64,000 nt of DNA from Candidatus Minthosoma equi. Lineage in GTDB: Bacteria; Bacteroidota; Bacteroidia; Bacteroidales; Bacteroidaceae. The notes below the pieces were generated by a model. It did no database searches and was not told the DNA's origin. It saw only the letters and a program-made list of their open reading frames with translations. Position numbers and translations under genes: made by a program. The stretch lies in assembly GCA_018064885.1 (NCBI GenBank), contig JAGHUI010000045.1, positions 1 to 64,000 of the forward strand. Reading direction: 5' to 3'. Below, piece by piece: positions 1 through 64,000 of this stretch (positions are counted from its first letter, which is position 1; the number at the start of each line of letters is the position of its first letter).

Positions 1-2
1 TC

Positions 3-77
3 TTCGAGACCCTTATTAACCGTTCTGATAAACTTCAGCATTTTATACAGATTTATGAACTAAAAATGGCGAGTTAA
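3..77 (+). CDS. C-terminal end of an unidentified protein (cut by window start)
   Basis: The frame starting at base 3 is open from the window edge to a TAA at 75-77 and would encode the last 24 residues of a protein, ending ELKMAS. The composition looks protein-like, but 24 residues are too few to assign a family. It lies upstream of, and in the same direction as, the surface-lipoprotein cassette. It could also be a chance open frame. Confidence 0.35.
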   Translation, partial: FETLINRSDKLQHFIQIYELKMAS

Positions 78-138
78 GGAACTTGCGAAACTTGAATTAT
101 AATAATATAAGACATCTAAAGCAACCGGTAGGGTGTGT

Positions 139-164
139 GGTTTCGGTTTCAGAAACCTGAAACC
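139..164. repeat. GTTTC palindrome, left flank of lipoprotein cassette
   Basis: The sequence is a nested palindrome: two GGTTTC words, then two GAAACC words. It contains GTTTCAGAAAC, an 11-mer found again at 2612-2622 on the other side of the lipoprotein gene. GTAGGGT sits just before it (128-134), and its reverse complement ACCCTAC sits at 2636-2642. It may be a cassette boundary or the terminator of the upstream gene. Confidence 0.45.
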
Positions 165-235
165 TAAGTGTTCGATTTTGCGCATTCCGCTGTCCTAAAT
201 TTCCTCAGAAGTATTTTTTTTGGATTAAGTTGCTG

Positions 236-262
236 TTGTTTGGGAAATTTTCTGTAACTTTG
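236..262 (+). promoter_or_regulatory. Promoter of leader ORF / lipoprotein cassette
   Basis: A perfect Bacteroidota -7 box (TAACTTTG, 255-262) is preceded by a TTG-containing -33-like element near 236. It is the only consensus promoter before the leader ORF at 314, the terminator at 479-521, the 51-aa peptide gene and the lipoprotein gene. Transcription should start near base 268. Confidence 0.65.
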
Positions 263-313
263 AAATCCGAAAAGAAATCTATTGCAAACCAGAACAAGTT
301 AATAACCTAAATT

Positions 314-445
314 ATGCCCTACACAACTCCTGCATACGCACTTCGCAAAGAAGCCTGCCTCTCCCTCTGCCTCTCTCCAATGGGCAAGGACAGCATTTGG
401 TCTTCTGAACGCTTGTTTTGCGCTATAGGGGGGGGGTGCAAGTGA
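314..445 (+). CDS. Putative 43-aa leader peptide with G9 tract
   Basis: A 43-codon ORF starts about 45 nt after the predicted transcription start and ends 33 nt before a strong intrinsic terminator. The peptide begins MPYTTPAYALRKEACLSLC and ends AIGGGCK. A run of nine G residues (428-436) encodes the three glycines. Loss of one G would read through to a longer peptide ending in the terminator hairpin, while a gain of one gives an early stop. The position between promoter and terminator suggests a regulatory leader peptide; I do not recognise the family, and it may be non-coding. Confidence 0.35.
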   Translation: MPYTTPAYALRKEACLSLCLSPMGKDSIWSSERLFCAIGGGCK

Positions 446-478
446 TTTAATTTCAAGCAATTACAACAAACTATACAG

Positions 479-521
479 CCTGCTGCGAGCACTCTATGCG
501 AGTGTTTGCAGCAGGTTTTTT
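479..521 (+). terminator. Intrinsic terminator / possible attenuator
   Basis: CCTGCTGC (479-486) pairs with GCAGCAGG (508-515), with further pairing of CACTC and GAGTG inside the loop, followed by six T. It stands between the promoter at 255-262 and the genes at 572 and 759. Those genes have no consensus promoter of their own, which fits conditional read-through. Confidence 0.75.
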
Positions 522-571
522 GCGTGAACACACTTAACATATCAAAATAACTAAATTAACATCTAACAACA

Positions 572-727
572 ATGAAAAAGAAAAACTACGAAAAACCTCA
601 GATCCAGGTCATCGAGGTAGACCAGACAGACATCATCTGTGCAAGTCCAGAACAACTGGGAGAAGGTGATCCAATCTTCGGCAGCTCATCCGCAAAAGAC
701 AGACTCTTCTTCGACGAAGAGTATTAA
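572..727 (+). CDS. 51-aa small protein preceding surface lipoprotein
   Basis: This ORF encodes MKKKNYEKPQIQVIEVDQ followed by TDIICASPEQ, ending DRLFFDEEY. It has no signal peptide or membrane segment, a lysine-rich start, an acidic tail and a single Cys (residue 23). Short proteins opening MKK-YEKP-I-V are, to my knowledge, common and uncharacterised in Prevotella and Bacteroides, often next to surface-lipoprotein genes. It lies 31 nt before the lipoprotein gene and 50 nt after the terminator hairpin, so the two are probably co-transcribed. Function unknown; a peptide precursor or a chaperone-like partner are both speculation. Confidence 0.7.
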   Translation: MKKKNYEKPQIQVIEVDQTDIICASPEQLGEGDPIFGSSSAKDRLFFDEEY

Positions 728-758
728 GTACTAACCATCAAAAACAAGCAATAAAACA

Positions 759-2417
759 ATGAAAAATACAATGAAGACCTTGCTTGCCCTGATGGCAGGC
801 GTAATGACATTCTCTGCTTGTAGCAACGAGGATGTACTGACAAACGAGAACACTAACCCTGAGGCAAAGCCAATCCTCACCTTCAATGCTTCTACCGAGA
901 GCGATGGCGCTACACGTGCCACTATCGATGTCTTGGCTATCAAGTGGCAGGCAGGCGATGCCATCCTGATGATGGACGGCACCAACAGCAGCAAGTATAA
1001 CCTCGATGCAGGGTGCGAGGGCACAACATCTGGTACCTTCACCAGGGATGGCGGATCTACCGCTGTATCAGGTGAAAATATCTATGCGCTCTATCCATAT
1101 TCAGAAGGCTCATTACAACACACTGCTAACCTAGAGGATGCTCAGGCAGCAGCAGAGGGTATTGATGGCGTTTTAAACAATTTGGAACAGTGGAAAGACG
1201 ATATAGATGAAACTAAAACATATGCTTCAAATTTACTTGAGGATGAATTAAACGACAAGAAAAGTAGTATGAACGTTGAAGGCATCTCCGCAGAGAACCA
1301 GGCCATCATTATTGCATACCTCTTGGGTGAGAATATCGGAGTACCTGCTCCTGTACTTAGCGGTAGCAGTATCACTAACGTAACCCTTCCAGCTTTTCAG
1401 ACAGTAGCAGCAGGTCAGACCGTTGACCCTAAGGCTGTGCTGATGGTGGCTAAGGCAGATGGCGAAGATCTGGCTTTCAAGAACGTATGCTCGTACGTGA
1501 AGGTGACTCCTACCGTAGCATGCAAGAAGATTGAGGTGCGTGCAATGGGTGCATACCTCGCTGGCACATTTACCGTAGCTGACGTAACAGCTCCTGAGGC
1601 ATCTAGTATTTCAGGTGGCACATCTGTTGTCACCCTTCAGGCACAGTCAGGTGAGCTCGAAGCAGGTACCTATTACATCGCTGTGCTTCCTGGCACAAAA
1701 AGCAATGGAATCGAGGTAAGATTCTATACCAGCGCTGAAACCTTCAACTACAACATACGCAGCACGTCATTCGAGTTTGTGCGCAGCAAGGTGCATAGTG
1801 GTGGTAACAACAGCGGTGCTTTAGGTACTACCTGGTCGAAGAATACATCCTACAATAGGTGGTCAGATGCTAATTACATCAACGCAAAAACCGTTACTAT
1901 CTCAACGGGTGTATCAGGTACTATGCCAGCAGGTGCAAAAGCATTGAACAACGATAATACACTTTGGTCAAGAAAGGATGCTGAGTACAACTATTATATC
2001 GAGACTTCCGCCAGCAAAATTGTGACTACGAATATGCGAGAAGCTTTCTGTTATTTAAAAAACGTGGAATCTTATACCGGCCTTGACAAATTGGACGTTT
2101 CTGATGTAAGTACATTTGACGGCTGTTTCCAAGAGAATAGGAATGCATTAGCATCGCTTGACCTCTCTTCATGGCAAATTAATCCAGCAGCTAATACTAA
2201 ACAAATGTTTAAAAACTGTATGAGTCTATCCAGCCTGACAATTAATAATAGTTTCCATTATGGATACAATGTGATTGATAGAATTGGTCAGGAGCTTCCT
2301 GATGGACAGTATTGTATAATCAAAGGCGTGACAGATGAAGCTGTGAAGAACGATCTCAATCGGCCCGGATCGAGCTATAATGCTACATACACTAAGTTCA
2401 AGTTTGAGGGTGAGTAA
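759..2417 (+). CDS. Fimbrillin-like / BspA-type surface lipoprotein
   Basis: A 552-aa protein with a type II signal peptide (lipobox FSAC, acylated Cys21). The segment after it (TFNASTES, ATRAT, WQAGDAI, about residues 40-70) resembles the start of Bacteroidales fimbrillin-like (Mfa/FimA superfamily) domains, which continue to roughly residue 340. A charged, helical insert (about 125-193) interrupts it. The C-terminal part (about 425-520; LDVSDVSTFDGCF, SLDLSSW, KQMFKNCMSL) matches the DUF285/BspA-type leucine-rich repeat pattern. It is probably an outer-membrane-exposed adhesin or pilus-related protein. A terminator follows at 2440-2480. The domain combination is read by eye and the exact family is uncertain. 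Confidence 0.8.
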   Translation: MKNTMKTLLALMAGVMTFSACSNEDVLTNENTNPEAKPILTFNASTESDGATRATIDVLAIKWQAGDAILMMDGTNSSKYNLDAGCEGTTSGTFTRDGGSTAVSGENIYALYPYSEGSLQHTANLEDAQAAAEGIDGVLNNLEQWKDDIDETKTYASNLLEDELNDKKSSMNVEGISAENQAIIIAYLLGENIGVPAPVLSGSSITNVTLPAFQTVAAGQTVDPKAVLMVAKADGEDLAFKNVCSYVKVTPTVACKKIEVRAMGAYLAGTFTVADVTAPEASSISGGTSVVTLQAQSGELEAGTYYIAVLPGTKSNGIEVRFYTSAETFNYNIRSTSFEFVRSKVHSGGNNSGALGTTWSKNTSYNRWSDANYINAKTVTISTGVSGTMPAGAKALNNDNTLWSRKDAEYNYYIETSASKIVTTNMREAFCYLKNVESYTGLDKLDVSDVSTFDGCFQENRNALASLDLSSWQINPAANTKQMFKNCMSLSSLTINNSFHYGYNVIDRIGQELPDGQYCIIKGVTDEAVKNDLNRPGSSYNATYTKFKFEGE

Positions 2418-2439
2418 TCATCGATAAACATCATACAAT

Positions 2440-2480
2440 AGAGCATCCACTTCTTAGCAGTATGAGGTGGATGCTCTTTT
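2440..2480 (+). terminator. Terminator of the lipoprotein gene
   Basis: An 11-bp perfect stem, AGAGCATCCAC (2440-2450) with GTGGATGCTCT (2467-2477), is followed by TTTT. It lies 23 nt after the lipoprotein stop codon. Confidence 0.85.
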
Positions 2481-2524
2481 GTGTTCGAGGAGTCACGGGG
2501 ACAGGTTTACCTGACTCACAACAT

Positions 2525-2642
2525 AGAACGAGAGGGAATCACGGCGTGGTTTCCTCTCGTTCTATTATATCTCTTTCCGACTTTCTCAATCCAAAGGGTT
2601 TCACGGTTTCATAGTTTCAGAAACTTTTATGTGAAACCCTAC
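2525..2642. repeat. Two consecutive hairpins, right flank of cassette
   Basis: The first hairpin pairs 2525-2538 with 2550-2563 (14 bp with one G-T). The second pairs AGGGTTTCAC (2595-2604) with GTGAAACCCT (2631-2640) and encloses AGTTTCAGAAACT. Neither has a proper T-run. The second resembles, in inverted orientation, the GTTTC palindrome at 139-164. The rest of 2418-2745 holds only the two terminators listed here. Confidence 0.5.
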
Positions 2643-2692
2643 GAATATACTCATTCTAATCGCGATTATGTTAAATTATGATTATTTGAATT

Positions 2693-2720
2693 AAAGCAGC
2701 CCCCTATAGAGCCTGCTTTT
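2693..2720 (-). terminator. Terminator after the HU-LysM gene
   Basis: AAAGCAG (2693-2699) pairs with CTGCTTT (2713-2719). On the minus strand it follows the stop of the HU-TM-LysM gene by about 26 nt; only a short T-run follows on that strand. Confidence 0.5.
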
Positions 2721-2745
2721 AATATATAAAAAATAAATTGCTATT

Positions 2746-4110
2746 TTATGGTAAAAAAACTTTGGCTCCAATTGGAACATTGTTGGGATCAGTAAATGCA
2801 TTAAGGCGTATGATTGAATTTACTGAATCTTTTGTTCCATAGTAACGCTGTGAAATCTTTGTGAGAGATTCTCCGCGTTGAATGATATGAATTTTTGGTT
2901 CCTTTGTTTCTGCAACTTCATTATTTTCAACTTTAGTTTCTTTCTGTTCTTTGGCTTTGTCTTCTACGATATTTGAATTCTCATTCTGTTGATTGGTTTT
3001 AACAGAATCTTTCGGATTGACTATGTTTTTTTCTTTTGTTGGTTGAGAATCATTTTTAACATCAATCTTTTGTTCAGCTAAAGATACTTTTTCAACTGAT
3101 TCTATGGAAGTTGATGTTTTATATATAAAGAAAAAGATAATGCCAGCTACAAGAAGAAAAACAACGGAGACAATCCATTTCTTTGTTTTGTTCTTATTAG
3201 AATTTACAGAATTTTTCTTTTGTATTTCTTCAGGAACAATTGTGTTTTCTGTGGAAGCGTTTGTATTCTCTGTATTCACGTTTGCGCTTTCTGCTGTAGA
3301 AACACTTTCGTTCTCGGAAATTGCAATATTGTGTTCGGCAGGAACAGGAGCTTCTGGAGCATCGCATACAGGGGAATCTTCACTTGTCGGTGTCTCCTCA
3401 ACTATTGTATGATTCTCCGGAATGGAATTGCTTTCAAGTCGCTCAAGGAGTTTCTCAAGACGCACTTTTTCCGAATTTGCTTTCTTCGCTTCTTCGACTA
3501 TTTGATCAAGATGAGACTTAGCTTTCTCATATTGCTGACGGATGTCTTCTATGCTTTCTGGTGTGGAAATAAGAAAATCAATTCCTGCGAATTCATCGGT
3601 GGATTTTTCTATTTCCTGCGGTTCTTCTGCATTGATTGCATCGATAAATGTTTCTTCTGCAATAGAATCTTCTTTAGACTCTGCTATAGGAACTGTTACA
3701 GGTTCTTCTACAGATGCAGGTTCTTCTACAGATGCAGGCTCTTCTACAGGCGCAGGCTCGTCAACCATAGTTTCTAACGGTTCTGCAACGATGATGGCAT
3801 CTGTTTCTGTATCGATTTTCTTGCTATTCAGCTTTTCGACTACAGAGTCTTCTGGCGTAAAAGAGACCTTCTTATATCCGGAAATGACGATTCTATCGCC
3901 TGTATTTACGTCAATGCTTTCTCTGCTTTCTACATCTATCAGCTTGAACGTTCCAAGTCCTTTTATCTTTATTATTTCCTCGCCCATATAAAGAGCGTCA
4001 ACAATAGTGTCAAAGAATGCTTTAGAGAATTGCTCTGAAACCTTCTTGGACACTCCTGACTTCTGCGAGAGAGATTCTGCGATATGTTGAAATGAAAGTT
4101 TTTCGTTCAT
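2746..4110 (-). CDS. HU-domain / transmembrane / LysM fusion protein
   Basis: 454 aa. Residues 1-95 form an HU/IHF-like DNA-binding domain, including GLGTFKLIDVESR and the arm-like VISGYKKVSFTP. A Glu/Pro-rich linker with imperfect EEPASV repeats follows (115-140), then a coiled-coil-like stretch (186-226), a Ser/Thr/Glu-rich linker, a lysine-flanked membrane helix (311-331), a second polar linker and a C-terminal LysM domain (407-453; IIQRGESLTKISQRYYG). The positive-inside rule predicts a cytoplasmic HU domain and a periplasmic LysM, so the protein could link DNA to peptidoglycan. It is the last gene of the ftsY-rimO-HU run, 6 nt after the HU gene. Domain calls are firm; the tethering role is inference. 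Confidence 0.85.
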   Translation of the reverse strand: MNEKLSFQHIAESLSQKSGVSKKVSEQFSKAFFDTIVDALYMGEEIIKIKGLGTFKLIDVESRESIDVNTGDRIVISGYKKVSFTPEDSVVEKLNSKKIDTETDAIIVAEPLETMVDEPAPVEEPASVEEPASVEEPVTVPIAESKEDSIAEETFIDAINAEEPQEIEKSTDEFAGIDFLISTPESIEDIRQQYEKAKSHLDQIVEEAKKANSEKVRLEKLLERLESNSIPENHTIVEETPTSEDSPVCDAPEAPVPAEHNIAISENESVSTAESANVNTENTNASTENTIVPEEIQKKNSVNSNKNKTKKWIVSVVFLLVAGIIFFFIYKTSTSIESVEKVSLAEQKIDVKNDSQPTKEKNIVNPKDSVKTNQQNENSNIVEDKAKEQKETKVENNEVAETKEPKIHIIQRGESLTKISQRYYGTKDSVNSIIRLNAFTDPNNVPIGAKVFLP

Positions 4111-4116
4111 GATTTG

Positions 4117-4395
4117 TTATTCCATATTTAAGCGTTCTTTCAACACAGGACTCATCTTGTATGACAATGTAGTTTTGGGCGGAATGATTATAAATGATTT
4201 CGTTGTGGGATTGAACATCTTTCTCCGTGCTTTTTCACGAGGCTCAAATGTGCCAAATCCTTGTACGTTAATAGAATCACCAGAAGCGATGTCGTCAAGA
4301 ATAACATCAATAAGCTGATTTACCAATTCCTTGACATCTGCTGTCTCGAAATTAGTCTTTTGTGATACTTTCTCTAAAAAATCTTTATTATTCAT
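4117..4395 (-). CDS. HU/IHF family DNA-binding protein
   Basis: A 92-aa protein of normal HU length. The N-terminal helices run from NNKDFLEKVSQK to DVILDDIASGD. The family signature follows: GFGTFEPREKARRKMFNP, then the DNA-contacting arm and IIPPKTTLSYKMSP. HU proteins bend and compact DNA as dimers. The start overlaps the end of rimO by 4 nt and the stop lies 6 nt from the HU-LysM gene, so all are probably co-transcribed. The membrane fusion protein could form mixed dimers with this one; that is speculation. Confidence 0.9.
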   Translation of the reverse strand: MNNKDFLEKVSQKTNFETADVKELVNQLIDVILDDIASGDSINVQGFGTFEPREKARRKMFNPTTKSFIIIPPKTTLSYKMSPVLKERLNME

Positions 4396-5693
4396 TTAAT
4401 AACTGTTCCGTATAAATCAAAATCATCAGAATCTGTAATTCTCACGTTGTAGAAGCATCCTTTGCGAAGGGTTTTCTCTGAAATAGGAATCAGCACTTCA
4501 GGATCCACATCAGGAGAGTCAAATTCTGTTCTTCCCACATAATACCCCCCTTCTTTGCGGTCAATTATAACCTTCAAGGTTTGATTGACCTTTTGTGCCT
4601 GAACCTCTGCTGAAATACTTTGCTGGATATCCATGAGCTCGCCGAGTCTTCTTTGTTTTTCCTCGTCAGAAATTTCGTCCTTGTATTTCTTTTGTGCTGG
4701 TGTACCGATTTCTTCAGAATATGCAAAAGCGCCCATTCTATCGAACTTTGCCCAGCGAACAAACTCTTTGAGTTCCTCGAATTCATCGGGGCCTTCGCCG
4801 GGGAAACCAACCATTAAAGTTGTACGTAGGCTTATTCCTGGCACTTCAGCTCTTATTCGCTTTATCAGATCGTAAGTATGTTCCTTATCAACATGTCGCT
4901 GCATTTTTGTCAGCACATTTGTTGACACATGTTGAAGGGCTATGTCAAGGTATTTGCATACGTTCTTTCTCTCGCGAATCACGCGAAGAAGATCCCATGG
5001 GAAATTCATTGGATAAGCATAATGCAGGCGAATCCATTTCACGCCTTTGATGTCGCTGATACGCTCTACCAATTCGCAGATTCGCTGTTCTCCGTAAAGA
5101 TCAAGCCCATAATATGTCAACTCTTGAGCTATAATCTGGAATTCCTTAACACCTTCACTTACCAGATGCTCAACTTCTGCTACAATATCCTCGATTGGAC
5201 GTGACTTATGATGTCCTGTGATGATTGGGATAGCACAATATGCACAATGGCGATCACATCCTTCTGAGATTTTCACATAAGCATAGTGCTTTGGAGTGGT
5301 TAAACGGCGCTCATACTGATGTTCTTTCTTGTATGTTTTGCCAAGATCGCTGACAAGTTCTGTCCAATTGAATTTTCCGTAGAATTTGTCAACTTGAGGT
5401 ATCTCCTTTCCAAGCTCTTTCATGAAACGCTGAGAAAGGCATCCCATTACATAAAGCTGACGCACTCTACCCTCTTCTTTTGCTTGACACAGTTCCAGAA
5501 TCATGTTGACGCTTTCTTCCTGAGCATCAGCAATGAAACCACATGTATTCACGACAACAATCTCTCCCTGAGGGTTTTCGCTGTCATGAGTAACATGGTA
5601 TCCGTTCAATTCTAACTGGCGTATAAGTCGTTCTGAATCAACAAGATTCTTGGAACATCCAAGTGTAATTATGTCAATTGTGTTTTTTCTCAT
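4392..5693 (-). CDS. rimO: Ribosomal protein S12 methylthiotransferase RimO
   Basis: 433 aa, full length for the family. It adds a methylthio group to an aspartate of ribosomal protein S12 using two iron-sulfur clusters and S-adenosylmethionine. The N-terminal UPF0004 domain carries cluster ligands Cys13, Cys51 and Cys85. The radical-SAM motif CDRHCAYC supplies Cys146, Cys150 and Cys153. A TRAM-like RNA-binding domain closes the protein (about 370-433). The opening (IDIITLGCSKNLVDSE) and overall length favour RimO over MiaB. It overlaps ftsY upstream and the HU gene downstream by 4 nt each, indicating translational coupling. Confidence 0.93.
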   Translation of the reverse strand: MRKNTIDIITLGCSKNLVDSERLIRQLELNGYHVTHDSENPQGEIVVVNTCGFIADAQEESVNMILELCQAKEEGRVRQLYVMGCLSQRFMKELGKEIPQVDKFYGKFNWTELVSDLGKTYKKEHQYERRLTTPKHYAYVKISEGCDRHCAYCAIPIITGHHKSRPIEDIVAEVEHLVSEGVKEFQIIAQELTYYGLDLYGEQRICELVERISDIKGVKWIRLHYAYPMNFPWDLLRVIRERKNVCKYLDIALQHVSTNVLTKMQRHVDKEHTYDLIKRIRAEVPGISLRTTLMVGFPGEGPDEFEELKEFVRWAKFDRMGAFAYSEEIGTPAQKKYKDEISDEEKQRRLGELMDIQQSISAEVQAQKVNQTLKVIIDRKEGGYYVGRTEFDSPDVDPEVLIPISEKTLRKGCFYNVRITDSDDFDLYGTVIK

Positions 5694-6646
5694 TCTCCAA
5701 ACAAACTGTTGACAAATTCTTTGCGGTTGAATGGTTGCAGGTCTTCCATTCCCTCTCCAAGTCCAATATAGCGTACTGGGATCTTAAACTGGTCGCTTAT
5801 ACCAATAACGACGCCACCTTTGGCTGTACCATCAAGTTTAGTAATCGCCATTGATGATACTTCTGTTGCTTTTGTGAACTGTTTAGCTTGTTCAAAAGCA
5901 TTCTGTCCTGTTGAGCCATCAAGAACGAGCATCACGTCGTCAGGAATGTTTCCAGTAACCTTTGTCACAGCATTCTTTATCTTTGTAAGCTCATTCATCA
6001 AGCCCACTTTATTATGAAGACGTCCAGCTGTATCAATAATTACGACATCAGCATTATTAGCTTTGGCAGAAGATACAGAGTCAAATGCTACGCTTGCAGG
6101 ATCGCTGCCCATTTGCTGTTTCACAACAGGCACGCCTACCCTTTCGCCCCATATACAAAGCTGTTCAACAGCAGCAGCACGGAATGTGTCAGCAGCGCCA
6201 AGATACACTTTGAGACCTGCTTGCTTAAACTGGTAAGCCAGCTTTCCTATTGTTGTTGTCTTACCTACACCATTCACTCCTACCACAAGTATTACGTATG
6301 GTTTGTGAGCGTCTGCAGGAATCTGGAATCCTTCTGTGTCATCAGTATTGTTCTCTGTCAACAATGATGCAATCTCTTCGCGAAGAATACGATTAAGTTC
6401 GGAAGTGCCTACATATTTATTGCGAGCAACTCTCTCTTCTATTCTACGAATGATTTCGAGAGTGGTATCCACACCAACATCGCTTGTGATAAGCACCTCT
6501 TCGAGATTGTCAAGTACATCATCATCTACTTTTGACTTACCCGCAACTGCACGTGCAAGCTTATCGAAAACACTTGCCTTGGTTGTAGCCAAACCATTAT
6601 CAAGAGTTTCTTTCTTTTTTTTTGTAAACAAATCGAAGAATCCCAT
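5690..6646 (-). CDS. ftsY: Signal recognition particle receptor FtsY
   Basis: 318-aa SRP-GTPase that docks ribosome-nascent-chain/SRP complexes at the inner membrane. It has the compact NG core without the long acidic A domain of E. coli: a short Lys-rich start, a helical N domain (to about 95), P-loop GVNGVGKTT (123-131), DTAGR (205-209) and [10 protein letters not shown] (269-278). First gene of the ftsY-rimO-HU-HU/LysM run. A consensus promoter lies 51 nt upstream (6697-6704), and the ribosomal-protein operon in front has its own terminator. Confidence 0.95.
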
Positions 6647-6696
6647 AATTTTTCTTTCTATATTTGAACAACTTTATTGGTACTTGTTTAAGAGTA

Positions 6697-6704
6697 CAAA
6701 ATTA
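6697..6704 (-). promoter_or_regulatory. Promoter of the ftsY operon
   Basis: The minus strand reads TAATTTTG, a match to the Bacteroidota -7 box TAnnTTTG. It lies between the terminator at 6760-6788 and the ftsY start, so ftsY begins a separate transcription unit. Confidence 0.6.
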
Positions 6705-6759
6705 CAGATATTCATTGAGAATTCAAAGAAAATACCGATAAAACCGCACTTTTTCATAT

Positions 6760-6788
6760 AAAAAAGCCTCCCCACGAATGGAGAGGCT
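6760..6788 (-). terminator. Terminator of the rpmB-rpmG-DUF4295 operon
   Basis: On the minus strand, AGCCTCTCC pairs with GGGGAGGCT (one mismatch), followed by a T-run (six A on the plus strand at 6760-6765). It separates the ribosomal-protein genes from ftsY. Confidence 0.75.
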
Positions 6789-6865
6789 ATATTTATTTGA
6801 ATTCAGCAGATATAATAATATCAAAGCTGAATGATTTCAAATATTGTGTTCCTTCGAGCAGGATA

Positions 6866-7015
6866 TTACTTGAAGAATTCCTTTACCTGTTCTGCTGGAA
6901 CCATTTTCTCTTCGAATGCATAAGCACCAGTCTTTGGAGACTTAAACATCTTGATGACCTTTGTGTAAGAGCGACCATCTTTATTCTGGAGGGTTGCAAC
7001 GGTTTTCTTTGCCAT
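6866..7015 (-). CDS. DUF4295 family small protein
   Basis: A 49-aa basic protein starting MAKKTVATLQNKDGRSYTKV and ending VKEFFK. It matches, from memory, the DUF4295 family: about 50-residue Bacteroidota-only proteins encoded directly after rpmG. It lies 10 nt downstream of rpmG and is the last gene before the operon terminator. The location and basic composition suggest association with the ribosome, but no function is established. Confidence 0.85.
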   Translation of the reverse strand: MAKKTVATLQNKDGRSYTKVIKMFKSPKTGAYAFEEKMVPAEQVKEFFK

Positions 7016-7025
7016 ATCTGTCTAA

Positions 7026-7214
7026 TTATTTAATCTCCTTATGAACTGTCATTCTCTTAAGGATTGGGTTATACTTCTTGAGCTCCAAACGGTCTGGAGT
7101 GTTCTTGCGGTTCTTTGTAGTAATGTAACGTGATGTTCCTGGAAGACCGCTATCCTTCATCTCTGTGCACTCGAGGATTACCTGTACACGATTGCCTTTA
7201 GCTTTCTTTGCCAT
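7026..7214 (-). CDS. rpmG: 50S ribosomal protein L33
   Basis: 62 aa, of typical bacterial L33 length. [20 protein letters not shown] and [20 protein letters not shown] are family hallmarks, and the C-terminus reads [13 protein letters not shown]. The Cys-x-x-Cys pairs found in some L33 paralogues are absent, so this is the zinc-independent form. It lies 24 nt downstream of rpmB and 10 nt before the DUF4295 gene. Confidence 0.95.
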
Positions 7215-7238
7215 AGTCTTTTTTCCTTACTTTAATGA

Positions 7239-7499
7239 TTAACCAATAACCTGGATGTCCTTCCATTCAACGATACCCTTCTTAACAGCCTGCTTGAGAG
7301 CTGCATCAAGACCGATACGATTGATGATACGCAAACCTGCTGCACTTACCTTGAGTACAATCCAGCAATCTTCCTCTACATAGTAGAATTTCTTTGTGAA
7401 CAAGTTGACATTGAACTGTCTCTTTGTTCTACGCAATGAGTGTGAAACGTTGTTACCACCCATCGCAGTCTTACCAGTAATCTGACAAATTTTTGACAT
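7239..7499 (-). CDS. rpmB: 50S ribosomal protein L28
   Basis: 86 aa. The start [20 protein letters not shown] and the block [17 protein letters not shown] are typical of L28, and ISAAGL-type residues follow ([14 protein letters not shown]). It is the first protein gene of the rpmB-rpmG-DUF4295 operon, just downstream of tRNA-Arg on the same strand, with which it may share the promoter at 7729-7736. Confidence 0.95.
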
Positions 7500-7582
7500 T
7501 GTAGTAATTTTTAATAATTCTGTTAATCCTGACCAAATGGACTTGAACCGTCCCGAAGGTTTCGGATAGGGACTTTCCCTTG

Positions 7583-7656
<74 letters not shown>

Positions 7657-7728
7657 ATCCTTTTTGGATATTGTGTGACAAGCCACACAAAATGTTAGCA
7701 TAGATATCACCTACGCAATTAGCGAATG

Positions 7729-7736
7729 CAAAGTTA
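7729..7736 (-). promoter_or_regulatory. Promoter of tRNA-Arg (and perhaps rpmB)
   Basis: TAACTTTG on the minus strand, 72 nt before the tRNA. The remaining bases to the pgi stop (7737-7904) are AT-rich with nothing further recognised. Confidence 0.65.
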
Positions 7737-7904
7737 GGAAATTTATTCAAACTACACAAACATAGTTAGAATAAATTCCCTATCTTTTTCACATTTTAGT
7801 AAATTTACAACATTTTCTTGTCTAAATCCGCTTATAGAAAGCATATCCTTAGCAAGAACGTATTAAATCTAAAAGCAAGATGCTTATATATTTAAATATG
7901 TGTA

Positions 7905-9239
7905 TTACTTCAATTTTGCCTGGATAGCCGCAGACTCAGCCTCGTATCCTGGCTTGTTGAGAAGAGCAAACATATTCTTCTTGTATGCCTCAACACCAGG
8001 CTGGTTGAATGGATTAACTTCGAGAAGAAGACCGCTGATACCGCATGCCTTCTCATAGAAGTAGATGAGCTGACCGAGGTTGTACTCATCAAGCTTCTCA
8101 ATGCTAACCTTAATGTTAGGAACGCCACCATCAACATGAGCAAGCTGTGTTCCAAGTTCTGCCATCTTGTTGACCTGATCGATGCGCTTGCCTGCGAGGA
8201 AGTTAAGACCATCAAGGTTCTCCTCATCAGATGGAACCTCAAGAGTTGTATTTGGATTCTCTACAGAAACTACGGTCTCAAAGATTGTGCGCTCACCATC
8301 CTGAATCCACTGACCCATTGAGTGAAGGTCTGTAGTAAGGTCAACAGCAGCAGGGAAGATACCCTTACCGTCCTTACCTTCAGACTCACCATAGAGCTGC
8401 TTCCACCACTCTCCAAGGTTGTGGAGCTTTGGCTGATAGTTAGCCATAATCTCAATCTTCTTGCCTGCCTGATAGAGAGCATTACGAGTTGCAGCATAGA
8501 TAGCAGCAGGATTCTTCTCTACAGGAGCGTTGATGTCACACTCCTTCTCCATATCCTGAGCGCCCTTAACAAGAGCAGCAATGTCAAATCCAGCAACAGC
8601 AATTGGAAGAAGGCCTACAGGAGTGAGCACAGAGAAACGTCCGCCAACATTATCAGGAATAATGAAAGATTTGTAGCCTTCCTTATCAGCAGTAGTGCGA
8701 GCAGCACCCTTCTTTGCGTCAGTAACAGCAACGATAACCTTCTTTGCCTCTTCCTTACCACGCTGATCCTCACACATCTTCTTGAGAAGGCGGAAAGTGA
8801 TAGCAGTTTCTGTTGTAGTACCAGACTTTGAGATATTGATCACACCAAACTTAACGCCCTTGAGGTAGCCGATAAGTTCAGAAAGATAATCCTCACCAAT
8901 GTTATTACCAGCAAAGAGAATGCGTGGCATATTTGATGGCTGAAGCCAACCGAAAGAATTAGAGAGAGAGTCAATAACCATGCGAGCACCGAGGTAAGAA
9001 CCACCGATACCAGCAACTACAACAGCTTCACAATTCTCCTGAAGAACCTTAGCAGTTGCATTGATTTCATTGATGAACTCTGGAGTGATTGAACTTGGAA
9101 GGTGAAGCCATCCAAGGAAATCATTACCAGCACATGTGCCATTCTCAAGAGCTTCCTGAGCAGCATTTACTTTTGGCTGAAGAGCCTCGATTGCACCAGC
9201 AGCAACAAACTGCTGAGCCTTTGCGATATTAATCTGCAT
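7905..9239 (-). CDS. pgi: Glucose-6-phosphate isomerase
   Basis: 444 aa, the shorter PGI form. It interconverts glucose-6-phosphate and fructose-6-phosphate in the cytoplasm. Visible PGI features are [12 protein letters not shown] (77-88), the phosphate-binding [10 protein letters not shown] (136-145), [16 protein letters not shown] (about 200-215) and a C-terminal block [14 protein letters not shown]. It lies 77 nt downstream of gpsA on the same strand and has no consensus promoter of its own, so lysS-gpsA-pgi is a likely operon. It joins glycolysis with the PPi-dependent phosphofructokinase at 22 kb. Confidence 0.95.
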
Positions 9240-9316
9240 ATAGTTAGTTTATTTGAGTTTTATGTATTCTTGTTAATTAAAGCAAATCCCAATAGTGATA
9301 ATTATAACACCTTACA

Positions 9317-10321
9317 CTATCGGAAGGAATCACTTAGAATCTTTATCTCTACAGTTGGACTTATCTTCTCGTACAATATATTATATACAGCATCAAGAAT
9401 TGGCATATTGACATGGTAACGCTTGTTGATAATCTTCATGCAATTCGTACCATAATAGCCCTCAGCTATCATTTCCATTTCCAATTGCGCTGTTTTTACG
9501 GAATATCCCTGACCAATCATAGTACCAAACACACGGTTTCTTGAGAAGTTAGAATACATTGTTACGAGCAAGTCTCCAAGATATGCACTATCACTCACAT
9601 GGCGGTCATCATCTGGCTGAACAGCAGAAAGAAAACGCTTCATTTCCTGAACTGCGTTAGCAACAAGAACCGCCTGAAAGTTGTCTCCTTGCTTCAATCC
9701 ATGACAAATACCTGCAGCAATTGCATAAACATTCTTCAATACGGAAGAATACTCAATGCCTTCAATGTCTCGTGAAACGCTTGTCTTGACATATTTGTTA
9801 GCAAACAAATCTGCCACGATATTCGCATTCTCAATATCACGACATCCTACTGTCAAATAGCAAAGGCGATCAAGTGCAACTTCCTCAGCATGAGAAGGTC
9901 CGCCAATACATGCGACTTGTTCTTCAGGAATATTATATTGACGCTGGAAGTAACGGCTTACCGTAAGACTTTCCTCTGGAACAATACCCTTGATAGCTGT
10001 CACAACCATCTTCTCCCTCATATTAGCCTTCAGCTTCTTCAAGTGACTCTTGATGTATGGAGAAGGAATGACAAAGATTAGAGTGTCATTATTCTTCACA
10101 ACCTCATTTATGTCGCTGCTGAAATTGATTCTATCAGTATCGAAATGAAGACCTGTGAGATAAGCTGGATTGTGGTGCATGCGCTTGAAGTCCTCGATAC
10201 GGTCATCACGGCGCATGTACCATGTTATTTTCTCTTCATGGTGCATGACAATCTTGGCGATAGCTGTTGCCCAGCTTCCACCACCTAACACTGCCACTCT
10301 GCCACAAGATTTGAACTGCAT
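9317..10321 (-). CDS. gpsA: Glycerol-3-phosphate dehydrogenase (NAD(P)+)
   Basis: 334 aa, of usual GpsA length. It reduces dihydroxyacetone phosphate to sn-glycerol-3-phosphate for phospholipid synthesis. The Rossmann motif is VLGGGSWATAIAKI (11-24). Further signatures are GPSHAEEV, the catalytic-lysine segment SVLKNVYAIAAGICHGL near residue 190, and DNFQAVLV. The start is 6 nt from the lysS stop, so the pair is co-transcribed. Confidence 0.95.
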   Translation of the reverse strand: MQFKSCGRVAVLGGGSWATAIAKIVMHHEEKITWYMRRDDRIEDFKRMHHNPAYLTGLHFDTDRINFSSDINEVVKNNDTLIFVIPSPYIKSHLKKLKANMREKMVVTAIKGIVPEESLTVSRYFQRQYNIPEEQVACIGGPSHAEEVALDRLCYLTVGCRDIENANIVADLFANKYVKTSVSRDIEGIEYSSVLKNVYAIAAGICHGLKQGDNFQAVLVANAVQEMKRFLSAVQPDDDRHVSDSAYLGDLLVTMYSNFSRNRVFGTMIGQGYSVKTAQLEMEMIAEGYYGTNCMKIINKRYHVNMPILDAVYNILYEKISPTVEIKILSDSFR

Positions 10322-10327
10322 AAGATA

Positions 10328-12109
10328 TTATCCTATTTTTTCGATTATAGCGTTCAATTCGTCCACCGATGGCTTCTGAATGTCAAGCTTATACTTCTTG
10401 ATGATTTCGCCAATCTGCTGCTGAATCTTCTGAGCATTGCCGCCCTCAAGAGTGCTTACCAGGTTGTAGCCAGCCTTGTTCAGCACAGGAACAATCTCTT
10501 CAGAGAAGCCAACCTCCACGAACTTGCTCACAGGATCCTTTGGAGCCTTAACCTCTGGCTTCATCTGGGGGAAGAGCATAACCTCGCCAATAGCGAACTT
10601 GCCAGTGAGGAGCATCACGAGACGGTCGATGCCGATGCCGATGCCGAATGTAGGAGGCATGCCGTACTGAAGAGCGCGGAGGAAGTCATGGTCGATGATC
10701 ATAGCCTCGTCGTCACCCTTGTCAGCAAGCTTCATCTGGTCGATGAAACGCTGTTCCTGGTCGATTGGGTCGTTAAGCTCTGAGTATGCATTTGCAAGCT
10801 CCTTGCCGTTCACCATGAGCTCGAAACGCTCTGTGAGTCCTGGCTTTGAGCGGTGCATCTTTGTGAGTGGAGACATCTCCACTGGGTAGTCAGTAATGAA
10901 TGTAGGCTGGATGAATGTGCCCTCGCAAGTCTCGCCGAAGATCTCGTCGATAAGCTTGCCCTTGCCCATAGTCTCGTCCACCTCAATGCCGAGCTTCTTA
11001 GCCACGTCGCGAATCTCATCCTCAGTCATTGGGTAGAGGTCATAGCCTGTCTTCTCCTTGATAGCGTCGAGAATAGGAAGGCGGCGGAATGGAGCCTTGA
11101 ACGAGATGACCTTGCCGTCAATCTCAACCTCAGGCTTGCCGTTCACTGCTGTACAGATTTCCTCAAGCATCTTCTCAGTGAAGTCCATACCCCAGTTCAG
11201 GTCCTTGTAAGAGATGTAGAGCTCCATGCAAGTGAACTCAGGGTTGTGAGTCTTGTCCATGCCCTCGTTGCGGAAGTTCTTGCCAATCTCATACACACCC
11301 TCGAAACCGCCCACGATGAGACGCTTCAGGTAGAGCTCAGTGGCAATACGCATGTACATTGGAATGTTGAGCGCATTGAAATGAGTGATGAATGGACGAG
11401 CAGAAGCGCCGCCAGCAATGCTCTGGAGAGTTGGAGTCTCAACCTCTGTATAGCCGTTGTCGTCAAGAATACGGCGGAGAGTGCGAAGAATTGTAGCTCG
11501 CTTCAGGAATGTGTCCTTCACGCCATTGTTCACGATGAGGTCAACATAGCGCTGACGGTAACGAAGCTCTGGATCCTCGAATGCGTCGAACACATGACCG
11601 TCCTTCTCCTTCACGATTGGGAGTGGCTTGAGCGACTTAGCCAGCACTGTGAGCTCCTGTGCGTGAACTGAGATCTCGCCAGTCTTTGTGCGGAACACAT
11701 AGCCCTTCACGCCAATGAAGTCGCCAAGATCGAGAAGCTTCTTGAATACGACATTATATAAATCCTTGTTCTCCTCAGGGCAGATAGCATCACGCTGCAC
11801 ATACACCTGGATGCGTCCCTTAGAATCTTGAAGTTCTGCAAAGCCAGCCTTACCCATGATGCGGCGTCCCATAATACGACCAGCAATGCTCACGACGCGT
11901 GAATTCTCAGGAGTAGCTGCTTCGCGAACATCATTACCTTCTTCATCTTTGCCAATAACAGGAAGGTCAACGAATTCGCTTATGATGTCTGTTGAAAATG
12001 CATTTGTAGGATATTCTGCAGCAGGATAAGGCTCAATGCCAAGATCCTTCAGTGCCTGCAAGTTGTTGCGGCGCTGGATTTCTTGTTCAGAAAGTTCAAG
12101 TACGTTCAT
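10328..12109 (-). CDS. lysS: Lysyl-tRNA synthetase, class II
   Basis: 593 aa. An N-terminal OB-fold anticodon-binding domain ([20 protein letters not shown]) is followed by a class II core with motif 2 ([14 protein letters not shown], near 280) and motif 3 ([13 protein letters not shown], near 490). After the point where E. coli LysRS ends there is an extra C-terminal segment of about 75 residues (from [12 protein letters not shown]), predicted helical, as in other Bacteroidota enzymes. A promoter lies upstream at 12144-12151, divergent from the mscS promoter. Confidence 0.95.
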
Positions 12110-12143
12110 CTGTTTACGTGTATTCTTTTATATAAATAATGTG

Positions 12144-12151
12144 CAAAGTTA
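12144..12151 (-). promoter_or_regulatory. Promoter of lysS-gpsA-pgi
   Basis: TAACTTTG on the minus strand, 34 nt before the lysS start. It is divergent from the mscS promoter, with 74 bp between the two -7 boxes. Confidence 0.65.
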
Positions 12152-12225
12152 GCAATTTTTTGTGAAAGGAATGGCACAACAATGTTAAAATCTAATTACT
12201 TAATTCCGAATTGTCATTTTTTCCG

Positions 12226-12233
12226 TAACTTTG
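12226..12233 (+). promoter_or_regulatory. Promoter of mscS
   Basis: TAACTTTG -7 box 50 nt before the mscS ATG. Confidence 0.65.
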
Positions 12234-12283
12234 CACTCGGAAAAAGAAACAACAATATAAAAAACACATAGGTAAAAAGATTT

Positions 12284-13165
12284 ATGGACGAAAACATTTT
12301 GTCTGGAATAGTTCAGCCAGATTCAACAGTTATCACAAAGATTTCAGAATTCGACTTCGGTAAGGTTGCATGGAAGGATGTATCATCTTATGCTATCACT
12401 TTTGGCATTAATATCATTGCAGCTATTGCTGTACTCATCATTGGTCGCTTCATTATAAAGCATGTAATCCGTCTTCTACAGAAACTGATGCAGAAGCGCA
12501 AGATTGAGGCTTCCCTTTACAGTTTCTTTAACAGCTTGGTCAACATTGCGCTCAATTTCACGCTTGCAATTGTCGTGATTAGCATTATCGGCATTGACAC
12601 AAGCTCGTTCATAGCCCTTTTCGCATCAGCAGGACTTGCCATCGGCATGGCACTTTCCGGAACGCTTCAGAACTTTGCAGGAGGTGTTATGATTCTCATC
12701 TTCCATCCTTACCGTGTGGGCGATTACATCGAGTCACAGGGATTTGCAGGAACAGTTAAGGAAATTCAGATTTTCAACACAATCCTTGTCACTCCAGACA
12801 GCCAGACAATAATAATCCCGAACAATGTTCTTTCCACAAGTTCTTTGAAGAACTATTCAACAGCACCAAACCGCCGCGTCGACATCAACGTAGAAGTTGC
12901 TTATGGAACCAAGCCTGAGGACGTTCGCAATGTGCTTAATGCTATTATTGAGAAAGACGAGCGTATCATGAAGATTGGAGCTTATGCGCCTGCTATCCCA
13001 ATGACTTCAATGTCATCATCAAGCATAATCTTCCAGATGCGTTTGTGGACAGAATCAGCGAACTATTGGGGAGTGATGTTCGACACTACAGAAAAGGTTT
13101 ACAAAGAACTTGCCAAGGCTGGCATTGAGATTCCATTCCAGCAGATTGACGTTCACATGAAGTGA
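12284..13165 (+). CDS. mscS: Small-conductance mechanosensitive channel (MscS family)
   Basis: 293 aa, close to E. coli MscS (286). The inner-membrane channel opens under membrane tension to release solutes during osmotic downshock. Hydrophobic helices are at about 33-57, 82-104 and 110-140. The last is the Gly/Ala-rich pore helix (ASAGLAIGMALSGTLQNFAGG) followed by ILIFHPYRVGDYIE, diagnostic of MscS. The cytoplasmic beta domain follows (TILVTPDSQTIIIPNN). It stands alone between a promoter and a bidirectional terminator. Confidence 0.93.
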   Translation: MDENILSGIVQPDSTVITKISEFDFGKVAWKDVSSYAITFGINIIAAIAVLIIGRFIIKHVIRLLQKLMQKRKIEASLYSFFNSLVNIALNFTLAIVVISIIGIDTSSFIALFASAGLAIGMALSGTLQNFAGGVMILIFHPYRVGDYIESQGFAGTVKEIQIFNTILVTPDSQTIIIPNNVLSTSSLKNYSTAPNRRVDINVEVAYGTKPEDVRNVLNAIIEKDERIMKIGAYAPAIPMTSMSSSSIIFQMRLWTESANYWGVMFDTTEKVYKELAKAGIEIPFQQIDVHMK

Positions 13166-13192
13166 TTTCTTCACAATAACAAAAGAAAAAAG

Positions 13193-13239
13193 AAAGCATC
13201 CTTCTTGCGTAAATGACTTCGCAAAAAGGATGCTTTTTT
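13193..13239. terminator. Bidirectional terminator between mscS and purU
   Basis: AAAGCATCCTT pairs with AAGGATGCTTT, with TTTTTT on the plus side and a matching A-rich flank for the minus side. It serves convergent mscS and purU. Confidence 0.85.
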
Positions 13240-13258
13240 ATATTCTCACAGTTGCTTT

Positions 13259-14122
13259 TTAACTGAAAATGATCGTCTTATTCTTGTATGTGAGAATCTT
13301 TCTTTCCACATGCTTCTTTACTGCACGAGAAAGAACGATCTTCTCCAAATCTTTGCCTTTCAGGACAAGGCTATCTGGTGTGTCCTTGTGAGTGATGCGA
13401 ACAACATCCTGCTCAATGATTGGACCTGCGTCAAGTTCTGTTGTAACGTAATGGCTTGTTGCACCAATAATCTTCACGCCTCTTTCGTATGCCTGATGAT
13501 AAGGTTTTGCGCCAATGAAAGCAGGAAGGAAAGAATGGTGTATATTGATAATCTGATGAGGATAGCTCTTAATCATTTCCTCGCTGATAATCTGCATGTA
13601 ACGAGCCAGCACAATGAAATTGACTTTCATGTCTTTAAGAAGCTGCATTTCTGCTTCTTCTACCTCTGCCTTGTTTGACCAATCTTTCTTGATACTCCAA
13701 ACATAGTAAGGAATGCCAAACTGCTCTGCCACATAACGCAGATCTTCATGATTGCTGACGATACAAGGAATCTCAACGTCAAGCTCTCCCGCCTTGTAGC
13801 GTGCCAGAAGATCGTAGAGGCAATGGCTCATTTTGCTTACGAAGAGAGCCATGCGAGGCTTGATGGTATTGAAGTAAAGATTGAACACCATCTCGTAGCG
13901 CTTGCTGTAAAGTGTATCGATGTATTCGCTGATTTTGTCAGCAGGAATGAGGAAATCCTTCAATTCCCATTCTATTCTCATGAAGAACATTCCGTCCACC
14001 TGATCAACATACTGATCCAGATAGACAATGTTTCCATTATTGTCGGTAATGAATTTTGTAATCTCCGTAATGATACCCAACTTGTCGGGACAATGGAGAA
14101 GCAATATGGCTGTTGGTTCCAT
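13259..14122 (-). CDS. purU: Formyltetrahydrofolate deformylase
   Basis: 287 aa, of normal PurU length. It hydrolyses 10-formyltetrahydrofolate to formate and THF, balancing one-carbon pools. An N-terminal ACT domain (about 5-80; LLHCPDKLGIITEITKFI) precedes a formyltransferase catalytic domain with NIHHSFLPAFIGAKPYHQA and the His/Asp-containing GATSHYV...ELDAGPII. It has its own promoter (14154-14161). An N10-formyl-THF-using AICAR transformylase gene lies 3 kb upstream on the same strand. Confidence 0.93.
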   Translation of the reverse strand: MEPTAILLLHCPDKLGIITEITKFITDNNGNIVYLDQYVDQVDGMFFMRIEWELKDFLIPADKISEYIDTLYSKRYEMVFNLYFNTIKPRMALFVSKMSHCLYDLLARYKAGELDVEIPCIVSNHEDLRYVAEQFGIPYYVWSIKKDWSNKAEVEEAEMQLLKDMKVNFIVLARYMQIISEEMIKSYPHQIINIHHSFLPAFIGAKPYHQAYERGVKIIGATSHYVTTELDAGPIIEQDVVRITHKDTPDSLVLKGKDLEKIVLSRAVKKHVERKILTYKNKTIIFS

Positions 14123-14153
14123 TTCTTTGTTTTGTTTTATCCTAATTCTCGTG

Positions 14154-14161
14154 CAAAGTTA
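14154..14161 (-). promoter_or_regulatory. Promoter of purU
   Basis: TAACTTTG on the minus strand, 31 nt upstream of the purU start. Confidence 0.6.
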
Positions 14162-14186
14162 CATAAAAATATCGTATTTTGAGCAC

Positions 14187-15122
14187 TTATGCCTTATGTT
14201 TTGTTATTTTGAGCAACATAATTTTTGTCCAAACAACTATTATGGCAAAAAAAAGACGTGTGCCAATGATCCATAATGCTGATATTCCAGTCGCTGCAAA
14301 CACAATGGTATCTTCAAGCATGGAGTGATTCATAATCAGATGATAATTAACCTTATTAGCATCCTTATCAGTTATCAGCCCTTTCTCTTTCATCTCAACC
14401 ATAACGGCAGAACCATAACTTATGCCCAGGACATTTCCTACCAGCCACATGTAAGCGCATTTACGCGGCAATCCAAACACGTGCATCAATGGAGCCAAGA
14501 ATTCGCTCAATGGGCTTAGCAATCCATAATGTTCTATAAGCTTTTGAAGGAACATGAGCGAATAGATAATCAGCAGAACCATTGCCGACATTTTCAGCTG
14601 GGATATGATCCATGTTACCATGACATCCATAAATGATTTCGCATCAGCTTCTCCCATATAAATAAATGTGTCATTCATGGATGGAAGCACTATGTTCAGC
14701 AGGAAAGCACATACGAATGCCATTGCGATTCTAATTATAGCCATTCTCCAAAATGATGAGCCTGTCTTTTTGTTAACTGAGCATTCCATAGGCAAAGCAT
14801 GACAGATGCAAATCATGATTCCCATGATTGTCGCTTGCCTCAAAGTCATAGGAACAGACATCATTGCTGCCAATCCTGCGTATGTTCCAGCCATAGCACC
14901 GCTCATGAACACAACCGCTGTTGAACCAGGGAGTCCTAAATGGACAAATATCGGATTGATCCATCCTGCAATCCATTCGAGTATGCCGAAATGTTGCAAT
15001 AATGTAACGCTTAATGAAATAGGAATCATCAAGCTAAGAAGCCACGATGCACTCTTGCGAGTAGATGGCAATGCTTCGCGCAAACACACTAGAATTTTTC
15101 TCTGAGAAGCAGTATAACTCAT
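14187..15122 (-). CDS. Nucleoside-recognition (Gate) domain membrane protein
   Basis: A 311-aa polytopic membrane protein with about eight hydrophobic segments. Two related halves carry Gate-type motifs: LGLPGSTAVVFMSGAMAGTYAG with ICHALPMECSV in the first, and LVGNVLGISYGSAVMVE with NYHLIMNHSMLEDT in the second. Gate-domain proteins include SpmA/SpmB and nucleoside or ion transporters. The substrate cannot be told from sequence. It is monocistronic or loosely linked with mltF upstream; the 279-bp gap upstream contains the repeats listed at 15301. Confidence 0.75.
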   Translation of the reverse strand: MSYTASQRKILVCLREALPSTRKSASWLLSLMIPISLSVTLLQHFGILEWIAGWINPIFVHLGLPGSTAVVFMSGAMAGTYAGLAAMMSVPMTLRQATIMGIMICICHALPMECSVNKKTGSSFWRMAIIRIAMAFVCAFLLNIVLPSMNDTFIYMGEADAKSFMDVMVTWIISQLKMSAMVLLIIYSLMFLQKLIEHYGLLSPLSEFLAPLMHVFGLPRKCAYMWLVGNVLGISYGSAVMVEMKEKGLITDKDANKVNYHLIMNHSMLEDTIVFAATGISALWIIGTRLFFAIIVVWTKIMLLKITKHKA

Positions 15123-15300
15123 GTCGTTATCTTTGTTGTTTATTCAAATTATACGTTGTTTTGAAATGTAAACATGTCATACGAGCAAAGAAAATTTCTT
15201 CTTACGAGGTAAGCATAATTCTTCTTATGGGGTAATTAAACATCTTCTTACGAGCATAGAGGAATGTCAATTGCGAAACAACCGTAGTTTATGCTTACAG

Positions 15301-15385
15301 CATTTGCTCGATTTCATACTGAGCTTTTCCCCGATAAGCTCGCGAGCTTTTGCTCGTATTTGTGTTGAGCTTTTGCTCGGTAATG
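15301..15385. repeat. Dispersed palindromic repeat (GAGC/GCTC family), copy A
   Basis: The segment contains several GAGCTTTTGCTCG-like words around the perfect 14-bp palindrome AAGCTCGCGAGCTT (15336-15349). The 18-mer AAGCTCGCGAGCTTTTGC recurs exactly at 31376-31393, 16 kb away. Upstream bases 15180-15260 add three TTCTTAnGnGG words. There is no coding potential; it lies in the gap between mltF and the Gate-domain gene. Confidence 0.55.
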
Positions 15386-15401
15386 TTTTCATCAATATGA
15401 A

Positions 15402-16586
15402 CTAATTGCCTCTAACAATCTTCTTGTACTCTGACCAGCGGGTTCTGATTGAATTGACATAATCATGCGTTTCACTTCCACGGAAATATCCATGCTTGAC
15501 TTCTGGCTGATTGTAGTACTCTGATTTGCTCATGTTCAACACATAGAAATCTACATTTCCTAACCACACATCTGGATTTTTGCCGTATTTACGGGCAAGA
15601 CTTCTCGCATCGTCAACGTGTCCTGGCCCGGCATTGTAAGCTGCAAGAATGAAGTTGATGCGCTCGTCAGGATTTGTGATGGAAGAATAGTGAGAATTGA
15701 GCTGTGAAATCAGCTTTGTCGCACCTCGAACATTGCTTTGAGGATTGAACACTTCTGACTGAGAGACACCAACTTGACGGGCAGTACTTGGCATCAGCTG
15801 CATAAGTCCCATTGCGCCCATGAAACTGACTGCTTGCGGATCGAACGCAGATTCTTGAAATGCTTGTGCAGCAATGAGCCGCCAATCCCAACCGCACGTT
15901 ACGGCATATTGCTTGAAGATGTTATCGTAGAGCGAAATCTCTCCACGAGATGCATTAAGCACAGGAGATGAGACTTTCCTTCGAGGTGTATAAACCTTTC
16001 CCCCACTCGACCTTACCTTTATGGTGGTATAAGCATAGAAATTGTTACTATGCTGCTTCATCCAATCTGTCAGAGAGGCGGACAGCAAAGGAGAGTCCTT
16101 TCTTACTGCCCATGCTGTATGAGGCTTTGGCGCTAATGTGCTATCTTTTCTTTGGTGAGAGATGCTGTCAAGGAAATGAGTTATTTCCTTTTCCGCCAAA
16201 TAGTCAACCTCATTTTTAAGACTATCGGAGATTACTACATTATAAGCTACAACATCACCTTCACCATTAATGAGTTTACTAATCAAATCATGCTGATTGC
16301 GAGACACATCAACCCTGACAGCTGCACCAATGCTTTTAGCATATTCTTGAACTATCATATACTGCAAACCAAACCTTTCTCCTCTGAATTCAAAGAAACT
16401 TTCAGGGCCATAAAGAGTCAATATGATGATTTCACCATTCTCTTGAATCTCCGGAAGGTCAAAATGGGGGTTGTCAAGACTTGCAGAGCTATTAAAAGGA
16501 GACTGCCCAGCATTGTCTCCATCTCTTTTCGAGGTGCAGGAAACAATGCTGAGCAGCAATAATCCTATGATAGCCAGACGCCACAT
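15402..16586 (-). CDS. mltF: MltF-type membrane-bound lytic transglycosylase (lipoprotein)
   Basis: 394 aa from the ATG at 16586; a TTG six codons upstream is possible but would lengthen the signal peptide. The start MWRLAIIGLLLLSIVSC is a lipoprotein signal with acylated Cys17. A solute-binding-protein-like domain follows (about 50-200), then an SLT domain with AAQAFQESAFDPQAVS (catalytic Glu in FQES), GAMGLMQLMPSTA and LAAYNAGPGHVDDA. It cleaves peptidoglycan glycan strands to anhydromuropeptides at the outer membrane. It lies 14 nt downstream of a small basic protein gene and is probably co-transcribed with it and the AICAR transformylase. Confidence 0.9.
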   Translation of the reverse strand: MWRLAIIGLLLLSIVSCTSKRDGDNAGQSPFNSSASLDNPHFDLPEIQENGEIIILTLYGPESFFEFRGERFGLQYMIVQEYAKSIGAAVRVDVSRNQHDLISKLINGEGDVVAYNVVISDSLKNEVDYLAEKEITHFLDSISHQRKDSTLAPKPHTAWAVRKDSPLLSASLTDWMKQHSNNFYAYTTIKVRSSGGKVYTPRRKVSSPVLNASRGEISLYDNIFKQYAVTCGWDWRLIAAQAFQESAFDPQAVSFMGAMGLMQLMPSTARQVGVSQSEVFNPQSNVRGATKLISQLNSHYSSITNPDERINFILAAYNAGPGHVDDARSLARKYGKNPDVWLGNVDFYVLNMSKSEYYNQPEVKHGYFRGSETHDYVNSIRTRWSEYKKIVRGN

Positions 16587-16600
16587 TGGGAAGAAAGCAA

Positions 16601-16810
16601 TCAATTGTGACGCTGAGTTGGACGGTCTTTCACACGCTGTCGGATTTCAGCCTTATGCTTAGCTGCACCCGACTTGTGAGCACCGGTTTGGTAGCCTTTC
16701 TTGCGAGCCTTGGTTTTCACTTTATTGGAATCTTCCTTCTTGTCGCTTTTAGCCTTGCCAAAGTTGATGCCATTCATTATGGCATACTGGATTTCGTTGT
16801 CTGTTGCCAT
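16601..16810 (-). CDS. Small basic protein of unknown function
   Basis: 69 aa, rich in Lys, Arg and His, without a signal peptide or membrane helix. The N-terminus (ATDNEIQYAIMNGINFGKAK) is ordered-looking; the rest (KARKKGYQTGAHKSGAAKHK) resembles a disordered nucleic-acid-binding tail. It fits neatly between the stand-alone AICAR transformylase (8 nt) and mltF (14 nt) on the same strand, which supports it being real. I do not recognise the family. Confidence 0.65.
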   Translation of the reverse strand: MATDNEIQYAIMNGINFGKAKSDKKEDSNKVKTKARKKGYQTGAHKSGAAKHKAEIRQRVKDRPTQRHN

Positions 16811-16818
16811 ACAATATA

Positions 16819-18000
16819 TTAATGATGGAAGAGGCGAATGCCTGTGAATGTCATTGCAATGCCGTACTTGTTGCAGGTTTCAATAACATTGTCATCACGA
16901 ACAGAACCACCTGCCTGTGCAATGTACTGAACACCTGACTTGTGAGCACGCTCAATGTTGTCGCCGAATGGGAAGAATGCATCAGAACCGAGACATACGT
17001 TTGTGTTCTGAGCAAGCCACTCCTTCTTTTCTTCTGCTGTGAGAGGTTCAGGCTTCTCTGTAAAGAAGTTCTGCCATGTGCCTTCACGAAGCACATCCTC
17101 GTATTCATCACCAATGTAAACGTCGATTGTATTATCGCGGTCAGCACGGCGGATACCCTCCTTGAATGGGAGGTTGAGAACCTTTGGACACTGACGAAGC
17201 CACCAGATGTCTGCCTTATTGCCAGCAAGACGAGTACAATGGATACGACTCTGCTGACCAGCACCAATACCGATTGCCTGTCCATCCTTAACATAGCAAA
17301 CTGAGTTTGACTGAGTGTATTTGAGAGTGATGAGAGCAATCTTCAAGTCACGCTTAGCATCCTCTGTGAAATTCTTGTTGTCTGTAGGAATGTTCTCAAA
17401 GAGATTGTCGCCAGTAAGGTCAATCTCGTTGCGTCCCTGCTCAAAAGTGATGCCGAACACCTGCTTGCGCTCAATAGGATTTGGCTTATATGCAGGATCC
17501 ATCTTGATAACGCAATATGTGCCATTGCGCTTAGCCTTGAGAATCTCAAGAGCCTCAGGAGTATAGTCAGGAGCAATAATACCATCGCTGACCTCACGCT
17601 TGATTAGAGTTGCAGTAGCTTCGTCACATGTGTCTGAAAGAGCGATGAAATCGCCAAATGAGGACATACGGTCAGCGCCGCGAGCACGAGCGTATGCTGT
17701 TGCGATTGGAGAGAGAGGAATCTTTACATCATCAACGAAATAGATTTTCTTGAGCGTGTCAGAAAGAGGAGCTCCAACTGCTGCTCCTGCAGGACTTACA
17801 TGCTTGAAGGAAGCGGCTGACGCCATACCTGTTGCAGCCTTCAATTCTTTAACAAGCTGCCAACTGTTGAATGCATCAAGGAGATTGATGTAACCTGGAC
17901 GTCCATTGAGGACTTCAAAAGGAAGTTCGCCTTCCTCCATGTAAACTCGTGATGGCTTCTGGTTAGGATTGCAGCCATACTTCAATGCTAATTCTTTCAT
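16819..18000 (-). CDS. Stand-alone AICAR formyltransferase (PurH C-terminal type)
   Basis: 393 aa corresponding to the transformylase half of bifunctional PurH: KYGCNPNQKPSRVY, the catalytic Lys-His pair in SFKHVSPAGAAVG, LIKREVSDGIIAPDY, KYTQSNSVCY and IGAGQQSRIHCTRLAG. It transfers a formyl group from N10-formyl-THF to AICAR in purine synthesis. The N-terminal MGS-like IMP cyclohydrolase domain of PurH is absent, and the start (MKELALKYGCNPNQ) is natural rather than truncated. IMP cyclohydrolase must be encoded elsewhere. A promoter lies at 18030-18037. It heads a run with the small basic protein and mltF. Confidence 0.9.
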   Translation of the reverse strand: MKELALKYGCNPNQKPSRVYMEEGELPFEVLNGRPGYINLLDAFNSWQLVKELKAATGMASAASFKHVSPAGAAVGAPLSDTLKKIYFVDDVKIPLSPIATAYARARGADRMSSFGDFIALSDTCDEATATLIKREVSDGIIAPDYTPEALEILKAKRNGTYCVIKMDPAYKPNPIERKQVFGITFEQGRNEIDLTGDNLFENIPTDNKNFTEDAKRDLKIALITLKYTQSNSVCYVKDGQAIGIGAGQQSRIHCTRLAGNKADIWWLRQCPKVLNLPFKEGIRRADRDNTIDVYIGDEYEDVLREGTWQNFFTEKPEPLTAEEKKEWLAQNTNVCLGSDAFFPFGDNIERAHKSGVQYIAQAGGSVRDDNVIETCNKYGIAMTFTGIRLFHH

Positions 18001-18029
18001 TCTTGTAATGTTTATTGTGTATTTTTGTG

Positions 18030-18037
18030 CAAAGTTA
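18030..18037 (-). promoter_or_regulatory. Promoter of the AICAR transformylase operon
   Basis: TAACTTTG on the minus strand, 29 nt before the start codon. Confidence 0.65.
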
Positions 18038-18112
18038 GTTCTTTTTCCTTAAATCTAACCATAATAACAAACGAAAAGATGAAAAACCTTTTTATAATGA
18101 AAAAGAAATTCT

Positions 18113-18120
18113 TACTTTTG
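18113..18120 (+). promoter_or_regulatory. Promoter of the acidic-tailed protein
   Basis: TACTTTTG, a perfect TAnnTTTG box. It lies inside the longest possible reading frame, so the ATG at 18166, about 40 nt after the predicted transcription start, must be the translation start. Confidence 0.7.
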
Positions 18121-18165
18121 CACCCGATTTGTAAAGAGCTATACAAAAATTACACATATTTTTAT

Positions 18166-18996
18166 ATGAAGAATCAAAAGTTGGAACTCGACGATCTGAA
18201 CAAGAGCAATGTGTGGACAGTAACATCTGCAGAGCTTTCTCAGATGATTATTAACGCAAAAAAGAAAAGAGAAGAATTCCTCGAGAACGAAAAACACTAC
18301 AACAACATCATTAAGACTGTGTTTGACGTTCAGTATCTCAATCGCGATGACGATGCTTTGAGAAACAAACTGGAGGATGCACGCTATGAGATATTCCCTA
18401 CATCTGATGAAGGGAACTATAACGCTATTGCCATCAGAAAGCATCCAATAACAAAGGTTACAGACCTCACGCTTGAAAACATTCAGCACCTTGAAGCATA
18501 CGAAGTGTTGGAACTCATCAACAATAATCTTGGCACAGGATGGAAGGGCTTGTCTCTAGCAATTCAAGACATCATTGAATCCGCATTCTTTGTGGATTGT
18601 ACTGTAATGCCTGTCAAGACAATGCACAAACCTGGTGGCATTATCGATCGAAGAAAAGAGGATGGATATGAAGTGCTTGAAATTCTCCGTGGCACATGGA
18701 TTGAGGGCATTTTCATGAAACCAAAGCCAAAGGTGGAGAAGGTTCACATTGATTACAGTATCGATGACGAAGAAGATGGTCGCAAAAGACGCAGGAAGCA
18801 ATCTGATGACGATGATGATTTTGACGATCTCGACGACATGGACACAATGGATGAAGAAGAAGATGATCTAAATGACGACGAGCTCAAGCGCCTTGATGGT
18901 GATGACGACGAAGAAATTGATGATGAAGAACCAGATGAGAGCAACATTCTCATTGAGGACATTGATGCTATTGACGATATTGAGGACGAAGATTAA
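18166..18996 (+). CDS. Unrecognised protein with long acidic tail
   Basis: 276 aa from the promoter-supported ATG. Residues 1-190 look like a folded domain: KNQKLELDDLNKSNVWTV, a helical KKKREEFLENEKHYNN, then SLAIQDIIESAFFVDCTVMP and GYEVLEILRGTWIEGIFM. After a short basic patch (GRKRRRKQ) the last 75 residues are almost all Asp, Glu and hydrophobics. No signal peptide or membrane helix. Acidic tails of this kind occur on proteins that mimic nucleic acid or bind basic partners, but no function can be assigned. Monocistronic, with its own promoter and terminator. Confidence 0.75.
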   Translation: MKNQKLELDDLNKSNVWTVTSAELSQMIINAKKKREEFLENEKHYNNIIKTVFDVQYLNRDDDALRNKLEDARYEIFPTSDEGNYNAIAIRKHPITKVTDLTLENIQHLEAYEVLELINNNLGTGWKGLSLAIQDIIESAFFVDCTVMPVKTMHKPGGIIDRRKEDGYEVLEILRGTWIEGIFMKPKPKVEKVHIDYSIDDEEDGRKRRRKQSDDDDDFDDLDDMDTMDEEEDDLNDDELKRLDGDDDEEIDDEEPDESNILIEDIDAIDDIEDED

Positions 18997-19016
18997 CAAG
19001 ATCTATATTAACAAAG

Positions 19017-19047
19017 AAAAAGCCATCCCGAAGGATGGCTTTTGTTA
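19017..19047 (+). terminator. Terminator after the acidic-tailed protein
   Basis: AAAAGCCATCC pairs with GGATGGCTTTT around a CGAA loop, followed by a T-rich tract. It may serve the convergent LacI-type gene as well. Confidence 0.8.
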
Positions 19048-19079
19048 TTATAACTATATGATGTTCAAAGGATGAGGTG

Positions 19080-20150
19080 TCAATCCTTATAGTAATCAAT
19101 GTTCTCGCGTGTAAGAAGTTCTATTGCCATGTAATGGTCTCTTGGAATAGTCATCTTGAGCACGCACTTGTTAAACATTGAACGGAAGCAATTGAGTCCC
19201 TGATCCTGAGGATGCTGCGCAATCAAGAAATCTGCAGAACCGTTCTTAATGCATTCAACATTTCTATCAACGGCATCATAGCCTAACAAAGTAACATGTG
19301 GATGCTCCGGCATCTCTTTACGCAAGAAATCAGCTATTACATGGATTGAAGAGTTGAAAGAAAGACCATGACGAATGTCTGGGTTGTTCTTAAAGAACTC
19401 ATACATTCTCTCATGCATTCCCTTTTTGTCGTAAGCATAAAGAATGAGTTCCACAATTTCTATATTAGGGCAATGCTCTTCCATATACTTGCGGAATCCA
19501 ACTTCTCGGTTCATCTGCTGACGACTGGCCACTCTACCCTCTCCCATCAGTTTGAACAAGGCAATCTTTTCCGTATCTTTATCAACAGTAAGCGACATTA
19601 TTCTTCCAGAGAACGCTCCGCTGCGAAGGGAATCCTGACCATAAAAAATCTGATGATTGAATTCCGGCCAGTTAGAGTCTAAAAGAGCATAAGGAATGTT
19701 CCTTTCATTCAACTGGTCGGTGAAACCTGCCATTATATTATAATGGAATATAGGGCCGATAATAACGTATTCCGGATTTGAATCAATGAGATTCTGACAT
19801 TCAATCTTGAAAGATTCGTCATTGAAAGGGTCGTAACGGAAAATCTTAAAATTGATGTTGAAATCGCTGAAACGGCGAACGCCATCTTTAAGTCCTGCTT
19901 CTACTCTTGCCCAATAGCTGTCAACTTCATGCATAGGGAGTATGGCAGCAAATTTATATTCTTTGTTGCTGGCAAGGGCACTTGCATAATGATTTGGAGT
20001 AAAATTTATTTCATCAAGAACTTTTCTCACTCTCTCCATGCTAATGGCAGACACGTTGTCTCTGCCATGAATAACACGATCAACAGTACCGACAGAGACT
20101 CCTGCTCTTTCTGCAATATCCTTGATACGAATCTTTTTATGAATTTCCAT
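19080..20150 (-). CDS. LacI-family transcriptional regulator
   Basis: 356 aa. The N-terminal LacI helix-turn-helix (IRIKDIAERAGVSVGTVDRV, about 6-25) and hinge (VLDEINFTPNHYASALAS) precede a periplasmic-binding-protein-like effector domain (60-340). It is transcribed divergently from kdgK-eda-pfp with a 173-bp shared control region, so it most likely regulates 2-keto-3-deoxygluconate catabolism in response to a sugar acid or phosphorylated intermediate. No clear palindromic operator could be picked out between the two promoters. The target assignment is inference from position. Confidence 0.88.
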   Translation of the reverse strand: MEIHKKIRIKDIAERAGVSVGTVDRVIHGRDNVSAISMERVRKVLDEINFTPNHYASALASNKEYKFAAILPMHEVDSYWARVEAGLKDGVRRFSDFNINFKIFRYDPFNDESFKIECQNLIDSNPEYVIIGPIFHYNIMAGFTDQLNERNIPYALLDSNWPEFNHQIFYGQDSLRSGAFSGRIMSLTVDKDTEKIALFKLMGEGRVASRQQMNREVGFRKYMEEHCPNIEIVELILYAYDKKGMHERMYEFFKNNPDIRHGLSFNSSIHVIADFLRKEMPEHPHVTLLGYDAVDRNVECIKNGSADFLIAQHPQDQGLNCFRSMFNKCVLKMTIPRDHYMAIELLTRENIDYYKD

Positions 20151-20180
20151 TAAATCGCCATTTTACTTTCAATTCCGGCA

Positions 20181-20188
20181 CAAAGTTA
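20181..20188 (-). promoter_or_regulatory. Promoter of the LacI-type regulator
   Basis: TAACTTTG on the minus strand, 30 nt before the regulator start. Confidence 0.65.
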
Positions 20189-20283
20189 GTAATTTTTTAA
20201 CTTATAAAAATAAATTATGTGGAAAATATGGTTCGTTCGGCATTTTTAATTGAAAAAAGGATAGCTCTCTCGCAAAAAAATAC

Positions 20284-20291
20284 TACATTTG
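20284..20291 (+). promoter_or_regulatory. Promoter of kdgK-eda-pfp
   Basis: TACATTTG -7 box, 32 nt before the kdgK ATG. The preceding 95 bp to the divergent promoter are AT-rich and would be expected to hold the regulator's operator. Confidence 0.65.
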
Positions 20292-20323
20292 CACAAAAGA
20301 AGTAACTAACAATACTATTAATT

Positions 20324-21346
20324 ATGGCTAAAATCGTAACAATGGGCGAAATTATGCTTCGCCTTTCTCCAGAAGGAAACGATCGTTTCATTCAGTCAGA
20401 ATCATTCCGTATCATCCCTGGTGGTGGTGAAGCTAACGTAGCTATCAGCTGTGCTAACTATGGTCATGAGTGTTATTTCATCTCTAAGCTTCCAAAGCAT
20501 GAGATCGGACAGATTGCAGTTAATGCAATGCGCCGCTATGGTGTTAACACAGATTTCATTGCTCGCGGCGGTGACCGTGTTGGTCTCTATTATGCAGAGA
20601 CAGGTGCAAGCATGCGTCCATCAAAGGTAATTTACGACCGTGCTCACTCTTCTATTGCTGAGGCTCAGCCAAGCGACTGGGATTTTGACAAGGTGTTCGA
20701 AGGTGCTGACTGGTTCCACTGGTCAGGTATCACTCCTGCTATTAGCGATGAGAGTGCAGAATGTCTCCGTCAGGCTTGTATCTGCGCTAAGAAGCATGGC
20801 GTGAAGATTTCTGTTGACCTCAACTTCCGCAAGAAGCTTTGGACAAGTGAGAAGGCTATCAGCATCATGCGTCCTCTCATGCAGTATGTAGATGTATGTA
20901 TCGGTAATGAGGAAGACGCAGAGCTCTGTCTCGGTTTCAAGCCAGATGCAGACGTAGAAGGTGGCGAAACTAATGCTGCAGGATACGAAGGAATCTTCAA
21001 GCAGATGAAGGAAGAGTTTGGCTTTGAGTATGTTGTTTCTACTCTTCGCGAGTCATTCTCTGCTACTCACAACGGCTGGAAGGCTCTCATCTATGATGGC
21101 AAGGAGTTCTATCAGTCAAAGCGCTACGACATCAACCCAATCATCGACCGTATCGGTGGTGGCGACTCATTCTCAGGTGGTCTCATTCACGGCTTGCTCA
21201 CAAAGCCAAACCAGGGCGAAGCTCTTGAGTTTGCAGTAGCAGCTTCTGCTTTGAAGCACACAATCAACGGTGATTTCAACCTCGTATCAGTTGAGGAAGT
21301 AGAAGCATTGGCTGGTGGTGCTGCAAACGGCCGCGTTCAGCGCTAA
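20324..21346 (+). CDS. kdgK: 2-Keto-3-deoxygluconate kinase (PfkB family)
   Basis: 340 aa. It phosphorylates 2-keto-3-deoxygluconate to KDPG, the substrate of the next gene's product. PfkB-family features: IVTMGEIMLRLSPEG, the Gly-Gly motif in IPGGGEANVAISCA (near 36), and the C-terminal ATP/anion-hole motif IGGGDSFSGGLIHGL with the catalytic Asp near residue 280. Assignment as KdgK rather than another sugar kinase rests on the adjacent eda. First gene after a clear promoter, divergent from the LacI-type regulator. Confidence 0.9.
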   Translation: MAKIVTMGEIMLRLSPEGNDRFIQSESFRIIPGGGEANVAISCANYGHECYFISKLPKHEIGQIAVNAMRRYGVNTDFIARGGDRVGLYYAETGASMRPSKVIYDRAHSSIAEAQPSDWDFDKVFEGADWFHWSGITPAISDESAECLRQACICAKKHGVKISVDLNFRKKLWTSEKAISIMRPLMQYVDVCIGNEEDAELCLGFKPDADVEGGETNAAGYEGIFKQMKEEFGFEYVVSTLRESFSATHNGWKALIYDGKEFYQSKRYDINPIIDRIGGGDSFSGGLIHGLLTKPNQGEALEFAVAASALKHTINGDFNLVSVEEVEALAGGAANGRVQR

Positions 21347-21387
21347 TTCGATAACTCGATTCATCGATAAATCGTAAAGAAATAAAT

Positions 21388-22056
21388 ATGGCAAAATTCG
21401 ATAAATTCCAGGTGATGGCAAAGATTGCTGCCGCACCTATGGTTCCTGTGTTCTATCACAAGGATGCAGAGATTGCAAAGAAAGTGGTAAAGGCTTGCTA
21501 CGAAGGCGGTGTTCGCGCATTTGAGTTCACTAACCGTGGCGATTTCGCTCAGGAGGTTTTTGCTGAGCTTTCTAAGTATGTAGCTGCAGAATGCCCAGAA
21601 CTTGCTCTCGGTATTGGTTCTGTAGTAGATGCTCCTACTGCTGCAATGTACATCCAGCTGGGTGCTAACTTCGTTGTTGGCCCACTCTTCAACCCAGACG
21701 TAGCTGTTGTCTGCAACCGTCGTTGCGTGACTTACTGCCCTGGCTGCCTCACTCCATCTGAGATCGGTAAGGCACAGGAGGTTGGCTGCGACTTCACAAA
21801 GGTATTCCCTGGCGACGTTGTAGGTCCAAACCTTGTCAAGGGTCTCATGGCTCCAATGCCTTGGTCAAAGATCATGGTTACTGGCGGTGTTGCCCCTGAG
21901 GCTGAGAACCTCAAGTCTTGGTTCAAGGCTGGCGTGTTCTGCGTAGGAATGGGTTCTAAGCTGTTCCCTGGCGATAAGGTTAAGGCAGAAGACTGGCAGT
22001 ATGTTACTGACAAGTGCAAGGAGTGCTTTGACATTATCAAGGAAATTAAGGGATAA
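21388..22056 (+). CDS. eda: KDPG/KHG aldolase
   Basis: 222 aa, of normal class I KDPG-aldolase length. It splits KDPG to pyruvate and glyceraldehyde-3-phosphate. GVRAFEFTNRGDF supplies the catalytic Glu46, and GCDFTKVFPGDVVGPN carries the Schiff-base Lys138; the phosphate-binding MVTGGVAPE follows. It lies 41 nt after kdgK and 41 nt before pfp, so a kdgK-eda-pfp operon is likely. The kdgK-eda gap contains a degenerate TCGATAAATC motif. Confidence 0.93.
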   Translation: MAKFDKFQVMAKIAAAPMVPVFYHKDAEIAKKVVKACYEGGVRAFEFTNRGDFAQEVFAELSKYVAAECPELALGIGSVVDAPTAAMYIQLGANFVVGPLFNPDVAVVCNRRCVTYCPGCLTPSEIGKAQEVGCDFTKVFPGDVVGPNLVKGLMAPMPWSKIMVTGGVAPEAENLKSWFKAGVFCVGMGSKLFPGDKVKAEDWQYVTDKCKECFDIIKEIKG

Positions 22057-22097
22057 AAACGATTATTACATTATTAATTAAATAAAACATAAAACCA

Positions 22098-23747
22098 ATG
22101 GCTATTTCAAATCTTCAGGTAGCTCGTGCTGCATATCAGCCAAAGCTTCCAAAGGCTCTTCAGGGTCCTGTAAAGGCTGTTGAAGGTGCTGCTACTCAGT
22201 CGGTAGGTAACCAGGAGGAGATCAAGGCTCTCTTCCCTAACACTTACGGTATGCCGGTTATCACTTTCGAGGCTGGTGAGAAAGTTGATCTTCCTGCTTT
22301 CAACGTAGGTATCATCCTTTCAGGTGGTCAGGCTCCTGGTGGTCACAATGTGATCTCAGGTCTCTTCGACGGTGTTAAGTCTCTCAACCCAGACAACAAG
22401 CTCTATGGCTTCATCCTCGGTCCTGGCGGTCTCGTTGACCACAAGTACATGGAGATCACTCCTGAGCTCATGGATCAGTACCGCAACACAGGTGGTTTCG
22501 ACATCATCGGTTCTGGCCGTACTAAGCTTGAGAAGGAAGAGCAGTTTGAGAAGGGTATCGAGATTCTTCGCGAACTCGGCATCAAGGCTCTCGTAATCAT
22601 CGGTGGCGACGACTCAAACACTAACGCTTGCGTACTCGCTGAGTACTATGCTGCTAAGAAGTATGGCGTTCAGGTAATCGGCTGTCCTAAGACTATTGAC
22701 GGTGACCTCAAGAACGACGAGATCGAGACTTCATTCGGTTTCGACACAGCTTGTAAGACATACTCAGAGCTTATCGGCAACATCCAGCGCGACTGTAACT
22801 CAGCTCGCAAGTACTGGCACTTCATCAAGGTGATGGGCCGTTCAGCTTCTCACATCGCTCTCGAGTGCGCTCTCCAGTGCCAGCCAAACATCTGCCTCGT
22901 TTCTGAGGAAGTAGAGGCTAAGGAACAGTCACTTGACGACGTAGTAACTTACATCGCTCAGGCTGTAGCAAACCGTGCTGCTGATGGCAACAACTTCGGT
23001 ACTGTTGTTATCCCAGAGGGTATCATCGAGTTCATCCCAGCTATCAAGAAGCTCATCGCAGAGCTCAATGAGGTTCTCGTTGACCCAGCTACAGGCGAAA
23101 TGCGTGAGTTCCCATCAAAGGAAGAGCAGGTTGCATTCGTTAAGAGCCACATCGCTGCTGAGAACCTCGCTGTTCTCGAGTCTCTTCCTGCAGACGTTGA
23201 GCGTCAGCTCTGCCTCGACCGTGACCCACACGGTAACGTTCAGGTATCTCTCATCGAGACTGAGAAGCTTCTCTCTGCTATGGTTGCTAAGAAGCTTGAG
23301 GCTTGGAAGGCTGAAGGCAAGTTCGTAGGCAAGTTCTCTGCTCAGCACCACTTCTTCGGCTACGAAGGACGTTGCGCTGCTCCATCTAACTACGATGCTG
23401 ACTACTGCTACTCACTTGGCTACAACGCTTCACGCCTCATCGCTAACGGCAAGACTGGCTACATGTCAGTTATCAAGAACACTACAGCTCCTGCTGCTGA
23501 ATGGATTGCTGGTGGTGTGCCAATCACAAAGATGATGAACATCGAGCGTCGTAACGGTGCTAACAAGCCTGTTATCCGCAAGGCTCTCGTTGAGCTTGAT
23601 GGTGCTCCATTCAAGTTCTTCGCTGCAAACCGCGACGTATGGGCAAAGGAAACAGCTTATGTTTACCCAGGTCCAATCCAGTACTGGGGTCCAACAGAGG
23701 TTTGCGACCAGCCAACTAAGACTCTCCAGCTTGAGCAGGCTAAGTAA
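22098..23747 (+). CDS. pfp: Diphosphate-fructose-6-phosphate 1-phosphotransferase
   Basis: 549 aa, of the long PPi-PFK type. It phosphorylates fructose-6-phosphate reversibly with pyrophosphate instead of ATP. GIILSGGQAPGGHNV (71-85) is the phosphoryl-donor loop. IIGGDDSNTN with Asp172 in place of the ATP-type Gly marks PPi specificity, and PKTIDGDLKN (197-206) is the catalytic segment. It follows eda closely, placing glycolytic and Entner-Doudoroff-type steps in one unit. Strongly biased codon use (many GCT, CTC) suggests high expression. A terminator follows at 23768. Confidence 0.94.
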   Translation: MAISNLQVARAAYQPKLPKALQGPVKAVEGAATQSVGNQEEIKALFPNTYGMPVITFEAGEKVDLPAFNVGIILSGGQAPGGHNVISGLFDGVKSLNPDNKLYGFILGPGGLVDHKYMEITPELMDQYRNTGGFDIIGSGRTKLEKEEQFEKGIEILRELGIKALVIIGGDDSNTNACVLAEYYAAKKYGVQVIGCPKTIDGDLKNDEIETSFGFDTACKTYSELIGNIQRDCNSARKYWHFIKVMGRSASHIALECALQCQPNICLVSEEVEAKEQSLDDVVTYIAQAVANRAADGNNFGTVVIPEGIIEFIPAIKKLIAELNEVLVDPATGEMREFPSKEEQVAFVKSHIAAENLAVLESLPADVERQLCLDRDPHGNVQVSLIETEKLLSAMVAKKLEAWKAEGKFVGKFSAQHHFFGYEGRCAAPSNYDADYCYSLGYNASRLIANGKTGYMSVIKNTTAPAAEWIAGGVPITKMMNIERRNGANKPVIRKALVELDGAPFKFFAANRDVWAKETAYVYPGPIQYWGPTEVCDQPTKTLQLEQAK

Positions 23748-23767
23748 TTTTATATTATAACATAATG

Positions 23768-23821
23768 GTTAAGGATTATGTCTGTTTCCTCGGAAGCAGG
23801 CTAATCCTTAACTTTATTTTC
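23768..23821 (+). terminator. Terminator of the kdgK-eda-pfp unit
   Basis: GTTAAGGATTA (23768-23778) pairs with TAATCCTTAAC (23802-23812), followed by TTTATTTT. Confidence 0.8.
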
Positions 23822-23848
23822 TTAAGAAGAATCTTTCTATAACTATAG

Positions 23849-24682
23849 ATGACAACAACAAAAAAGAAAACAACTACACGCAAGAAGAAAAGCAAGCGTT
23901 CAAGCAAAAGCAAGAATCCGTTTCGTAGAATTCCTTCATATTTGCTTTGGACTCTGCTCGGTTTGATAGTTGTCATTTATATTGTCTTTTTCTACAAGAC
24001 TTTTGTAGGGCCTTATTCTTTCCGATGGAAAGCACTTTATGGAAATGTCACATACCCGGCAGGACAAGTGAGAGGAATAGACATTTCGCATCATCAAGGA
24101 GAAATAAATTGGAACAAACTCCGCAACACAACAATACAAGGATCGCCTGTGTCATTTGTATTTATAAAAGCAACACAAGGCACAGATGTTTGGGACGAGA
24201 ATTTCAATCAGAACTTCTTCAATGCCAAGAAGAACGATATGATTCGTGGAGCATACCATTACTACTCTCCCCTTTCCTCTGCCAAGAAACAAGCAAAATA
24301 TTTCTGCAAAATGGTACAGCTAGACGAGAAAGACCTCCCGCCTGTACTTGATGTGGAAGAAACGGGAATTCACTCTAAGAAAGAATTGCAAAAAGAAGTT
24401 CTAACATGGATGAACATCGTTGAGAAGCATTATGGAGTGACGCCTATATTGTATGCATCATATAAATTCAAGACAACATATCTCAACTCTCCAGAATTTG
24501 ACAAATATCCTTTATGGATAGCACACTATTATGTTGACTCCTTGGAGTATAAAGGTGACTGGAAATTCTGGCAGCATACTGATGCAGGTAAACTCGATGG
24601 AATACCAGAAGATATTGACCTTAATATATTTAACGGTGACTATCAAGATCTTATAGACATGACAATAAAAGAAGAATACTGA
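23849..24682 (+). CDS. Membrane-anchored GH25 lysozyme
   Basis: 277 aa. A very basic Lys/Arg/Thr N-terminal stretch (1-30) precedes one membrane helix (about 31-49), leaving a periplasmic GH25 domain. GIDISHHQGEINW (76-88) carries the catalytic-site Asp78, FVFIKATQGTDVWDENF follows, and PPVLDVEETG gives Asp168 and Glu170. GH25 enzymes hydrolyse the beta-1,4 bond between MurNAc and GlcNAc. It is likely used in the cell's own peptidoglycan turnover. The stop overlaps the prmA start (ATG within the final codons), so the two are translationally coupled. Confidence 0.9.
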   Translation: MTTTKKKTTTRKKKSKRSSKSKNPFRRIPSYLLWTLLGLIVVIYIVFFYKTFVGPYSFRWKALYGNVTYPAGQVRGIDISHHQGEINWNKLRNTTIQGSPVSFVFIKATQGTDVWDENFNQNFFNAKKNDMIRGAYHYYSPLSSAKKQAKYFCKMVQLDEKDLPPVLDVEETGIHSKKELQKEVLTWMNIVEKHYGVTPILYASYKFKTTYLNSPEFDKYPLWIAHYYVDSLEYKGDWKFWQHTDAGKLDGIPEDIDLNIFNGDYQDLIDMTIKEEY

Positions 24683-25476
24683 TGCAATATTTATTCGCAG
24701 ACATAACAATTATTCCATATAGCGAAACAGCCTCTGACGTTCTATCCGCAATGCTTGGAGAGATCGGTTACGACACATTTGAGCAAACTGACAATGGTGT
24801 GAAAGCATACATACGCCAAGATGACTTCAATGAAGAATCATTGACAGAAGTATTCTGCGACTTCTTTATTCCTGACACTCAGTTTGAGTACTCTATTCAA
24901 GAACTGGAAAATAAAGATTGGAACGAAGAATGGGAAAAGAACGCTTTTGACCCTGTTCTTGAACGAGAGTTCGGCATTAAGCTGAATCCGCGAATGGCAT
25001 TCGGCTCTGGATCGCACGAGACAACACATCAGATTGTTGAACAATTATTTGAAATGAGTTTCAACGATCAAAGAGTTCTTGACATGGGCACAGGAACTGG
25101 CGTTTTAGGTATTGCAATGGGCAAAAAAGGTGCAAAGGAAATAGTAGCAATTGATATTGATGAATTCAGTGTTGAAAATGCTAAGGAGAATTTTTCCCTT
25201 AATAATATAAATAATGTGGAAGTACTTCTTGGAGATGCTTCTGCTATTGATGGCTCGTTTGACACAATTATTGCAAATATTCATAAAAACATCCTAAAGT
25301 CTGACATACCAACATACATTAAACATCTGTCAAACAATGGAACTTTAATTATTTCGGGGTTCTATTCTGATGATGTTGAGGAAATGGATAAATGTGCAGA
25401 GGATAATAATCTGCATGTTTCACAAGTCTTTGAGAGAAACAATTGGGTTGTCATGAAACTGACATACAACGCATAA
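24682..25476 (+). CDS. prmA: Ribosomal protein L11 methyltransferase
   Basis: 264 aa. It trimethylates ribosomal protein L11. The C-terminal SAM-binding domain shows RMAFGSGSHETTHQ, VLDMGTGTGVLGIAMGKKGA (motif I, near 132), VAIDIDEFSVENA and the NPPF-like post-motif IIANIHKNIL. The N-terminal part is a substrate-recognition domain, shorter than in E. coli PrmA (293 aa). It overlaps the GH25 lysozyme gene by one base. Confidence 0.9.
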   Translation: MQYLFADITIIPYSETASDVLSAMLGEIGYDTFEQTDNGVKAYIRQDDFNEESLTEVFCDFFIPDTQFEYSIQELENKDWNEEWEKNAFDPVLEREFGIKLNPRMAFGSGSHETTHQIVEQLFEMSFNDQRVLDMGTGTGVLGIAMGKKGAKEIVAIDIDEFSVENAKENFSLNNINNVEVLLGDASAIDGSFDTIIANIHKNILKSDIPTYIKHLSNNGTLIISGFYSDDVEEMDKCAEDNNLHVSQVFERNNWVVMKLTYNA

Positions 25477-25598
25477 TGCTTATTGCATTTATATCAATAG
25501 GTTTGCAACAAAAAAGGACATTATAAGCCATTCTTTTTCATAAAAAGTTGAATTTTAACGGAAAAGAACTCATTGTTAGGGAAAAATTACTCAAAGAA

Positions 25599-25630
25599 TT
25601 TTGCCAATACATTGGAAATGACTAACTTTG
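25599..25630 (+). promoter_or_regulatory. Promoter of rpsA
   Basis: A -33-like TTTTG (25599-25603) and -7 box TAACTTTG (25623-25630) are separated by 19 bp. It gives a 5' leader of about 125 nt before the rpsA ATG. Confidence 0.75.
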
Positions 25631-25651
25631 CAGCCGTTTTGGGTGTAAAGA

Positions 25652-25726
25652 ATGCTTTTTATGACTAAAAACATTAATTTTCCCCGTACAAAGAAAGAAT
25701 TAGATTTTTATCAACATAATGTCTAA
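25652..25726 (+). CDS. Possible 24-aa leader ORF in the rpsA 5' leader
   Basis: An ATG at 25652 (a second in frame at 25661) opens a short frame reading MLFMTKNINFPRTKKELDF and ending at TAA 25724-25726. It lies wholly in the predicted rpsA leader and stops 36 nt before rpsA. In AT-rich sequence this may be chance; a leader peptide or simply an unstructured S1-binding leader are alternatives. Confidence 0.25.
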   Translation: MLFMTKNINFPRTKKELDFYQHNV

Positions 25727-25761
25727 CTTTATTAATTAAACAAAACAAATTATTAACATTT

Positions 25762-27549
25762 ATGGCAATTAAAGAAATTAATCCGCTGGTAGATTTCGAT
25801 TGGGATGCATTCGAGAACGACGGCGTTAGCGCAGCTGACAAGGCTGCTCAGGCTGCTGCCTACGAAGGCACTCTCAACAACGTAAACGACAACGAGGTTG
25901 TTGACGGTACAGTTACTGCAATCAACGACCGTGAAGTTGTTGTCAACATCGGCTACAAGAGCGACGGTATCATCGCAAAGAGCGAGTTCCGTTATGCTCC
26001 AGACCTCGCAGTTGGCGACAAGGTTGAAGTTTACATCGAGAACCAGGAAGACAAGAAGGGTCAGCTCGTACTCTCTCACAAGAAAGCTCGTCAGAGCCGT
26101 TCTTGGGAGCGCGTTAATGCTGCACTTGAGAATGACGAAATCGTAAAGGGTTTTGTTAAGTGCCGCACTAAGGGTGGTATGATCGTTGATGTTCTTGGTA
26201 CAGAGGCATTCCTCCCAGGTTCACAGATTGACGTTAAGCCTATCCGCGACTATGATATCTTCGTTGGTAAGACTATGGACTTCAAGATCGTTAAGATCAA
26301 CCAGGAGTTCCGCAATGTAGTTGTTAGCCACAAGGCTCTCATCGAGGCTGAACTCGAGCAGCAGAAGAAGGAGATTATCTCTAAGCTCGAAAAGGGTCAG
26401 ATTCTCGAGGGTACAGTTAAGAACATCACTAACTATGGTGTATTTATCGACCTCGGTGGTGTTGACGGTCTTATCCACATCACAGACCTCTCTTGGGGCC
26501 GCGTAAGCGATCCAAAGGAAATTGTTGAGCTTGACCAGAAGCTTAACGTTGTTATCATTGACTTTGATGATGAGAAGAAGCGCATCGCTCTCGGTCTCAA
26601 GCAGCTCACTCCACACCCATGGGATGCACTTTCTGCAGACCTCAAGGTTGGTGACAAGGTTCATGGCAAGGTAGTTGTTATGGCTGACTACGGAGCATTC
26701 ATTGAGATCGCTCCAGGTGTAGAAGGTCTTATCCACGTATCTGAAATGTCTTGGTCTGCTCACCTCCACTCAGCTCAGGAGTTCATGAAGGTTGGCGACG
26801 AGGTTGACGCAGTTATCCTTACACTTGACCGTGAGGAGCGCAAGATGTCTCTCGGTGTTAAGCAGCTCAAGGACGATCCATGGGAGAATATCGAAACTAA
26901 GTACCCTGTTGGTTCACAGCACACAGCTAAGGTTCGCAACTTCACTAACTTCGGAGTATTCGTTGAGGTTGAGGAAGGCGTTGATGGTCTCATCCACATC
27001 TCTGACCTCTCTTGGACAAAGAAGGTTAAGCACCCATCAGAGTTCACTCAGATCGGCGCAGCTATCGAGGTTCAGGTTCTTGACATTGACAAGGAGAACC
27101 GTCGTCTTTCTCTCGGTCACAAGCAGCTTGAGGACAATCCATGGGACAACTTCGAGACAATCTACACTCAGGGCTCAGTTCACGAGGGTAAGATCACAGA
27201 AGTTCTCGACAAGGGTGCAGTAATCGCTCTCGAAGGTGGTGTTGAAGGTTTTGCAACTCCAAAGCACCTCGTTAAGGAAGACGGTTCACAGGCTCAGCTT
27301 GGTGAGACTCTCGAATTCAAGGTAATCGAGTTCAACAAGGATGCTAAGCGCATTATCCTTTCTCACTCACGCATCTTCGAAGATGTTGCTCGTGAAGAGG
27401 CTAAGGCTGCTAAGAAGGCAGCAGCAGCTGAGAAGAAGGCAGCTCGTCCAGCTAAGGAGCAGGCTCCTGCTATCAAGAACGTAGCAGCTTCTACTACTCT
27501 TGGTGACATCGACGCTCTTGCAGCTCTCAAGGCTCAGATGGAGAAATAA
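25762..27549 (+). CDS. rpsA: 30S ribosomal protein S1
   Basis: 595 aa with six S1 RNA-binding repeats: VDGTVTAINDREVVVNIG (about 48), VKGFVKCRTKGGMIVDV (133), LEGTVKNITNYGVFIDLGG (217), VHGKVVVMADYGAFIEI (302), HTAKVRNFTNFGVFVEV (388) and HEGKITEVLDKGAVIALEG (474). The C-terminus is a low-complexity Lys/Ala tail followed by LGDIDALAALKAQMEK. S1 brings mRNA to the 30S subunit. In Bacteroidota, where Shine-Dalgarno sequences are weak, it may matter more for start selection. Monocistronic between promoter 25599 and terminator 27570. Confidence 0.96.
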   Translation: MAIKEINPLVDFDWDAFENDGVSAADKAAQAAAYEGTLNNVNDNEVVDGTVTAINDREVVVNIGYKSDGIIAKSEFRYAPDLAVGDKVEVYIENQEDKKGQLVLSHKKARQSRSWERVNAALENDEIVKGFVKCRTKGGMIVDVLGTEAFLPGSQIDVKPIRDYDIFVGKTMDFKIVKINQEFRNVVVSHKALIEAELEQQKKEIISKLEKGQILEGTVKNITNYGVFIDLGGVDGLIHITDLSWGRVSDPKEIVELDQKLNVVIIDFDDEKKRIALGLKQLTPHPWDALSADLKVGDKVHGKVVVMADYGAFIEIAPGVEGLIHVSEMSWSAHLHSAQEFMKVGDEVDAVILTLDREERKMSLGVKQLKDDPWENIETKYPVGSQHTAKVRNFTNFGVFVEVEEGVDGLIHISDLSWTKKVKHPSEFTQIGAAIEVQVLDIDKENRRLSLGHKQLEDNPWDNFETIYTQGSVHEGKITEVLDKGAVIALEGGVEGFATPKHLVKEDGSQAQLGETLEFKVIEFNKDAKRIILSHSRIFEDVAREEAKAAKKAAAAEKKAARPAKEQAPAIKNVAASTTLGDIDALAALKAQMEK

Positions 27550-27569
27550 TTTCATCAACATATTTTTTG

Positions 27570-27604
27570 AAGGGACATCTCCGAAAGGATTTGTCCCTTT
27601 TTCA
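27570..27604 (+). terminator. Terminator of rpsA
   Basis: AAGGGACA (27570-27577) pairs with TGTCCCTT (27592-27599), followed by a T-run. It lies across the possible TTG start of the next frame, supporting the later ATG at 27624 for that gene. Confidence 0.8.
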
Positions 27605-27623
27605 TAAATGTATATTGAATATT

Positions 27624-28259
27624 ATGCAGCACAAATCTGCTATAAATCTGTTAGTATGTATATTAGCAGTAATTGGAATGGCTTCATGCGATTCAAACAA
27701 GAATGATGCACAATCTGATTTTGACGATCAATATTCGGAAGATGATTTTTCAAGCATTGCCGCAATAGTTGGCGACTCTGTTAATGGTAACAAAGTCAGC
27801 AAAGAATGTGCTGTGATATGCTACCGTATTGATAAGGTTGAAGACAAGATTGACAGAGTAGTATCTCCAAGCACACTAATAAACATAAAAAAAGAATATT
27901 TAGAAAGCCTTAAGTCTGCAGAAAGCGGAAATGAAGATTTGATCGAAAGCGAACAAGCGATTGTCCAATCGCGTATTTCCGAAGTGGAAGCAGAATACAA
28001 GAAAGCTTGCCGCGACTATGAAGTTCCAGCCAGTGGCGTTATTTATAATCTGAAAGATTTAATTGAACAGATAGATAAGGTAAAAAACAGATCTGACTTC
28101 GATAGTTTTCAGAATTGCCGCTATGGAATACTTCATGACTTGGACAACATACACCTTTGCGTAGAGCAAGGCAGCAATAAAATTCCAGAAGTGAAAAGAC
28201 TTGCTCAAACGCTAAAAAGCAAGTACGAATCGAAGAAAAAAGAGCTTGGAATCGATTAG
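27624..28259 (+). CDS. Putative lipoprotein of unknown function
   Basis: 211 aa from the ATG at 27624. The start MQHKSAINLLVCILAVIGMASC is a type II signal with acylated Cys22. The mature part is acidic at first, then largely helical with heptad-like spacing (VEDKIDRVVSPSTLINIKKE; SRISEVEAEYKKACRDYEV), suggesting a coiled-coil periplasmic or outer-membrane protein. No family recognised. It lies between rpsA and an M24 peptidase gene that has its own promoter. Confidence 0.75.
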   Translation: MQHKSAINLLVCILAVIGMASCDSNKNDAQSDFDDQYSEDDFSSIAAIVGDSVNGNKVSKECAVICYRIDKVEDKIDRVVSPSTLINIKKEYLESLKSAESGNEDLIESEQAIVQSRISEVEAEYKKACRDYEVPASGVIYNLKDLIEQIDKVKNRSDFDSFQNCRYGILHDLDNIHLCVEQGSNKIPEVKRLAQTLKSKYESKKKELGID

Positions 28260-28317
28260 TAAATGTTTTTTATGGCTACTTTTTATTATAAATAATGTGT
28301 GTGTCACGAAAAAATCG

Positions 28318-28325
28318 TACCTTTG
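28318..28325 (+). promoter_or_regulatory. Promoter of the M24 aminopeptidase gene
   Basis: TACCTTTG -7 box. It lies inside the longest open frame (which would start with GTG at 28299) and so fixes the translation start at the ATG 28374. Confidence 0.7.
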
Positions 28326-28373
28326 CAATATCGCAAAACTAATACAAAACCCTTATCTAAACAAATAAGCTAT

Positions 28374-29765
28374 ATGTTTGCAAAAGAAATTTATGTTCAG
28401 CGCAGAAGCGAACTCAAAAAACGTATAGGTGAAGGCATCATTCTTCTTTTTGGAAACAATGATGCTCCAAGCAATTATCCTTCTAATGCATACCGCTTCA
28501 GACAGGATAGCTGTTTCCTTTATTACTTTGGTCAGCGCAGAGATGGACTTGTCGGAGTTATAGATGTGGACAATGACCAGGAATATTTCTTTGGAGATGA
28601 TATTGACATTGATGATATCATATGGTTTGGATATGTTCCATCGGTGAATGATCTTGCCAATGAAGTTGGTGTAAGCAATTCTGCACCAATGTCTCAGTTA
28701 AAAACATTGATTGACAAAGCAGTTGCAAAAGGACAGACAATCCATTTCTTGCCACAATGCCGTCACGATATTATGATTCAGCTGTCTGATTTGGTCGGAA
28801 TCCACCCTCTTCAGACAAAGGAAAAAGCTTCTGTAAAGCTTATCAAAGCAATCGTTGACATGCGCGCAATCAAGAAGCCTGAAGAAATTGCCGAACTTAA
28901 GGATGCTGCTGAAATTGGCTACATGATGCATACTGCTGCAATGAAAGCATGCGCTCCAGGTGTGACTGAAAAACACATTGCAGGCATTATTGAAGGCATT
29001 GCCATGAGCTATGGCGACAGATACTCCTTCCAATCCATTCTGTCTATGCACGGTGAAATTCAGCACGGTTATCCAAGCTTTGCACCTATGGAAGCAGGAC
29101 GTTTAATGCTTTGCGATGCTGGTGCTGAAAACAAGGAGAACTATTGTTCAGACAACACTCGTGTCACCCCAATTTCTGGAAAGTTCACTCAAAAGCAGAA
29201 AGAAATATACCAGGCTGTAGAAGCAGCTCATGACTGGGTTATTGAGAACTCAAAGCCTGGTGTGAAATGGCTTGACATGCATCTTGGAGCATGTCGAATC
29301 ATTACAGAGCACTTGAAAGCAATAGGCCTCATGAAGGGAGACACAGAAGAGGCTGTACGCGCAGGAGCTCATGCAATGTTCTTGCCTCATGGACTTGGCC
29401 ACATGATGGGCATTGACGTTCATGATATGGAAGGACTCGGCCAGAACTATGTGGGCTTTGACGACGAAGTGCAGCCATCAACTCAATTCGGTTTGAATTG
29501 CCTCCGTTGCGGTCGTCGCTTGCAACCTGGATTCGTAATGACTGACGAGCCAGGCATCTATTTCATTCCTCATCTCATAGACCTTTGGAAGTCCGAAAAG
29601 AAACATATGGATTTCATCAACTATGATGCAGTTGAAAGCTATAAAGACTTTGGCGGAATCCGCATTGAAGATGACATTCTCATAACAGAAACAGGATGTG
29701 AGCTTATTGGCGATAAGATTATCCCATACCACGTTAAGGATGTGGAAGAATTTATCCAAAGATAA
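28374..29765 (+). CDS. pepP: Xaa-Pro aminopeptidase (M24B family)
   Basis: 463 aa from the promoter-supported ATG. An N-terminal creatinase-like domain (MFAKEIYVQRRSELKKRIG; RQDSCFLYYFGQ) precedes the pita-bread metallopeptidase domain. Metal-site residues are seen in LMLCDAGAENKENYCSDNTRV (two Asp), LPHGLGHMMGIDVHD (His), MTDEPGIYF (Glu) and GGIRIEDDILIT (Glu). It removes N-terminal residues preceding proline. No signal peptide, so cytoplasmic. It precedes a secreted C1 peptidase by 60 nt. Confidence 0.92.
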   Translation: MFAKEIYVQRRSELKKRIGEGIILLFGNNDAPSNYPSNAYRFRQDSCFLYYFGQRRDGLVGVIDVDNDQEYFFGDDIDIDDIIWFGYVPSVNDLANEVGVSNSAPMSQLKTLIDKAVAKGQTIHFLPQCRHDIMIQLSDLVGIHPLQTKEKASVKLIKAIVDMRAIKKPEEIAELKDAAEIGYMMHTAAMKACAPGVTEKHIAGIIEGIAMSYGDRYSFQSILSMHGEIQHGYPSFAPMEAGRLMLCDAGAENKENYCSDNTRVTPISGKFTQKQKEIYQAVEAAHDWVIENSKPGVKWLDMHLGACRIITEHLKAIGLMKGDTEEAVRAGAHAMFLPHGLGHMMGIDVHDMEGLGQNYVGFDDEVQPSTQFGLNCLRCGRRLQPGFVMTDEPGIYFIPHLIDLWKSEKKHMDFINYDAVESYKDFGGIRIEDDILITETGCELIGDKIIPYHVKDVEEFIQR

Positions 29766-29824
29766 AGTAAATGATGCTAACGCACATAAAGACTATAATT
29801 CAACAATTATAATATATTATAACA

Positions 29825-31024
29825 ATGAACAAAACAATTATCACTTCTATTTTCCTTGCTCTTGGCGCAACAGCTGCTTTTGCACAGGATACAGAAAAGA
29901 AGAACGAGCCAATCTTCACTACAATCAAGGAGATTCCTATTACAAGCGTAAAGAATCAGGCACGTTCTGGCACATGTTGGAACTATTCAACTCTCTCATT
30001 CTTCGAGGCAGAAATTCTCAAGAAGTCAGGCAAGACTTTTGACCTTTGCGAAATGTTTGTTTGCAACAAGAACTACATGGATCGCGCTGTTAACAAAGTT
30101 CGTATGCATGGCGATGCACAGTTCTCTCAGGGCGGTTCTGCTTACGATGTTCTTTATGTTCTCAAGAACTACGGTATTTGTCCAGAAGATGCAATGCCAC
30201 TCCCAGGCACTATGTATGGCGACACTCTCAATAACTTCAACGAGTTCTTCTCTGTAATGGAGCCATACGTTGACGCTGTTGCTAAGAGCGAAGCAAAGAC
30301 TATCTCTCCTACATGGAAGAATGGCTTTCAGGGAATACTTGATGCATATCTCGGCAAGTGCCCTGAAACATTCAAGTATGAAGGCAAGGAATACACTCCA
30401 AAGTCATTTGCGGCAAGCTTAGGACTTGACTGGAACGATTATGTATCTATCACTTCATACACTCATCACCCATTCTACGAGGAGTTCCCTGTAGAAGTTC
30501 AGGACAACTGGCGTATGCCAGGAAGCTGGAATCTCCCAATGGAAGAAATGGCTCGCGTGATTGAGAATGCTGTAATGGAAGGCTATACAGTTGCATGGGG
30601 CGGTGACGTTTCCGAGCAGGGATTCACTCGCAATGGCCTTGCAATCCTCTATGATGTAGAGAACCCAGAAGGTCTTGAAGGCTCAGATATGGCAAGATGG
30701 CTCAAGCTCACAGCTTCTGAGAAGCGCAGCAAGGTTTCCGAACTTGGTTTCAGCGCAAAGGAACTCACTCCATCACAGGAACAGCGCCAGAAGGAGTTTG
30801 ACAACTGGGAGCTCACAGACGACCACGGAATGCTTATCTATGGTATTGCAAAAGACCAGAATGGTCGCAAGTACTATATGGTAAAGAACTCATGGGGTGA
30901 GACTGGTGCATACAAGGGCACTTGGTACATGTCTGAGAACTTCATCGTAGCAAAAGCAATGGATTTCATGGTGAACAAGAATGCCATTCCAAAGGACATT
31001 GCAAAGAAGATTGGACTTAAGTAA
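29825..31024 (+). CDS. Secreted C1-family cysteine peptidase (aminopeptidase C-like)
   Basis: 399 aa with a signal peptide (MNKTIITSIFLALGATAAFA, cleavage before QD). It is a papain-fold, bleomycin-hydrolase/PepC-like enzyme: QARSGTCWNYSTLSFFE holds the catalytic Cys, DDHGMLIYGIA the His, and MVKNSWGETGAYKGTWYM the Asn. Unlike cytoplasmic PepC it is exported, as is usual for the Bacteroidales versions. It is likely a periplasmic peptidase in this peptide-fermenting lineage. A terminator follows at 31058. Confidence 0.9.
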   Translation: MNKTIITSIFLALGATAAFAQDTEKKNEPIFTTIKEIPITSVKNQARSGTCWNYSTLSFFEAEILKKSGKTFDLCEMFVCNKNYMDRAVNKVRMHGDAQFSQGGSAYDVLYVLKNYGICPEDAMPLPGTMYGDTLNNFNEFFSVMEPYVDAVAKSEAKTISPTWKNGFQGILDAYLGKCPETFKYEGKEYTPKSFAASLGLDWNDYVSITSYTHHPFYEEFPVEVQDNWRMPGSWNLPMEEMARVIENAVMEGYTVAWGGDVSEQGFTRNGLAILYDVENPEGLEGSDMARWLKLTASEKRSKVSELGFSAKELTPSQEQRQKEFDNWELTDDHGMLIYGIAKDQNGRKYYMVKNSWGETGAYKGTWYMSENFIVAKAMDFMVNKNAIPKDIAKKIGLK

Positions 31025-31057
31025 TTAGCGTCATTTTTGCTTATTTCTTCAAACAAT

Positions 31058-31092
31058 AAGTGTGGTTCACATCGTGAATCACACTTTTTTTA
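31058..31092 (+). terminator. Terminator of the C1 peptidase gene
   Basis: A 13-bp stem, AAGTGTGGTTCAC with GTGAATCACACTT (one mismatch), a 3-nt loop and a following T-run. Confidence 0.85.
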
Positions 31093-31121
31093 TACCAAAG
31101 CCAAAAAAAGTTTGCAAATCC

Positions 31122-31152
31122 TTTGCCAGTTTCACAAAATGTTGTACCTTTG
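31122..31152 (+). promoter_or_regulatory. Promoter of tRNA-Asp
   Basis: TTTG (31122-31125) and TACCTTTG (31145-31152) are spaced by 19 bp, 51 nt before the tRNA. Confidence 0.75.
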
Positions 31153-31203
31153 CACTCGCAATCGGGAAAGCAAGTCTCACGACAAGCAAAACGAAAGCAA
31201 ATT

Positions 31204-31277
31204 GGTGCGTTAGTTCAGTAGGTTAGAATACATGCCTGTCACGCATGGGGTCACGAGTTCGAGTCTCGTACGCACCG
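31204..31277 (+). tRNA. tRNA-Asp (anticodon GTC)
   Basis: A 74-nt cloverleaf. GGTGCGT pairs with ACGCACC, the anticodon loop is CTGTCAC (GTC), the T arm is CGAGTTCGAGTCTCG, and the discriminator is G. CCA is not encoded. It has its own promoter and a strong terminator. Confidence 0.96.
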
Positions 31278-31280
31278 CAA

Positions 31281-31317
31281 AAGAAGCTTCAACAGATGTT
31301 GAAGCTTTTCTTTTTTA
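31281..31317 (+). terminator. Terminator of tRNA-Asp
   Basis: AGAAGCTTCAAC pairs with GTTGAAGCTTTTCT across a 4-nt loop, then TTTTTT. Confidence 0.85.
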
Positions 31318-31345
31318 TACTCCCCTATCATTTCCGTTAGCATTA

Positions 31346-31412
31346 CGAGGAAAAGCTCATCAGAATATCGAGGAAAAGCTCGCGAGCTTTTGCCCGATAA
31401 GCTGAGAGCAAA
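31346..31412. repeat. Dispersed palindromic repeat (GAGC/GCTC family), copy B
   Basis: This stretch shares the 18-mer AAGCTCGCGAGCTTTTGC (31376-31393) with copy A at 15336, including the 14-bp palindrome, and has further CGAGGAAAAGCTC and GATAAGCTGAG words. It fills the gap between tRNA-Asp and the convergent DUF3078 gene. Confidence 0.55.
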
Positions 31413-31477
31413 CTCGAGGTATGAATATAAGGTATTGCCTTATATCCGCAATTATTGTTTAGATGATGACAGTTTGA

Positions 31478-32863
31478 TTAGAAGTTATATGACAGACCGA
31501 AAGTGAAAAGCTCCTTGAACTGGAAATAGCCAAGGTTATCATCCTTAAAATTCATGCCCCTATTATCGTCAAAACGCCAGAGAGTATTAAGCTCTGTTGA
31601 GAAATATTTGTTAAACTGGTAAGAAAATACATTTTCACATTCGCCTTCAGTGTACTCGTATGAGGTGAAGTAATAAAGACGGCTGCGCCATGTGAGGCTT
31701 TTTGCCAGCTTAATCTTTGCGTTGAACTCAAGCTTAGAACCGAAATCTTGCTTAAAGTCACTTGGCTGATTATATGCAGCATGAATAGCACTTGTCTCAT
31801 TGTCGTCATCAGCTCCAATGTAACGCATCTTGTACGAAAGAGGCAATAGCGTTACTGAAAGAGTATTACCGTTTTTCATAGCAGGCTTATAGTCCATACC
31901 GATAGACATGAAAGCATCGAGAGGAGCAAGGAAATCAGAGAAGCGCTCCTTCTTGTTTGCGCGATAGCCAGGCATGAACTGAGAGTTAGCCTCTGCAGAT
32001 ACAGTATAGAACCATGACTTTGCTGCTTTGACGCCAATTTTAGAATAAAGGGCAATCTTATCATTGTTTGACAAATATCTATGATATTTATCCGACTTAG
32101 TTGTCACATAGCCCAAACGCAAGTCAAGCTTATTGTCCCATTGGATTTTATTTTGGTCATTGTAGTTCGCTTCAAGGATGAGGTTGGAAAACAAAGTCAT
32201 GTTATTGTCGCCACCCTTGTACCATTTCTCCGAGAAATAGTTCTGAGTAAACTGAAGTGAGAATTTTCCTGAAGTTTTCCAAAAGTTTGGTTTCACGATT
32301 TGAATGTCCACATCAACATCGTTGACAACTTCCGACACATCTTTTATTTCTTCTACCTTATTATAAATCTCGTTCAGATCCTCAACCTTAGCACCAGAAA
32401 CAGCAGTTTGTGCTATGATGCTTTCAGAGTTGATTTTGTTCTCATGAAAACGGAATGAAGAAGGATTGTCAAGGTATGTCTGTGCCAAAAGAAGATTTAT
32501 GCTTTCGTTGTAGTCATTTCTCTGAGCCATTCCAGACGAATATGGCAGTGAGCCAACCATATTCCATGGCAAATGATAGTCAAGCGAGAGTTTATTTGCC
32601 ATTGCATCGCTGTAATAAACTCCTGGCCCAAAGAGCCTATACATATAAGGAGAGAATGTAACATCCTGCAACACGTCATTGCTGTCATTTTCACTATATA
32701 GCATTTTTGCCCTTTCGGATGCAGCCTTCAAAGAATCCTGGAATGCTGCTACAACTGCTGCTGCTTTTCTCGAATATGCTGTTTTGCTGCTAACCTGCGC
32801 ACCCGCCTCTGCCGACGCTACAAACATGCAACAGAAAGAAATAATATATGCGTTTATCTTCAT
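31478..32863 (-). CDS. DUF3078 family outer-membrane-type protein
   Basis: 461 aa from the ATG at 32863; a TTG four codons upstream lies too close to the -7 box. The signal peptide is MKINAYIISFCCMFVASAEA. The second half is rich in alternating aromatic/polar strands (KFSLQFTQNYFSEKWYKGG, typical of DUF3078) and ends LFTFGLSYNF, with the terminal Phe of outer-membrane beta-barrels. Function unknown. A promoter sits at 32884-32891, leaving a leader of roughly 15 nt. Confidence 0.82.
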   Translation of the reverse strand: MKINAYIISFCCMFVASAEAGAQVSSKTAYSRKAAAVVAAFQDSLKAASERAKMLYSENDSNDVLQDVTFSPYMYRLFGPGVYYSDAMANKLSLDYHLPWNMVGSLPYSSGMAQRNDYNESINLLLAQTYLDNPSSFRFHENKINSESIIAQTAVSGAKVEDLNEIYNKVEEIKDVSEVVNDVDVDIQIVKPNFWKTSGKFSLQFTQNYFSEKWYKGGDNNMTLFSNLILEANYNDQNKIQWDNKLDLRLGYVTTKSDKYHRYLSNNDKIALYSKIGVKAAKSWFYTVSAEANSQFMPGYRANKKERFSDFLAPLDAFMSIGMDYKPAMKNGNTLSVTLLPLSYKMRYIGADDDNETSAIHAAYNQPSDFKQDFGSKLEFNAKIKLAKSLTWRSRLYYFTSYEYTEGECENVFSYQFNKYFSTELNTLWRFDDNRGMNFKDDNLGYFQFKELFTFGLSYNF

Positions 32864-32883
32864 GTTCTTTTCCAAATTTTATA

Positions 32884-32891
32884 CAAATGTA
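32884..32891 (-). promoter_or_regulatory. Promoter of the DUF3078 gene
   Basis: TACATTTG on the minus strand, 20 nt upstream of the ATG at 32863. Confidence 0.65.
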
Positions 32892-32966
32892 GGTGTTTCT
32901 GACGATTATTCATAATATGTTGGGCATTTTAACAAGGAAAAATTTCTCCAAATGAAAAATAAACGC

Positions 32967-32974
32967 TAAATTTG
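32967..32974 (+). promoter_or_regulatory. Promoter of the small basic protein / rng region
   Basis: TAAATTTG -7 box, 84 nt before the 29-codon basic protein gene and divergent from the DUF3078 promoter. Confidence 0.65.
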
Positions 32975-33058
32975 CACTTCGAACGGTGTATAATACACCA
33001 TTTCCGACATTTTGAGATTACAATAAACTTATTATAAACAACTAAATTTTCAAGGACT

Positions 33059-33148
33059 ATGCCAAACGGTAAGAAGAAGAAAAGACACAAGATCTCTACT
33101 CACAAGCGTAAGAAGAGACTGAGAAAGAATCGTCATAAGAGCAAGTAG
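33059..33148 (+). CDS. 29-aa very basic protein (AURKAIP1/COX24-like)
   Basis: The peptide reads MPNGKKKKRHKISTHKRKKR followed by LRKNRHKSK; 18 of 29 residues are Lys, Arg or His. It matches, from memory, the short Bacteroidota proteins annotated as AURKAIP1/COX24-domain proteins, thought to be small ribosomal-subunit components. It has its own promoter, and the strong hairpin at 33181-33238 separates it from rng. Short and easily missed, but the pattern is distinctive. Confidence 0.85.
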   Translation: MPNGKKKKRHKISTHKRKKRLRKNRHKSK

Positions 33149-33180
33149 TATTCTGCTGCATGCACTTATTGCGTAGAAAT

Positions 33181-33238
33181 AAAGAGCAGAACCTCAAATG
33201 TTATCCCTCTGGCTTGACAGTGAGGCTGCTCTTTTTTT
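33181..33238 (+). terminator. Terminator between the 29-aa gene and rng
   Basis: AAAGAGCAGAACCTCA pairs with TGAGGCTGCTCTTT (2-nt bulge), followed by TTTTTT. Some read-through into rng, which starts 34 nt later without a consensus promoter, is likely. Confidence 0.75.
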
Positions 33239-33271
33239 GTAAACAAAGAATGACAATTTAGGTAGCAAAAA

Positions 33272-34849
33272 ATGACCAGCGAACTTATCATCGATGCTCA
33301 GCCGAAAGAGGTGACAATTGCCCTGCTTGAAGACCAGAGACTCGTTGAGTTCCAAAAGGAAAGTCAGGACAGTAAATACTCAGTAGGCAACATCTACGCC
33401 GGAAAAGTCAAGAAGATCATGCCGGCACTCAATGCATGTTTTGTCGATGTAGGTCATGAACGCGAAGCATTTCTACACTACCAAGATTTAGGCTCACGTT
33501 TTCTCAGCCTTGAGAAATACGTGAAGCAAGTGGCAAGCGACCGCAAGAAGCTGCTGCCAATGGCAAAGGTTGGCAACCAACCAGAGCTGGAGAAAGAAGG
33601 AAGCATTCAGAATGTGCTTGAAGTCGGACAGGAAGTGATGGTTCAGATAACCAAAGAACCAATCAACACAAAAGGTCCGCGTCTTACAGGAGAAATATCC
33701 TTTGCAGGACGATACCTTGTGCTCCTCCCTTTTGCAGAAAAGGTCAATGTGAGCACAAAGATAAAATCCAAGGAAGAGCGCACAAGATTGAAACAGCTCA
33801 TACAGAGCATCAAACCAAGGAACTTCGGAGTAATTGTTAGAACCGTGGCCGAGGGCAAAAGAGCAGCAGAGCTGAATAATGAGCTCGGTGTTCTTATCGA
33901 ATCATGGAACGATTGCGTTGAGAAGCTCCAGAAAGCTACAAGTTTACCAGCACTTGTTCATGAAGAAACTGGTCGTACCGTCTCCATGCTCCGCGATCTC
34001 TTCAACCCATCCTATGAAAGCATCCACGTCAACGACGAGGAAGTGTATAAGGAGGTGAAGAAATACGTCAGCCTTATTGCACCAGAACGCGAGTCGATAG
34101 TCAAGCTCTACAAGGGCAATGTTCCTGCCTTTGACAACTTTGGAGTGACAAAGCAGATCAAGTCAGGACTTGGACGCACAGTTAGCTACAAGCATGGCGC
34201 CTACCTCATCATTGAACATACAGAGGCATTACACGTTGTGGATGTCAATTCAGGCAATCGCAACAGAGGATTTGACAATCAAGAAGAGAATGCCTTTGAA
34301 GTCAACATGGGTGCAGCAGATGAATTAGCACGCCAGCTTCGCCTTAGAGATATGGGCGGAATCATCGTGGTGGATTTCATTGATATGGACACCGCAGAAC
34401 ATCGCCAGAAGCTCTACGAGCACATGACACAGCTGATGAAGAGCGACCGCGCAAAGCACAACATCTTGCCGCTGAGCAAGTTCGGACTTATGCAAATCAC
34501 ACGTCAGAGAGTGCGTCCAGCAATGGATGTTCATGTTGAAGAGGTTTGCCCTACTTGCTTTGGAAAAGGAACAATAAGATCGTCAATACTTTTCACCGAC
34601 ACGATTGAGAATAAGATTGACTATCTCGTAAACAATCTTGGTACTAAAGAATTCAAGCTCTTTGTAAACCCTTACGTTGATGCTTACATTAAAAAAGGCA
34701 TCATCAGCATCTATCGCAAATGGCAGATGAAGTACGGATTCCGCTTCCGTATTATTCCAAGCCAAGAACTCGGTTTCCTTCAATACAAGTTTGTCGATCC
34801 AAAGGGAAATGAGATAAACATGACAGAAGAAGTGGAAACCAAACAATGA
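33272..34849 (+). CDS. rng: Ribonuclease E/G family endoribonuclease
   Basis: 525 aa, the RNase G-sized catalytic form without the long RNase E scaffold. An S1 domain near 35-115 (GNIYAGKVKKIMPALNACFVDVG) is followed by the RNase H-like/5' sensor region (KGPRLTGEISFAGRYLVLLP), the DNase I-like catalytic segment with HVVDVNSGNR and GGIIVVDFIDM (Mg-binding Asp residues), and the zinc-link CPTCFGKG. It processes rRNA and turns over mRNA. A bidirectional terminator follows. Confidence 0.93.
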   Translation: MTSELIIDAQPKEVTIALLEDQRLVEFQKESQDSKYSVGNIYAGKVKKIMPALNACFVDVGHEREAFLHYQDLGSRFLSLEKYVKQVASDRKKLLPMAKVGNQPELEKEGSIQNVLEVGQEVMVQITKEPINTKGPRLTGEISFAGRYLVLLPFAEKVNVSTKIKSKEERTRLKQLIQSIKPRNFGVIVRTVAEGKRAAELNNELGVLIESWNDCVEKLQKATSLPALVHEETGRTVSMLRDLFNPSYESIHVNDEEVYKEVKKYVSLIAPERESIVKLYKGNVPAFDNFGVTKQIKSGLGRTVSYKHGAYLIIEHTEALHVVDVNSGNRNRGFDNQEENAFEVNMGAADELARQLRLRDMGGIIVVDFIDMDTAEHRQKLYEHMTQLMKSDRAKHNILPLSKFGLMQITRQRVRPAMDVHVEEVCPTCFGKGTIRSSILFTDTIENKIDYLVNNLGTKEFKLFVNPYVDAYIKKGIISIYRKWQMKYGFRFRIIPSQELGFLQYKFVDPKGNEINMTEEVETKQ

Positions 34850-34922
34850 ATAAATAATTTTTCAGGCAAGCAAAGAACTAAAAAATGAATTTCGCAGAAA
34901 GCATAACCTGCAGAACTGAAAA

Positions 34923-34963
34923 GAAAGAGGATGAGTCAGCATTTGGCTCATCCTCTTTCTTCA
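34923..34963. terminator. Bidirectional terminator between rng and nitroreductase
   Basis: GAAAGAGGATGAG (34923-34935) pairs with CTCATCCTCTTTC (34947-34959). The hairpin is nearly the same sequence as the one at 38472-38510. Confidence 0.85.
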
Positions 34964-34981
34964 TTATTAAGAATCTCTTTG

Positions 34982-35719
34982 TTAAAGAAATCCTTGATGC
35001 TTCAGAGCTTCAAGCATTCCCTGAGACATAGCCTCATTATCTTTCTTTGTGTATCGGCAATCTGTGAACACCTGAGCAAGATTCTCTTTTCCATTCACCT
35101 TGACAAAGTTCATGTTCTCTTCCAATTGCTCCTTGAAATAATAAATAATGTCAAGCTGATTTGGAGTGTAGTCATGATAAGTCTCCTCATGAATGTATGC
35201 CTGATATGGCAAACGGTCAGGTTGCTCAGGATCTTCATCTGGCCATCCCACAGTTATCGTAGCTATAGGGAATGTGAGCTTAGGCAGTTTAAGGGTTTCA
35301 ATAATACCCATTGGTTGGTAAACCGTTGTTCCTAAATAGCATGTTCCAAGTCCTGCCTCCTCTGCTAGAGTACAGAAGTTCTGAACATAAAGGAGCGTGT
35401 CGCTTGCAGCATTGATGAATGACAGGAAATTGTCATAGCCAGCATTGGCGTTGCGGATTTCGCACCATTTTGTGAAACGATTGAAATCAGCGCAGAAAGT
35501 TAGTACAACAGGAGCCCCCTTCACCATTGGCTGATTGAAATGGAAAGGAGACAGTTTTTCCTTCATCTCGGCTGAGCGAGTCACCACAACGCTGTACAGT
35601 TGCATGTTTCCCATTGTTGCAGCACGTGATGCCTTGAAAAGAAGCGATTCAAGCTGCTCTATAGGAATATCTTCATTTTTGTATTTACGAATAGTTTTTC
35701 TGTTAATAATTGATGTCAT
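34982..35719 (-). CDS. Nitroreductase family protein (NfsA-like)
   Basis: 245-aa flavin-dependent NAD(P)H oxidoreductase. RKTIRKYKNEDIP at the N-terminus binds FMN phosphate, ASRAATMGNMQLYSVVV and AEEAGLGTCYLG are typical of the NfsA/FRP branch, and the long C-terminal tail (YKKEQ-type helices, about 185-245) fits that branch. Substrate unknown: nitro compounds, quinones or flavins are usual. Divergent from the TSCPD-domain gene, with back-to-back promoters. Confidence 0.85.
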   Translation of the reverse strand: MTSIINRKTIRKYKNEDIPIEQLESLLFKASRAATMGNMQLYSVVVTRSAEMKEKLSPFHFNQPMVKGAPVVLTFCADFNRFTKWCEIRNANAGYDNFLSFINAASDTLLYVQNFCTLAEEAGLGTCYLGTTVYQPMGIIETLKLPKLTFPIATITVGWPDEDPEQPDRLPYQAYIHEETYHDYTPNQLDIIYYFKEQLEENMNFVKVNGKENLAQVFTDCRYTKKDNEAMSQGMLEALKHQGFL

Positions 35720-35788
35720 ATTATTTATTTAAGTTAAGTTATACGAGCGTTTTGTGTGTTTTGTATTGCAAATAACACAATTTGACGT

Positions 35789-35796
35789 CAAAGTTA
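35789..35796 (-). promoter_or_regulatory. Promoter of the nitroreductase gene
   Basis: TAACTTTG on the minus strand, 69 nt before the gene. Confidence 0.6.
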
Positions 35797-35839
35797 AACA
35801 TTTCTTTTGGGTTATTTGCTGACATTTGACAAAAATTTG

Positions 35840-35847
35840 TAATTTTG
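35840..35847 (+). promoter_or_regulatory. Promoter of the TSCPD-domain gene
   Basis: TAATTTTG -7 box with an upstream TTTG at 35815-35818, 20 nt before the ATG. Confidence 0.65.
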
Positions 35848-35866
35848 CCAAATAAAATGAAAATCT

Positions 35867-36535
35867 ATGCCTATCATACAAGACTTATCGACAACATTAC
35901 TGGATGTTTTGAGAAATTTCGGAGAAGACAAACTGCATGCAGCGTTGCAGCCATGCGGTGAAGATAATATTCCTTCTCCAGAACAGAAAGAATTGCTCGA
36001 GATTCTAGACAATCAGATTTACTCATACCGCCCTCAGTTTGAAATCACAGAGAAACGTCCGGTGACTCTTGAGTGCGATGTTGTGAAATTCCAGAACAAG
36101 AAAGAAAAGTGGGTTGCCTTCGTAGGATTGCTTGATGGTTATCCTTATGAGATTTTTACCGGTGTACTTGACGACGAAGATGGCATTGCTTTGCCAAAAA
36201 CAGTTACTAAGGGTTACATTGTGAAGAATTACGAACCAGATGGCAGCAAACGCTACGATTTCACATTCGTAAACCGAAGAGGATACAAGATAACAGTAGA
36301 AGGATTATCAGAGAAGTTCAACAAGGAATACTGGAATTATGCAAAGCTCATCAGCGGTGTCTTGCGCTACAGAATGCCTTTGAGCCATGTAATAAAACTT
36401 GTCAGTCAGCTGCAAGTAGAAGACGAGAACATCAGCACATGGGCTGTAGGAGTGGCAAGAGCATTAAAACGCTACACATCCAGTTCTGATGACATCTCGT
36501 CCGACACATCCGTTGACGAAGAATTATTAAATTAA
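35867..36535 (+). CDS. Free-standing ribonucleotide-reductase C-terminal (TSCPD) domain protein
   Basis: 222 aa. Residues 55-205 read like the C-terminal region of Bacteroidota NrdJ/NrdZ-type ribonucleotide reductases: KRPVTLECDVVKFQ, EKWVAFVGLLDGYPYEIFTG, ALPKTVTKGYIVKNYE, RGYKITVEGLSEKFNKEYWN, YAKLISGVLRYRMPLSHVIK and TWAVGVARALKRY. The catalytic barrel is missing, as is the usual terminal CxxC zinc/redox tail; the protein ends in a Ser/Asp-rich stretch. It could bind a reductase or nucleotide as a regulatory subunit. It has its own promoter and normal start, so it is not an obvious fragment. folB follows 32 nt later. Confidence 0.75.
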   Translation: MPIIQDLSTTLLDVLRNFGEDKLHAALQPCGEDNIPSPEQKELLEILDNQIYSYRPQFEITEKRPVTLECDVVKFQNKKEKWVAFVGLLDGYPYEIFTGVLDDEDGIALPKTVTKGYIVKNYEPDGSKRYDFTFVNRRGYKITVEGLSEKFNKEYWNYAKLISGVLRYRMPLSHVIKLVSQLQVEDENISTWAVGVARALKRYTSSSDDISSDTSVDEELLN

Positions 36536-36567
36536 CAAATAAAGAATCGACTCTTTTAAACCAATCA

Positions 36568-36942
36568 ATGCTTAATAAGATAATCATTGAAGACCTTCGC
36601 ATCTATGCCTTTCACGGCGTTATGCCGCAAGAGCGCAAGACAGGAGCTTATTTCATCATAAATGCCGAATTGGAAACCGACTTCACTTCTGCAATGAAAA
36701 CAGATGATCTGGAGGGGACAGTAAGCTACGCTGACGTGTATGAGATCATAAAGCGAGAAATGGCAACATCTTCCAAGTTGCTGGAGCATGTGGGAGGAAG
36801 GATAATACATTCGCTGTTTGACGAACTTCCCTCAATCTCTGCCATTCGGCTCCGATTGATGAAAGAAAATCCTCCGATGGGTGCTGATTTGAAGGGAGCA
36901 GGCATTGAGATTTATGTCGAGAAACAAAGATATTACAAATAA
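36568..36942 (+). CDS. folB: Dihydroneopterin aldolase
   Basis: 124 aa, of family length. It converts dihydroneopterin to 6-hydroxymethyl-dihydropterin and glycolaldehyde in folate synthesis. IIIEDLRIYAFHGVMPQERKTG includes the conserved HG-E segment, GTVSYADVYEIIKREM the YADV motif, and LLEHVGGRI the E-ALA-type helix. MKENPPMGADLKGAGIEIYV carries the catalytic Lys. It lies 32 nt after the TSCPD-domain gene and 37 nt before the MFS transporter gene. Confidence 0.92.
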   Translation: MLNKIIIEDLRIYAFHGVMPQERKTGAYFIINAELETDFTSAMKTDDLEGTVSYADVYEIIKREMATSSKLLEHVGGRIIHSLFDELPSISAIRLRLMKENPPMGADLKGAGIEIYVEKQRYYK

Positions 36943-36979
36943 ACCTAATAGACAAACCTAAATAACTAATTAACTTATA

Positions 36980-38449
36980 ATGTCAACATTACAAACTAAC
37001 AAAATGACAAATTACCGCTGGGTGATTTGTGCTATGCTTTTTGCAGCAACAACTGTGAATTACATGGACCGTCAGGTGCTTTCTCTTACATGGAAGGACT
37101 TTATCGCTCCTGAGTTCCATTGGACAGATGCCAACTATGGTATCATCACAGCAACATTCTCCATCTTCTATGCATGCATCAGCCTTTTCGCTGGTAAGTT
37201 CATTGACTGGATGGGATCAAAGAAAGGTTACATTTGGGCAATCTTCGTATGGAGCCTTGGCGCCTGTCTTCACGCAGCATGCGGTTGGGCAACAATGAAG
37301 ATTGAAGGCATTGAAAGCGTGGAAACTCTCAAAGCCGTAGAAGCAGGCAGTGATATTGCTGTCGCAATAGCTACCATAAGCGTATGGCTCTTCCTTGCCT
37401 GTCGCTGTGTTCTTGCTCTCGGCGAGGCTGGCAACTTCCCAGCAGCCATCAAGGTGACAGCAGAATACTTCCCAAAGAAAGACCGTGCCTTTGCCACATC
37501 TATCTTCAATAGCGGTGCTTCTGTAGGTGCCCTTGCTGCCCCACTCTGCATCCCTATCCTTGCAGAAAAGACAGGTTGGGAGATGGCATTCATCATCATT
37601 GGTGCTATTGGATTCATCTGGGCAGGTGCTTGGGGCTTCATGTACGACAAGCCATCTAAGAACAAGTTCCTCAACGATGCTGAGCGTGCTTACATCAATC
37701 AGGATGAAGACGATGAGCAGGACAATAATCTTGCAGCAGCAGAGAATGAAGGTCCTAAGATTCCATTCTTCAAGTGCTTCACATACCGTCAGACATGGGC
37801 TTTCATCTGCGGCAAACTCTTCACAGATGGCGTTTGGTGGTTCTTCCTCTTCTGGGCACCAGCATACTTCTCCGATCAGTTTGGCTACAAGAGTTCATCA
37901 TCAATGGGACAGATTCTTATCTTCGTCCTTTATGCTATCGTTACAATATTGAGTATTGGTGGAGGTTACCTTCCAAAGTATTTCGTTGAGAAGAAAGGCA
38001 TGAACCCATACGCAGGTCGTATGCGCGCTATGCTCATTTTCGCATTCTTCCCAATCTTCGCTCTCCTTGCACAGCCTTTGGCAGGATGGGAAGACAGCCC
38101 TATTGATCCTGCATGGTGGCCAGCAATCATCATCGGTCTTGCAGGAGCTGGACACCAGGCATGGTCTGCGAACCTCTACTCTACTATCGGCGACATGTTC
38201 CCTAAATCAGTAACAGCATCTATCACAGGTATTGGTACAATGTTCGGAGGTCTTGGTTCATACTGTATCAACCTTGGTGCAGGTGAGCTTTTCACTTATG
38301 CAGACGAACAAGGTGCAGCATTCCAGTTCTTTGGATTTGAAGGCAAGCCAGCAGGTTACATGATTATCTTCTGCATCTGTGCAGTCGCTTACCTCTTGGG
38401 TTGGACAATCATGAAGACTCTCGTTCCAAAGTACAAACCAATCTGCTGA
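36980..38449 (+). CDS. MFS transporter, hexuronate-type (ExuT-like)
   Basis: 489 aa with about twelve membrane helices. TNYRWVICAMLFAATTVNYMDRQVLSL, read in parts, is the classic start of the ACS/hexuronate transporter branch. The loop RCVLALGEAGNFPAAIKVTA and YFPKKDRAFATSIFNSGAS are family signatures. It is an inner-membrane importer, probably of galacturonate, glucuronate or a related acid, which would feed the KDG pathway encoded by kdgK-eda 15 kb upstream. Substrate is inferred from family resemblance only. An insertion of about 40 residues (mid-protein, acidic DEDDEQDNN) lies in the central cytoplasmic loop. Confidence 0.85.
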   Translation: MSTLQTNKMTNYRWVICAMLFAATTVNYMDRQVLSLTWKDFIAPEFHWTDANYGIITATFSIFYACISLFAGKFIDWMGSKKGYIWAIFVWSLGACLHAACGWATMKIEGIESVETLKAVEAGSDIAVAIATISVWLFLACRCVLALGEAGNFPAAIKVTAEYFPKKDRAFATSIFNSGASVGALAAPLCIPILAEKTGWEMAFIIIGAIGFIWAGAWGFMYDKPSKNKFLNDAERAYINQDEDDEQDNNLAAAENEGPKIPFFKCFTYRQTWAFICGKLFTDGVWWFFLFWAPAYFSDQFGYKSSSSMGQILIFVLYAIVTILSIGGGYLPKYFVEKKGMNPYAGRMRAMLIFAFFPIFALLAQPLAGWEDSPIDPAWWPAIIIGLAGAGHQAWSANLYSTIGDMFPKSVTASITGIGTMFGGLGSYCINLGAGELFTYADEQGAAFQFFGFEGKPAGYMIIFCICAVAYLLGWTIMKTLVPKYKPIC

Positions 38450-38471
38450 TAACAGGCATTTCATACAAAGA

Positions 38472-38510
38472 CAAAAAGAGGATGAATCGTTTGACTCATC
38501 CTCTTTTTTG
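38472..38510. terminator. Bidirectional terminator between MFS gene and valS
   Basis: CAAAAAGAGGATGA pairs with TCATCCTCTTTTTTG. The core AGAGGATGA...TCATCCTCTT is shared with the terminator at 34923. Confidence 0.85.
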
Positions 38511-38555
38511 TTTTGTCGTTATGCTTAATCCTTGTTTGCAAGAATTAGATTCGTC

Positions 38556-41264
38556 TTACTTCTTCAGTTTTGCTATGCTTTCTGTGAGTGCAGCAATCTT
38601 TGTCTCAGCATCAGCCTGCTTCTTTTTCTCAAGTTCAACAACCTGAGCAGGAGCATTTGCCACGAAGCGCTCATTGCTGAGCTTTTTCTGTACGCCAACA
38701 AGGAATCCTTGCAAGCGCTTAACCTCTGCTTCCATCTTTGCGATTTCGGCTTCTGTATCGATAAGATTGCCAAGAGGAACAGCAAACTCTGTTGTGCCTA
38801 CGAGGAATGCAGAAGCTGTATCGTCCTTAGTCTCAACAGAAACAATCTCAGAAAGGTTTGCCATCTTCTTGATGAGATCAGCAAGAGCATTAGCAGGATT
38901 CTCGCCAACTACCTGAAGAGCAAGCGCCTCCTTAGGTGCGATGTTCTTCTGATTGCGTACAGCACGAACACCAGCAACAATCTGCTTCATCACCTCAACA
39001 TCAGCGATGATCTTTGCATCCGCCTCAGTTGGAGCATCAATAACAAGAGGAGAAACCATGATTGATTCACCATCCTTGCGCTCTGCAATGTGCTGATAAA
39101 GTTCTTCTGTGATGAATGGCATGAATGGATGAATAATCTTCATCAACTGCTCGAAGAAAGCAAGTGTTGACTTCAAAGTCTCAGCATCAATAGGAGCTTG
39201 GTATGCTGGCTTAATCATTTCCAGATACCAGCCAGAGAACTCATCAGTGAAGAGTTTGAAGATTGCCATAAGTGCCTCATTGAGACGGTACTTAGAGTAC
39301 AAATCATTAATTTCTACTACAGCAGTCTTAATCTTAGCTTCCATCCATGCAATAGCCTTCTTGTTGCCTTCTGGCATAGCTATGTCTGCAGTTTCCCATC
39401 CTGAAACGAGACGGAATGCATTCCAGATCTTGTTGCAGAATGCAGCACCCTGCTGACAGAGCTGCTCATCAAAGAGAATGTCATTGCCCGCAGGAGCGGA
39501 AAGCAGCATTCCCATGCGCACACCATCGGCACCATACTTCTCTATAAGGCCGATTGGGTCAGGAGAGTTGCCGAGTGACTTACTCATCTTACGACCGAGG
39601 TTGTCACGAACAATACCTGTGAAATATACATTACGAAAAGGAACATCCTTCATATACTCCTCACCAGCCATAATCATACGAGCCACCCAGAAGAAGATGA
39701 TATCAGGACCTGTTACGAGGTCTGCTGTTGGATAGTAGTAGTTGATTTCCTCATTGCCAGGATTGTTGATTCCATCAAAGAGAGATACAGGCCACAACCA
39801 TGAAGAGAACCAAGTGTCAAGCGCATCCTCATCGCGAGTAAGCTGATCAGCAGTAATATTCTCAAATCCAGCAATCTTCTTTGCCTCAGCGAGAGCATCC
39901 TCTTCTGTGAGAGCTACAACAAACTTCTCTTCTTCACCTTCAGCAGTTGGAAGGAAGTATGCAGGGATGCGATGTCCCCACCAGAGCTGACGAGAGATAC
40001 ACCAATCCTGAATGTTCTCAAGCCAGTTTCGGTATGTTGTAACGTACTTTGTTGGGTAGAACTTAATCTTGCCTTCAAGTACTGGTGGAAGAGCTATGTC
40101 AGCAAAGTGCTTCATTGAAAGGAACCACTGCTTGCAGAGACGAGGCTCAACGGCTGTGTCCTGATTACGCTCAGAATATCCGACCTTGTTTTCATAATCC
40201 TCAATCTTCTCCATCAAACCAGCATTCTGGAGGTCAACAGCAATCTGCTTGCGTACATCCATGCGATCCTGACCAACGTACATTCCTGCCTCTTCGCTGA
40301 TTGTGCCGTCTGGGTTGAAAATGTCAATAGTCTCAAGGTTATGAGCCTTTCCGAGAGCGTAGTCATTCACATCATGAGCAGGAGTTACCTTCAAGCATCC
40401 TGTACCGAATTCAATGTCAACGTAACGGTCTTCAATCACAGGAATAACTCTGTTTACGAGCGGAACAATAACCTTATGGCCGCGGAGCCACTGGTTCTTC
40501 ACGTCCTTAGGATTGATACACATAGCTGTATCACCCATAATTGTCTCTGGACGTGTAGTTGCAACTACAGCATAATAGCGTCCATTCTCATCTACATGAA
40601 GTACCTCACCCTCTTCGCCTGTTGGCTTTACTGGATTGACATCAGCATCAGCAACATAGTAACGAAGATTGTAAAGTTTTGATTTCTCGTCACGATAGAT
40701 AACCTCTTCTGTAGAAAGAACTGTTTGTGCCTTTGGATCCCAGTTGACCATACGGAGACCTCGGTAAATGAGTCCCTTGTTGTAAAGGTCAACAAACACC
40801 TTGAGTACAGATTCTGAGCGTTTCTCATCCATTGTGAATGCAGTACGATCCCAATCGCAAGATGCACCAAGGCGGCGAAGCTGCTTCAGGATGATACCTC
40901 CGTGCTCGTCTGTCCAAGCCCATGCATGCTTCAAGAACTCCTCGCGAGTGAGGTCTCTCTTCTTGATGCCTTGTTCTGCAAGACGATTTACCACCTTTGC
41001 CTCTGTAGCAATAGAAGCATGGTCAGTACCAGGCACCCAACAAGCATTCTTTCCATCCAGGCGAGCCTTGCGGATGAGGATGTCCTGAATAGTGTTGTTG
41101 AGCATGTGGCCCATGTGGAGCACACCAGTAACGTTTGGTGGCGGAATAACGATTGTGTATGGATCACGACCATCTGGCTTTGAAGCAAAAAGCTTATGGT
41201 CAAGCCAGTATTGATACCATTTACCTTCTACATCAGAAGGGTTATAATTTTTAGCTAATTCCAT
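38556..41264 (-). CDS. valS: Valyl-tRNA synthetase
   Basis: 902 aa, full length. Class I synthetase with HIGH motif in [14 protein letters not shown] (about 40-53), an editing (CP1) domain with [14 protein letters not shown] (near 240), KMSKS in [14 protein letters not shown] (near 575), an anticodon-binding domain, and the C-terminal coiled coil typical of ValRS ([20 protein letters not shown], near 840-900). It charges tRNA-Val. The next gene on the strand, the LolC/E-type permease, ends 27 nt upstream of the valS start. Confidence 0.96.
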
Positions 41265-41290
41265 AATAATATAATGTGTATTTTTATTTT

Positions 41291-42538
41291 CTATTCAAAA
41301 TGCAATGTCTGTGCAGGCTTTCCTATGCTTATCAAGTGCGAGCTTCCCCAGATTACAAGAGAAGAAATGAGAAGCGTAGCAACATTCACAAGCACGATAA
41401 GCAGCCAGTTAAACTGAATAGGCACAGAGTCAATGTAATAAACCGATGCATCGAGCGAAATGATGTGGAACTGTTGCTGAACGAAACAGAGCAGCAAGCC
41501 AGCCACATTGCCGATAAGCAAGCCTTTCCCAACAAGCATAATGCTGAAATTGGTAAATATTCTTCTCACCGATTGGTTTGTAGAGCCAAGCACCTTCAGC
41601 GTGCCTATCATGTTTATTCTCTCCAGCATGATTATGAGCAATCCGCTGACAACGGTGAATGCGCTTACAAGAATCATCAGCACAAGAATCATGATGACAT
41701 TCATGTCGAGAACAGCAAGCCACGCAAAAGTGTGAGCCGCAATGTCCTTGATGCTGAACACCCCATAGGTGACGCCATTCCTGTCCATGTTCTCGTGTAT
41801 GAACTGAAGCTTATCTGTCGTTTCTTCAACCTTCTCAAAGTCCTTCACAGTAAGTTCAAGACCTGAAGACATTTCATCATCCCAGTCATTCAGCTTACGT
41901 ATGGTGCGGATGTCTGTTATGGCATAGTTCTTGTCATAATCATTCATGTTGGTGGCAAAGACACCAGCAATGGTGAACCTTCTTGCTCTCATGGTTTCAT
42001 CGCCCATGAAATAAGCAAAGATTTTGTCACCAGCCTTCACACCTAGATCCGTTGCCACTTTCTTTGAAATGAGAATCTTATTAGATGATTCCTTTGCGCT
42101 GAACTCAGGCACTTCGCCTTCAACAAGGCAACTGCGGAAGAAATCCAAATCGTAATCCTCGCCAACTCCCTTGAATGTGAGCCCGCGGAAGTCATCTTCT
42201 GTTTTCAGAATGCCTAGTTTTATAGCATACTTCTGCACATGCTTCACCTCCTTCACCGTCTTCACATTATGAATGAGTGTGTCGTTAGTGAGCACAGGCA
42301 GCATCTGGTAATCCTGATTCTGCGTAAGGCTCAGCACCTGTATGTGGCTGCCGAAGCCGATAACCTTTGAGCTTACCTCGTTCTTGAAACCGAACACCAC
42401 AGCAAGACTGATGATCATTACTGCCAATCCAATGGCGACACCAGCCATCGCAATACGAATAGCAGGACGAGAAAATCTTTTCCCGTCCTCCGTTTTATCC
42501 GCATAAATGCGCTTTGCTATGAAAAGTTCAAAGTTCAT
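41291..42538 (-). CDS. FtsX-like ABC permease (LolC/LolE type)
   Basis: 415 aa. The N-terminal [40 protein letters not shown], read in parts, contains the first membrane helix. A large periplasmic domain follows (about 50-265), then three helices (about 275-300, 320-345, 375-405). The layout matches lipoprotein-releasing permeases, which extract outer-membrane lipoproteins from the inner membrane together with the ATPase LolD. No ATPase gene is adjacent, so the transported substrate is not certain. It sits 1 nt after the aminotransferase stop, so the two are probably co-transcribed. Confidence 0.85.
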
Positions 42539-42539
42539 C

Positions 42540-43739
42540 CTACTCCACTCTGCCAGGGTATGCTTCCAATGCCTTTCTCAATACAAAGAGAGCACGCACG
42601 AGGTCTTCCTTCTTCAGCACGTATGCAATACGCACCTCGTTCTTGCCAGCACCAGGCGTTGTGTAAAAGCCAGCAGCAGGAGCCATCATGACAGTTTCGC
42701 CTTCGTAGTTGAACTCAGACAGACACCATGCGCAGAACTTCTCTGTATCATCCACAGGAAGCTTTGCAACTGTGTAGAACGCACCCATTGGTATTGGAGA
42801 ATACACTCCTGGGATGCGGTTCAAACCGTCAATGAGACACTTGCGTCGTTCCACATATTCATCATAAATATCGCGGCTGTATTCCTCAGGAGCATCCAAT
42901 GAAGCCTCTGCAGCAATCTGGCCGATGAGCGGAGGACTGAGACGTGCCTGACAGAACTTCATCACAGCCTTGCGTATCTCAGCATTCTTTGTGATGAGAG
43001 CGCCCACGCGGATGCCACACTCGCTGTATCGCTTAGACACAGAGTCGATAAGGACAACATTATCCTCAATGCCCTCAAGGTGACAAGCAGAAATGTATGG
43101 AGAACCAGTGTAAATGAACTCACGGTAAACCTCATCAGAGAAGAGGTAGAGGTCATACTTCTTCACAAGGTCACGAATCTGGTTCATCTCGCGGCGAGTG
43201 TAAAGATAACCTGTTGGATTATTAGGGTTGCAAATCAAAATAGCACGAGTGCGCTCATTGATCAGCTCCTCAAACTTCTCCACCTTTGGGAGAGAGAAAC
43301 CCTCCTCAATAGTTGTGGCAATAGTGCGGATCACAGCACCAGCGCTAATGGCAAACGCCATGTAGTTAGCGTATGCAGGCTCAGGAACGATGATCTCGTC
43401 TCCTGGGTTCAGACAAGCAAGGAAAGAGAACAGCACAGCCTCGCTGCCACCACTGGTAATGATGATGTCGTCAGCCGTAAGATTGATGTCATACTTCGCA
43501 TAGTAGTTCACCAGCTTCTCACGGTACGAACGGTAACCCTGGCTTGGGCTATACTCAAGAATCTTGCGGTCTATGTTCTTGATAGCATCAAGAGCAACCT
43601 GAGGCGTTGGAAGGTCTGGCTGACCGATGTTAAGATGGTAAACCTTCACGCCACGTTTTTTTGCATCTTCGGCAAGAGGAGCAAGTTTTCGGATAGGAGA
43701 ACTTGGCATCTCATTTCCTCGAATTGATATTTTTGGCAT
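42540..43739 (-). CDS. PLP-dependent aminotransferase, class I/II
   Basis: 399-aa fold-type I PLP enzyme. Aspartate-aminotransferase-like features: HLNIGQPDLPTPQVALDAI, SQGYRSYREKLVNYY, ITSGGSEAVLFSF, ICNPNNPTGYLY (PLP-ring Asn), the Schiff-base Lys in LIDSVSKRYSECGIRVG, and the C-terminal Arg in NEVRIAYVL. Specificity (Asp, aromatic or branched-chain) cannot be fixed from sequence. A promoter lies at 43784-43791. It heads an apparent unit with the FtsX-like permease. Confidence 0.87.
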   Translation of the reverse strand: MPKISIRGNEMPSSPIRKLAPLAEDAKKRGVKVYHLNIGQPDLPTPQVALDAIKNIDRKILEYSPSQGYRSYREKLVNYYAKYDINLTADDIIITSGGSEAVLFSFLACLNPGDEIIVPEPAYANYMAFAISAGAVIRTIATTIEEGFSLPKVEKFEELINERTRAILICNPNNPTGYLYTRREMNQIRDLVKKYDLYLFSDEVYREFIYTGSPYISACHLEGIEDNVVLIDSVSKRYSECGIRVGALITKNAEIRKAVMKFCQARLSPPLIGQIAAEASLDAPEEYSRDIYDEYVERRKCLIDGLNRIPGVYSPIPMGAFYTVAKLPVDDTEKFCAWCLSEFNYEGETVMMAPAAGFYTTPGAGKNEVRIAYVLKKEDLVRALFVLRKALEAYPGRVE

Positions 43740-43783
43740 ATCTTATAAGATAATTTTATTGTCAATAATGTGCAATATTCGTG

Positions 43784-43791
43784 CAAAGTTA
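43784..43791 (-). promoter_or_regulatory. Promoter of the aminotransferase gene
   Basis: TAACTTTG on the minus strand, 44 nt before the start; divergent from the aguB promoter. Confidence 0.65.
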
Positions 43792-43834
43792 ATAAAAATA
43801 TATGTGACGAAGCCGTTATCTCGAAAACTTTTTA

Positions 43835-43842
43835 TACTTTTG
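43835..43842 (+). promoter_or_regulatory. Promoter of aguB
   Basis: TACTTTTG -7 box only 17 nt before the ATG, giving a leader of about 12 nt. Confidence 0.65.
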
Positions 43843-43859
43843 TCGGAAAATAAGTCATT

Positions 43860-44735
43860 ATGAAAGTAGGAATTATACAACAAACATGCTCAGAAAGCAT
43901 CAATAGCAACAAAAACAAGCTTGCCGACAACATACGCAAGGCAGCATCGGAAGGAGCAGAACTCATCGTCCTGCAAGAGCTTCACAACTCGCTCTATTTC
44001 TGTCAAACAGAAAACACTGCACTCTTCGATCTTGCCGAGCCGATACCAGGACCATCAACCGAGTTCTTCGGCAAACTCGCCAAGGAACTCTCTGTTGTCA
44101 TCGTCACTTCACTCTTCGAGAAGCGTGCAGCAGGACTCTACCACAACACAGCCGTAGTGCTGGAAAAGGACGGTTCTATCGCAGGAAAATACCGCAAGAT
44201 GCACATTCCTGACGATCCTGCATATTACGAGAAATTCTACTTCACACCAGGCGACATAGGCTTCCACCCTATCGACACCTCAGTAGGTCGTCTCGGCGTA
44301 CAAGTGTGCTGGGATCAATGGTACCCAGAAGGAGCACGACTCATGGCACTTCAAGGAGCCGAACTTCTCATCTATCCAACAGCCATCGGCTACGAATCTA
44401 GCGACACTCCTGAAGAGCAGGAACGTCAGCGAGAAGCATGGACAACGGTACAACGCGGACATGCCGTAGCCAACGGATTGCCAGTCATTTCCGTCAATCG
44501 CACAGGGCATGAGCCAGATCCATCAGGACAGACAAACGGCATCCAGTTCTGGGGCAGCAGCTTCATTGCCGGCGCTCAGGGCGAATTTCTCTACCGCGCA
44601 CCGAAAGACGAAGAAATCGTCAAAGTCATAGACATCGACATGCAGCGCTCTGAGAATGTCCGTCGTTGGTGGCCATTCCTTCGCGACCGCCGCATAGAAG
44701 AATTCAGCGAACTCTCAAAACGCTTCATCGACTAA
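43860..44735 (+). CDS. aguB: N-carbamoylputrescine amidase
   Basis: 291 aa, nitrilase superfamily. It hydrolyses N-carbamoylputrescine to putrescine in the agmatine route of polyamine synthesis. The Glu-Lys-Cys triad is visible: LIVLQELHNSLYF (Glu), GKYRKMHIPDDPAYYEKFYF (Lys) and LGVQVCWDQWYPEGARLMAL (Cys). The CWDQWYPE context is typical of the AguB branch. The usual partner agmatine deiminase (aguA) is not adjacent and not in this window. A terminator follows at 44762. Confidence 0.93.
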   Translation: MKVGIIQQTCSESINSNKNKLADNIRKAASEGAELIVLQELHNSLYFCQTENTALFDLAEPIPGPSTEFFGKLAKELSVVIVTSLFEKRAAGLYHNTAVVLEKDGSIAGKYRKMHIPDDPAYYEKFYFTPGDIGFHPIDTSVGRLGVQVCWDQWYPEGARLMALQGAELLIYPTAIGYESSDTPEEQERQREAWTTVQRGHAVANGLPVISVNRTGHEPDPSGQTNGIQFWGSSFIAGAQGEFLYRAPKDEEIVKVIDIDMQRSENVRRWWPFLRDRRIEEFSELSKRFID

Positions 44736-44761
44736 GACAAGTTTACATATTAGAAATTATC

Positions 44762-44802
44762 AGGCAGGATCATCAATTATGAAGTCCTGCCTTTTCTTTT
44801 TA
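44762..44802 (+). terminator. Terminator of aguB
   Basis: AGGCAGGA (44762-44769) pairs with TCCTGCCT (44785-44792), then TTTCTTTTT. Confidence 0.8.
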
Positions 44803-44927
44803 AAAACACAACAGCATTTCCCCTCCTTTTTCTTGCATTTCTCAATAAAAAGCAGTAACTTTGTATTGTAAAATACGGCTTAGGCTTATCCTTGCTGTAT
44901 TTTCACTACTTCCCAACAAGCCTTGTC

Positions 44928-45011
44928 ATTCCAAGGCGTGAAATCACCATTCCAAGTCATGAAATAATTATTCCAAGCCGTGAAATAGTCATTCCAAGGC
45001 TTGAAATCATT
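44928..45011. repeat. 21-bp tandem array, four units
   Basis: The word ATTCCAAG starts at 44928, 44949, 44970 and 44991, exactly 21 bp apart, each followed by n(C/A)(G/T)TGAAAT. In one frame this spells seven-residue repeats (IPRREIT, IPSHEII), but there is no start signal or promoter and the units vary at random codon positions. Read as a non-coding intergenic array, the first of three repeat blocks upstream of the AAA_14 gene. Confidence 0.75.
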
Positions 45012-45017
45012 TCATTA

Positions 45018-45140
45018 CCGAGCAAATGCAAAAAGCATTATCGGGCAAAAGGTAAAAGCATATACGAGCATACGCATCAAGGATACACGAGCAGATGATC
45101 TTGGCATGTATGGGCAGACACATCAAGCACGTACAAGCAG
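45018..45140. repeat. Degenerate GAGCA-rich repeat block
   Basis: Imperfect words such as CGAGCAAATGC, CGGGCAAAAGG, ACGAGCATACGC, ACGAGCAGATG and GGGCAGACACA recur every 20-25 bp. They resemble the GAGCAAAAGCTC words of the dispersed repeats at 15301 and 31346. No coding potential. Confidence 0.4.
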
Positions 45141-45224
45141 ACTTCATTATACATTCACAGCATTAAAATCCTATTATAATGCATAAAAAAGGCAAGATAG
45201 TGATGGTAAATCAAAATAAAGATG

Positions 45225-45232
45225 TAACTTTG
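45225..45232 (+). promoter_or_regulatory. Promoter of the AAA_14 ATPase gene
   Basis: TAACTTTG -7 box. The predicted transcription start falls at the first 33-bp repeat, so all three repeats would lie in the mRNA leader. Confidence 0.7.
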
Positions 45233-45235
45233 CAA

Positions 45236-45322
45236 GCGAAAGTCGCCCGAAAAAGTGTGGCGATTGTAAGAAAAGTCGCCCGAAAAAGTGTGATAATCAC
45301 ACGAAAAGTCGCCCGATTTTAT
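45236..45322. repeat. 33-bp-period leader repeat, locus 1 (three units)
   Basis: AGTCGCCCGA starts at 45241, 45274 and 45307, exactly 33 bp apart, each preceded by GAA or AAA. The first two units continue AAAAGTGTG; the second contains the near-palindrome GTGTGATAATCACAC. The array lies directly after the promoter and 40 nt before the AAA_14 ATG. A matching 3 x 33-bp array precedes the decayed second copy at 46970. Confidence 0.8.
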
Positions 45323-45362
45323 GTATTTAATACTTGTATCCATTTGATTAACACTATAGAAC

Positions 45363-46700
45363 ATGTATCGAAGGAAAATTGAGGACGTTTTACTCCGATG
45401 GAAAGAGACACCAAGTCATAAGCCATTGGTCATAAAAGGTTGCCGTCAGTGTGGCAAAACAAGTTCGGTGAAAGCATTCGCTGAGCAGCACTATAAGCAT
45501 ATCGTTTACATGGATTTTCATGAACAAAAAGAACTGCGTACGTTGTTCCAAGGGTCGCTGAAAGTGGATTATCTTACTGTTGTCATCACGGCAGCAATTC
45601 CTGATGCAACATTCGTTCCTGGCAAGACTTGTATTATTCTTGATGAGATACAAGACTGTCCACAAGCACGAGCTGCGTTGAAGTTCTTCAAACTGGATGG
45701 ACGGTACGATGTTATCTGTACCGGATCGTTATTAGGTGTAAATGGTTACAAATCGGAAGAACAACAGAAGGATGAAGAATCCACATCCGTTCCTGTAGGT
45801 TTTGAGACTATCGTTGACATGTATCCGATGGACTTTGAGGAGTGGCTTTGGGCAAACCAGATACAACAACCTGTAATAGATTTGCTGAAACAATACATGC
45901 AAAATGAATCTCCTGTTCCTGAAGCAATACATCAGCGAATGCGACAGCTGCTGCTGGAGTACGTCATCGTTGGAGGAATGCCCGAAGCTGTCAGCACCTT
46001 CCTCAACACGCATGATGTGAATCAAATGGTTGCTGTGCAGCGAGCCATTATCGATGAGTACAAGGTTGATATGGTGAAGTATGCTCGATCGGAAGATAAA
46101 CCACGCATTCGCGAGTGCTTTGAGTCAATACCTCGCCAGTTGAGTCGCGACAATAAGAAATTCACTTATTCCGTAGTGCGTAAGGGAGGTCGCAGTAAAG
46201 AGTATGTCGGCAGTTTGCAATGGATAGAGGATGCTGGTATTGTGCGTCGATGTCACAACCTCAGCATCACGGAACTGCCACTGAGCGGAAATGCATTGCA
46301 AGACTGTTTCAAAATCTACATGGCTGATACAGGCCTTTTCATAAGTATGCTCGACGAAGGAACTCAATCGGACATTCTGCAAGGACAATTGGGCAGTTTC
46401 AAAGGGGCAATATATGAGAATGTAATGGCAGACATCTTAGGCAAGATGGGGCGTAAGCTTTATTATTACCAAAAGCCCGACAGCATAGAAATTGACTTCG
46501 TGATGCGCTACCAAGGCGAATGCACTCCAATAGAATGCAAGGCACGTACAGGCAATGCCAAATCCATGCAAACGCTTTTGAAGCACCCGGAAAAATACCA
46601 TGTCTATCACGCTCTTAAGCTTGGCGACTATAATGTGGGGCGTAATGGGCCATTACTCACGTTGCCTTTCTATATGGCATTCTTACTTTCTGAGATATAG
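45363..46700 (+). CDS. AAA_14 / DUF4143 ATPase
   Basis: 445 aa. N-terminal AAA domain: Walker A GCRQCGKT (26-33), Walker B IILDEIQD (Asp94, Glu95), and a sensor-like ICTGSLLG. The second half is DUF4143, with IADTGL-like YMADTGLFISML and a PD-(D/E)xK-type signature: EIDF (Asp378) followed by the ExK of PIECKAR (Glu391, Lys393). Such proteins are abundant, often multi-copy and uncharacterised in Bacteroidales. Here the gene is preceded by 3 x 33-bp repeats and followed by a palindromic tail, both found again around a deleted copy 270 bp downstream. Whether it acts on DNA is not known. Confidence 0.88.
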   Translation: MYRRKIEDVLLRWKETPSHKPLVIKGCRQCGKTSSVKAFAEQHYKHIVYMDFHEQKELRTLFQGSLKVDYLTVVITAAIPDATFVPGKTCIILDEIQDCPQARAALKFFKLDGRYDVICTGSLLGVNGYKSEEQQKDEESTSVPVGFETIVDMYPMDFEEWLWANQIQQPVIDLLKQYMQNESPVPEAIHQRMRQLLLEYVIVGGMPEAVSTFLNTHDVNQMVAVQRAIIDEYKVDMVKYARSEDKPRIRECFESIPRQLSRDNKKFTYSVVRKGGRSKEYVGSLQWIEDAGIVRRCHNLSITELPLSGNALQDCFKIYMADTGLFISMLDEGTQSDILQGQLGSFKGAIYENVMADILGKMGRKLYYYQKPDSIEIDFVMRYQGECTPIECKARTGNAKSMQTLLKHPEKYHVYHALKLGDYNVGRNGPLLTLPFYMAFLLSEI

Positions 46701-46713
46701 AGAATACAAACGT

Positions 46714-46855
46714 AATCGAGGCATCCTGCGCTAATGAATAGCAAGGATGCCTCGATTGATAAAATTAGCAGATAGCGGAACCGTCGTCGCTATTCCTTAA
46801 GGTGCAAGAGAGAACCGAAGCTCGACGAAGTCAAACGTTCCCTCTTTTGTATCAT
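46714..46855. repeat. Palindromic tail, copy 1
   Basis: It begins 14 nt after the ATPase stop with a perfect 14-bp hairpin, AATCGAGGCATCCT (46714-46727) with AGGATGCCTCGATT (46744-46757), followed by a shared TTAGCAGATA and a second hairpin around GCAAGAGAGAA. It is repeated as copy 2 at 47273-47397 with roughly 70-75 percent identity by eye. Confidence 0.75.
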
Positions 46856-46885
46856 AATTTCCATGCTTTTTCTTGCACAAATAAA

Positions 46886-46966
46886 AGAAAAGTGTTATTA
46901 TTGTACCATCATTTTATAGGAAAAGTGTATTTTTACACCACCGTATTCACAGGAAAAGTGTAATAG
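46886..46966. repeat. 33-bp-period leader repeat, locus 2 (three units)
   Basis: GAAAAGTGT recurs with AGTG at 46891, 46924 and 46957, again exactly 33 bp apart. The middle unit contains the palindrome GTGTATTTTTACAC. The period, copy number, GAAAAGT core and position before an AAA_14 start all match locus 1, although the unit sequence differs. No consensus TAnnTTTG box was found upstream of this array. Confidence 0.75.
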
Positions 46967-46969
46967 TAA

Positions 46970-47268
46970 ATGCTTAAACGTAAGATTTATAATAAAATAG
47001 AAGCGTACCTAAAAGCACCGTCTCACAAGATGCTCTGATTGACGATCTTGCCCACCTTTCCACAATGCCAATCGAGGTTAAATCAGGCAAGAGCTATACC
47101 GTCCATAGTGCCCTTGATAAGTTCCTTGAAATAAAAGACTATCACATAAATTGCGCTTATATGTTGAGTAATGAAAATATCGTATCCACCGACGGTGCCA
47201 TCACCTACATGCCAATCTACAACATTATGTTCTTTCAACCAGAGAGTGGTGTTATCGGGGAATGGTGA
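46970..47268 (+). pseudogene. Internally deleted AAA_14 / DUF4143 ATPase remnant
   Basis: An ATG at 46970 opens 22 codons reading MLKRKIYNKIEAYLKAPSHK then ML, a typical AAA_14 N-terminus comparable with MYRRKIEDVLLRWKETPSHK of the intact gene. It then hits TGA at 47036. From about 47034, in another frame, the DUF4143 C-terminus resumes: LIDDLAHLST, MPIEVKSGKSYTVHSALDKF (ExK) and YMPIYNIMFF, ending at 47268. About 300-350 codons, including both Walker motifs, are missing. The flanking 33-bp array and tail remain. Confidence 0.8.
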
Positions 47269-47272
47269 AAGC

Positions 47273-47397
47273 AATCGAGGCATCCTGTGCTAATGAATAG
47301 CCACGATGCCTCGAATGGTATAATTAGCAGATAACGGAAAAGCACCTGCTATATTCTAAGATGCAAGAGAGAAACGTCCCCTCCCCTCTTGCATCAT
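47273..47397. repeat. Palindromic tail, copy 2
   Basis: It starts 5 nt after the remnant's stop codon. AATCGAGGCATCCT is identical to copy 1, its pairing arm has decayed (CGATGCCTCGAAT), and a compensating second hairpin is perfect: GATGCAAGAG with CTCTTGCATC. It may also act as terminator for the convergent gene at 47414. Confidence 0.75.
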
Positions 47398-47413
47398 TAT
47401 CAGCAGTGCAAGC

Positions 47414-49117
47414 TTACTTCATTTCTTTATCATAGTCAATGCTATTAAGAACAATCCTTGGGCGGGTTCGGTCGTATCTATCTGAGAAGAAACACTTTTC
47501 AGGTACAACGCTTGTAGAACGTATGCCGCACAGGGTCAATAGGAAATGTGAAAAGTTTGTTGTAATACTTGCTGTGCTTTCGGATTGAAGAAGTTTGTCA
47601 TACAGGCTTTTCCTGTAAACTCGAGCTTCATTAGACATCCAAACGAAGAATGGCACTTTCAGCAGATAGTTAGGGTCAGGCGATGATAGCGCAGAACCAT
47701 GCCCCATGTAATCACGAACATCATACACCTCCTCACCATGATCTGAAAGGAATACCAAAAGGGCATCTTCGTCCTTGAGCAATTTGATCACCTCGTTAAT
47801 CACATGGTCACAATAACGGCCTGCATTGTCGTAGGCAGCCATGACTTGACGCTGTTCGAATGATTTATTCTGCACGTCATAATCGTCTGGTTTAAACTGG
47901 GCAAACGACTCTGGGAAACGATCGGAATAGGTATAATGCTGACCATTCAGATGCAAAATAGTCAACGACAAGCTATCCGCTAAACAAATATCTGTCAACA
48001 TACGACCATCATGTCCATAATATCCATCATTACGGTTTTCAAAAAGAGCAGCCGACAATTCTGCATTTGTCAGGAAATTAATTCCTTGAGACACGAAATA
48101 TTGGTTGTCCAACAGCTGAGTGTAGTATCCAACCTTGCGAAACAGAGCTGGAAATAATGGTGCCTTACCAAAATTGTCATGGTCAAGAGAGAATATACAT
48201 TTCATAACTCCATGAGTGGCGTCAAATGGCGTTACTACATCATTGAATGCAATAAGCGAACCATTATCTTTCTCTGTTGACATGTGTGGAAAAGTCTCTT
48301 TTGAATATCCATAGAGAGAACAATGATAGAATGATGAGCTTTCCCCTATAACCACTACCACATGTCGGAATGGTTTAAAACCATCCTCAATCGTGGCATC
48401 ACATTGTTGTGACGCCTCAAGAATTGTGGAGAACTGATTGGCTCGTTGGCGCATCACATAGTAAGCATAACCACCACGTGTGATGGTTGTCAACTGAGGT
48501 AAGCCCTCACCATTATGATATTGAATGAAAGAATATGCACCTTTGGCAATCAAAACCGAGCCATAGACGCAAAGTGCAATGATCAGCCAACGCACATAGC
48601 GACTCGAAGCGATATAAGCAGATGTCACATAAGCAAAGACCAAAGCTGCAAGTGAGAACAATATTGGTTTCAACAGATGCAGATTGCAATAAGCACCGAT
48701 AAACTCTGAGGTTTCTCTGGCATTTGTCTCACTAAGCACATCAATCGCATCTTGACCGATTATCATACCGAATTCGGACAGCAGGAACGCCTCTGTCCCA
48801 ATCAGGATGAGATGCACCGTCAGAAACAGCAGCATCACCGCAATTTGCAGACCTTGTACTTTCCATAGAAGGTATAGCACCATTGCTTCTGTGATGGCAA
48901 ATAGTGCAGACAGGCTAGAAATGGATACGACAGACAAGACAGAATCCAGCAGATGCTGAGAATCCATGTAATGCAATCCAAATAGATTGGATGCCAGATT
49001 GAGAAAAAAGAAGAAGATAAAGAAACGGCTAACAGACGAGTCCTGTTTCTTAGAAATTTGATTGAACATGATGGTTGATACTGAATTGTGCATCAACCAA
49101 TACTCGCAAATACACAT
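47414..49117 (-). CDS. Phosphoethanolamine transferase-like sulfatase-fold protein
   Basis: 567 aa from the first ATG; ATG at 49069 (MFNQISKKQD) is at least as plausible, since the first 16 residues are atypical. Five N-terminal membrane helices (about 30-200) precede a periplasmic alkaline-phosphatase-fold domain. Metal-site VVIGESSS (Glu259), the nucleophile-type DATHGVMKCIFS (Thr301 by alignment with EptA), SDHGEE (Asp459, His460) and GHGS (His473) are present. Such enzymes transfer phosphoethanolamine to lipid A or other glycans, changing surface charge and polymyxin resistance. The acceptor is unknown. A long structured leader precedes it. Confidence 0.85.
   Translation of the reverse strand: MCICEYWLMHNSVSTIMFNQISKKQDSSVSRFFIFFFFLNLASNLFGLHYMDSQHLLDSVLSVVSISSLSALFAITEAMVLYLLWKVQGLQIAVMLLFLTVHLILIGTEAFLLSEFGMIIGQDAIDVLSETNARETSEFIGAYCNLHLLKPILFSLAALVFAYVTSAYIASSRYVRWLIIALCVYGSVLIAKGAYSFIQYHNGEGLPQLTTITRGGYAYYVMRQRANQFSTILEASQQCDATIEDGFKPFRHVVVVIGESSSFYHCSLYGYSKETFPHMSTEKDNGSLIAFNDVVTPFDATHGVMKCIFSLDHDNFGKAPLFPALFRKVGYYTQLLDNQYFVSQGINFLTNAELSAALFENRNDGYYGHDGRMLTDICLADSLSLTILHLNGQHYTYSDRFPESFAQFKPDDYDVQNKSFEQRQVMAAYDNAGRYCDHVINEVIKLLKDEDALLVFLSDHGEEVYDVRDYMGHGSALSSPDPNYLLKVPFFVWMSNEARVYRKSLYDKLLQSESTASITTNFSHFLLTLCGIRSTSVVPEKCFFSDRYDRTRPRIVLNSIDYDKEMK
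49072..49099 (-). promoter_or_regulatory. Hairpin before the alternative start codon
   Basis: TGGTTGAT (49072-49079) is the reverse complement of ATCAACCA (49092-49099). On the minus strand the 8-bp hairpin ends 3 nt before the ATG at 49069 and could mask that start. Confidence 0.45.
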
Positions 49118-49123
49118 AAAAAG

Positions 49124-49326
49124 GGCGTGAACCTTCTTATGCGTCCGTCGAGGCTTGCGTAGGAAATAGAGGCCTCACTAATCTATAATAATGTTCACGC
49201 CACAAGCATGAACATTGACTGTATATAAGATTAGCAAGACACACTTCCTCCATAGAAGCAGTCTATCCACTATTCATAGTGTTCTTATCTCTTTTATTTG
49301 TTTCCTACGCAAATTCAGACGAACGC
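49124..49326 (-). promoter_or_regulatory. Structured leader of the phosphoethanolamine transferase gene
   Basis: Bases 49141-49166 and 49301-49326 are inverted copies forming a 12-bp helix (TTGCGTAGGAAA), a 5 x 5 internal loop and a 9-bp helix with one G-U. Inside are CTAATCT/AGATTAG (49178-49184, 49228-49234) and AATGTTCA/TGAACATT (49190-49197, 49209-49216). GTTCACGCC (49193-49201) can instead pair with GGCGTGAAC (49124-49132), only 7 nt before the ATG at 49117. Such mutually exclusive pairings are typical of riboswitches or attenuators; a palindromic MITE-like element is the alternative. Confidence 0.6.
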
Positions 49327-49547
49327 TAATAATAGTCAATGCCGTTTATAATATGTCCGCCACTCTCTGATCTCTCATAACGATCGCAGTGGCATGAATG
49401 ATTTCTGTTTTTTAATTTTATTTTATAATTTAAGATAATAAGACAAAAATACAGTAACTACCTGCGTTCTTATATTACTGAGTATAATACTTTAAACGCT
49501 CTTTATTTACTATGTCACCAACCGCACAAAGTACGGAAGGATTGGTG

Positions 49548-49555
49548 CAAAGTTA
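49548..49555 (-). promoter_or_regulatory. Promoter of the phosphoethanolamine transferase gene
   Basis: TAACTTTG on the minus strand. It implies a leader of more than 400 nt. The stretch 49327-49547 is AT-rich with nothing else recognised. Confidence 0.6.
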
Positions 49556-49671
49556 ATGATTTGAAAGGAAATGACAACGGATAATCAAGAAAAGTTCATA
49601 AGAAAAGGGCTTTTCTGCAATTTTTCATCATTATTGGTGCGGAAATGTCAACGTTCTGACTCTACAGCATA

Positions 49672-49714
49672 ATAAAAATAGGAGATAGACACCTATTGTA
49701 GGTATTTATCTCCT
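49672..49714 (-). terminator. Terminator of the CobW-type GTPase gene
   Basis: On the minus strand AGGAGATA pairs with TATCTCCT, with inner ACCTACAATAGGT pairing, then TATTTTTATT. Confidence 0.75.
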
Positions 49715-49745
49715 ACATGATTATAAGAATTTAAGTAATTGCTGA

Positions 49746-51062
49746 TTACTTCTTGTTCAATGGTATGTAAAGTTTGTCAATGCATGAGTCAAGCTCACGC
49801 TTTATAAGAGCTTTGTCAAGCTTTTGACCAATGAAAACGAGCTTCTGCATGCGGTCGCCAAATGTGTCATCCCAATCGCGCTTGAGACCTGGCTCTGCTT
49901 CCATAAGCTTTGCTAGTTCGTCGGCTGGCATTGTAGCGTACCACTGTCCTGCATTCTTGAGCTGCACTTGCTTTCCTGCCTGTTCAAATACGTAGCAGAT
50001 ATGAGTTTCGTCGCTGAAGTAGCAGATGCCTTTGGCACGAATGATGTTCTTTGGCCAGCGGCGTGCAACAAATTCGTCGAAGAGGTTGATATTGAATGGA
50101 TAGCGCTGATAATAGACGTATGTGCCAATACCATATTCTTCTGCTTCTCCTTCACCATCGTGGTGGTGGTGATGATGGTGATGGTGGCAATGCGGATCAT
50201 GGCAATGCTCAGCATCATGGTCGCATTCTTCATCGTCATCGTGATGGTGGTGATCATGATCGTGGTGATGATGATGTTCATCATGCTCATGGTGGTGGTC
50301 ATCTTCATCATCTTCTTCCATTTCATCGACATGTTTTTCTATTTCCTGAATCCATGATGCGGAACCGGCTACGGCATTGAAATCAAACTTGCCTGTACCG
50401 ATAAGTTTGTCAAAGTCAACATCGCAGTAATCGCATTCTATAATCTCTGCCTTTGGCTGGATGGCACGGATGATGGTCTTTACACGGTTGAGTTCATCGG
50501 GTGTAACCTCTGATTTCTTGTTGAGAAGTATTGTGTTGCAGAATTCTATCTGCTGAATGATAAGATTTTCAATATCCTCTTCATCAAGGTCGTGCTTTGT
50601 GAGGTCGTTAGCGCAGTTGAATTCATCCTTCATACGAAGTGCGTCAACAACTGTGACTATACTGTCAAGCAAAGGCACACCGTCTGTCATGGTTTCCTGC
50701 ACAAGCGATGGCACAGAGCATATTGTCTGTGCAATTGGTGCAGGTTCACAAATACCGCTTGCTTCAATAACAATGTAGTCGAAGCGGTGCTGCGAGGTAA
50801 TCTCTGAGAGCTGCTGAACGAGATCCATCTTGAGAGTACAACAGATACATCCATTCTGGAGTGCGACGAGGCTTTCGTCTTTCTTACCTACTACTCCGCC
50901 CTTCTGAATAAGGTCTGCATCGATGTTCACCTCACCTATGTCGTTGACAATGACAGCGAACTTTATACCTTGCTTGTTTGAGAGGATTCTGTTTAAAAGT
51001 GTAGTTTTTCCGCTGCCAAGGTATCCCGTAAGCAGCAGAACTGGTATTGTTGGTATTATCAT
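49746..51062 (-). CDS. CobW/P47K-type GTPase with His-rich metal-binding loop
   Basis: 438 aa from the ATG at 51062; an upstream TTG overlaps the -7 box region and is rejected. Walker A GYLGSGKTT (13-21), the CxCC motif GCICC (71-75), and NKKSEVT-type G4 residues identify the COG0523 family of metal chaperones. Between the GTPase and the CobW C-terminal domain (about 240-300) lies a stretch dominated by His, Asp and Glu, with runs of up to nine His. The family delivers zinc, cobalt or other metals to target enzymes. The metal here is probably zinc by family trend, but no Zur site or zinc gene is adjacent. Confidence 0.9.
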   Translation of the reverse strand: MIIPTIPVLLLTGYLGSGKTTLLNRILSNKQGIKFAVIVNDIGEVNIDADLIQKGGVVGKKDESLVALQNGCICCTLKMDLVQQLSEITSQHRFDYIVIEASGICEPAPIAQTICSVPSLVQETMTDGVPLLDSIVTVVDALRMKDEFNCANDLTKHDLDEEDIENLIIQQIEFCNTILLNKKSEVTPDELNRVKTIIRAIQPKAEIIECDYCDVDFDKLIGTGKFDFNAVAGSASWIQEIEKHVDEMEEDDEDDHHHEHDEHHHHHDHDHHHHDDDEECDHDAEHCHDPHCHHHHHHHHHDGEGEAEEYGIGTYVYYQRYPFNINLFDEFVARRWPKNIIRAKGICYFSDETHICYVFEQAGKQVQLKNAGQWYATMPADELAKLMEAEPGLKRDWDDTFGDRMQKLVFIGQKLDKALIKRELDSCIDKLYIPLNKK

Positions 51063-51085
51063 TACAATTAAATTTTTTAATGTTG

Positions 51086-51093
51086 CAAAGTTA
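51086..51093 (-). promoter_or_regulatory. Promoter of the CobW-type GTPase gene
   Basis: TAACTTTG on the minus strand, 23 nt upstream of the ATG at 51062; it fixes the start downstream of the longer open frame. Confidence 0.7.
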
Positions 51094-51166
51094 CGCAATT
51101 TTCAAGATAAATTGTCTGTATGAATGAATAAAGTTAGTTAATTTACAAAAAAATAAGAATCTCTTA

Positions 51167-51197
51167 TTGACGGAATACATTATTTTATATAACTTTG
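51167..51197 (+). promoter_or_regulatory. Promoter of the histidine kinase gene
   Basis: TTGA (51167-51170) and TAACTTTG (51190-51197) are spaced by 19 bp. It lies within the longest open frame and fixes the start at ATG 51227. Confidence 0.72.
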
Positions 51198-51226
51198 CCA
51201 TACCAAATCTACATCCAGCTAATGTC

Positions 51227-53176
51227 ATGAAAAAATTTATGTCCATTATATTATTGTCAGTAGAAGCTCTGCTGTTTCTGCTCCCATGCAATGTGTTTGC
51301 CAAATCAGACAAAGAAAATTATCATATTTTTTGGGATGATGTTCCAAAGAATGTGGCAAGTCGCTATAACGAGGCGTTCATGCACAGCGGTGAGCCTTGG
51401 GTGCTGGAGTTTGCCGATTCGTTGGAACACATGGCAAACAGCAAGAAACCTGAGTTTACTTTCTTCGCTACGGAATTGAGATGCCACAATGCGTACATGA
51501 ATGGTGATTCACTAAAGTTTCTGAATTTGAGCGAAAAAACTCGTAACTTAGCTTTGAAATTCGACTATAGGAGTTTGTACTTTGGCGAAATGATGAATCT
51601 GGTGGAGTTCTACCGTCATGCAGGCGATTTTTATCAGGCAAAATACTGGGCGCATGAGCTTATCAAGGAAGGCAAAGAGTTTGAAGACAAGCACGCATTG
51701 TACTTCGGCCACATGGCTTTGGGTGCAATAATAAGTGCCAGACATGATTACAGACGTTCAAACGAGCAGTTTGAGATATCTCTTGAATACCTCAATCAAA
51801 TGGAGGGAAAGAATCAGCTGGCTGCATCAAGCTTACAAACGCGCATTGCCCTGAACTGCCTTAACGCAAAAGAGTTTCAAAAATCGCTGAAGTATGCCTT
51901 AATGGCTGAGGAGAATGGATCTTCAGAGATTTTCCTTCCTGCAATAAAGGCAACTTGTTATTTTGAGTTAGATGACTCTGAGAACTTCAAAAAAGAGCTG
52001 AAAAAATACTATGCAAACACAAAAGGCATTGATCGCAACACAGATCCATTCTCCGTTCGCCTGAACATCCAGAAACTTGCTGACGACGGAAACTATGATC
52101 TTGCTCTGGAAAAATGCAAGGAACTGGAGAATGACGACGAATACACCTTCAAGTCTATGATTTACCGTAAGATGGGACTTTGGGAAGAAGCTTACAAATG
52201 TGCTGAGATTGAGTTCAACATAAAGGATTCAATAAATGCCACTATTGTAGAAGATGAACTTTCCGGCATGACGACCGACTTAGAAACCATCACAAGACTT
52301 CAGGAGATGGACGAGAAGATAATGAACCAAAGAACGTGGATAATACTTGGATTCTCGATTTTCATCATCCTGATTATCATAGCACTGGTTGTATGGGCAA
52401 GAATACGCTCTATGAAGAGAATGAAGGAAATGCTGGAGAGAACAAACGCAGAATTGAAAAAGGCAAGAGATATTGCAGAAAACTCCAACAGCATCAAGAC
52501 TCAATTCCTCCAGAACATGAGTCATGAAATCAGAACTCCACTGAATGCTATTGTTGGTTTTGCACAATTACTGGGCTTACCTGACGGCATAAATACCGAA
52601 GAGGAGAAGACACAGTACAATGACTACATTCGCAACAATTCTAACATGCTGCAAATGCTCATCGATGACATCCTTGATCTTGCCGATGTTGAGAATGGTA
52701 ACTACAGAATTGATATGAATGATGCTTCTGTAAACGATATTTGCAATAGTTCTATAAAGTCCGTAGAATATCGCACTCCTGATGGCGTGAGGATGTACTT
52801 CACCTCTGAGGTGGATAATGACTACAAAATCTTCACCGATGCTCGTCGCGTGCAGCAAGTACTTATCAACTATCTCTCCAACTCGTGCAAACACACAGAA
52901 AGAGGAGAAATCCACCTGCATTGTTCTAAGACGGAAAATCCCGGTCACATCACATTCTCTGTCACAGACACAGGAACCGGTGTTCCTGCAGACATGGCTG
53001 AAAATATATTTGAAAGATTCACAAAGCTTAATGCATTCAAGCAAGGAACAGGCTTAGGACTAAACATTTGCCGCACGGTGGCTGAAAAACTTGGAGGCGT
53101 AGTGAAACTCGACACAAGCTACACCGATGGTGCAAGGTTTGTGTTCATTGTAGAAGATGCCACATACAGCGATTAA
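51227..53176 (+). CDS. TPR-containing sensor histidine kinase
   Basis: 649 aa from the promoter-supported ATG. The signal peptide (MKKFMSIILLSVEALLFLLP) is followed by a periplasmic helical TPR-like sensor region (about 30-365), one membrane helix (about 369-392), a short coiled coil, the HisKA domain with phospho-acceptor His433 (NMSHEIRTPLNAIVGFAQLL) and an HATPase_c domain with DARRVQQVLINYLSNSCKHT (N box), DTGTGVPADM (G1) and GTGLGLNICRT (G2). No receiver domain or adjacent response regulator is present, so it is an orphan kinase. The ligand is unknown. Confidence 0.9.
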   Translation: MKKFMSIILLSVEALLFLLPCNVFAKSDKENYHIFWDDVPKNVASRYNEAFMHSGEPWVLEFADSLEHMANSKKPEFTFFATELRCHNAYMNGDSLKFLNLSEKTRNLALKFDYRSLYFGEMMNLVEFYRHAGDFYQAKYWAHELIKEGKEFEDKHALYFGHMALGAIISARHDYRRSNEQFEISLEYLNQMEGKNQLAASSLQTRIALNCLNAKEFQKSLKYALMAEENGSSEIFLPAIKATCYFELDDSENFKKELKKYYANTKGIDRNTDPFSVRLNIQKLADDGNYDLALEKCKELENDDEYTFKSMIYRKMGLWEEAYKCAEIEFNIKDSINATIVEDELSGMTTDLETITRLQEMDEKIMNQRTWIILGFSIFIILIIIALVVWARIRSMKRMKEMLERTNAELKKARDIAENSNSIKTQFLQNMSHEIRTPLNAIVGFAQLLGLPDGINTEEEKTQYNDYIRNNSNMLQMLIDDILDLADVENGNYRIDMNDASVNDICNSSIKSVEYRTPDGVRMYFTSEVDNDYKIFTDARRVQQVLINYLSNSCKHTERGEIHLHCSKTENPGHITFSVTDTGTGVPADMAENIFERFTKLNAFKQGTGLGLNICRTVAEKLGGVVKLDTSYTDGARFVFIVEDATYSD

Positions 53177-53190
53177 TAATAAAAAAAGAA

Positions 53191-53220
53191 AAAGCAGTTA
53201 GAAAACTAACTGCTTTTTTT
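53191..53220 (+). terminator. Terminator after the histidine kinase
   Basis: AAAGCAGTTAG pairs with CTAACTGCTTT around a 4-nt A-rich loop, followed by TTTTT. Its A-rich 5' side would also serve the convergent tRNA-Cys. Confidence 0.85.
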
Positions 53221-53222
53221 GG

Positions 53223-53294
53223 AGGTGCCTACCCGATTCGAACGGGTGTAAACGGTTTTGCAGACCGGTGACTAAGCCACTCATCCAAGGCACC
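53223..53294 (-). tRNA. tRNA-Cys (anticodon GCA)
   Basis: Cloverleaf on the minus strand. GGTGCCT pairs with AGGCACC, the anticodon loop is CTGCAAA (GCA), the T arm is ACCCGTTCGAATCGGGT, and the discriminator is U as required for Cys. The next three bases (53222-53220) read CCA but overlap the terminator T-run, so this may be coincidence. Confidence 0.95.
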
Positions 53295-53334
53295 ATATTA
53301 TGTTTGCTACGAGGTTGTTTCTCGTTTGCGAGTG

Positions 53335-53342
53335 CAAAGGTA
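53335..53342 (-). promoter_or_regulatory. Promoter of tRNA-Cys
   Basis: TACCTTTG on the minus strand, 40 nt before the tRNA; divergent from the tilS promoter. Confidence 0.65.
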
Positions 53343-53427
53343 GTGCTTTTTGGCAAACTGACAAAGGTTTGAGGATATTTTTTTTGAAGAAAATGGTGAT
53401 TTTTCTGTTTTTCTCATGAAAAATGAG

Positions 53428-53435
53428 TAATTTTG
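53428..53435 (+). promoter_or_regulatory. Promoter of tilS, 4 nt before the start codon
   Basis: TAATTTTG lies immediately before the ATG at 53440. The expected transcription start would fall on or next to the A of that ATG, giving a leaderless or nearly leaderless mRNA. Confidence 0.6.
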
Positions 53436-53439
53436 TGTC

Positions 53440-54759
53440 ATGATTTTGAAGAATAACATAAAAAAAGTGAGTATTTTTATCCAATCCAATAATCTCATGA
53501 AAGAGAAAAGTCATGTGATTATTGGATTGAGCGGAGGGCCTGATTCCACTTTCCTGGCTATTGCTTTGAAAGAATTGGGGTTCAGGGTGACCGCCATGCA
53601 TTGCAATTTCCATCTCAGAGGTGATGAGAGCATGAGAGACGAAAGGTTTGTGAAGGCATTTTGTATGACAAAGGGCATTGCATTGGTCAAGAAGGACTTT
53701 GACACAATTGGTTATTCTAAGGAAAAGAAGATAAGCATTGAGATGGCTGCACGAGACCTTCGCTATGAGGCTTTCCGCTATCTCAAGGAAGAACTGGGAG
53801 CTGATGCCATTGCTGTTGGACATCATAAAGATGATAATGTGGAAACACTCATGCTGAACATGGTGAGAGGCACTGGCATTAAGGGCGTGTGCGGCATGCA
53901 GCCAAAGAACGGCGACATTGTCCGTCCCCTACTCTGCCTGACTCGCAATGAGATTATGGATTCGCTGAAAGAAGTAGGTGAAGGCTACGTCATGGACCAT
54001 ACCAATATGGAAGATGAGTATTCGCGCAACAAGGTGAGGCTTGATGTCATGCCTGTTCTTGAATCCATCAACAAGGGGGCGAAGAGCAACATGACTGTGA
54101 CGATGGAGAACCTCAACGAGGTGAGGAAGGTATATGAGGCAGCTATGAGGGATGCCGTCTGCAGATGCTGTCAGCAGACCTCTGATGGAGGTCCCATGCG
54201 CATAAACATTGCCCAGTTGAAGAGGGAATCATCGCCTATGTCTGTTCTTTATGAAGTGCTCAATGCTAAAGGGTTCAACAGGAGTCAGCTTAAGGATATT
54301 CTCTGCAGCATAAACGATTGCGGCAAGATGTTTGAAGCAGATGGATGCAGAGTGCTTATCGATAGAGATGAACTAATTGTAGAAGTTTCGAAGGAAGGCG
54401 AGAATGTTTCTCCAAAATGCGAGGACAATGGCATTAAAATGATGCATATCTGCATTGATGATTTGCAGCTTGCAAAGGATGAGAAATATGCTTATTTGGA
54501 TGCGGGCAAGGTAAAGAATGAACTGACTGTCCGCTGTCCTAAGACTGGCGACACGTTTGCACCATTCGGCATGGGGGGTAAACGGAAACTTGTTAGCGAT
54601 TTTCTTACCGACTTGAAAATGAACCGTTTTGAGAAGGAGAAGCAGCTGCTCGTTTGTGATGGTGAGGAAATAGTGTGGATTGTAGGAAAGAGAAGCTCTG
54701 AGCTTTACAGGATAACAGAAAAGACAAGTTGCGTATTGCGCCTTTCAGTAAAGCATTAG
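53440..54759 (+). CDS. tilS: tRNA(Ile)-lysidine synthase
   Basis: 439 aa. It converts C34 of tRNA-Ile(CAU) to lysidine so that it reads AUA. The ATP-pyrophosphatase P-loop is SGGPDS (31-36). AMHCNFHLRGDESMRDE and GHHKDDNVETLMLNMVRGTGIKG are TilS signatures, and a C-terminal TilS domain follows (about 365-435). The first 25 residues form the amphipathic helix found in homologues, which supports the ATG at 53440 over 53497. Confidence 0.93.
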   Translation: MILKNNIKKVSIFIQSNNLMKEKSHVIIGLSGGPDSTFLAIALKELGFRVTAMHCNFHLRGDESMRDERFVKAFCMTKGIALVKKDFDTIGYSKEKKISIEMAARDLRYEAFRYLKEELGADAIAVGHHKDDNVETLMLNMVRGTGIKGVCGMQPKNGDIVRPLLCLTRNEIMDSLKEVGEGYVMDHTNMEDEYSRNKVRLDVMPVLESINKGAKSNMTVTMENLNEVRKVYEAAMRDAVCRCCQQTSDGGPMRINIAQLKRESSPMSVLYEVLNAKGFNRSQLKDILCSINDCGKMFEADGCRVLIDRDELIVEVSKEGENVSPKCEDNGIKMMHICIDDLQLAKDEKYAYLDAGKVKNELTVRCPKTGDTFAPFGMGGKRKLVSDFLTDLKMNRFEKEKQLLVCDGEEIVWIVGKRSSELYRITEKTSCVLRLSVKH

Positions 54760-54776
54760 CATGGAATCATTGTTTT

Positions 54777-55460
54777 TCATGCTATTCCCAAGCACATGGC
54801 AACGATGACTACACAAATGTAGTTGAAGAATATAACAGTAAGAAACGTGTCCATATCATCTTTCAAAAAGCCTGATGATGTGAACTGCCCTGAAATAAGA
54901 CGTTTCTTTGTACAGAATACGGGGCGATATTTTTCCATCAGCATATAGAACGTAAAACCGAGAATGGCACCTACCGTCCAGCCTACACATACATCGCCAA
55001 GATAGTGTACGCCAAGATAAAGACGAGTGAAGGTGGTTGTGAATGACCAGAAGAATAGCGTAACCGTGACCTTTGGCGAACGGAAAAGCAATGAGAGGAA
55101 CATGGCAAAGCACATCGTGTTGCAGGCATGACCAGAGAAAAAGCCATATCTGCCTCCACGATAGCCTCTTACGACATCAACAAGATACATGAGCTGAGGA
55201 TCTTGCGTTGGTCGCCAGCGCTCCACCAATGGTTTCACAAAGCCTGAGCATATGCGGTCAGCAACAACGATGAGCAGAATCATTGTGACGTATATCAGGA
55301 GTGTCTCTTTCCATGAGTTGTTCTTGAAGATAATGACAAACAGCAAAATTATGACCAGCGACCACGAGAAGGTGTCGGTCACGGTAAACATGACATTGTC
55401 CCAGAAAAGACTGTCACTGCCATTGATGGCAAGAGTTAGCTGATGATCAAGTTCGTTCAA
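54777..55460 (-). CDS. PAP2-family membrane phosphatase
   Basis: 227 aa, starting with TTG because no ATG fits the family length (the next in-frame Met is residue 24). Five to six membrane helices and the three PAP2 motifs are visible: KPLVERWRP, GFFSGHACNT and TRLYLGVHYLGD (catalytic His and Asp). These enzymes dephosphorylate lipid phosphates such as undecaprenyl pyrophosphate or lipid A intermediates at the outer face of the inner membrane. It lies 79 nt downstream of batE on the same strand and may be co-transcribed. Confidence 0.88.
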   Translation of the reverse strand: MNELDHQLTLAINGSDSLFWDNVMFTVTDTFSWSLVIILLFVIIFKNNSWKETLLIYVTMILLIVVADRICSGFVKPLVERWRPTQDPQLMYLVDVVRGYRGGRYGFFSGHACNTMCFAMFLSLLFRSPKVTVTLFFWSFTTTFTRLYLGVHYLGDVCVGWTVGAILGFTFYMLMEKYRPVFCTKKRLISGQFTSSGFLKDDMDTFLTVIFFNYICVVIVAMCLGIA

Positions 55461-55539
55461 TGTTTACTACTTTATTTTTTGTTATTCTATTTTTTCTCTA
55501 TTATGTCTCTTTCTATTAAAAACCAAGATAATATACCCA

Positions 55540-56286
55540 TCAGATAACTTCTGCTGCTGACGATGGAATCCATCCTTGCTTTCCTTCCTCGAACTTCACC
55601 TCTATCCATTCTTTCATTGAGTTGTCAAGGATTTCCACCTTGGAGCCTTCGTGGATAAGGAAAAGGTCTGTGCTTTTGTCGCTTGGTGAGCTTTTCACTG
55701 TGACTGCTGGCAACATGATGATGGCAGTATTGCGATTTTTCAAGTCAAATCTCTGAGAGATGGAACATGCATTGCTGATGATTACAACGACAAGCATCAG
55801 CATCGCTCCATAAACACCTACCTTTCTTGCAATAAGCTGCGGCACGAAGAAATAAACAAGCACGCCTGCTAGCATAAGGATGAAAGCAATGATGCCTGTG
55901 TAGGTCCATGCGTCGATGCTCATACAGTTGGTAAGGTCGCGCCACCATGTGACGAAGAACATCTCTGACGGAGGAACGACTTTGTCTATAGTCTTTCCAC
56001 GAGCAAGAGCAAGGTTTGCACGAATATCGCCATCACCTGGATCGAGAAGCAAGGCGCGTTCGTAATTTAGCACAGCCAATGGGATTTCATCAAGCTTGTA
56101 GTAGCAGTTGCCAAGATTGTAATACACCTCTGCTGCCACTCCTTCATTCTGAAGAATGGACTCGTATGCCTTGATGGCGTCTGTGTAGTTCTCCTTCTCG
56201 TAGAGAGCATCTGCCTCTGCCTTTGTTGCAGCGAAGGAAATGATGCTAAAGAGAGAGAGTATTATTGTAGAAATTATCTTCTTCAT
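55540..56286 (-). CDS. batE: BatE, TPR and SH3-domain protein of the bat operon
   Basis: 248 aa. Signal peptide (MKKIISTIILSLFSIISFA), two or three TPR repeats (about 22-95; AEVYYNLGNCYYKLDEIPLA), two membrane helices (about 130-150 and 160-180) and a C-terminal bacterial SH3 domain (about 190-247; VTVKSSPSDKSTDLFLIHEG). Matches BatE of the Bacteroides aerotolerance operon. The start overlaps the batD stop by 4 nt. Confidence 0.87.
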   Translation of the reverse strand: MKKIISTIILSLFSIISFAATKAEADALYEKENYTDAIKAYESILQNEGVAAEVYYNLGNCYYKLDEIPLAVLNYERALLLDPGDGDIRANLALARGKTIDKVVPPSEMFFVTWWRDLTNCMSIDAWTYTGIIAFILMLAGVLVYFFVPQLIARKVGVYGAMLMLVVVIISNACSISQRFDLKNRNTAIIMLPAVTVKSSPSDKSTDLFLIHEGSKVEILDNSMKEWIEVKFEEGKQGWIPSSAAEVI

Positions 56287-58139
56287 AAATTGTCCTCCAT
56301 TTTTGTAATTGCCTCAATGGCACTGTTGTAAACATTCTCCATGTTAGCATTTGGATCGCCTGGAGCATAACGAGCAAACTCACAATCATTGAGCACCTGA
56401 AGGAACTGCTGGATAAGTTCTTCTGGCACATTGCGAGAAGTGAGAGATTGAGCTATATTCTCTTTGTTGAGCGATTCCTGAGACATGTTGAACTTATCGC
56501 CAACATAGCCCCAAAGGGCACGAAGCACCTCATCATAGAACCTATTTTTGTCGTGAGCATCAAGAAGTTTCTTTGCCGATTTCATTCTCTTGAGCGCCAC
56601 CTTGTTAGCCTTTTTGCCACGACGATGTGCTACATTGGCATTTGCCTGCATCTGCTTGCGTCCAAGAGCCCAGATGGCGATGAACAGGACAACAGGAACA
56701 ATATAACCAGCTATGTGCTTCCATGTGCCGAAGAATGTCTCTCCTGGCTGACGGAGCTCTACATCACCCTTCTTGATGAAACGAATGTCCTGATTAAGCT
56801 GCTGAACGTCTTGCTGCTGACCGCTATAGTTGGAAACCTGTGCACCATTGCCGCCCTTGCCTTTATTCACCTTGAGCGTATAAGCTTCTGTGGTAAGCGT
56901 TTTGTATGTGTGTGAATCCGAATCGAAATAAATGAACTTAGCTGCTGGTATCTCGTATGTGCCTGCATGACGAGGAACTATGAGATACTCAAACTCTTTT
57001 GAGCCAGCAAGTCCGCTCTTGGTGATGTCGAACTTGTCGTTAACCTTTGCATCGTATGTTTCAAAGTCTTTAGGGAAATCTATTACAGGAGTTGAGATAA
57101 GCTTCATATTACCAGAGCCCTGGACAACGAGCTTGAGAGTGACAGCATCATTGGCATCCACTTCCTTCTCGCTTATGCTTGAAGATACGGTGAATTTACC
57201 CACAGCACCAGAGAAGCCATCAGGCTTAGCTGGCAGAGGAGAAACGTTGATTGTGAGCGATGGTGTCGTAATTTGCTTCTTCACCTCCATAAGTCCGCTC
57301 TGACCATTGAAGAAAGCATCGATAGGATCCATATTCCTATTACGAGTGACAACGACGCCTTCGTAAGTGATTGCAGGAATGGTCAGCTTGCCTTCTTTCT
57401 GTGGGAAGAGAAGATACTGAGCCCATACAACAGAGCGGTAGTTACGTCCGTTGTACTGCTCCAACTGAAACTCTTTGTTTCGAGGAAGCGGAATCTCCTG
57501 GATAAGGAATCCATCAAGCGTTGGAAGCTTTCCATCAAGCTGTGTTAGATCTACAAGAGTATAAATCTTATATGTGACAAGTATCGCCTCCTGCTCGTAA
57601 ACTCTTGTGCGAGAAGCTGTTGCTGTCATAAAGAGATCCTGAGAAGAGATATTGCTTCCTGATGATGGTGATGACTGACGCTGTGAAGGTGACTGTGCTC
57701 CTCCGCCGTTATTTCTGCTGTAGCCACCATTGCCACTTGAAGCATTTGAATTGGAATTACCAGCAACAACTCTGACAGTTGTTGGCTTTGATTTTACAGT
57801 CTTGCCCTCTGCAACAATGCTTGCACTGCCAATAGTGAAATTACCAGTATTCTGTGCAAGCAAGATGTATGTGAATATAATGCTGCTGCTCTGGCTTGTT
57901 CTACCGTTAATCATCTGGAAGCTGCTCTGCTGTGATGTGGCAGGTCCGTAGATGACATCAAAGCCCTTAAAGTCTGGTGCGCTGAAATTAGAAACATCTT
58001 GAGTGTTCACAGTAAACTGCACACGAAACTTGCCTCCCGTTTCAACTGTGGAAGGAGCAGACACATTGAATGTCACTCCATCAGCGAAAGCATTCAATGA
58101 TAAAAGAATAAATGTAAATATGTATAATACTCGTTTCAT
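56283..58139 (-). CDS. batD: BatD, oxygen-tolerance protein
   Basis: 618 aa. Signal peptide, then a long periplasmic beta-rich region: VTFNVSAPSTVETGGKFRVQ, FSAPDFKGFDVIYGP, and the low-complexity Ser/Asn/Gly linker near 130-165. A membrane helix near 480-500 (HIAGYIVPVVLFIAIWAL) and a helical cytoplasmic C-terminus follow. Matches the BatD family. Bat proteins are linked to oxygen tolerance or envelope integrity in Bacteroides fragilis; the mechanism is unknown. Overlaps batE by 4 nt. Confidence 0.88.
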   Translation of the reverse strand: MKRVLYIFTFILLSLNAFADGVTFNVSAPSTVETGGKFRVQFTVNTQDVSNFSAPDFKGFDVIYGPATSQQSSFQMINGRTSQSSSIIFTYILLAQNTGNFTIGSASIVAEGKTVKSKPTTVRVVAGNSNSNASSGNGGYSRNNGGGAQSPSQRQSSPSSGSNISSQDLFMTATASRTRVYEQEAILVTYKIYTLVDLTQLDGKLPTLDGFLIQEIPLPRNKEFQLEQYNGRNYRSVVWAQYLLFPQKEGKLTIPAITYEGVVVTRNRNMDPIDAFFNGQSGLMEVKKQITTPSLTINVSPLPAKPDGFSGAVGKFTVSSSISEKEVDANDAVTLKLVVQGSGNMKLISTPVIDFPKDFETYDAKVNDKFDITKSGLAGSKEFEYLIVPRHAGTYEIPAAKFIYFDSDSHTYKTLTTEAYTLKVNKGKGGNGAQVSNYSGQQQDVQQLNQDIRFIKKGDVELRQPGETFFGTWKHIAGYIVPVVLFIAIWALGRKQMQANANVAHRRGKKANKVALKRMKSAKKLLDAHDKNRFYDEVLRALWGYVGDKFNMSQESLNKENIAQSLTSRNVPEELIQQFLQVLNDCEFARYAPGDPNANMENVYNSAIEAITKMEDNL

Positions 58140-58207
58140 TCTTGTTGTAACTGTTCAAAATCTGTTTTACCAATCTCAATCAAGATACCTTATAAGATTG
58201 TGACTGC

Positions 58208-59002
58208 TTACCAGTCCTTTTCAAGATTGCGACGCTTGCCATTCTTATTCTTATTCAATTTCTGCTGAACGCCCTTCTCGTCCTGCTGGGCAGAATTGAG
58301 AAGCTGCTCTGCAGCCTGATCACTCATTTCATCTTTATTAGGATTTGACTGCTGTTGCTGCTGATCCTGTTTATCTTGCTTGTCTTGATCTTGGTTTTGG
58401 TTTTGTTTATCTTGATCCTTCTTCTGCTGATCCTCGTTTTGCTTCTGTTGATCTTGCTTCTGCTTGTCTTGGTTCTGCTTATCCTTGTCCTTTTCCTGTT
58501 TGTTGTCATCACCGCCACCGCCATTCTTGTCCTGATTCTTCTTCAGCTGATACTGAGCCATAGCAAGATTGTAGCGTGTCTCATCGTCTGCAGGATTACA
58601 GCGAAGGGAGCTCTTGTAGAAATTAACAGCATTCTGGAAAGCACCAGCAGCATTGCCACCCTGCTGCTGAGTTGCTGCAAGTCCCTGAGCATACCAGATG
58701 TTGCCCATATTGTGGAAATTACGTGCTTTTCTCATAGGGTCAGATGTGCCAATGGAATCAGCTTTCTTGTAGTTTTCGAAAGCTGTACTGTCTTTCTGCT
58801 GCATAATATAGGCATTGCCAAGATTGTAATAGCCCTCGAAAGAAGGATCTTTAGCAATGGACTTCAAGTAGTATGTCTCTGCCTTTTCGTATTGCTCAGC
58901 ACGATAAGCAGCATTGCCGAGACGAATAAGGTCACGAGCACTCTGTGCAAAAGCAGCAAATGTGAATACTGATATAAGTAAAGAAATAAATAGTCGTTTC
59001 AT
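58208..59002 (-). CDS. batC: BatC, TPR protein of the bat operon
   Basis: 264 aa. The signal peptide (MKRLFISLLISVFTFAAFA) is followed by TPR repeats (about 25-170; AETYYLKSIAKDPSFEGYYN, DETRYNLAMAQYQLKKNQ) and a highly charged Gln/Lys/Asp tail (about 175-225, KDKQNQDKQKQDQQKQ pattern). The tail may be disordered. It starts 3 nt after the batB stop, indicating one transcript. Confidence 0.87.
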   Translation of the reverse strand: MKRLFISLLISVFTFAAFAQSARDLIRLGNAAYRAEQYEKAETYYLKSIAKDPSFEGYYNLGNAYIMQQKDSTAFENYKKADSIGTSDPMRKARNFHNMGNIWYAQGLAATQQQGGNAAGAFQNAVNFYKSSLRCNPADDETRYNLAMAQYQLKKNQDKNGGGGDDNKQEKDKDKQNQDKQKQDQQKQNEDQQKKDQDKQNQNQDQDKQDKQDQQQQQSNPNKDEMSDQAAEQLLNSAQQDEKGVQQKLNKNKNGKRRNLEKDW

Positions 59003-59005
59003 CTT

Positions 59006-60037
59006 CTATTTGAATTTCACTTCGTTAAAAAGTTTGAAATTGCGGAAGAGAGGATTCTTCTTTTCCATTATGCAAAGCTCAGCAATAAGCACGATAAATA
59101 GCAAGATAGCAACGGCAGCAAACTGTTCGTCATACTCGCTATACATAGATTGAGAAATATCTTCCTTTTGCATCTTCTCTATTTCACCTTCAAGCAATGA
59201 CTGAGCCATGTTTGTCTGATCCACATGAATATACAAACCGCCACCAGCTTGTGCTATTGCCTTACCTATCTGCTCATTAAGCTTTGTTGTGACAACATTT
59301 CCAGAGAGGTCTTTCTTGAATGTGCCATCACCCATCGGGATAGGTCCGCCAGCTTCTGTTCCGACAGAGAGGACAAATATCTCTATGCCTGCCTTTCGTG
59401 CTTCTTTTGCAGCTTCGATAGCACCTTCTTCATTATCCTCAGCATCTGTGATGAGAATCAAGGCACGACCAACGTTGGTTTTTGTGGAGAAGCCTGCTGT
59501 TGCTCTAGTGATAGCTTCTGCCATGTTTGTACCCTGTATGGAAATAGTGTGAGGATTAAGCTGATCGAGGAACATCTTTGCTGATACATAGTCGCTTGTC
59601 ATCGGCAGCAAAGTAATGGCACTTCCGGCAAAGGCAACAAGACCTACCTTGTCCTCGTCAAACTGCTCAATGAGCTTGCTGACAATCATCTTGGACTTGT
59701 CAAGTCGGCTTGGCTTCACATCCTGACAAAGCATGGAATTAGACACATCAACAGCAATAGCCACTTCAATGCCTGAACGCTTCACCTCTTCGTTTCTTGT
59801 GCCGTACTGAGGACGGGCAAGAACAACTGAGAGCAAGCCTACAGCCACCATCATCAAGCCGAACTTGATATGACGACGCAATGGTGAAACATCTGGCATG
59901 AGATGGCGAAGGAGTTCTGGATCACCAAACTTCTTCATCTGATTCTTCATCTTCAGCTGAACAATCACATAGATAGCTGTCAAAACAGGAATGAGAATCA
60001 GCAGATATAAATATATTGGACTTGCAAATCTAAACAC
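59006..60037 (-). CDS. batB: BatB, von Willebrand factor A membrane protein
   Basis: 343 aa, starting with GTG, which gives the usual FRFASPIYLYLLILIPVL beginning. Two N-terminal helices, a VWA domain from about 88 with MIDAS residues in VDVSNSML (DxSxS) and SMTSDY-type Thr/Asp, and a C-terminal helix (about 312-328). VWA domains mediate metal-dependent protein interactions; BatA and BatB probably form a complex at the inner membrane, partnered by the MoxR ATPase. Confidence 0.88.
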   Translation of the reverse strand: MFRFASPIYLYLLILIPVLTAIYVIVQLKMKNQMKKFGDPELLRHLMPDVSPLRRHIKFGLMMVAVGLLSVVLARPQYGTRNEEVKRSGIEVAIAVDVSNSMLCQDVKPSRLDKSKMIVSKLIEQFDEDKVGLVAFAGSAITLLPMTSDYVSAKMFLDQLNPHTISIQGTNMAEAITRATAGFSTKTNVGRALILITDAEDNEEGAIEAAKEARKAGIEIFVLSVGTEAGGPIPMGDGTFKKDLSGNVVTTKLNEQIGKAIAQAGGGLYIHVDQTNMAQSLLEGEIEKMQKEDISQSMYSEYDEQFAAVAILLFIVLIAELCIMEKKNPLFRNFKLFNEVKFK

Positions 60038-60117
60038 GTTATTATGTCTTTTTGAGAGTTATGTATTTTCGATTTATCAACTCTTTGATTCATTGATTTA
60101 TCGATTCTTCGAGTTTA

Positions 60118-61107
60118 TTATGGCAACCTCTTCAATACGAATGAGCGCAGTATGATTTCAAGGAGAAGCACAATCATAGCGGCTATTGCGTATGGCTGGT
60201 AAAGTTCGTTGCGGCGACTGAACTGCTTGACATTGAACTTTGTGCGCTCCATCTTGTCAATCTCCTGATATACCTGATCAAGCTCTGAGTTCTTCTGAGC
60301 ACGGAAATACTGACCACCTGTCTCCTTAGAAATCTTAGTCATCATCTGCTCATCAATCTCTACAGGAACCATTGCTGTGCCACCAGTTGGAAGCGGATAA
60401 GGCGCCATACCATTGCGGCCAATACCGATTGTGTATATTCTAATTCCATACTTCTTTGCAATCTCAGCAGAAGTGAGAGGAGAGATTTTTGCTCTATTGT
60501 TTACACCATCAGTAAGAAGGATGATAACCTTTGACTTTGCTTCACTCTCCTTCAAGCGGAGAATAGCATTCATGATTCCATCGCCAATGGCAGTACCATC
60601 ATCAATAATACCGCGAGCAGCCATATTGCAATCTGCGCTGCTGTAAAGATTCATCAGCACAGCATGGTCAGTCGTAAGAGGACATTGAGTGTAAGCCTCA
60701 CCAGCAAAGATGGTAAGACCTATATTGTCGTTAGGACGCTTCTCAATAAATTTCTGTGCAATTTCCTTCAAAGCCTCAACACGATTAGGCTTGAAGTCCT
60801 GAGCAAGCATAGATGTGGAAACGTCAACAGCAAGCATGATGTCAATACCCTCAACATCCGTATCACTCCATGAGTGCTTGCTCTGCGGACGAGCCAATAT
60901 GCACACAACCAATGTGATGAGCACCAATCTGAGCAAGAATGGAACGTGCATCAGGTAGAGGCGGAATGTCTTTGGCGCTTTGCGATATTTAGATGTGTCA
61001 GGAACTTTCAGCGATGGCAAACTCTTCTTGAATCGCATTACATACCATACAATGTATGGAATGAGGCAAAGCAGGAGAAGGAAGAATAGAGGATTCTTAA
61101 ATTCCAT
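60118..61107 (-). CDS. batA: BatA, von Willebrand factor A membrane protein
   Basis: 329 aa. FKNPLFFLLLLCLIPYIVWY is the typical N-terminal helix, with a second helix near 55-72. A VWA domain follows from about 88 with VDVSTSMLAQDFKPNR (MIDAS) and LLTDGVNNRAKISP. A C-terminal helix near 305-322. Paralogue of BatB next door; 80 bp separate the two, containing a degenerate TCGAT-rich linker but no terminator. Confidence 0.9.
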   Translation of the reverse strand: MEFKNPLFFLLLLCLIPYIVWYVMRFKKSLPSLKVPDTSKYRKAPKTFRLYLMHVPFLLRLVLITLVVCILARPQSKHSWSDTDVEGIDIMLAVDVSTSMLAQDFKPNRVEALKEIAQKFIEKRPNDNIGLTIFAGEAYTQCPLTTDHAVLMNLYSSADCNMAARGIIDDGTAIGDGIMNAILRLKESEAKSKVIILLTDGVNNRAKISPLTSAEIAKKYGIRIYTIGIGRNGMAPYPLPTGGTAMVPVEIDEQMMTKISKETGGQYFRAQKNSELDQVYQEIDKMERTKFNVKQFSRRNELYQPYAIAAMIVLLLEIILRSFVLKRLP

Positions 61108-61125
61108 AATCTTAAAGAGTTAGCG

Positions 61126-62208
61126 TTAGAGAGTTAGCATGTATATTCTGTAAATAATGAATCCGATAACACCGAGAAGGACTATGCTTGCAACCACGAT
61201 GCTTCCGATGAGCACATACTTGGCAACCTTAGAGCGCTTTTCCTCAACCACAATAACCTCAGGCTGAGGCTTCTGCTCTGGCTCTTCAAGCTTTGTCTGA
61301 TTGATGTACTCGATAGCACTTACAAGATTTCGGTCGTTCTCATTTATGAGCGTACTGTACTTGGCAAACTTAACGAGGTCAGCTGTCTGGAAAAGCTCAC
61401 GAAGCTCGCTGATAGCACTTTCATCGTTCACTTCCTGAAGCTTCTGTATGATTTCAAATGATGTCATTTCCAAAGCATTGAAACCATAGCGCTCCTTGAT
61501 GTACTGACGAAGAGTATCGGTCAACTGAGTGTAATACTCCTTGCTGTCCTCGCTCTGCCAGATCTTCTCTTCCTTGATGTGCTCAATCTTCTGCATAGCA
61601 GCCTTATGAGGAGCAATATGCTGCTTAGTGCGGATACGGCGGATGATAGGCTTGTTGTTCTTCAAGCGCCAAGCAACGTAAGCAAGCAATGCTGCAATGA
61701 TGACAGCAATGACAGCAAAAATGATGACAAGTCGCCATTCAGCCCAATCGAAAGGAGGAGCAAGCTCAGCCTTCATGCCGCAGATGCTGTCAGCATGGAG
61801 CGTGTCGATGTCCATTGTCAATACCTTTAGCGCAAGCTTCTTGGAAAGATGAGATTTGCCATCCACATTGACCTCAAACTCAGGAATCATGTAAAGAGCA
61901 GAATCGAAAGATGTGAAGTAGTAACGGCGAGTCAAAACCATGCGCTTGCCGTCGTTCACAAAATCGGTATCTGCCTTTTCTGCATTGACAAACTCCAATC
62001 CTGGCACAATCTGCTGAAGCGAATCCCAGTCAGGCAGATCCACCTGACTCTTTGCATCAGCACTAACATCTAAAGTAACGCCTATTCTCTGACCGATGAA
62101 AATCTCTGCCGAGTCCAGTTTAGCATCAACCGTCACCTGACCTTTTGCTTCAATAAAAGCCAGCACACAGCAGAATGTCAGCAGAATAAGCTTTATCTTG
62201 TTAATCAT
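61126..62208 (-). CDS. Bat-operon membrane protein of unknown function
   Basis: 360 aa. Signal peptide (MINKIKLILLTFCCVLAFIEA), a periplasmic beta-rich domain resembling the BatD N-terminal fold (VTVDAKLDSAEIFIGQRIGV), a membrane helix (about 160-182), a cytoplasmic helical domain (KEYYTQLTDTLRQYIKERYG; EMTSFEIIQKLQEVND) and a C-terminal helix (about 333-357). The layout is like the DUF4381-type proteins of moxR-DUF58-VWA clusters. It lies 18 nt before batA and 28 nt after the DUF58 gene. Confidence 0.75.
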   Translation of the reverse strand: MINKIKLILLTFCCVLAFIEAKGQVTVDAKLDSAEIFIGQRIGVTLDVSADAKSQVDLPDWDSLQQIVPGLEFVNAEKADTDFVNDGKRMVLTRRYYFTSFDSALYMIPEFEVNVDGKSHLSKKLALKVLTMDIDTLHADSICGMKAELAPPFDWAEWRLVIIFAVIAVIIAALLAYVAWRLKNNKPIIRRIRTKQHIAPHKAAMQKIEHIKEEKIWQSEDSKEYYTQLTDTLRQYIKERYGFNALEMTSFEIIQKLQEVNDESAISELRELFQTADLVKFAKYSTLINENDRNLVSAIEYINQTKLEEPEQKPQPEVIVVEEKRSKVAKYVLIGSIVVASIVLLGVIGFIIYRIYMLTL

Positions 62209-62236
62209 TGATTTCTTTTTTACATTATCTGTTCAC

Positions 62237-63106
62237 TTAGATTCTTCTCTTGAACAATCCCATTAGAGCCTTGACATAATCCTCATCAGTTCTGATGGAC
62301 ACATTGTCAACATTAGATCTCGTGAAAGCATTCTTCAAACTCTTCTGATGGTTCACCCACCACTCATGATGAGCTCTGCGGACAGCTTTTGACGAAGTGT
62401 CCACAAAAGTCTCCTCGCCAGTTTCAGCGTCAAGCATCTTTATTATACCAATATTTGGAAGCTCCATCATTCGGTAGTCGTAAATCTGCAATGCCACAAC
62501 ATCGTGGCGGCGGTTAGCAACCGTAAGCTGGTTAGAATAGTCAGCGCCATCGAAGAAGTCACTCAGCAGGAACACCGTGCAACGCTTCTTGATAGCATTA
62601 GTCATAAACTCCACAGCCTTGCCGATGTCAGTTCTGTTGCTTTCTGGCTGGAAGTCAAGAAGCTCTCGGATGATGAAGAGGATATGCTTCCTGCCCTTCT
62701 TTGGCGGAATAAACTTCTCAACCTTATCAGAGAAGAAAATCACGCCTATCTTATCATTGTTCTGAATAGCAGAAAATGCGAGAGTGGCAGCAATCTCCGT
62801 GAGCAGCTGACGCTTTGACTGCTTCTGTGTACCGAAATCCAAAGAACCGGAAACATCCACAAGGAGCATAACAGTCAGCTCACGTTCCTCTTCGAAGACC
62901 TTGACATAAGGCTTGCCCAAACGAGCAGTCACATTCCAGTCGATGTCGCGAACATCATCACCATACTGATACTCGCGCACCTCTGAGAATGCCATACCCC
63001 TACCCTTGAAGGCAGAATGATATTCGCCCGCAAAGATATTGTTTGAGAGGCCCTTGGTCTTAATCTCAATCTTCCTGACTTTCTGTAAAAGTTCTTCTGT
63101 TTCCAA
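62237..63106 (-). CDS. DUF58 family protein of the moxR-bat cluster
   Basis: 289 aa, starting with TTG: METEELLQKVRKIEIKTKGL matches the family start, and no ATG is available. The DUF58 signature is FKGRGMAFSEVREYQYGDDV followed by RDIDWNVTARLGKPYVK (about 35-72). A VWA-like region follows (VDVSGSLDFG, near 90). It is a cytoplasmic protein that acts with MoxR ATPases and VWA proteins, by association. It lies 15 nt after moxR. Confidence 0.88.
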   Translation of the reverse strand: METEELLQKVRKIEIKTKGLSNNIFAGEYHSAFKGRGMAFSEVREYQYGDDVRDIDWNVTARLGKPYVKVFEEERELTVMLLVDVSGSLDFGTQKQSKRQLLTEIAATLAFSAIQNNDKIGVIFFSDKVEKFIPPKKGRKHILFIIRELLDFQPESNRTDIGKAVEFMTNAIKKRCTVFLLSDFFDGADYSNQLTVANRRHDVVALQIYDYRMMELPNIGIIKMLDAETGEETFVDTSSKAVRRAHHEWWVNHQKSLKNAFTRSNVDNVSIRTDEDYVKALMGLFKRRI

Positions 63107-63121
63107 TTTCTTATCTGTCTA

Positions 63122-64000
63122 TTATGGCACTTCAACCTTGTTAAGGATCTTGCTGATGATCTCCTCAGAAGTGACGTTGCTTGCTTCTGCCTCGTATGTG
63201 AGACCTATACGGTGACGGAGCACATCCTGAGACACAGCGCGGACATCCTCAGGGATAACATAGCCTCTGTGCTTGATGAATGCGTATGAGCGTGCTGCAA
63301 GAGCAAGGTTGATGCTGGCACGAGGAGAGCCGCCGAAGCCAATCAAGCCCTTGAGGTCGCTGAGTCCATACTTCTCTGGGTAGCGAGTAGCAAACACGAT
63401 GTCGGCAATGTACTGCTCAATTTTCTCGTCGATATACACCTCACGAACCACCTTGCGAGCATCCTCAATCTCCTGCGTGCCCATCACTGGACGAATCATC
63501 TGCTTCTCGCCGCTGATGTTCTGGCGGATAATTCTCTTTTCCTCCTCAAGCTTTGGATAGTCGATTACGACCTTCAGCATGAAACGGTCAACCTGAGCCT
63601 CTGGCAGAGGATAAGTGCCCTCCTGCTCGATTGGGTTCTGAGTCGCCATCACAAGGAAAGGCTTTGGAAGTTCGTATGTATTTGTGGAAATAGTCACCTG
63701 ACGCTCCTGCATGGCTTCGAGCAATGCTGACTGCACCTTCGCTGGAGCACGGTTGATTTCATCTGCAAGAACAAAGTTAGCAAAGATAGGACCCTTCTTT
63801 GACTTGAACTCGCCATCCTTCTGGCTGTAGATCATTGTACCGATAACATCGGCAGGAAGAAGATCTGGAGTGAACTGGATGCGGCTGAACTGAGCATCGA
63901 TGAGCGATGCAAGAGTCTTGATAGCCTTTGTCTTTGCCAGACCAGGCACACCTTCCAAAAGGATGTGTCCGTCGCTGAGCAAACCAAGAAGAAGAGATTC
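63122..64000 (-). CDS. moxR: MoxR-family AAA+ ATPase (5' end outside window)
   Basis: 293 residues of a protein usually about 330 long; the frame stays open to the window edge, so roughly 35-40 N-terminal residues are missing. Walker A EGVPGLAKTKAIKTLA, Walker B NFVLADEINRAPAKVQSALL, sensor ATQNPIEQEGTYPLPEAQVDRF and the C-terminal lid GFGGSPRASINLALAARSYA are diagnostic. MoxR ATPases are thought to act as chaperones or assembly factors for VWA-protein complexes. First visible gene of the moxR-DUF58-bat operon. Confidence 0.94.
   Translation of the reverse strand, partial: ESLLLGLLSDGHILLEGVPGLAKTKAIKTLASLIDAQFSRIQFTPDLLPADVIGTMIYSQKDGEFKSKKGPIFANFVLADEINRAPAKVQSALLEAMQERQVTISTNTYELPKPFLVMATQNPIEQEGTYPLPEAQVDRFMLKVVIDYPKLEEEKRIIRQNISGEKQMIRPVMGTQEIEDARKVVREVYIDEKIEQYIADIVFATRYPEKYGLSDLKGLIGFGGSPRASINLALAARSYAFIKHRGYVIPEDVRAVSQDVLRHRIGLTYEAEASNVTSEEIISKILNKVEVP

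Follow-up and report, generated by a model that had tools for sequence, protein, structure and literature searches.

PDC-S01, the phage defence candidate S01 of PADLOC, is reported to rank fourth in frequency among the defence systems of prokaryotes, with 29,494 bacterial and 9,986 archaeal copies, and experimental validation is pending for most such candidates (available text of PMC12988326). It is also the most frequent individual locus in the rumen genomes of PMC13356809, according to the available part of that study. A term search of the main text of PMC12988326 returned no tandem repeat, promoter or autoregulation for PDC-S01. The DUF1703 AAA+/PD-(D/E)xK proteins belong to another Pfam family, and no cis array is mentioned for them in the available part of PMC1913061. 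Two archaeal proteins, SSO1545 (2fna) and PABY2304 (2qen), share 14-16% sequence identity with the ATPase studied here. Orc1/Cdc6 proteins (2qby), which are not known to have a nuclease domain, are initiators that sit on origin DNA and start replication. In plasmid iteron/Rep systems, tandem direct repeats spaced by whole helical turns lie 5' of the gene of their binder, which is autorepressed.

The window, i.e. the whole stretch of 64,000 nucleotides of Candidatus Minthosoma equi that was analysed, encodes an ATPase whose gene is preceded, as in iteron/Rep systems, by direct repeats in tandem with a spacing of whole helical turns; it differs from these in that the protein is a predicted ATPase-nuclease. 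This protein is a PDC-S01 member by profile, with a putative role in defence: it matches the profile over its full length and has the same fusion of an ATPase to a PD-(D/E)xK domain (as described in the available text of PMC12988326). What is added here is the cis array and its proposed reading by the nuclease domain. No array upstream of this family is described in the literature searched, which included the available parts of PMC12988326, PMC13356809, PMC10855318 and PMC1913061, and the term DUF4143 occurs in a single paper of the open literature searched.

Organisation of the locus

The initial annotation described two consecutive units of the same layout, and the arrays, the ATPase or ATPase remnant and the similar hairpin tails are all confirmed (Table 1). 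It also gave three 33-bp repeats per unit: the spacing is indeed exact in both arrays, with AAGTCGCCCGA starting at 45240, 45273 and 45306 in array 1 and GAAAAGTGT at 46887, 46920 and 46953 in array 2, but in the third unit of array 1 the core is reduced to its 5' half. Among 2000 dinucleotide shuffles, none was as strong at any lag as array 1, while the periodicity of array 2 was reached seven times at some lag and never at lag 33.

Table 1. Features of the two units and of the cassette that contains them.
Feature	Position	Strand	Basis
-7 promoter box TAACTTTG, Bacteroidota-type	45225..45232	+	direct reading; 15 bp 5' of the first array unit
Array 1, three 33-bp units, core AAGTCGCCCGAAAAAGTGTG	45240..45338	+	0/2000 shuffles
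Intact AAA_14/DUF4143 ATPase, 445 aa	45363..46700	+	Pfam, AF2 model, PADLOC profile
Codons 278-280, start of helix 278-290 (presumed recognition helix)	46194..46202	+	covariation, AF2 model
Codon of N398, predicted specificity residue	46554..46556	+	covariation; few residues behind ExK (E391, K393)
Hairpin tail 1, terminator-like, lineage-specific	46709..46862	+	alignment to tail 2, folding, genus survey
Array 2, three GAAAAGTGT cores at 33-bp spacing	46887..46978	+	direct reading, shuffles
Second family ATPase, remnant	46970..47268	+	first ~20 codons joined to C-terminal part; alignment to L062, L079
Hairpin tail 2	47272..47376	+	similar to tail 1
Two-gene cassette common to window and G033	45161..47352	+	alignment

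The ATPase gene of the second unit carries an internal deletion: relative to the intact copy in genome G033 (L062), about 1.05 kb is gone at 47034/47035. Where this second ATPase is intact (L062 and L079), a similar array lies 5' of it. The G033 cassette shares 93% identity with the window over 45161-47034 and 91% over 47035-47352; in G033, the cassette and the nitrilase gene are on different contigs.

The two hairpin tails are 80% identical across 109 bp, and tail 1 is a strong predicted hairpin (z -4.35). The hairpin tail was matched in 4/41 same-genus genomes. It occurs 3' of two unlike ATPases and of their C-terminal remnants (L271; L272), as well as, whole or in part, at loci whose fetched flank contains nothing of the family (L273; L277; L278; L279; L281; L282). 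The tail was therefore rejected as a conserved part of the module and, rather than belonging to the general architecture of the units as first proposed, is a separate, lineage-specific element. This dispersed element could act as a terminator, or else modules might be shuffled by recombination at it.

Other repeats are present around the module. Four 21-bp repeats (ATTCCAAGGCGTGAAAT...) lie upstream of it at 44926-45011; they belong to a separate, generic repeat class, since across the genus comparable 21-22-bp palindromic arrays (TTCATAACTTATGAA, TTCATTAATGAA) also stand 5' of unrelated genes. Between these repeats and the cassette edge, at 45013-45150, lies a degenerate series of 22-23 bp (CGAGCA/CGGGCA/CAAGCA), perhaps the decayed array of another family member. 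Further downstream, a His-rich repeat stretch (50160-50327) is located within the frame of a CobW-like GTPase, named by eye (49746-51098).

The ATPase and its domains

The window ATPase matches AAA_14 (PF13173; E 2e-21, 76.6 bits against a cut-off of 27), DUF4143 (PF13635; E 8e-31, 107.3 bits against a cut-off of 28.1) and, over residues 2-443, the PADLOC profile of PDC-S01 (504 bits, E 6e-152). Its domains follow in the order AAA, helical, winged-helix-like (~243-300) and PD-(D/E)xK-like C-domain (~307-445), the winged helix being assigned from secondary structure and from the matches to 2qen, 2fna, CED-4 and Orc1/Cdc6. The AF2 model of the protein and that of the C-domain both have a pLDDT of 92. 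The nearest solved folds are PABY2304 and SSO1545, then CED-4/NLRs and Orc1/Cdc6, and the modelled layout, with a P-loop ATPase, a helical and a winged-helix domain, is predicted to be STAND/ORC-like. For the C-domain, the best fold matches are VC1899, Can2, Bax1 and BamHI, all of them weak (E 0.005 or weaker). The Walker residues are conserved and the nuclease residues are kept, E352 and E376 in 80/80, D378 in 78/80, and E391 and K393 in 79/80.

Arrays upstream of related genes

In its own genome, the window ATPase has six full-length homologs by BLAST (its own gene included) and two fragments. Each of the six is immediately preceded by an array of 33-bp period, the cores of which differ, and no array stands 5' of the two fragments. 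Three more full-length DUF4143 proteins of this genome, found by Pfam search (L010; L039; L040), have no detectable array. The window's own repeat has one further copy in the genome, with 2 mismatches.

The same-genus survey comprised 96 loci (the 6 of the own genome, 30 from the Pfam search and 60 more from the upper part of the matches listed); in 93 of them the gene was complete and the upstream sequence long enough. An autocorrelation of at least 0.55 was obtained for 49 of these 93, exclusively with best lags of 21 (1 locus), 22 (5), 23 (9), 32 (12), 33 (21) and 42 (1); of these, L012 with its coding repeat at lag 33 and L071 with its AT-rich one at lag 21 were judged false. Among neighbour-gene controls, a value of 0.55 was attained by 35/209, including 18 at lags 14, 15, 21 or 22. 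Lag 32 or 33 accounted for 5/209, and the four inspected belong to family paralogs or to genes that have an intergenic region in common with one. Because generic 21-22-bp palindromic arrays precede unrelated genes, 22-bp matches were trusted only when the repeat was clade-specific. The family periods of 22, 23 and 32-33 bp correspond to two or three helical turns.

In a tree of 133 homologs (the same-genus survey, 13 plasmid loci and further fetched loci), the period tracks the clade, with 31 changes versus 60.5 after shuffling and 0/200 shuffles as low, a result that near-copies favour. The largest clade, which has the best DUF4143 scores, is nearly without arrays (24/27 rows have none), so that DUF4143 proteins do not all come with an array. 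Homologs were found in 59 plasmid records, from which 13 representatives of six phyla were taken. The best lag is 32 or 33 in 11/13; the other two are a Vescimonas locus with lag 42 (33 being second) and one Bacteroides plasmid with none. The Collinsella locus (L104) has lag 33 in the plasmid set and none in the tree set, for which the open frame defined how much upstream sequence was taken.

The clade of the window was sampled as the best 80 of at least 579 relatives from a collection scan, the titles of these 80 naming six phyla, plus the window copy (81 loci). The core AAgTCGtTTGAAAAAGTG is present upstream in 81/81 loci, on which the motif was also trained, against a background of 116 matches per 893,000 positions elsewhere. 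The palindromes of the type GTGTnnnnnTACAC, initially taken as a feature of the units, were not retained, since the units of the relatives are direct repeats: all 246 were called in direct orientation, and the same regions gave 2 reverse-strand matches. The spacings are 33 bp (115), 32 bp (38) and 31 bp (2), i.e. 155/165 at 31-33 bp, and the end of the last unit is a median of 27 bp upstream of the start codon. Motif-free autocorrelation gave a best lag of 31-33 in 68/80 fetched loci. Two further clades have periods of 23 bp (25/27 loci) and 32-34 bp (23/29); 7/56 of these loci were already in the same-genus survey, and L305, L310, L312 and L318, broken or cut, were left out of the 23-bp and L048-clade sets.

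A loose two-core pattern retrieved nine arrays in eight of 149 genomes of the order, and the reversed pattern none in the same genomes. Four of the nine stand 5' of family genes with an uninterrupted frame over the stretch retrieved, and two precede broken ones (L226; L232, a 20-residue match). L228, L229 and L231 (array near position 1501) have a window-type array with no family gene within ~1.5 kb, which suggests decayed modules or relocated operators. On the whole, related ATPases of several phyla carry such arrays upstream and the neighbour-gene controls are not equally rich, in line with the initial annotation.

Promoter register and covariation with the protein

The motif TAnnTTTG, which we take to be the Bacteroidota -7 element, was scanned over 200 bp at 54 loci, Bacteroidota by record title with one (L156) titled Fibrobacter. 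It is present in 51/54 loci (57 boxes versus 6.7 expected). At 27 loci the box starts 17-18 bp behind a unit start; at 25 its start precedes that of the following unit by 13-15 bp, 7 loci being counted in both classes. Since 18 + 15 = 33, the two positions count as one phase, shared by 45/51 loci with a box (45/54 overall), including the window. Relative to the box, the array lies wholly behind it at 20 of the 51 loci, wholly before it at 21 and around it at 10; with a fixed phase on either side, the box is therefore built into the array register at either end. The repeats overlap or flank the ATPase's own promoter at a fixed phase.

The repeat sequence covaries with particular residues of the protein, which bears out the suggestion that arrays and ATPase co-evolve. 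Indeed, residue 398 predicts repeat base 3 in 78/80 loci (N/Q with G/C, others with T) and is the best of 342 protein columns for this base; 8.45 of 9 tree-independent contrasts agree and none is opposite. Residues 278-280 likewise covary with core columns 16-18. Residue 398 is thus a candidate specificity residue in a putative residue-to-base code and, as the repeat sequence shifts in step with it, the ATPase probably reads and controls its own promoter.

An action of the arrays in RNA, raised at the outset, or by way of a translated leader is highly improbable. An array behind the -7 box, as in the window and the other loci of that class, is probably part of the leader transcript; a period of 33 bp is divisible by 3, and one frame stays open across the array of the window. 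This option is disfavoured because periods of 32 and 23 bp are not codon multiples and whole arrays stand before the box in 21/51 loci; moreover, core bases covary with residues supposed to read DNA. A leader peptide was rejected for the same break of frame, and the single sub-threshold match to a known RNA family was taken as chance.

Control of the ATPase gene by a separate host regulator bound to the arrays would explain promoter-embedded direct repeats, which are typical of ordinary regulators. It is nevertheless quite improbable, given that paralogs of one genome differ in repeat sequence, that the repeats covary with the ATPase's own residues across loci titled from six phyla, and that no neighbour gene recurs beside the module.

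Autonomy and spread of the module

No neighbour gene family was found beside more than 3 of 79 loci, and a fixed partner gene was rejected on this count. At 29 other same-genus nitrilase loci, no ATPase match was present in the flank of up to 1.5 kb. Relatives at 61-62% identity occur in contigs titled Clostridia and Fibrobacter, and family copies also occur on plasmids and in a phage collection. The absence of a recurring partner, together with the G033 and nitrilase-locus data, fits a horizontally spread stand-alone module. The idea of a self-contained module with operator- or iteron-like arrays therefore stands, since arrays recur across phyla and covary with the ATPase.

Alternatively, the array could serve a selfish element as iteron-like origin or as target, to which the ATPase-nuclease would bind so as to copy, excise or insert the module. 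The spacing by whole helical turns would suit such an element, as would the location of the G033 cassette off the nitrilase contig, the nitrilase loci lacking an ATPase match in their flanks, the relatives in Clostridia- and Fibrobacter-titled contigs and the plasmid and phage-collection copies. However, the module was seen to be flanked neither by conserved ends nor by a recurrent integrase gene, the hairpin tails are lineage-specific and the promoter phase points to regulation, which makes this reading unlikely.

Proposed mechanism

The array is probably (about 75%) the ATPase's own binding platform and operator, gating its own promoter, as judged from sequence patterns. Direct array binding, oligomerisation, repression and a trigger are inferred as follows. 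Each unit of 32-33 bp (22-23 bp in other clades) contains one direct-repeat core, of which the PD-(D/E)xK-like C-domain would read the 5' part (AAgTC) and the recognition helix of the winged helix the 3' part (GTG). The whole-turn spacing would place successive ATPase subunits on one face of the DNA, so that a nucleotide-dependent oligomer could form and, the -7 box being at a fixed phase in or beside the array, its occupancy would block or gate transcription of the ATPase gene. The sign of this control is most likely autorepression. A trigger would free the complex, switching on both nuclease and expression; this trigger could perhaps be infection, as the protein is a PDC-S01 member.

In a further, rather unlikely reading, the repeats would be the safety catch of a widespread immune nuclease: bound to ATP, the ATPase would be kept on its own promoter repeats in an inactive, ordered oligomer until infection strips the complex off. 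The nuclease domain would here be used as a sequence reader, and the ATPase would come off through breakdown of host DNA, through competing DNA or through a phage product; this release would at once free an active nuclease and open the promoter. If this were true, a few residues would write a private address for each paralog and many copies could coexist without cross-regulation.

Significance

In summary, the cis array and a candidate residue-to-base code are added here to a known family of defence candidates. Together they give PDC-S01 proteins a predicted DNA target, which could serve directly in binding, ATPase, nuclease and reporter assays, along with a single-residue prediction of specificity. 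An array with such a code also suggests how many paralogs could stay insulated from one another in one genome.
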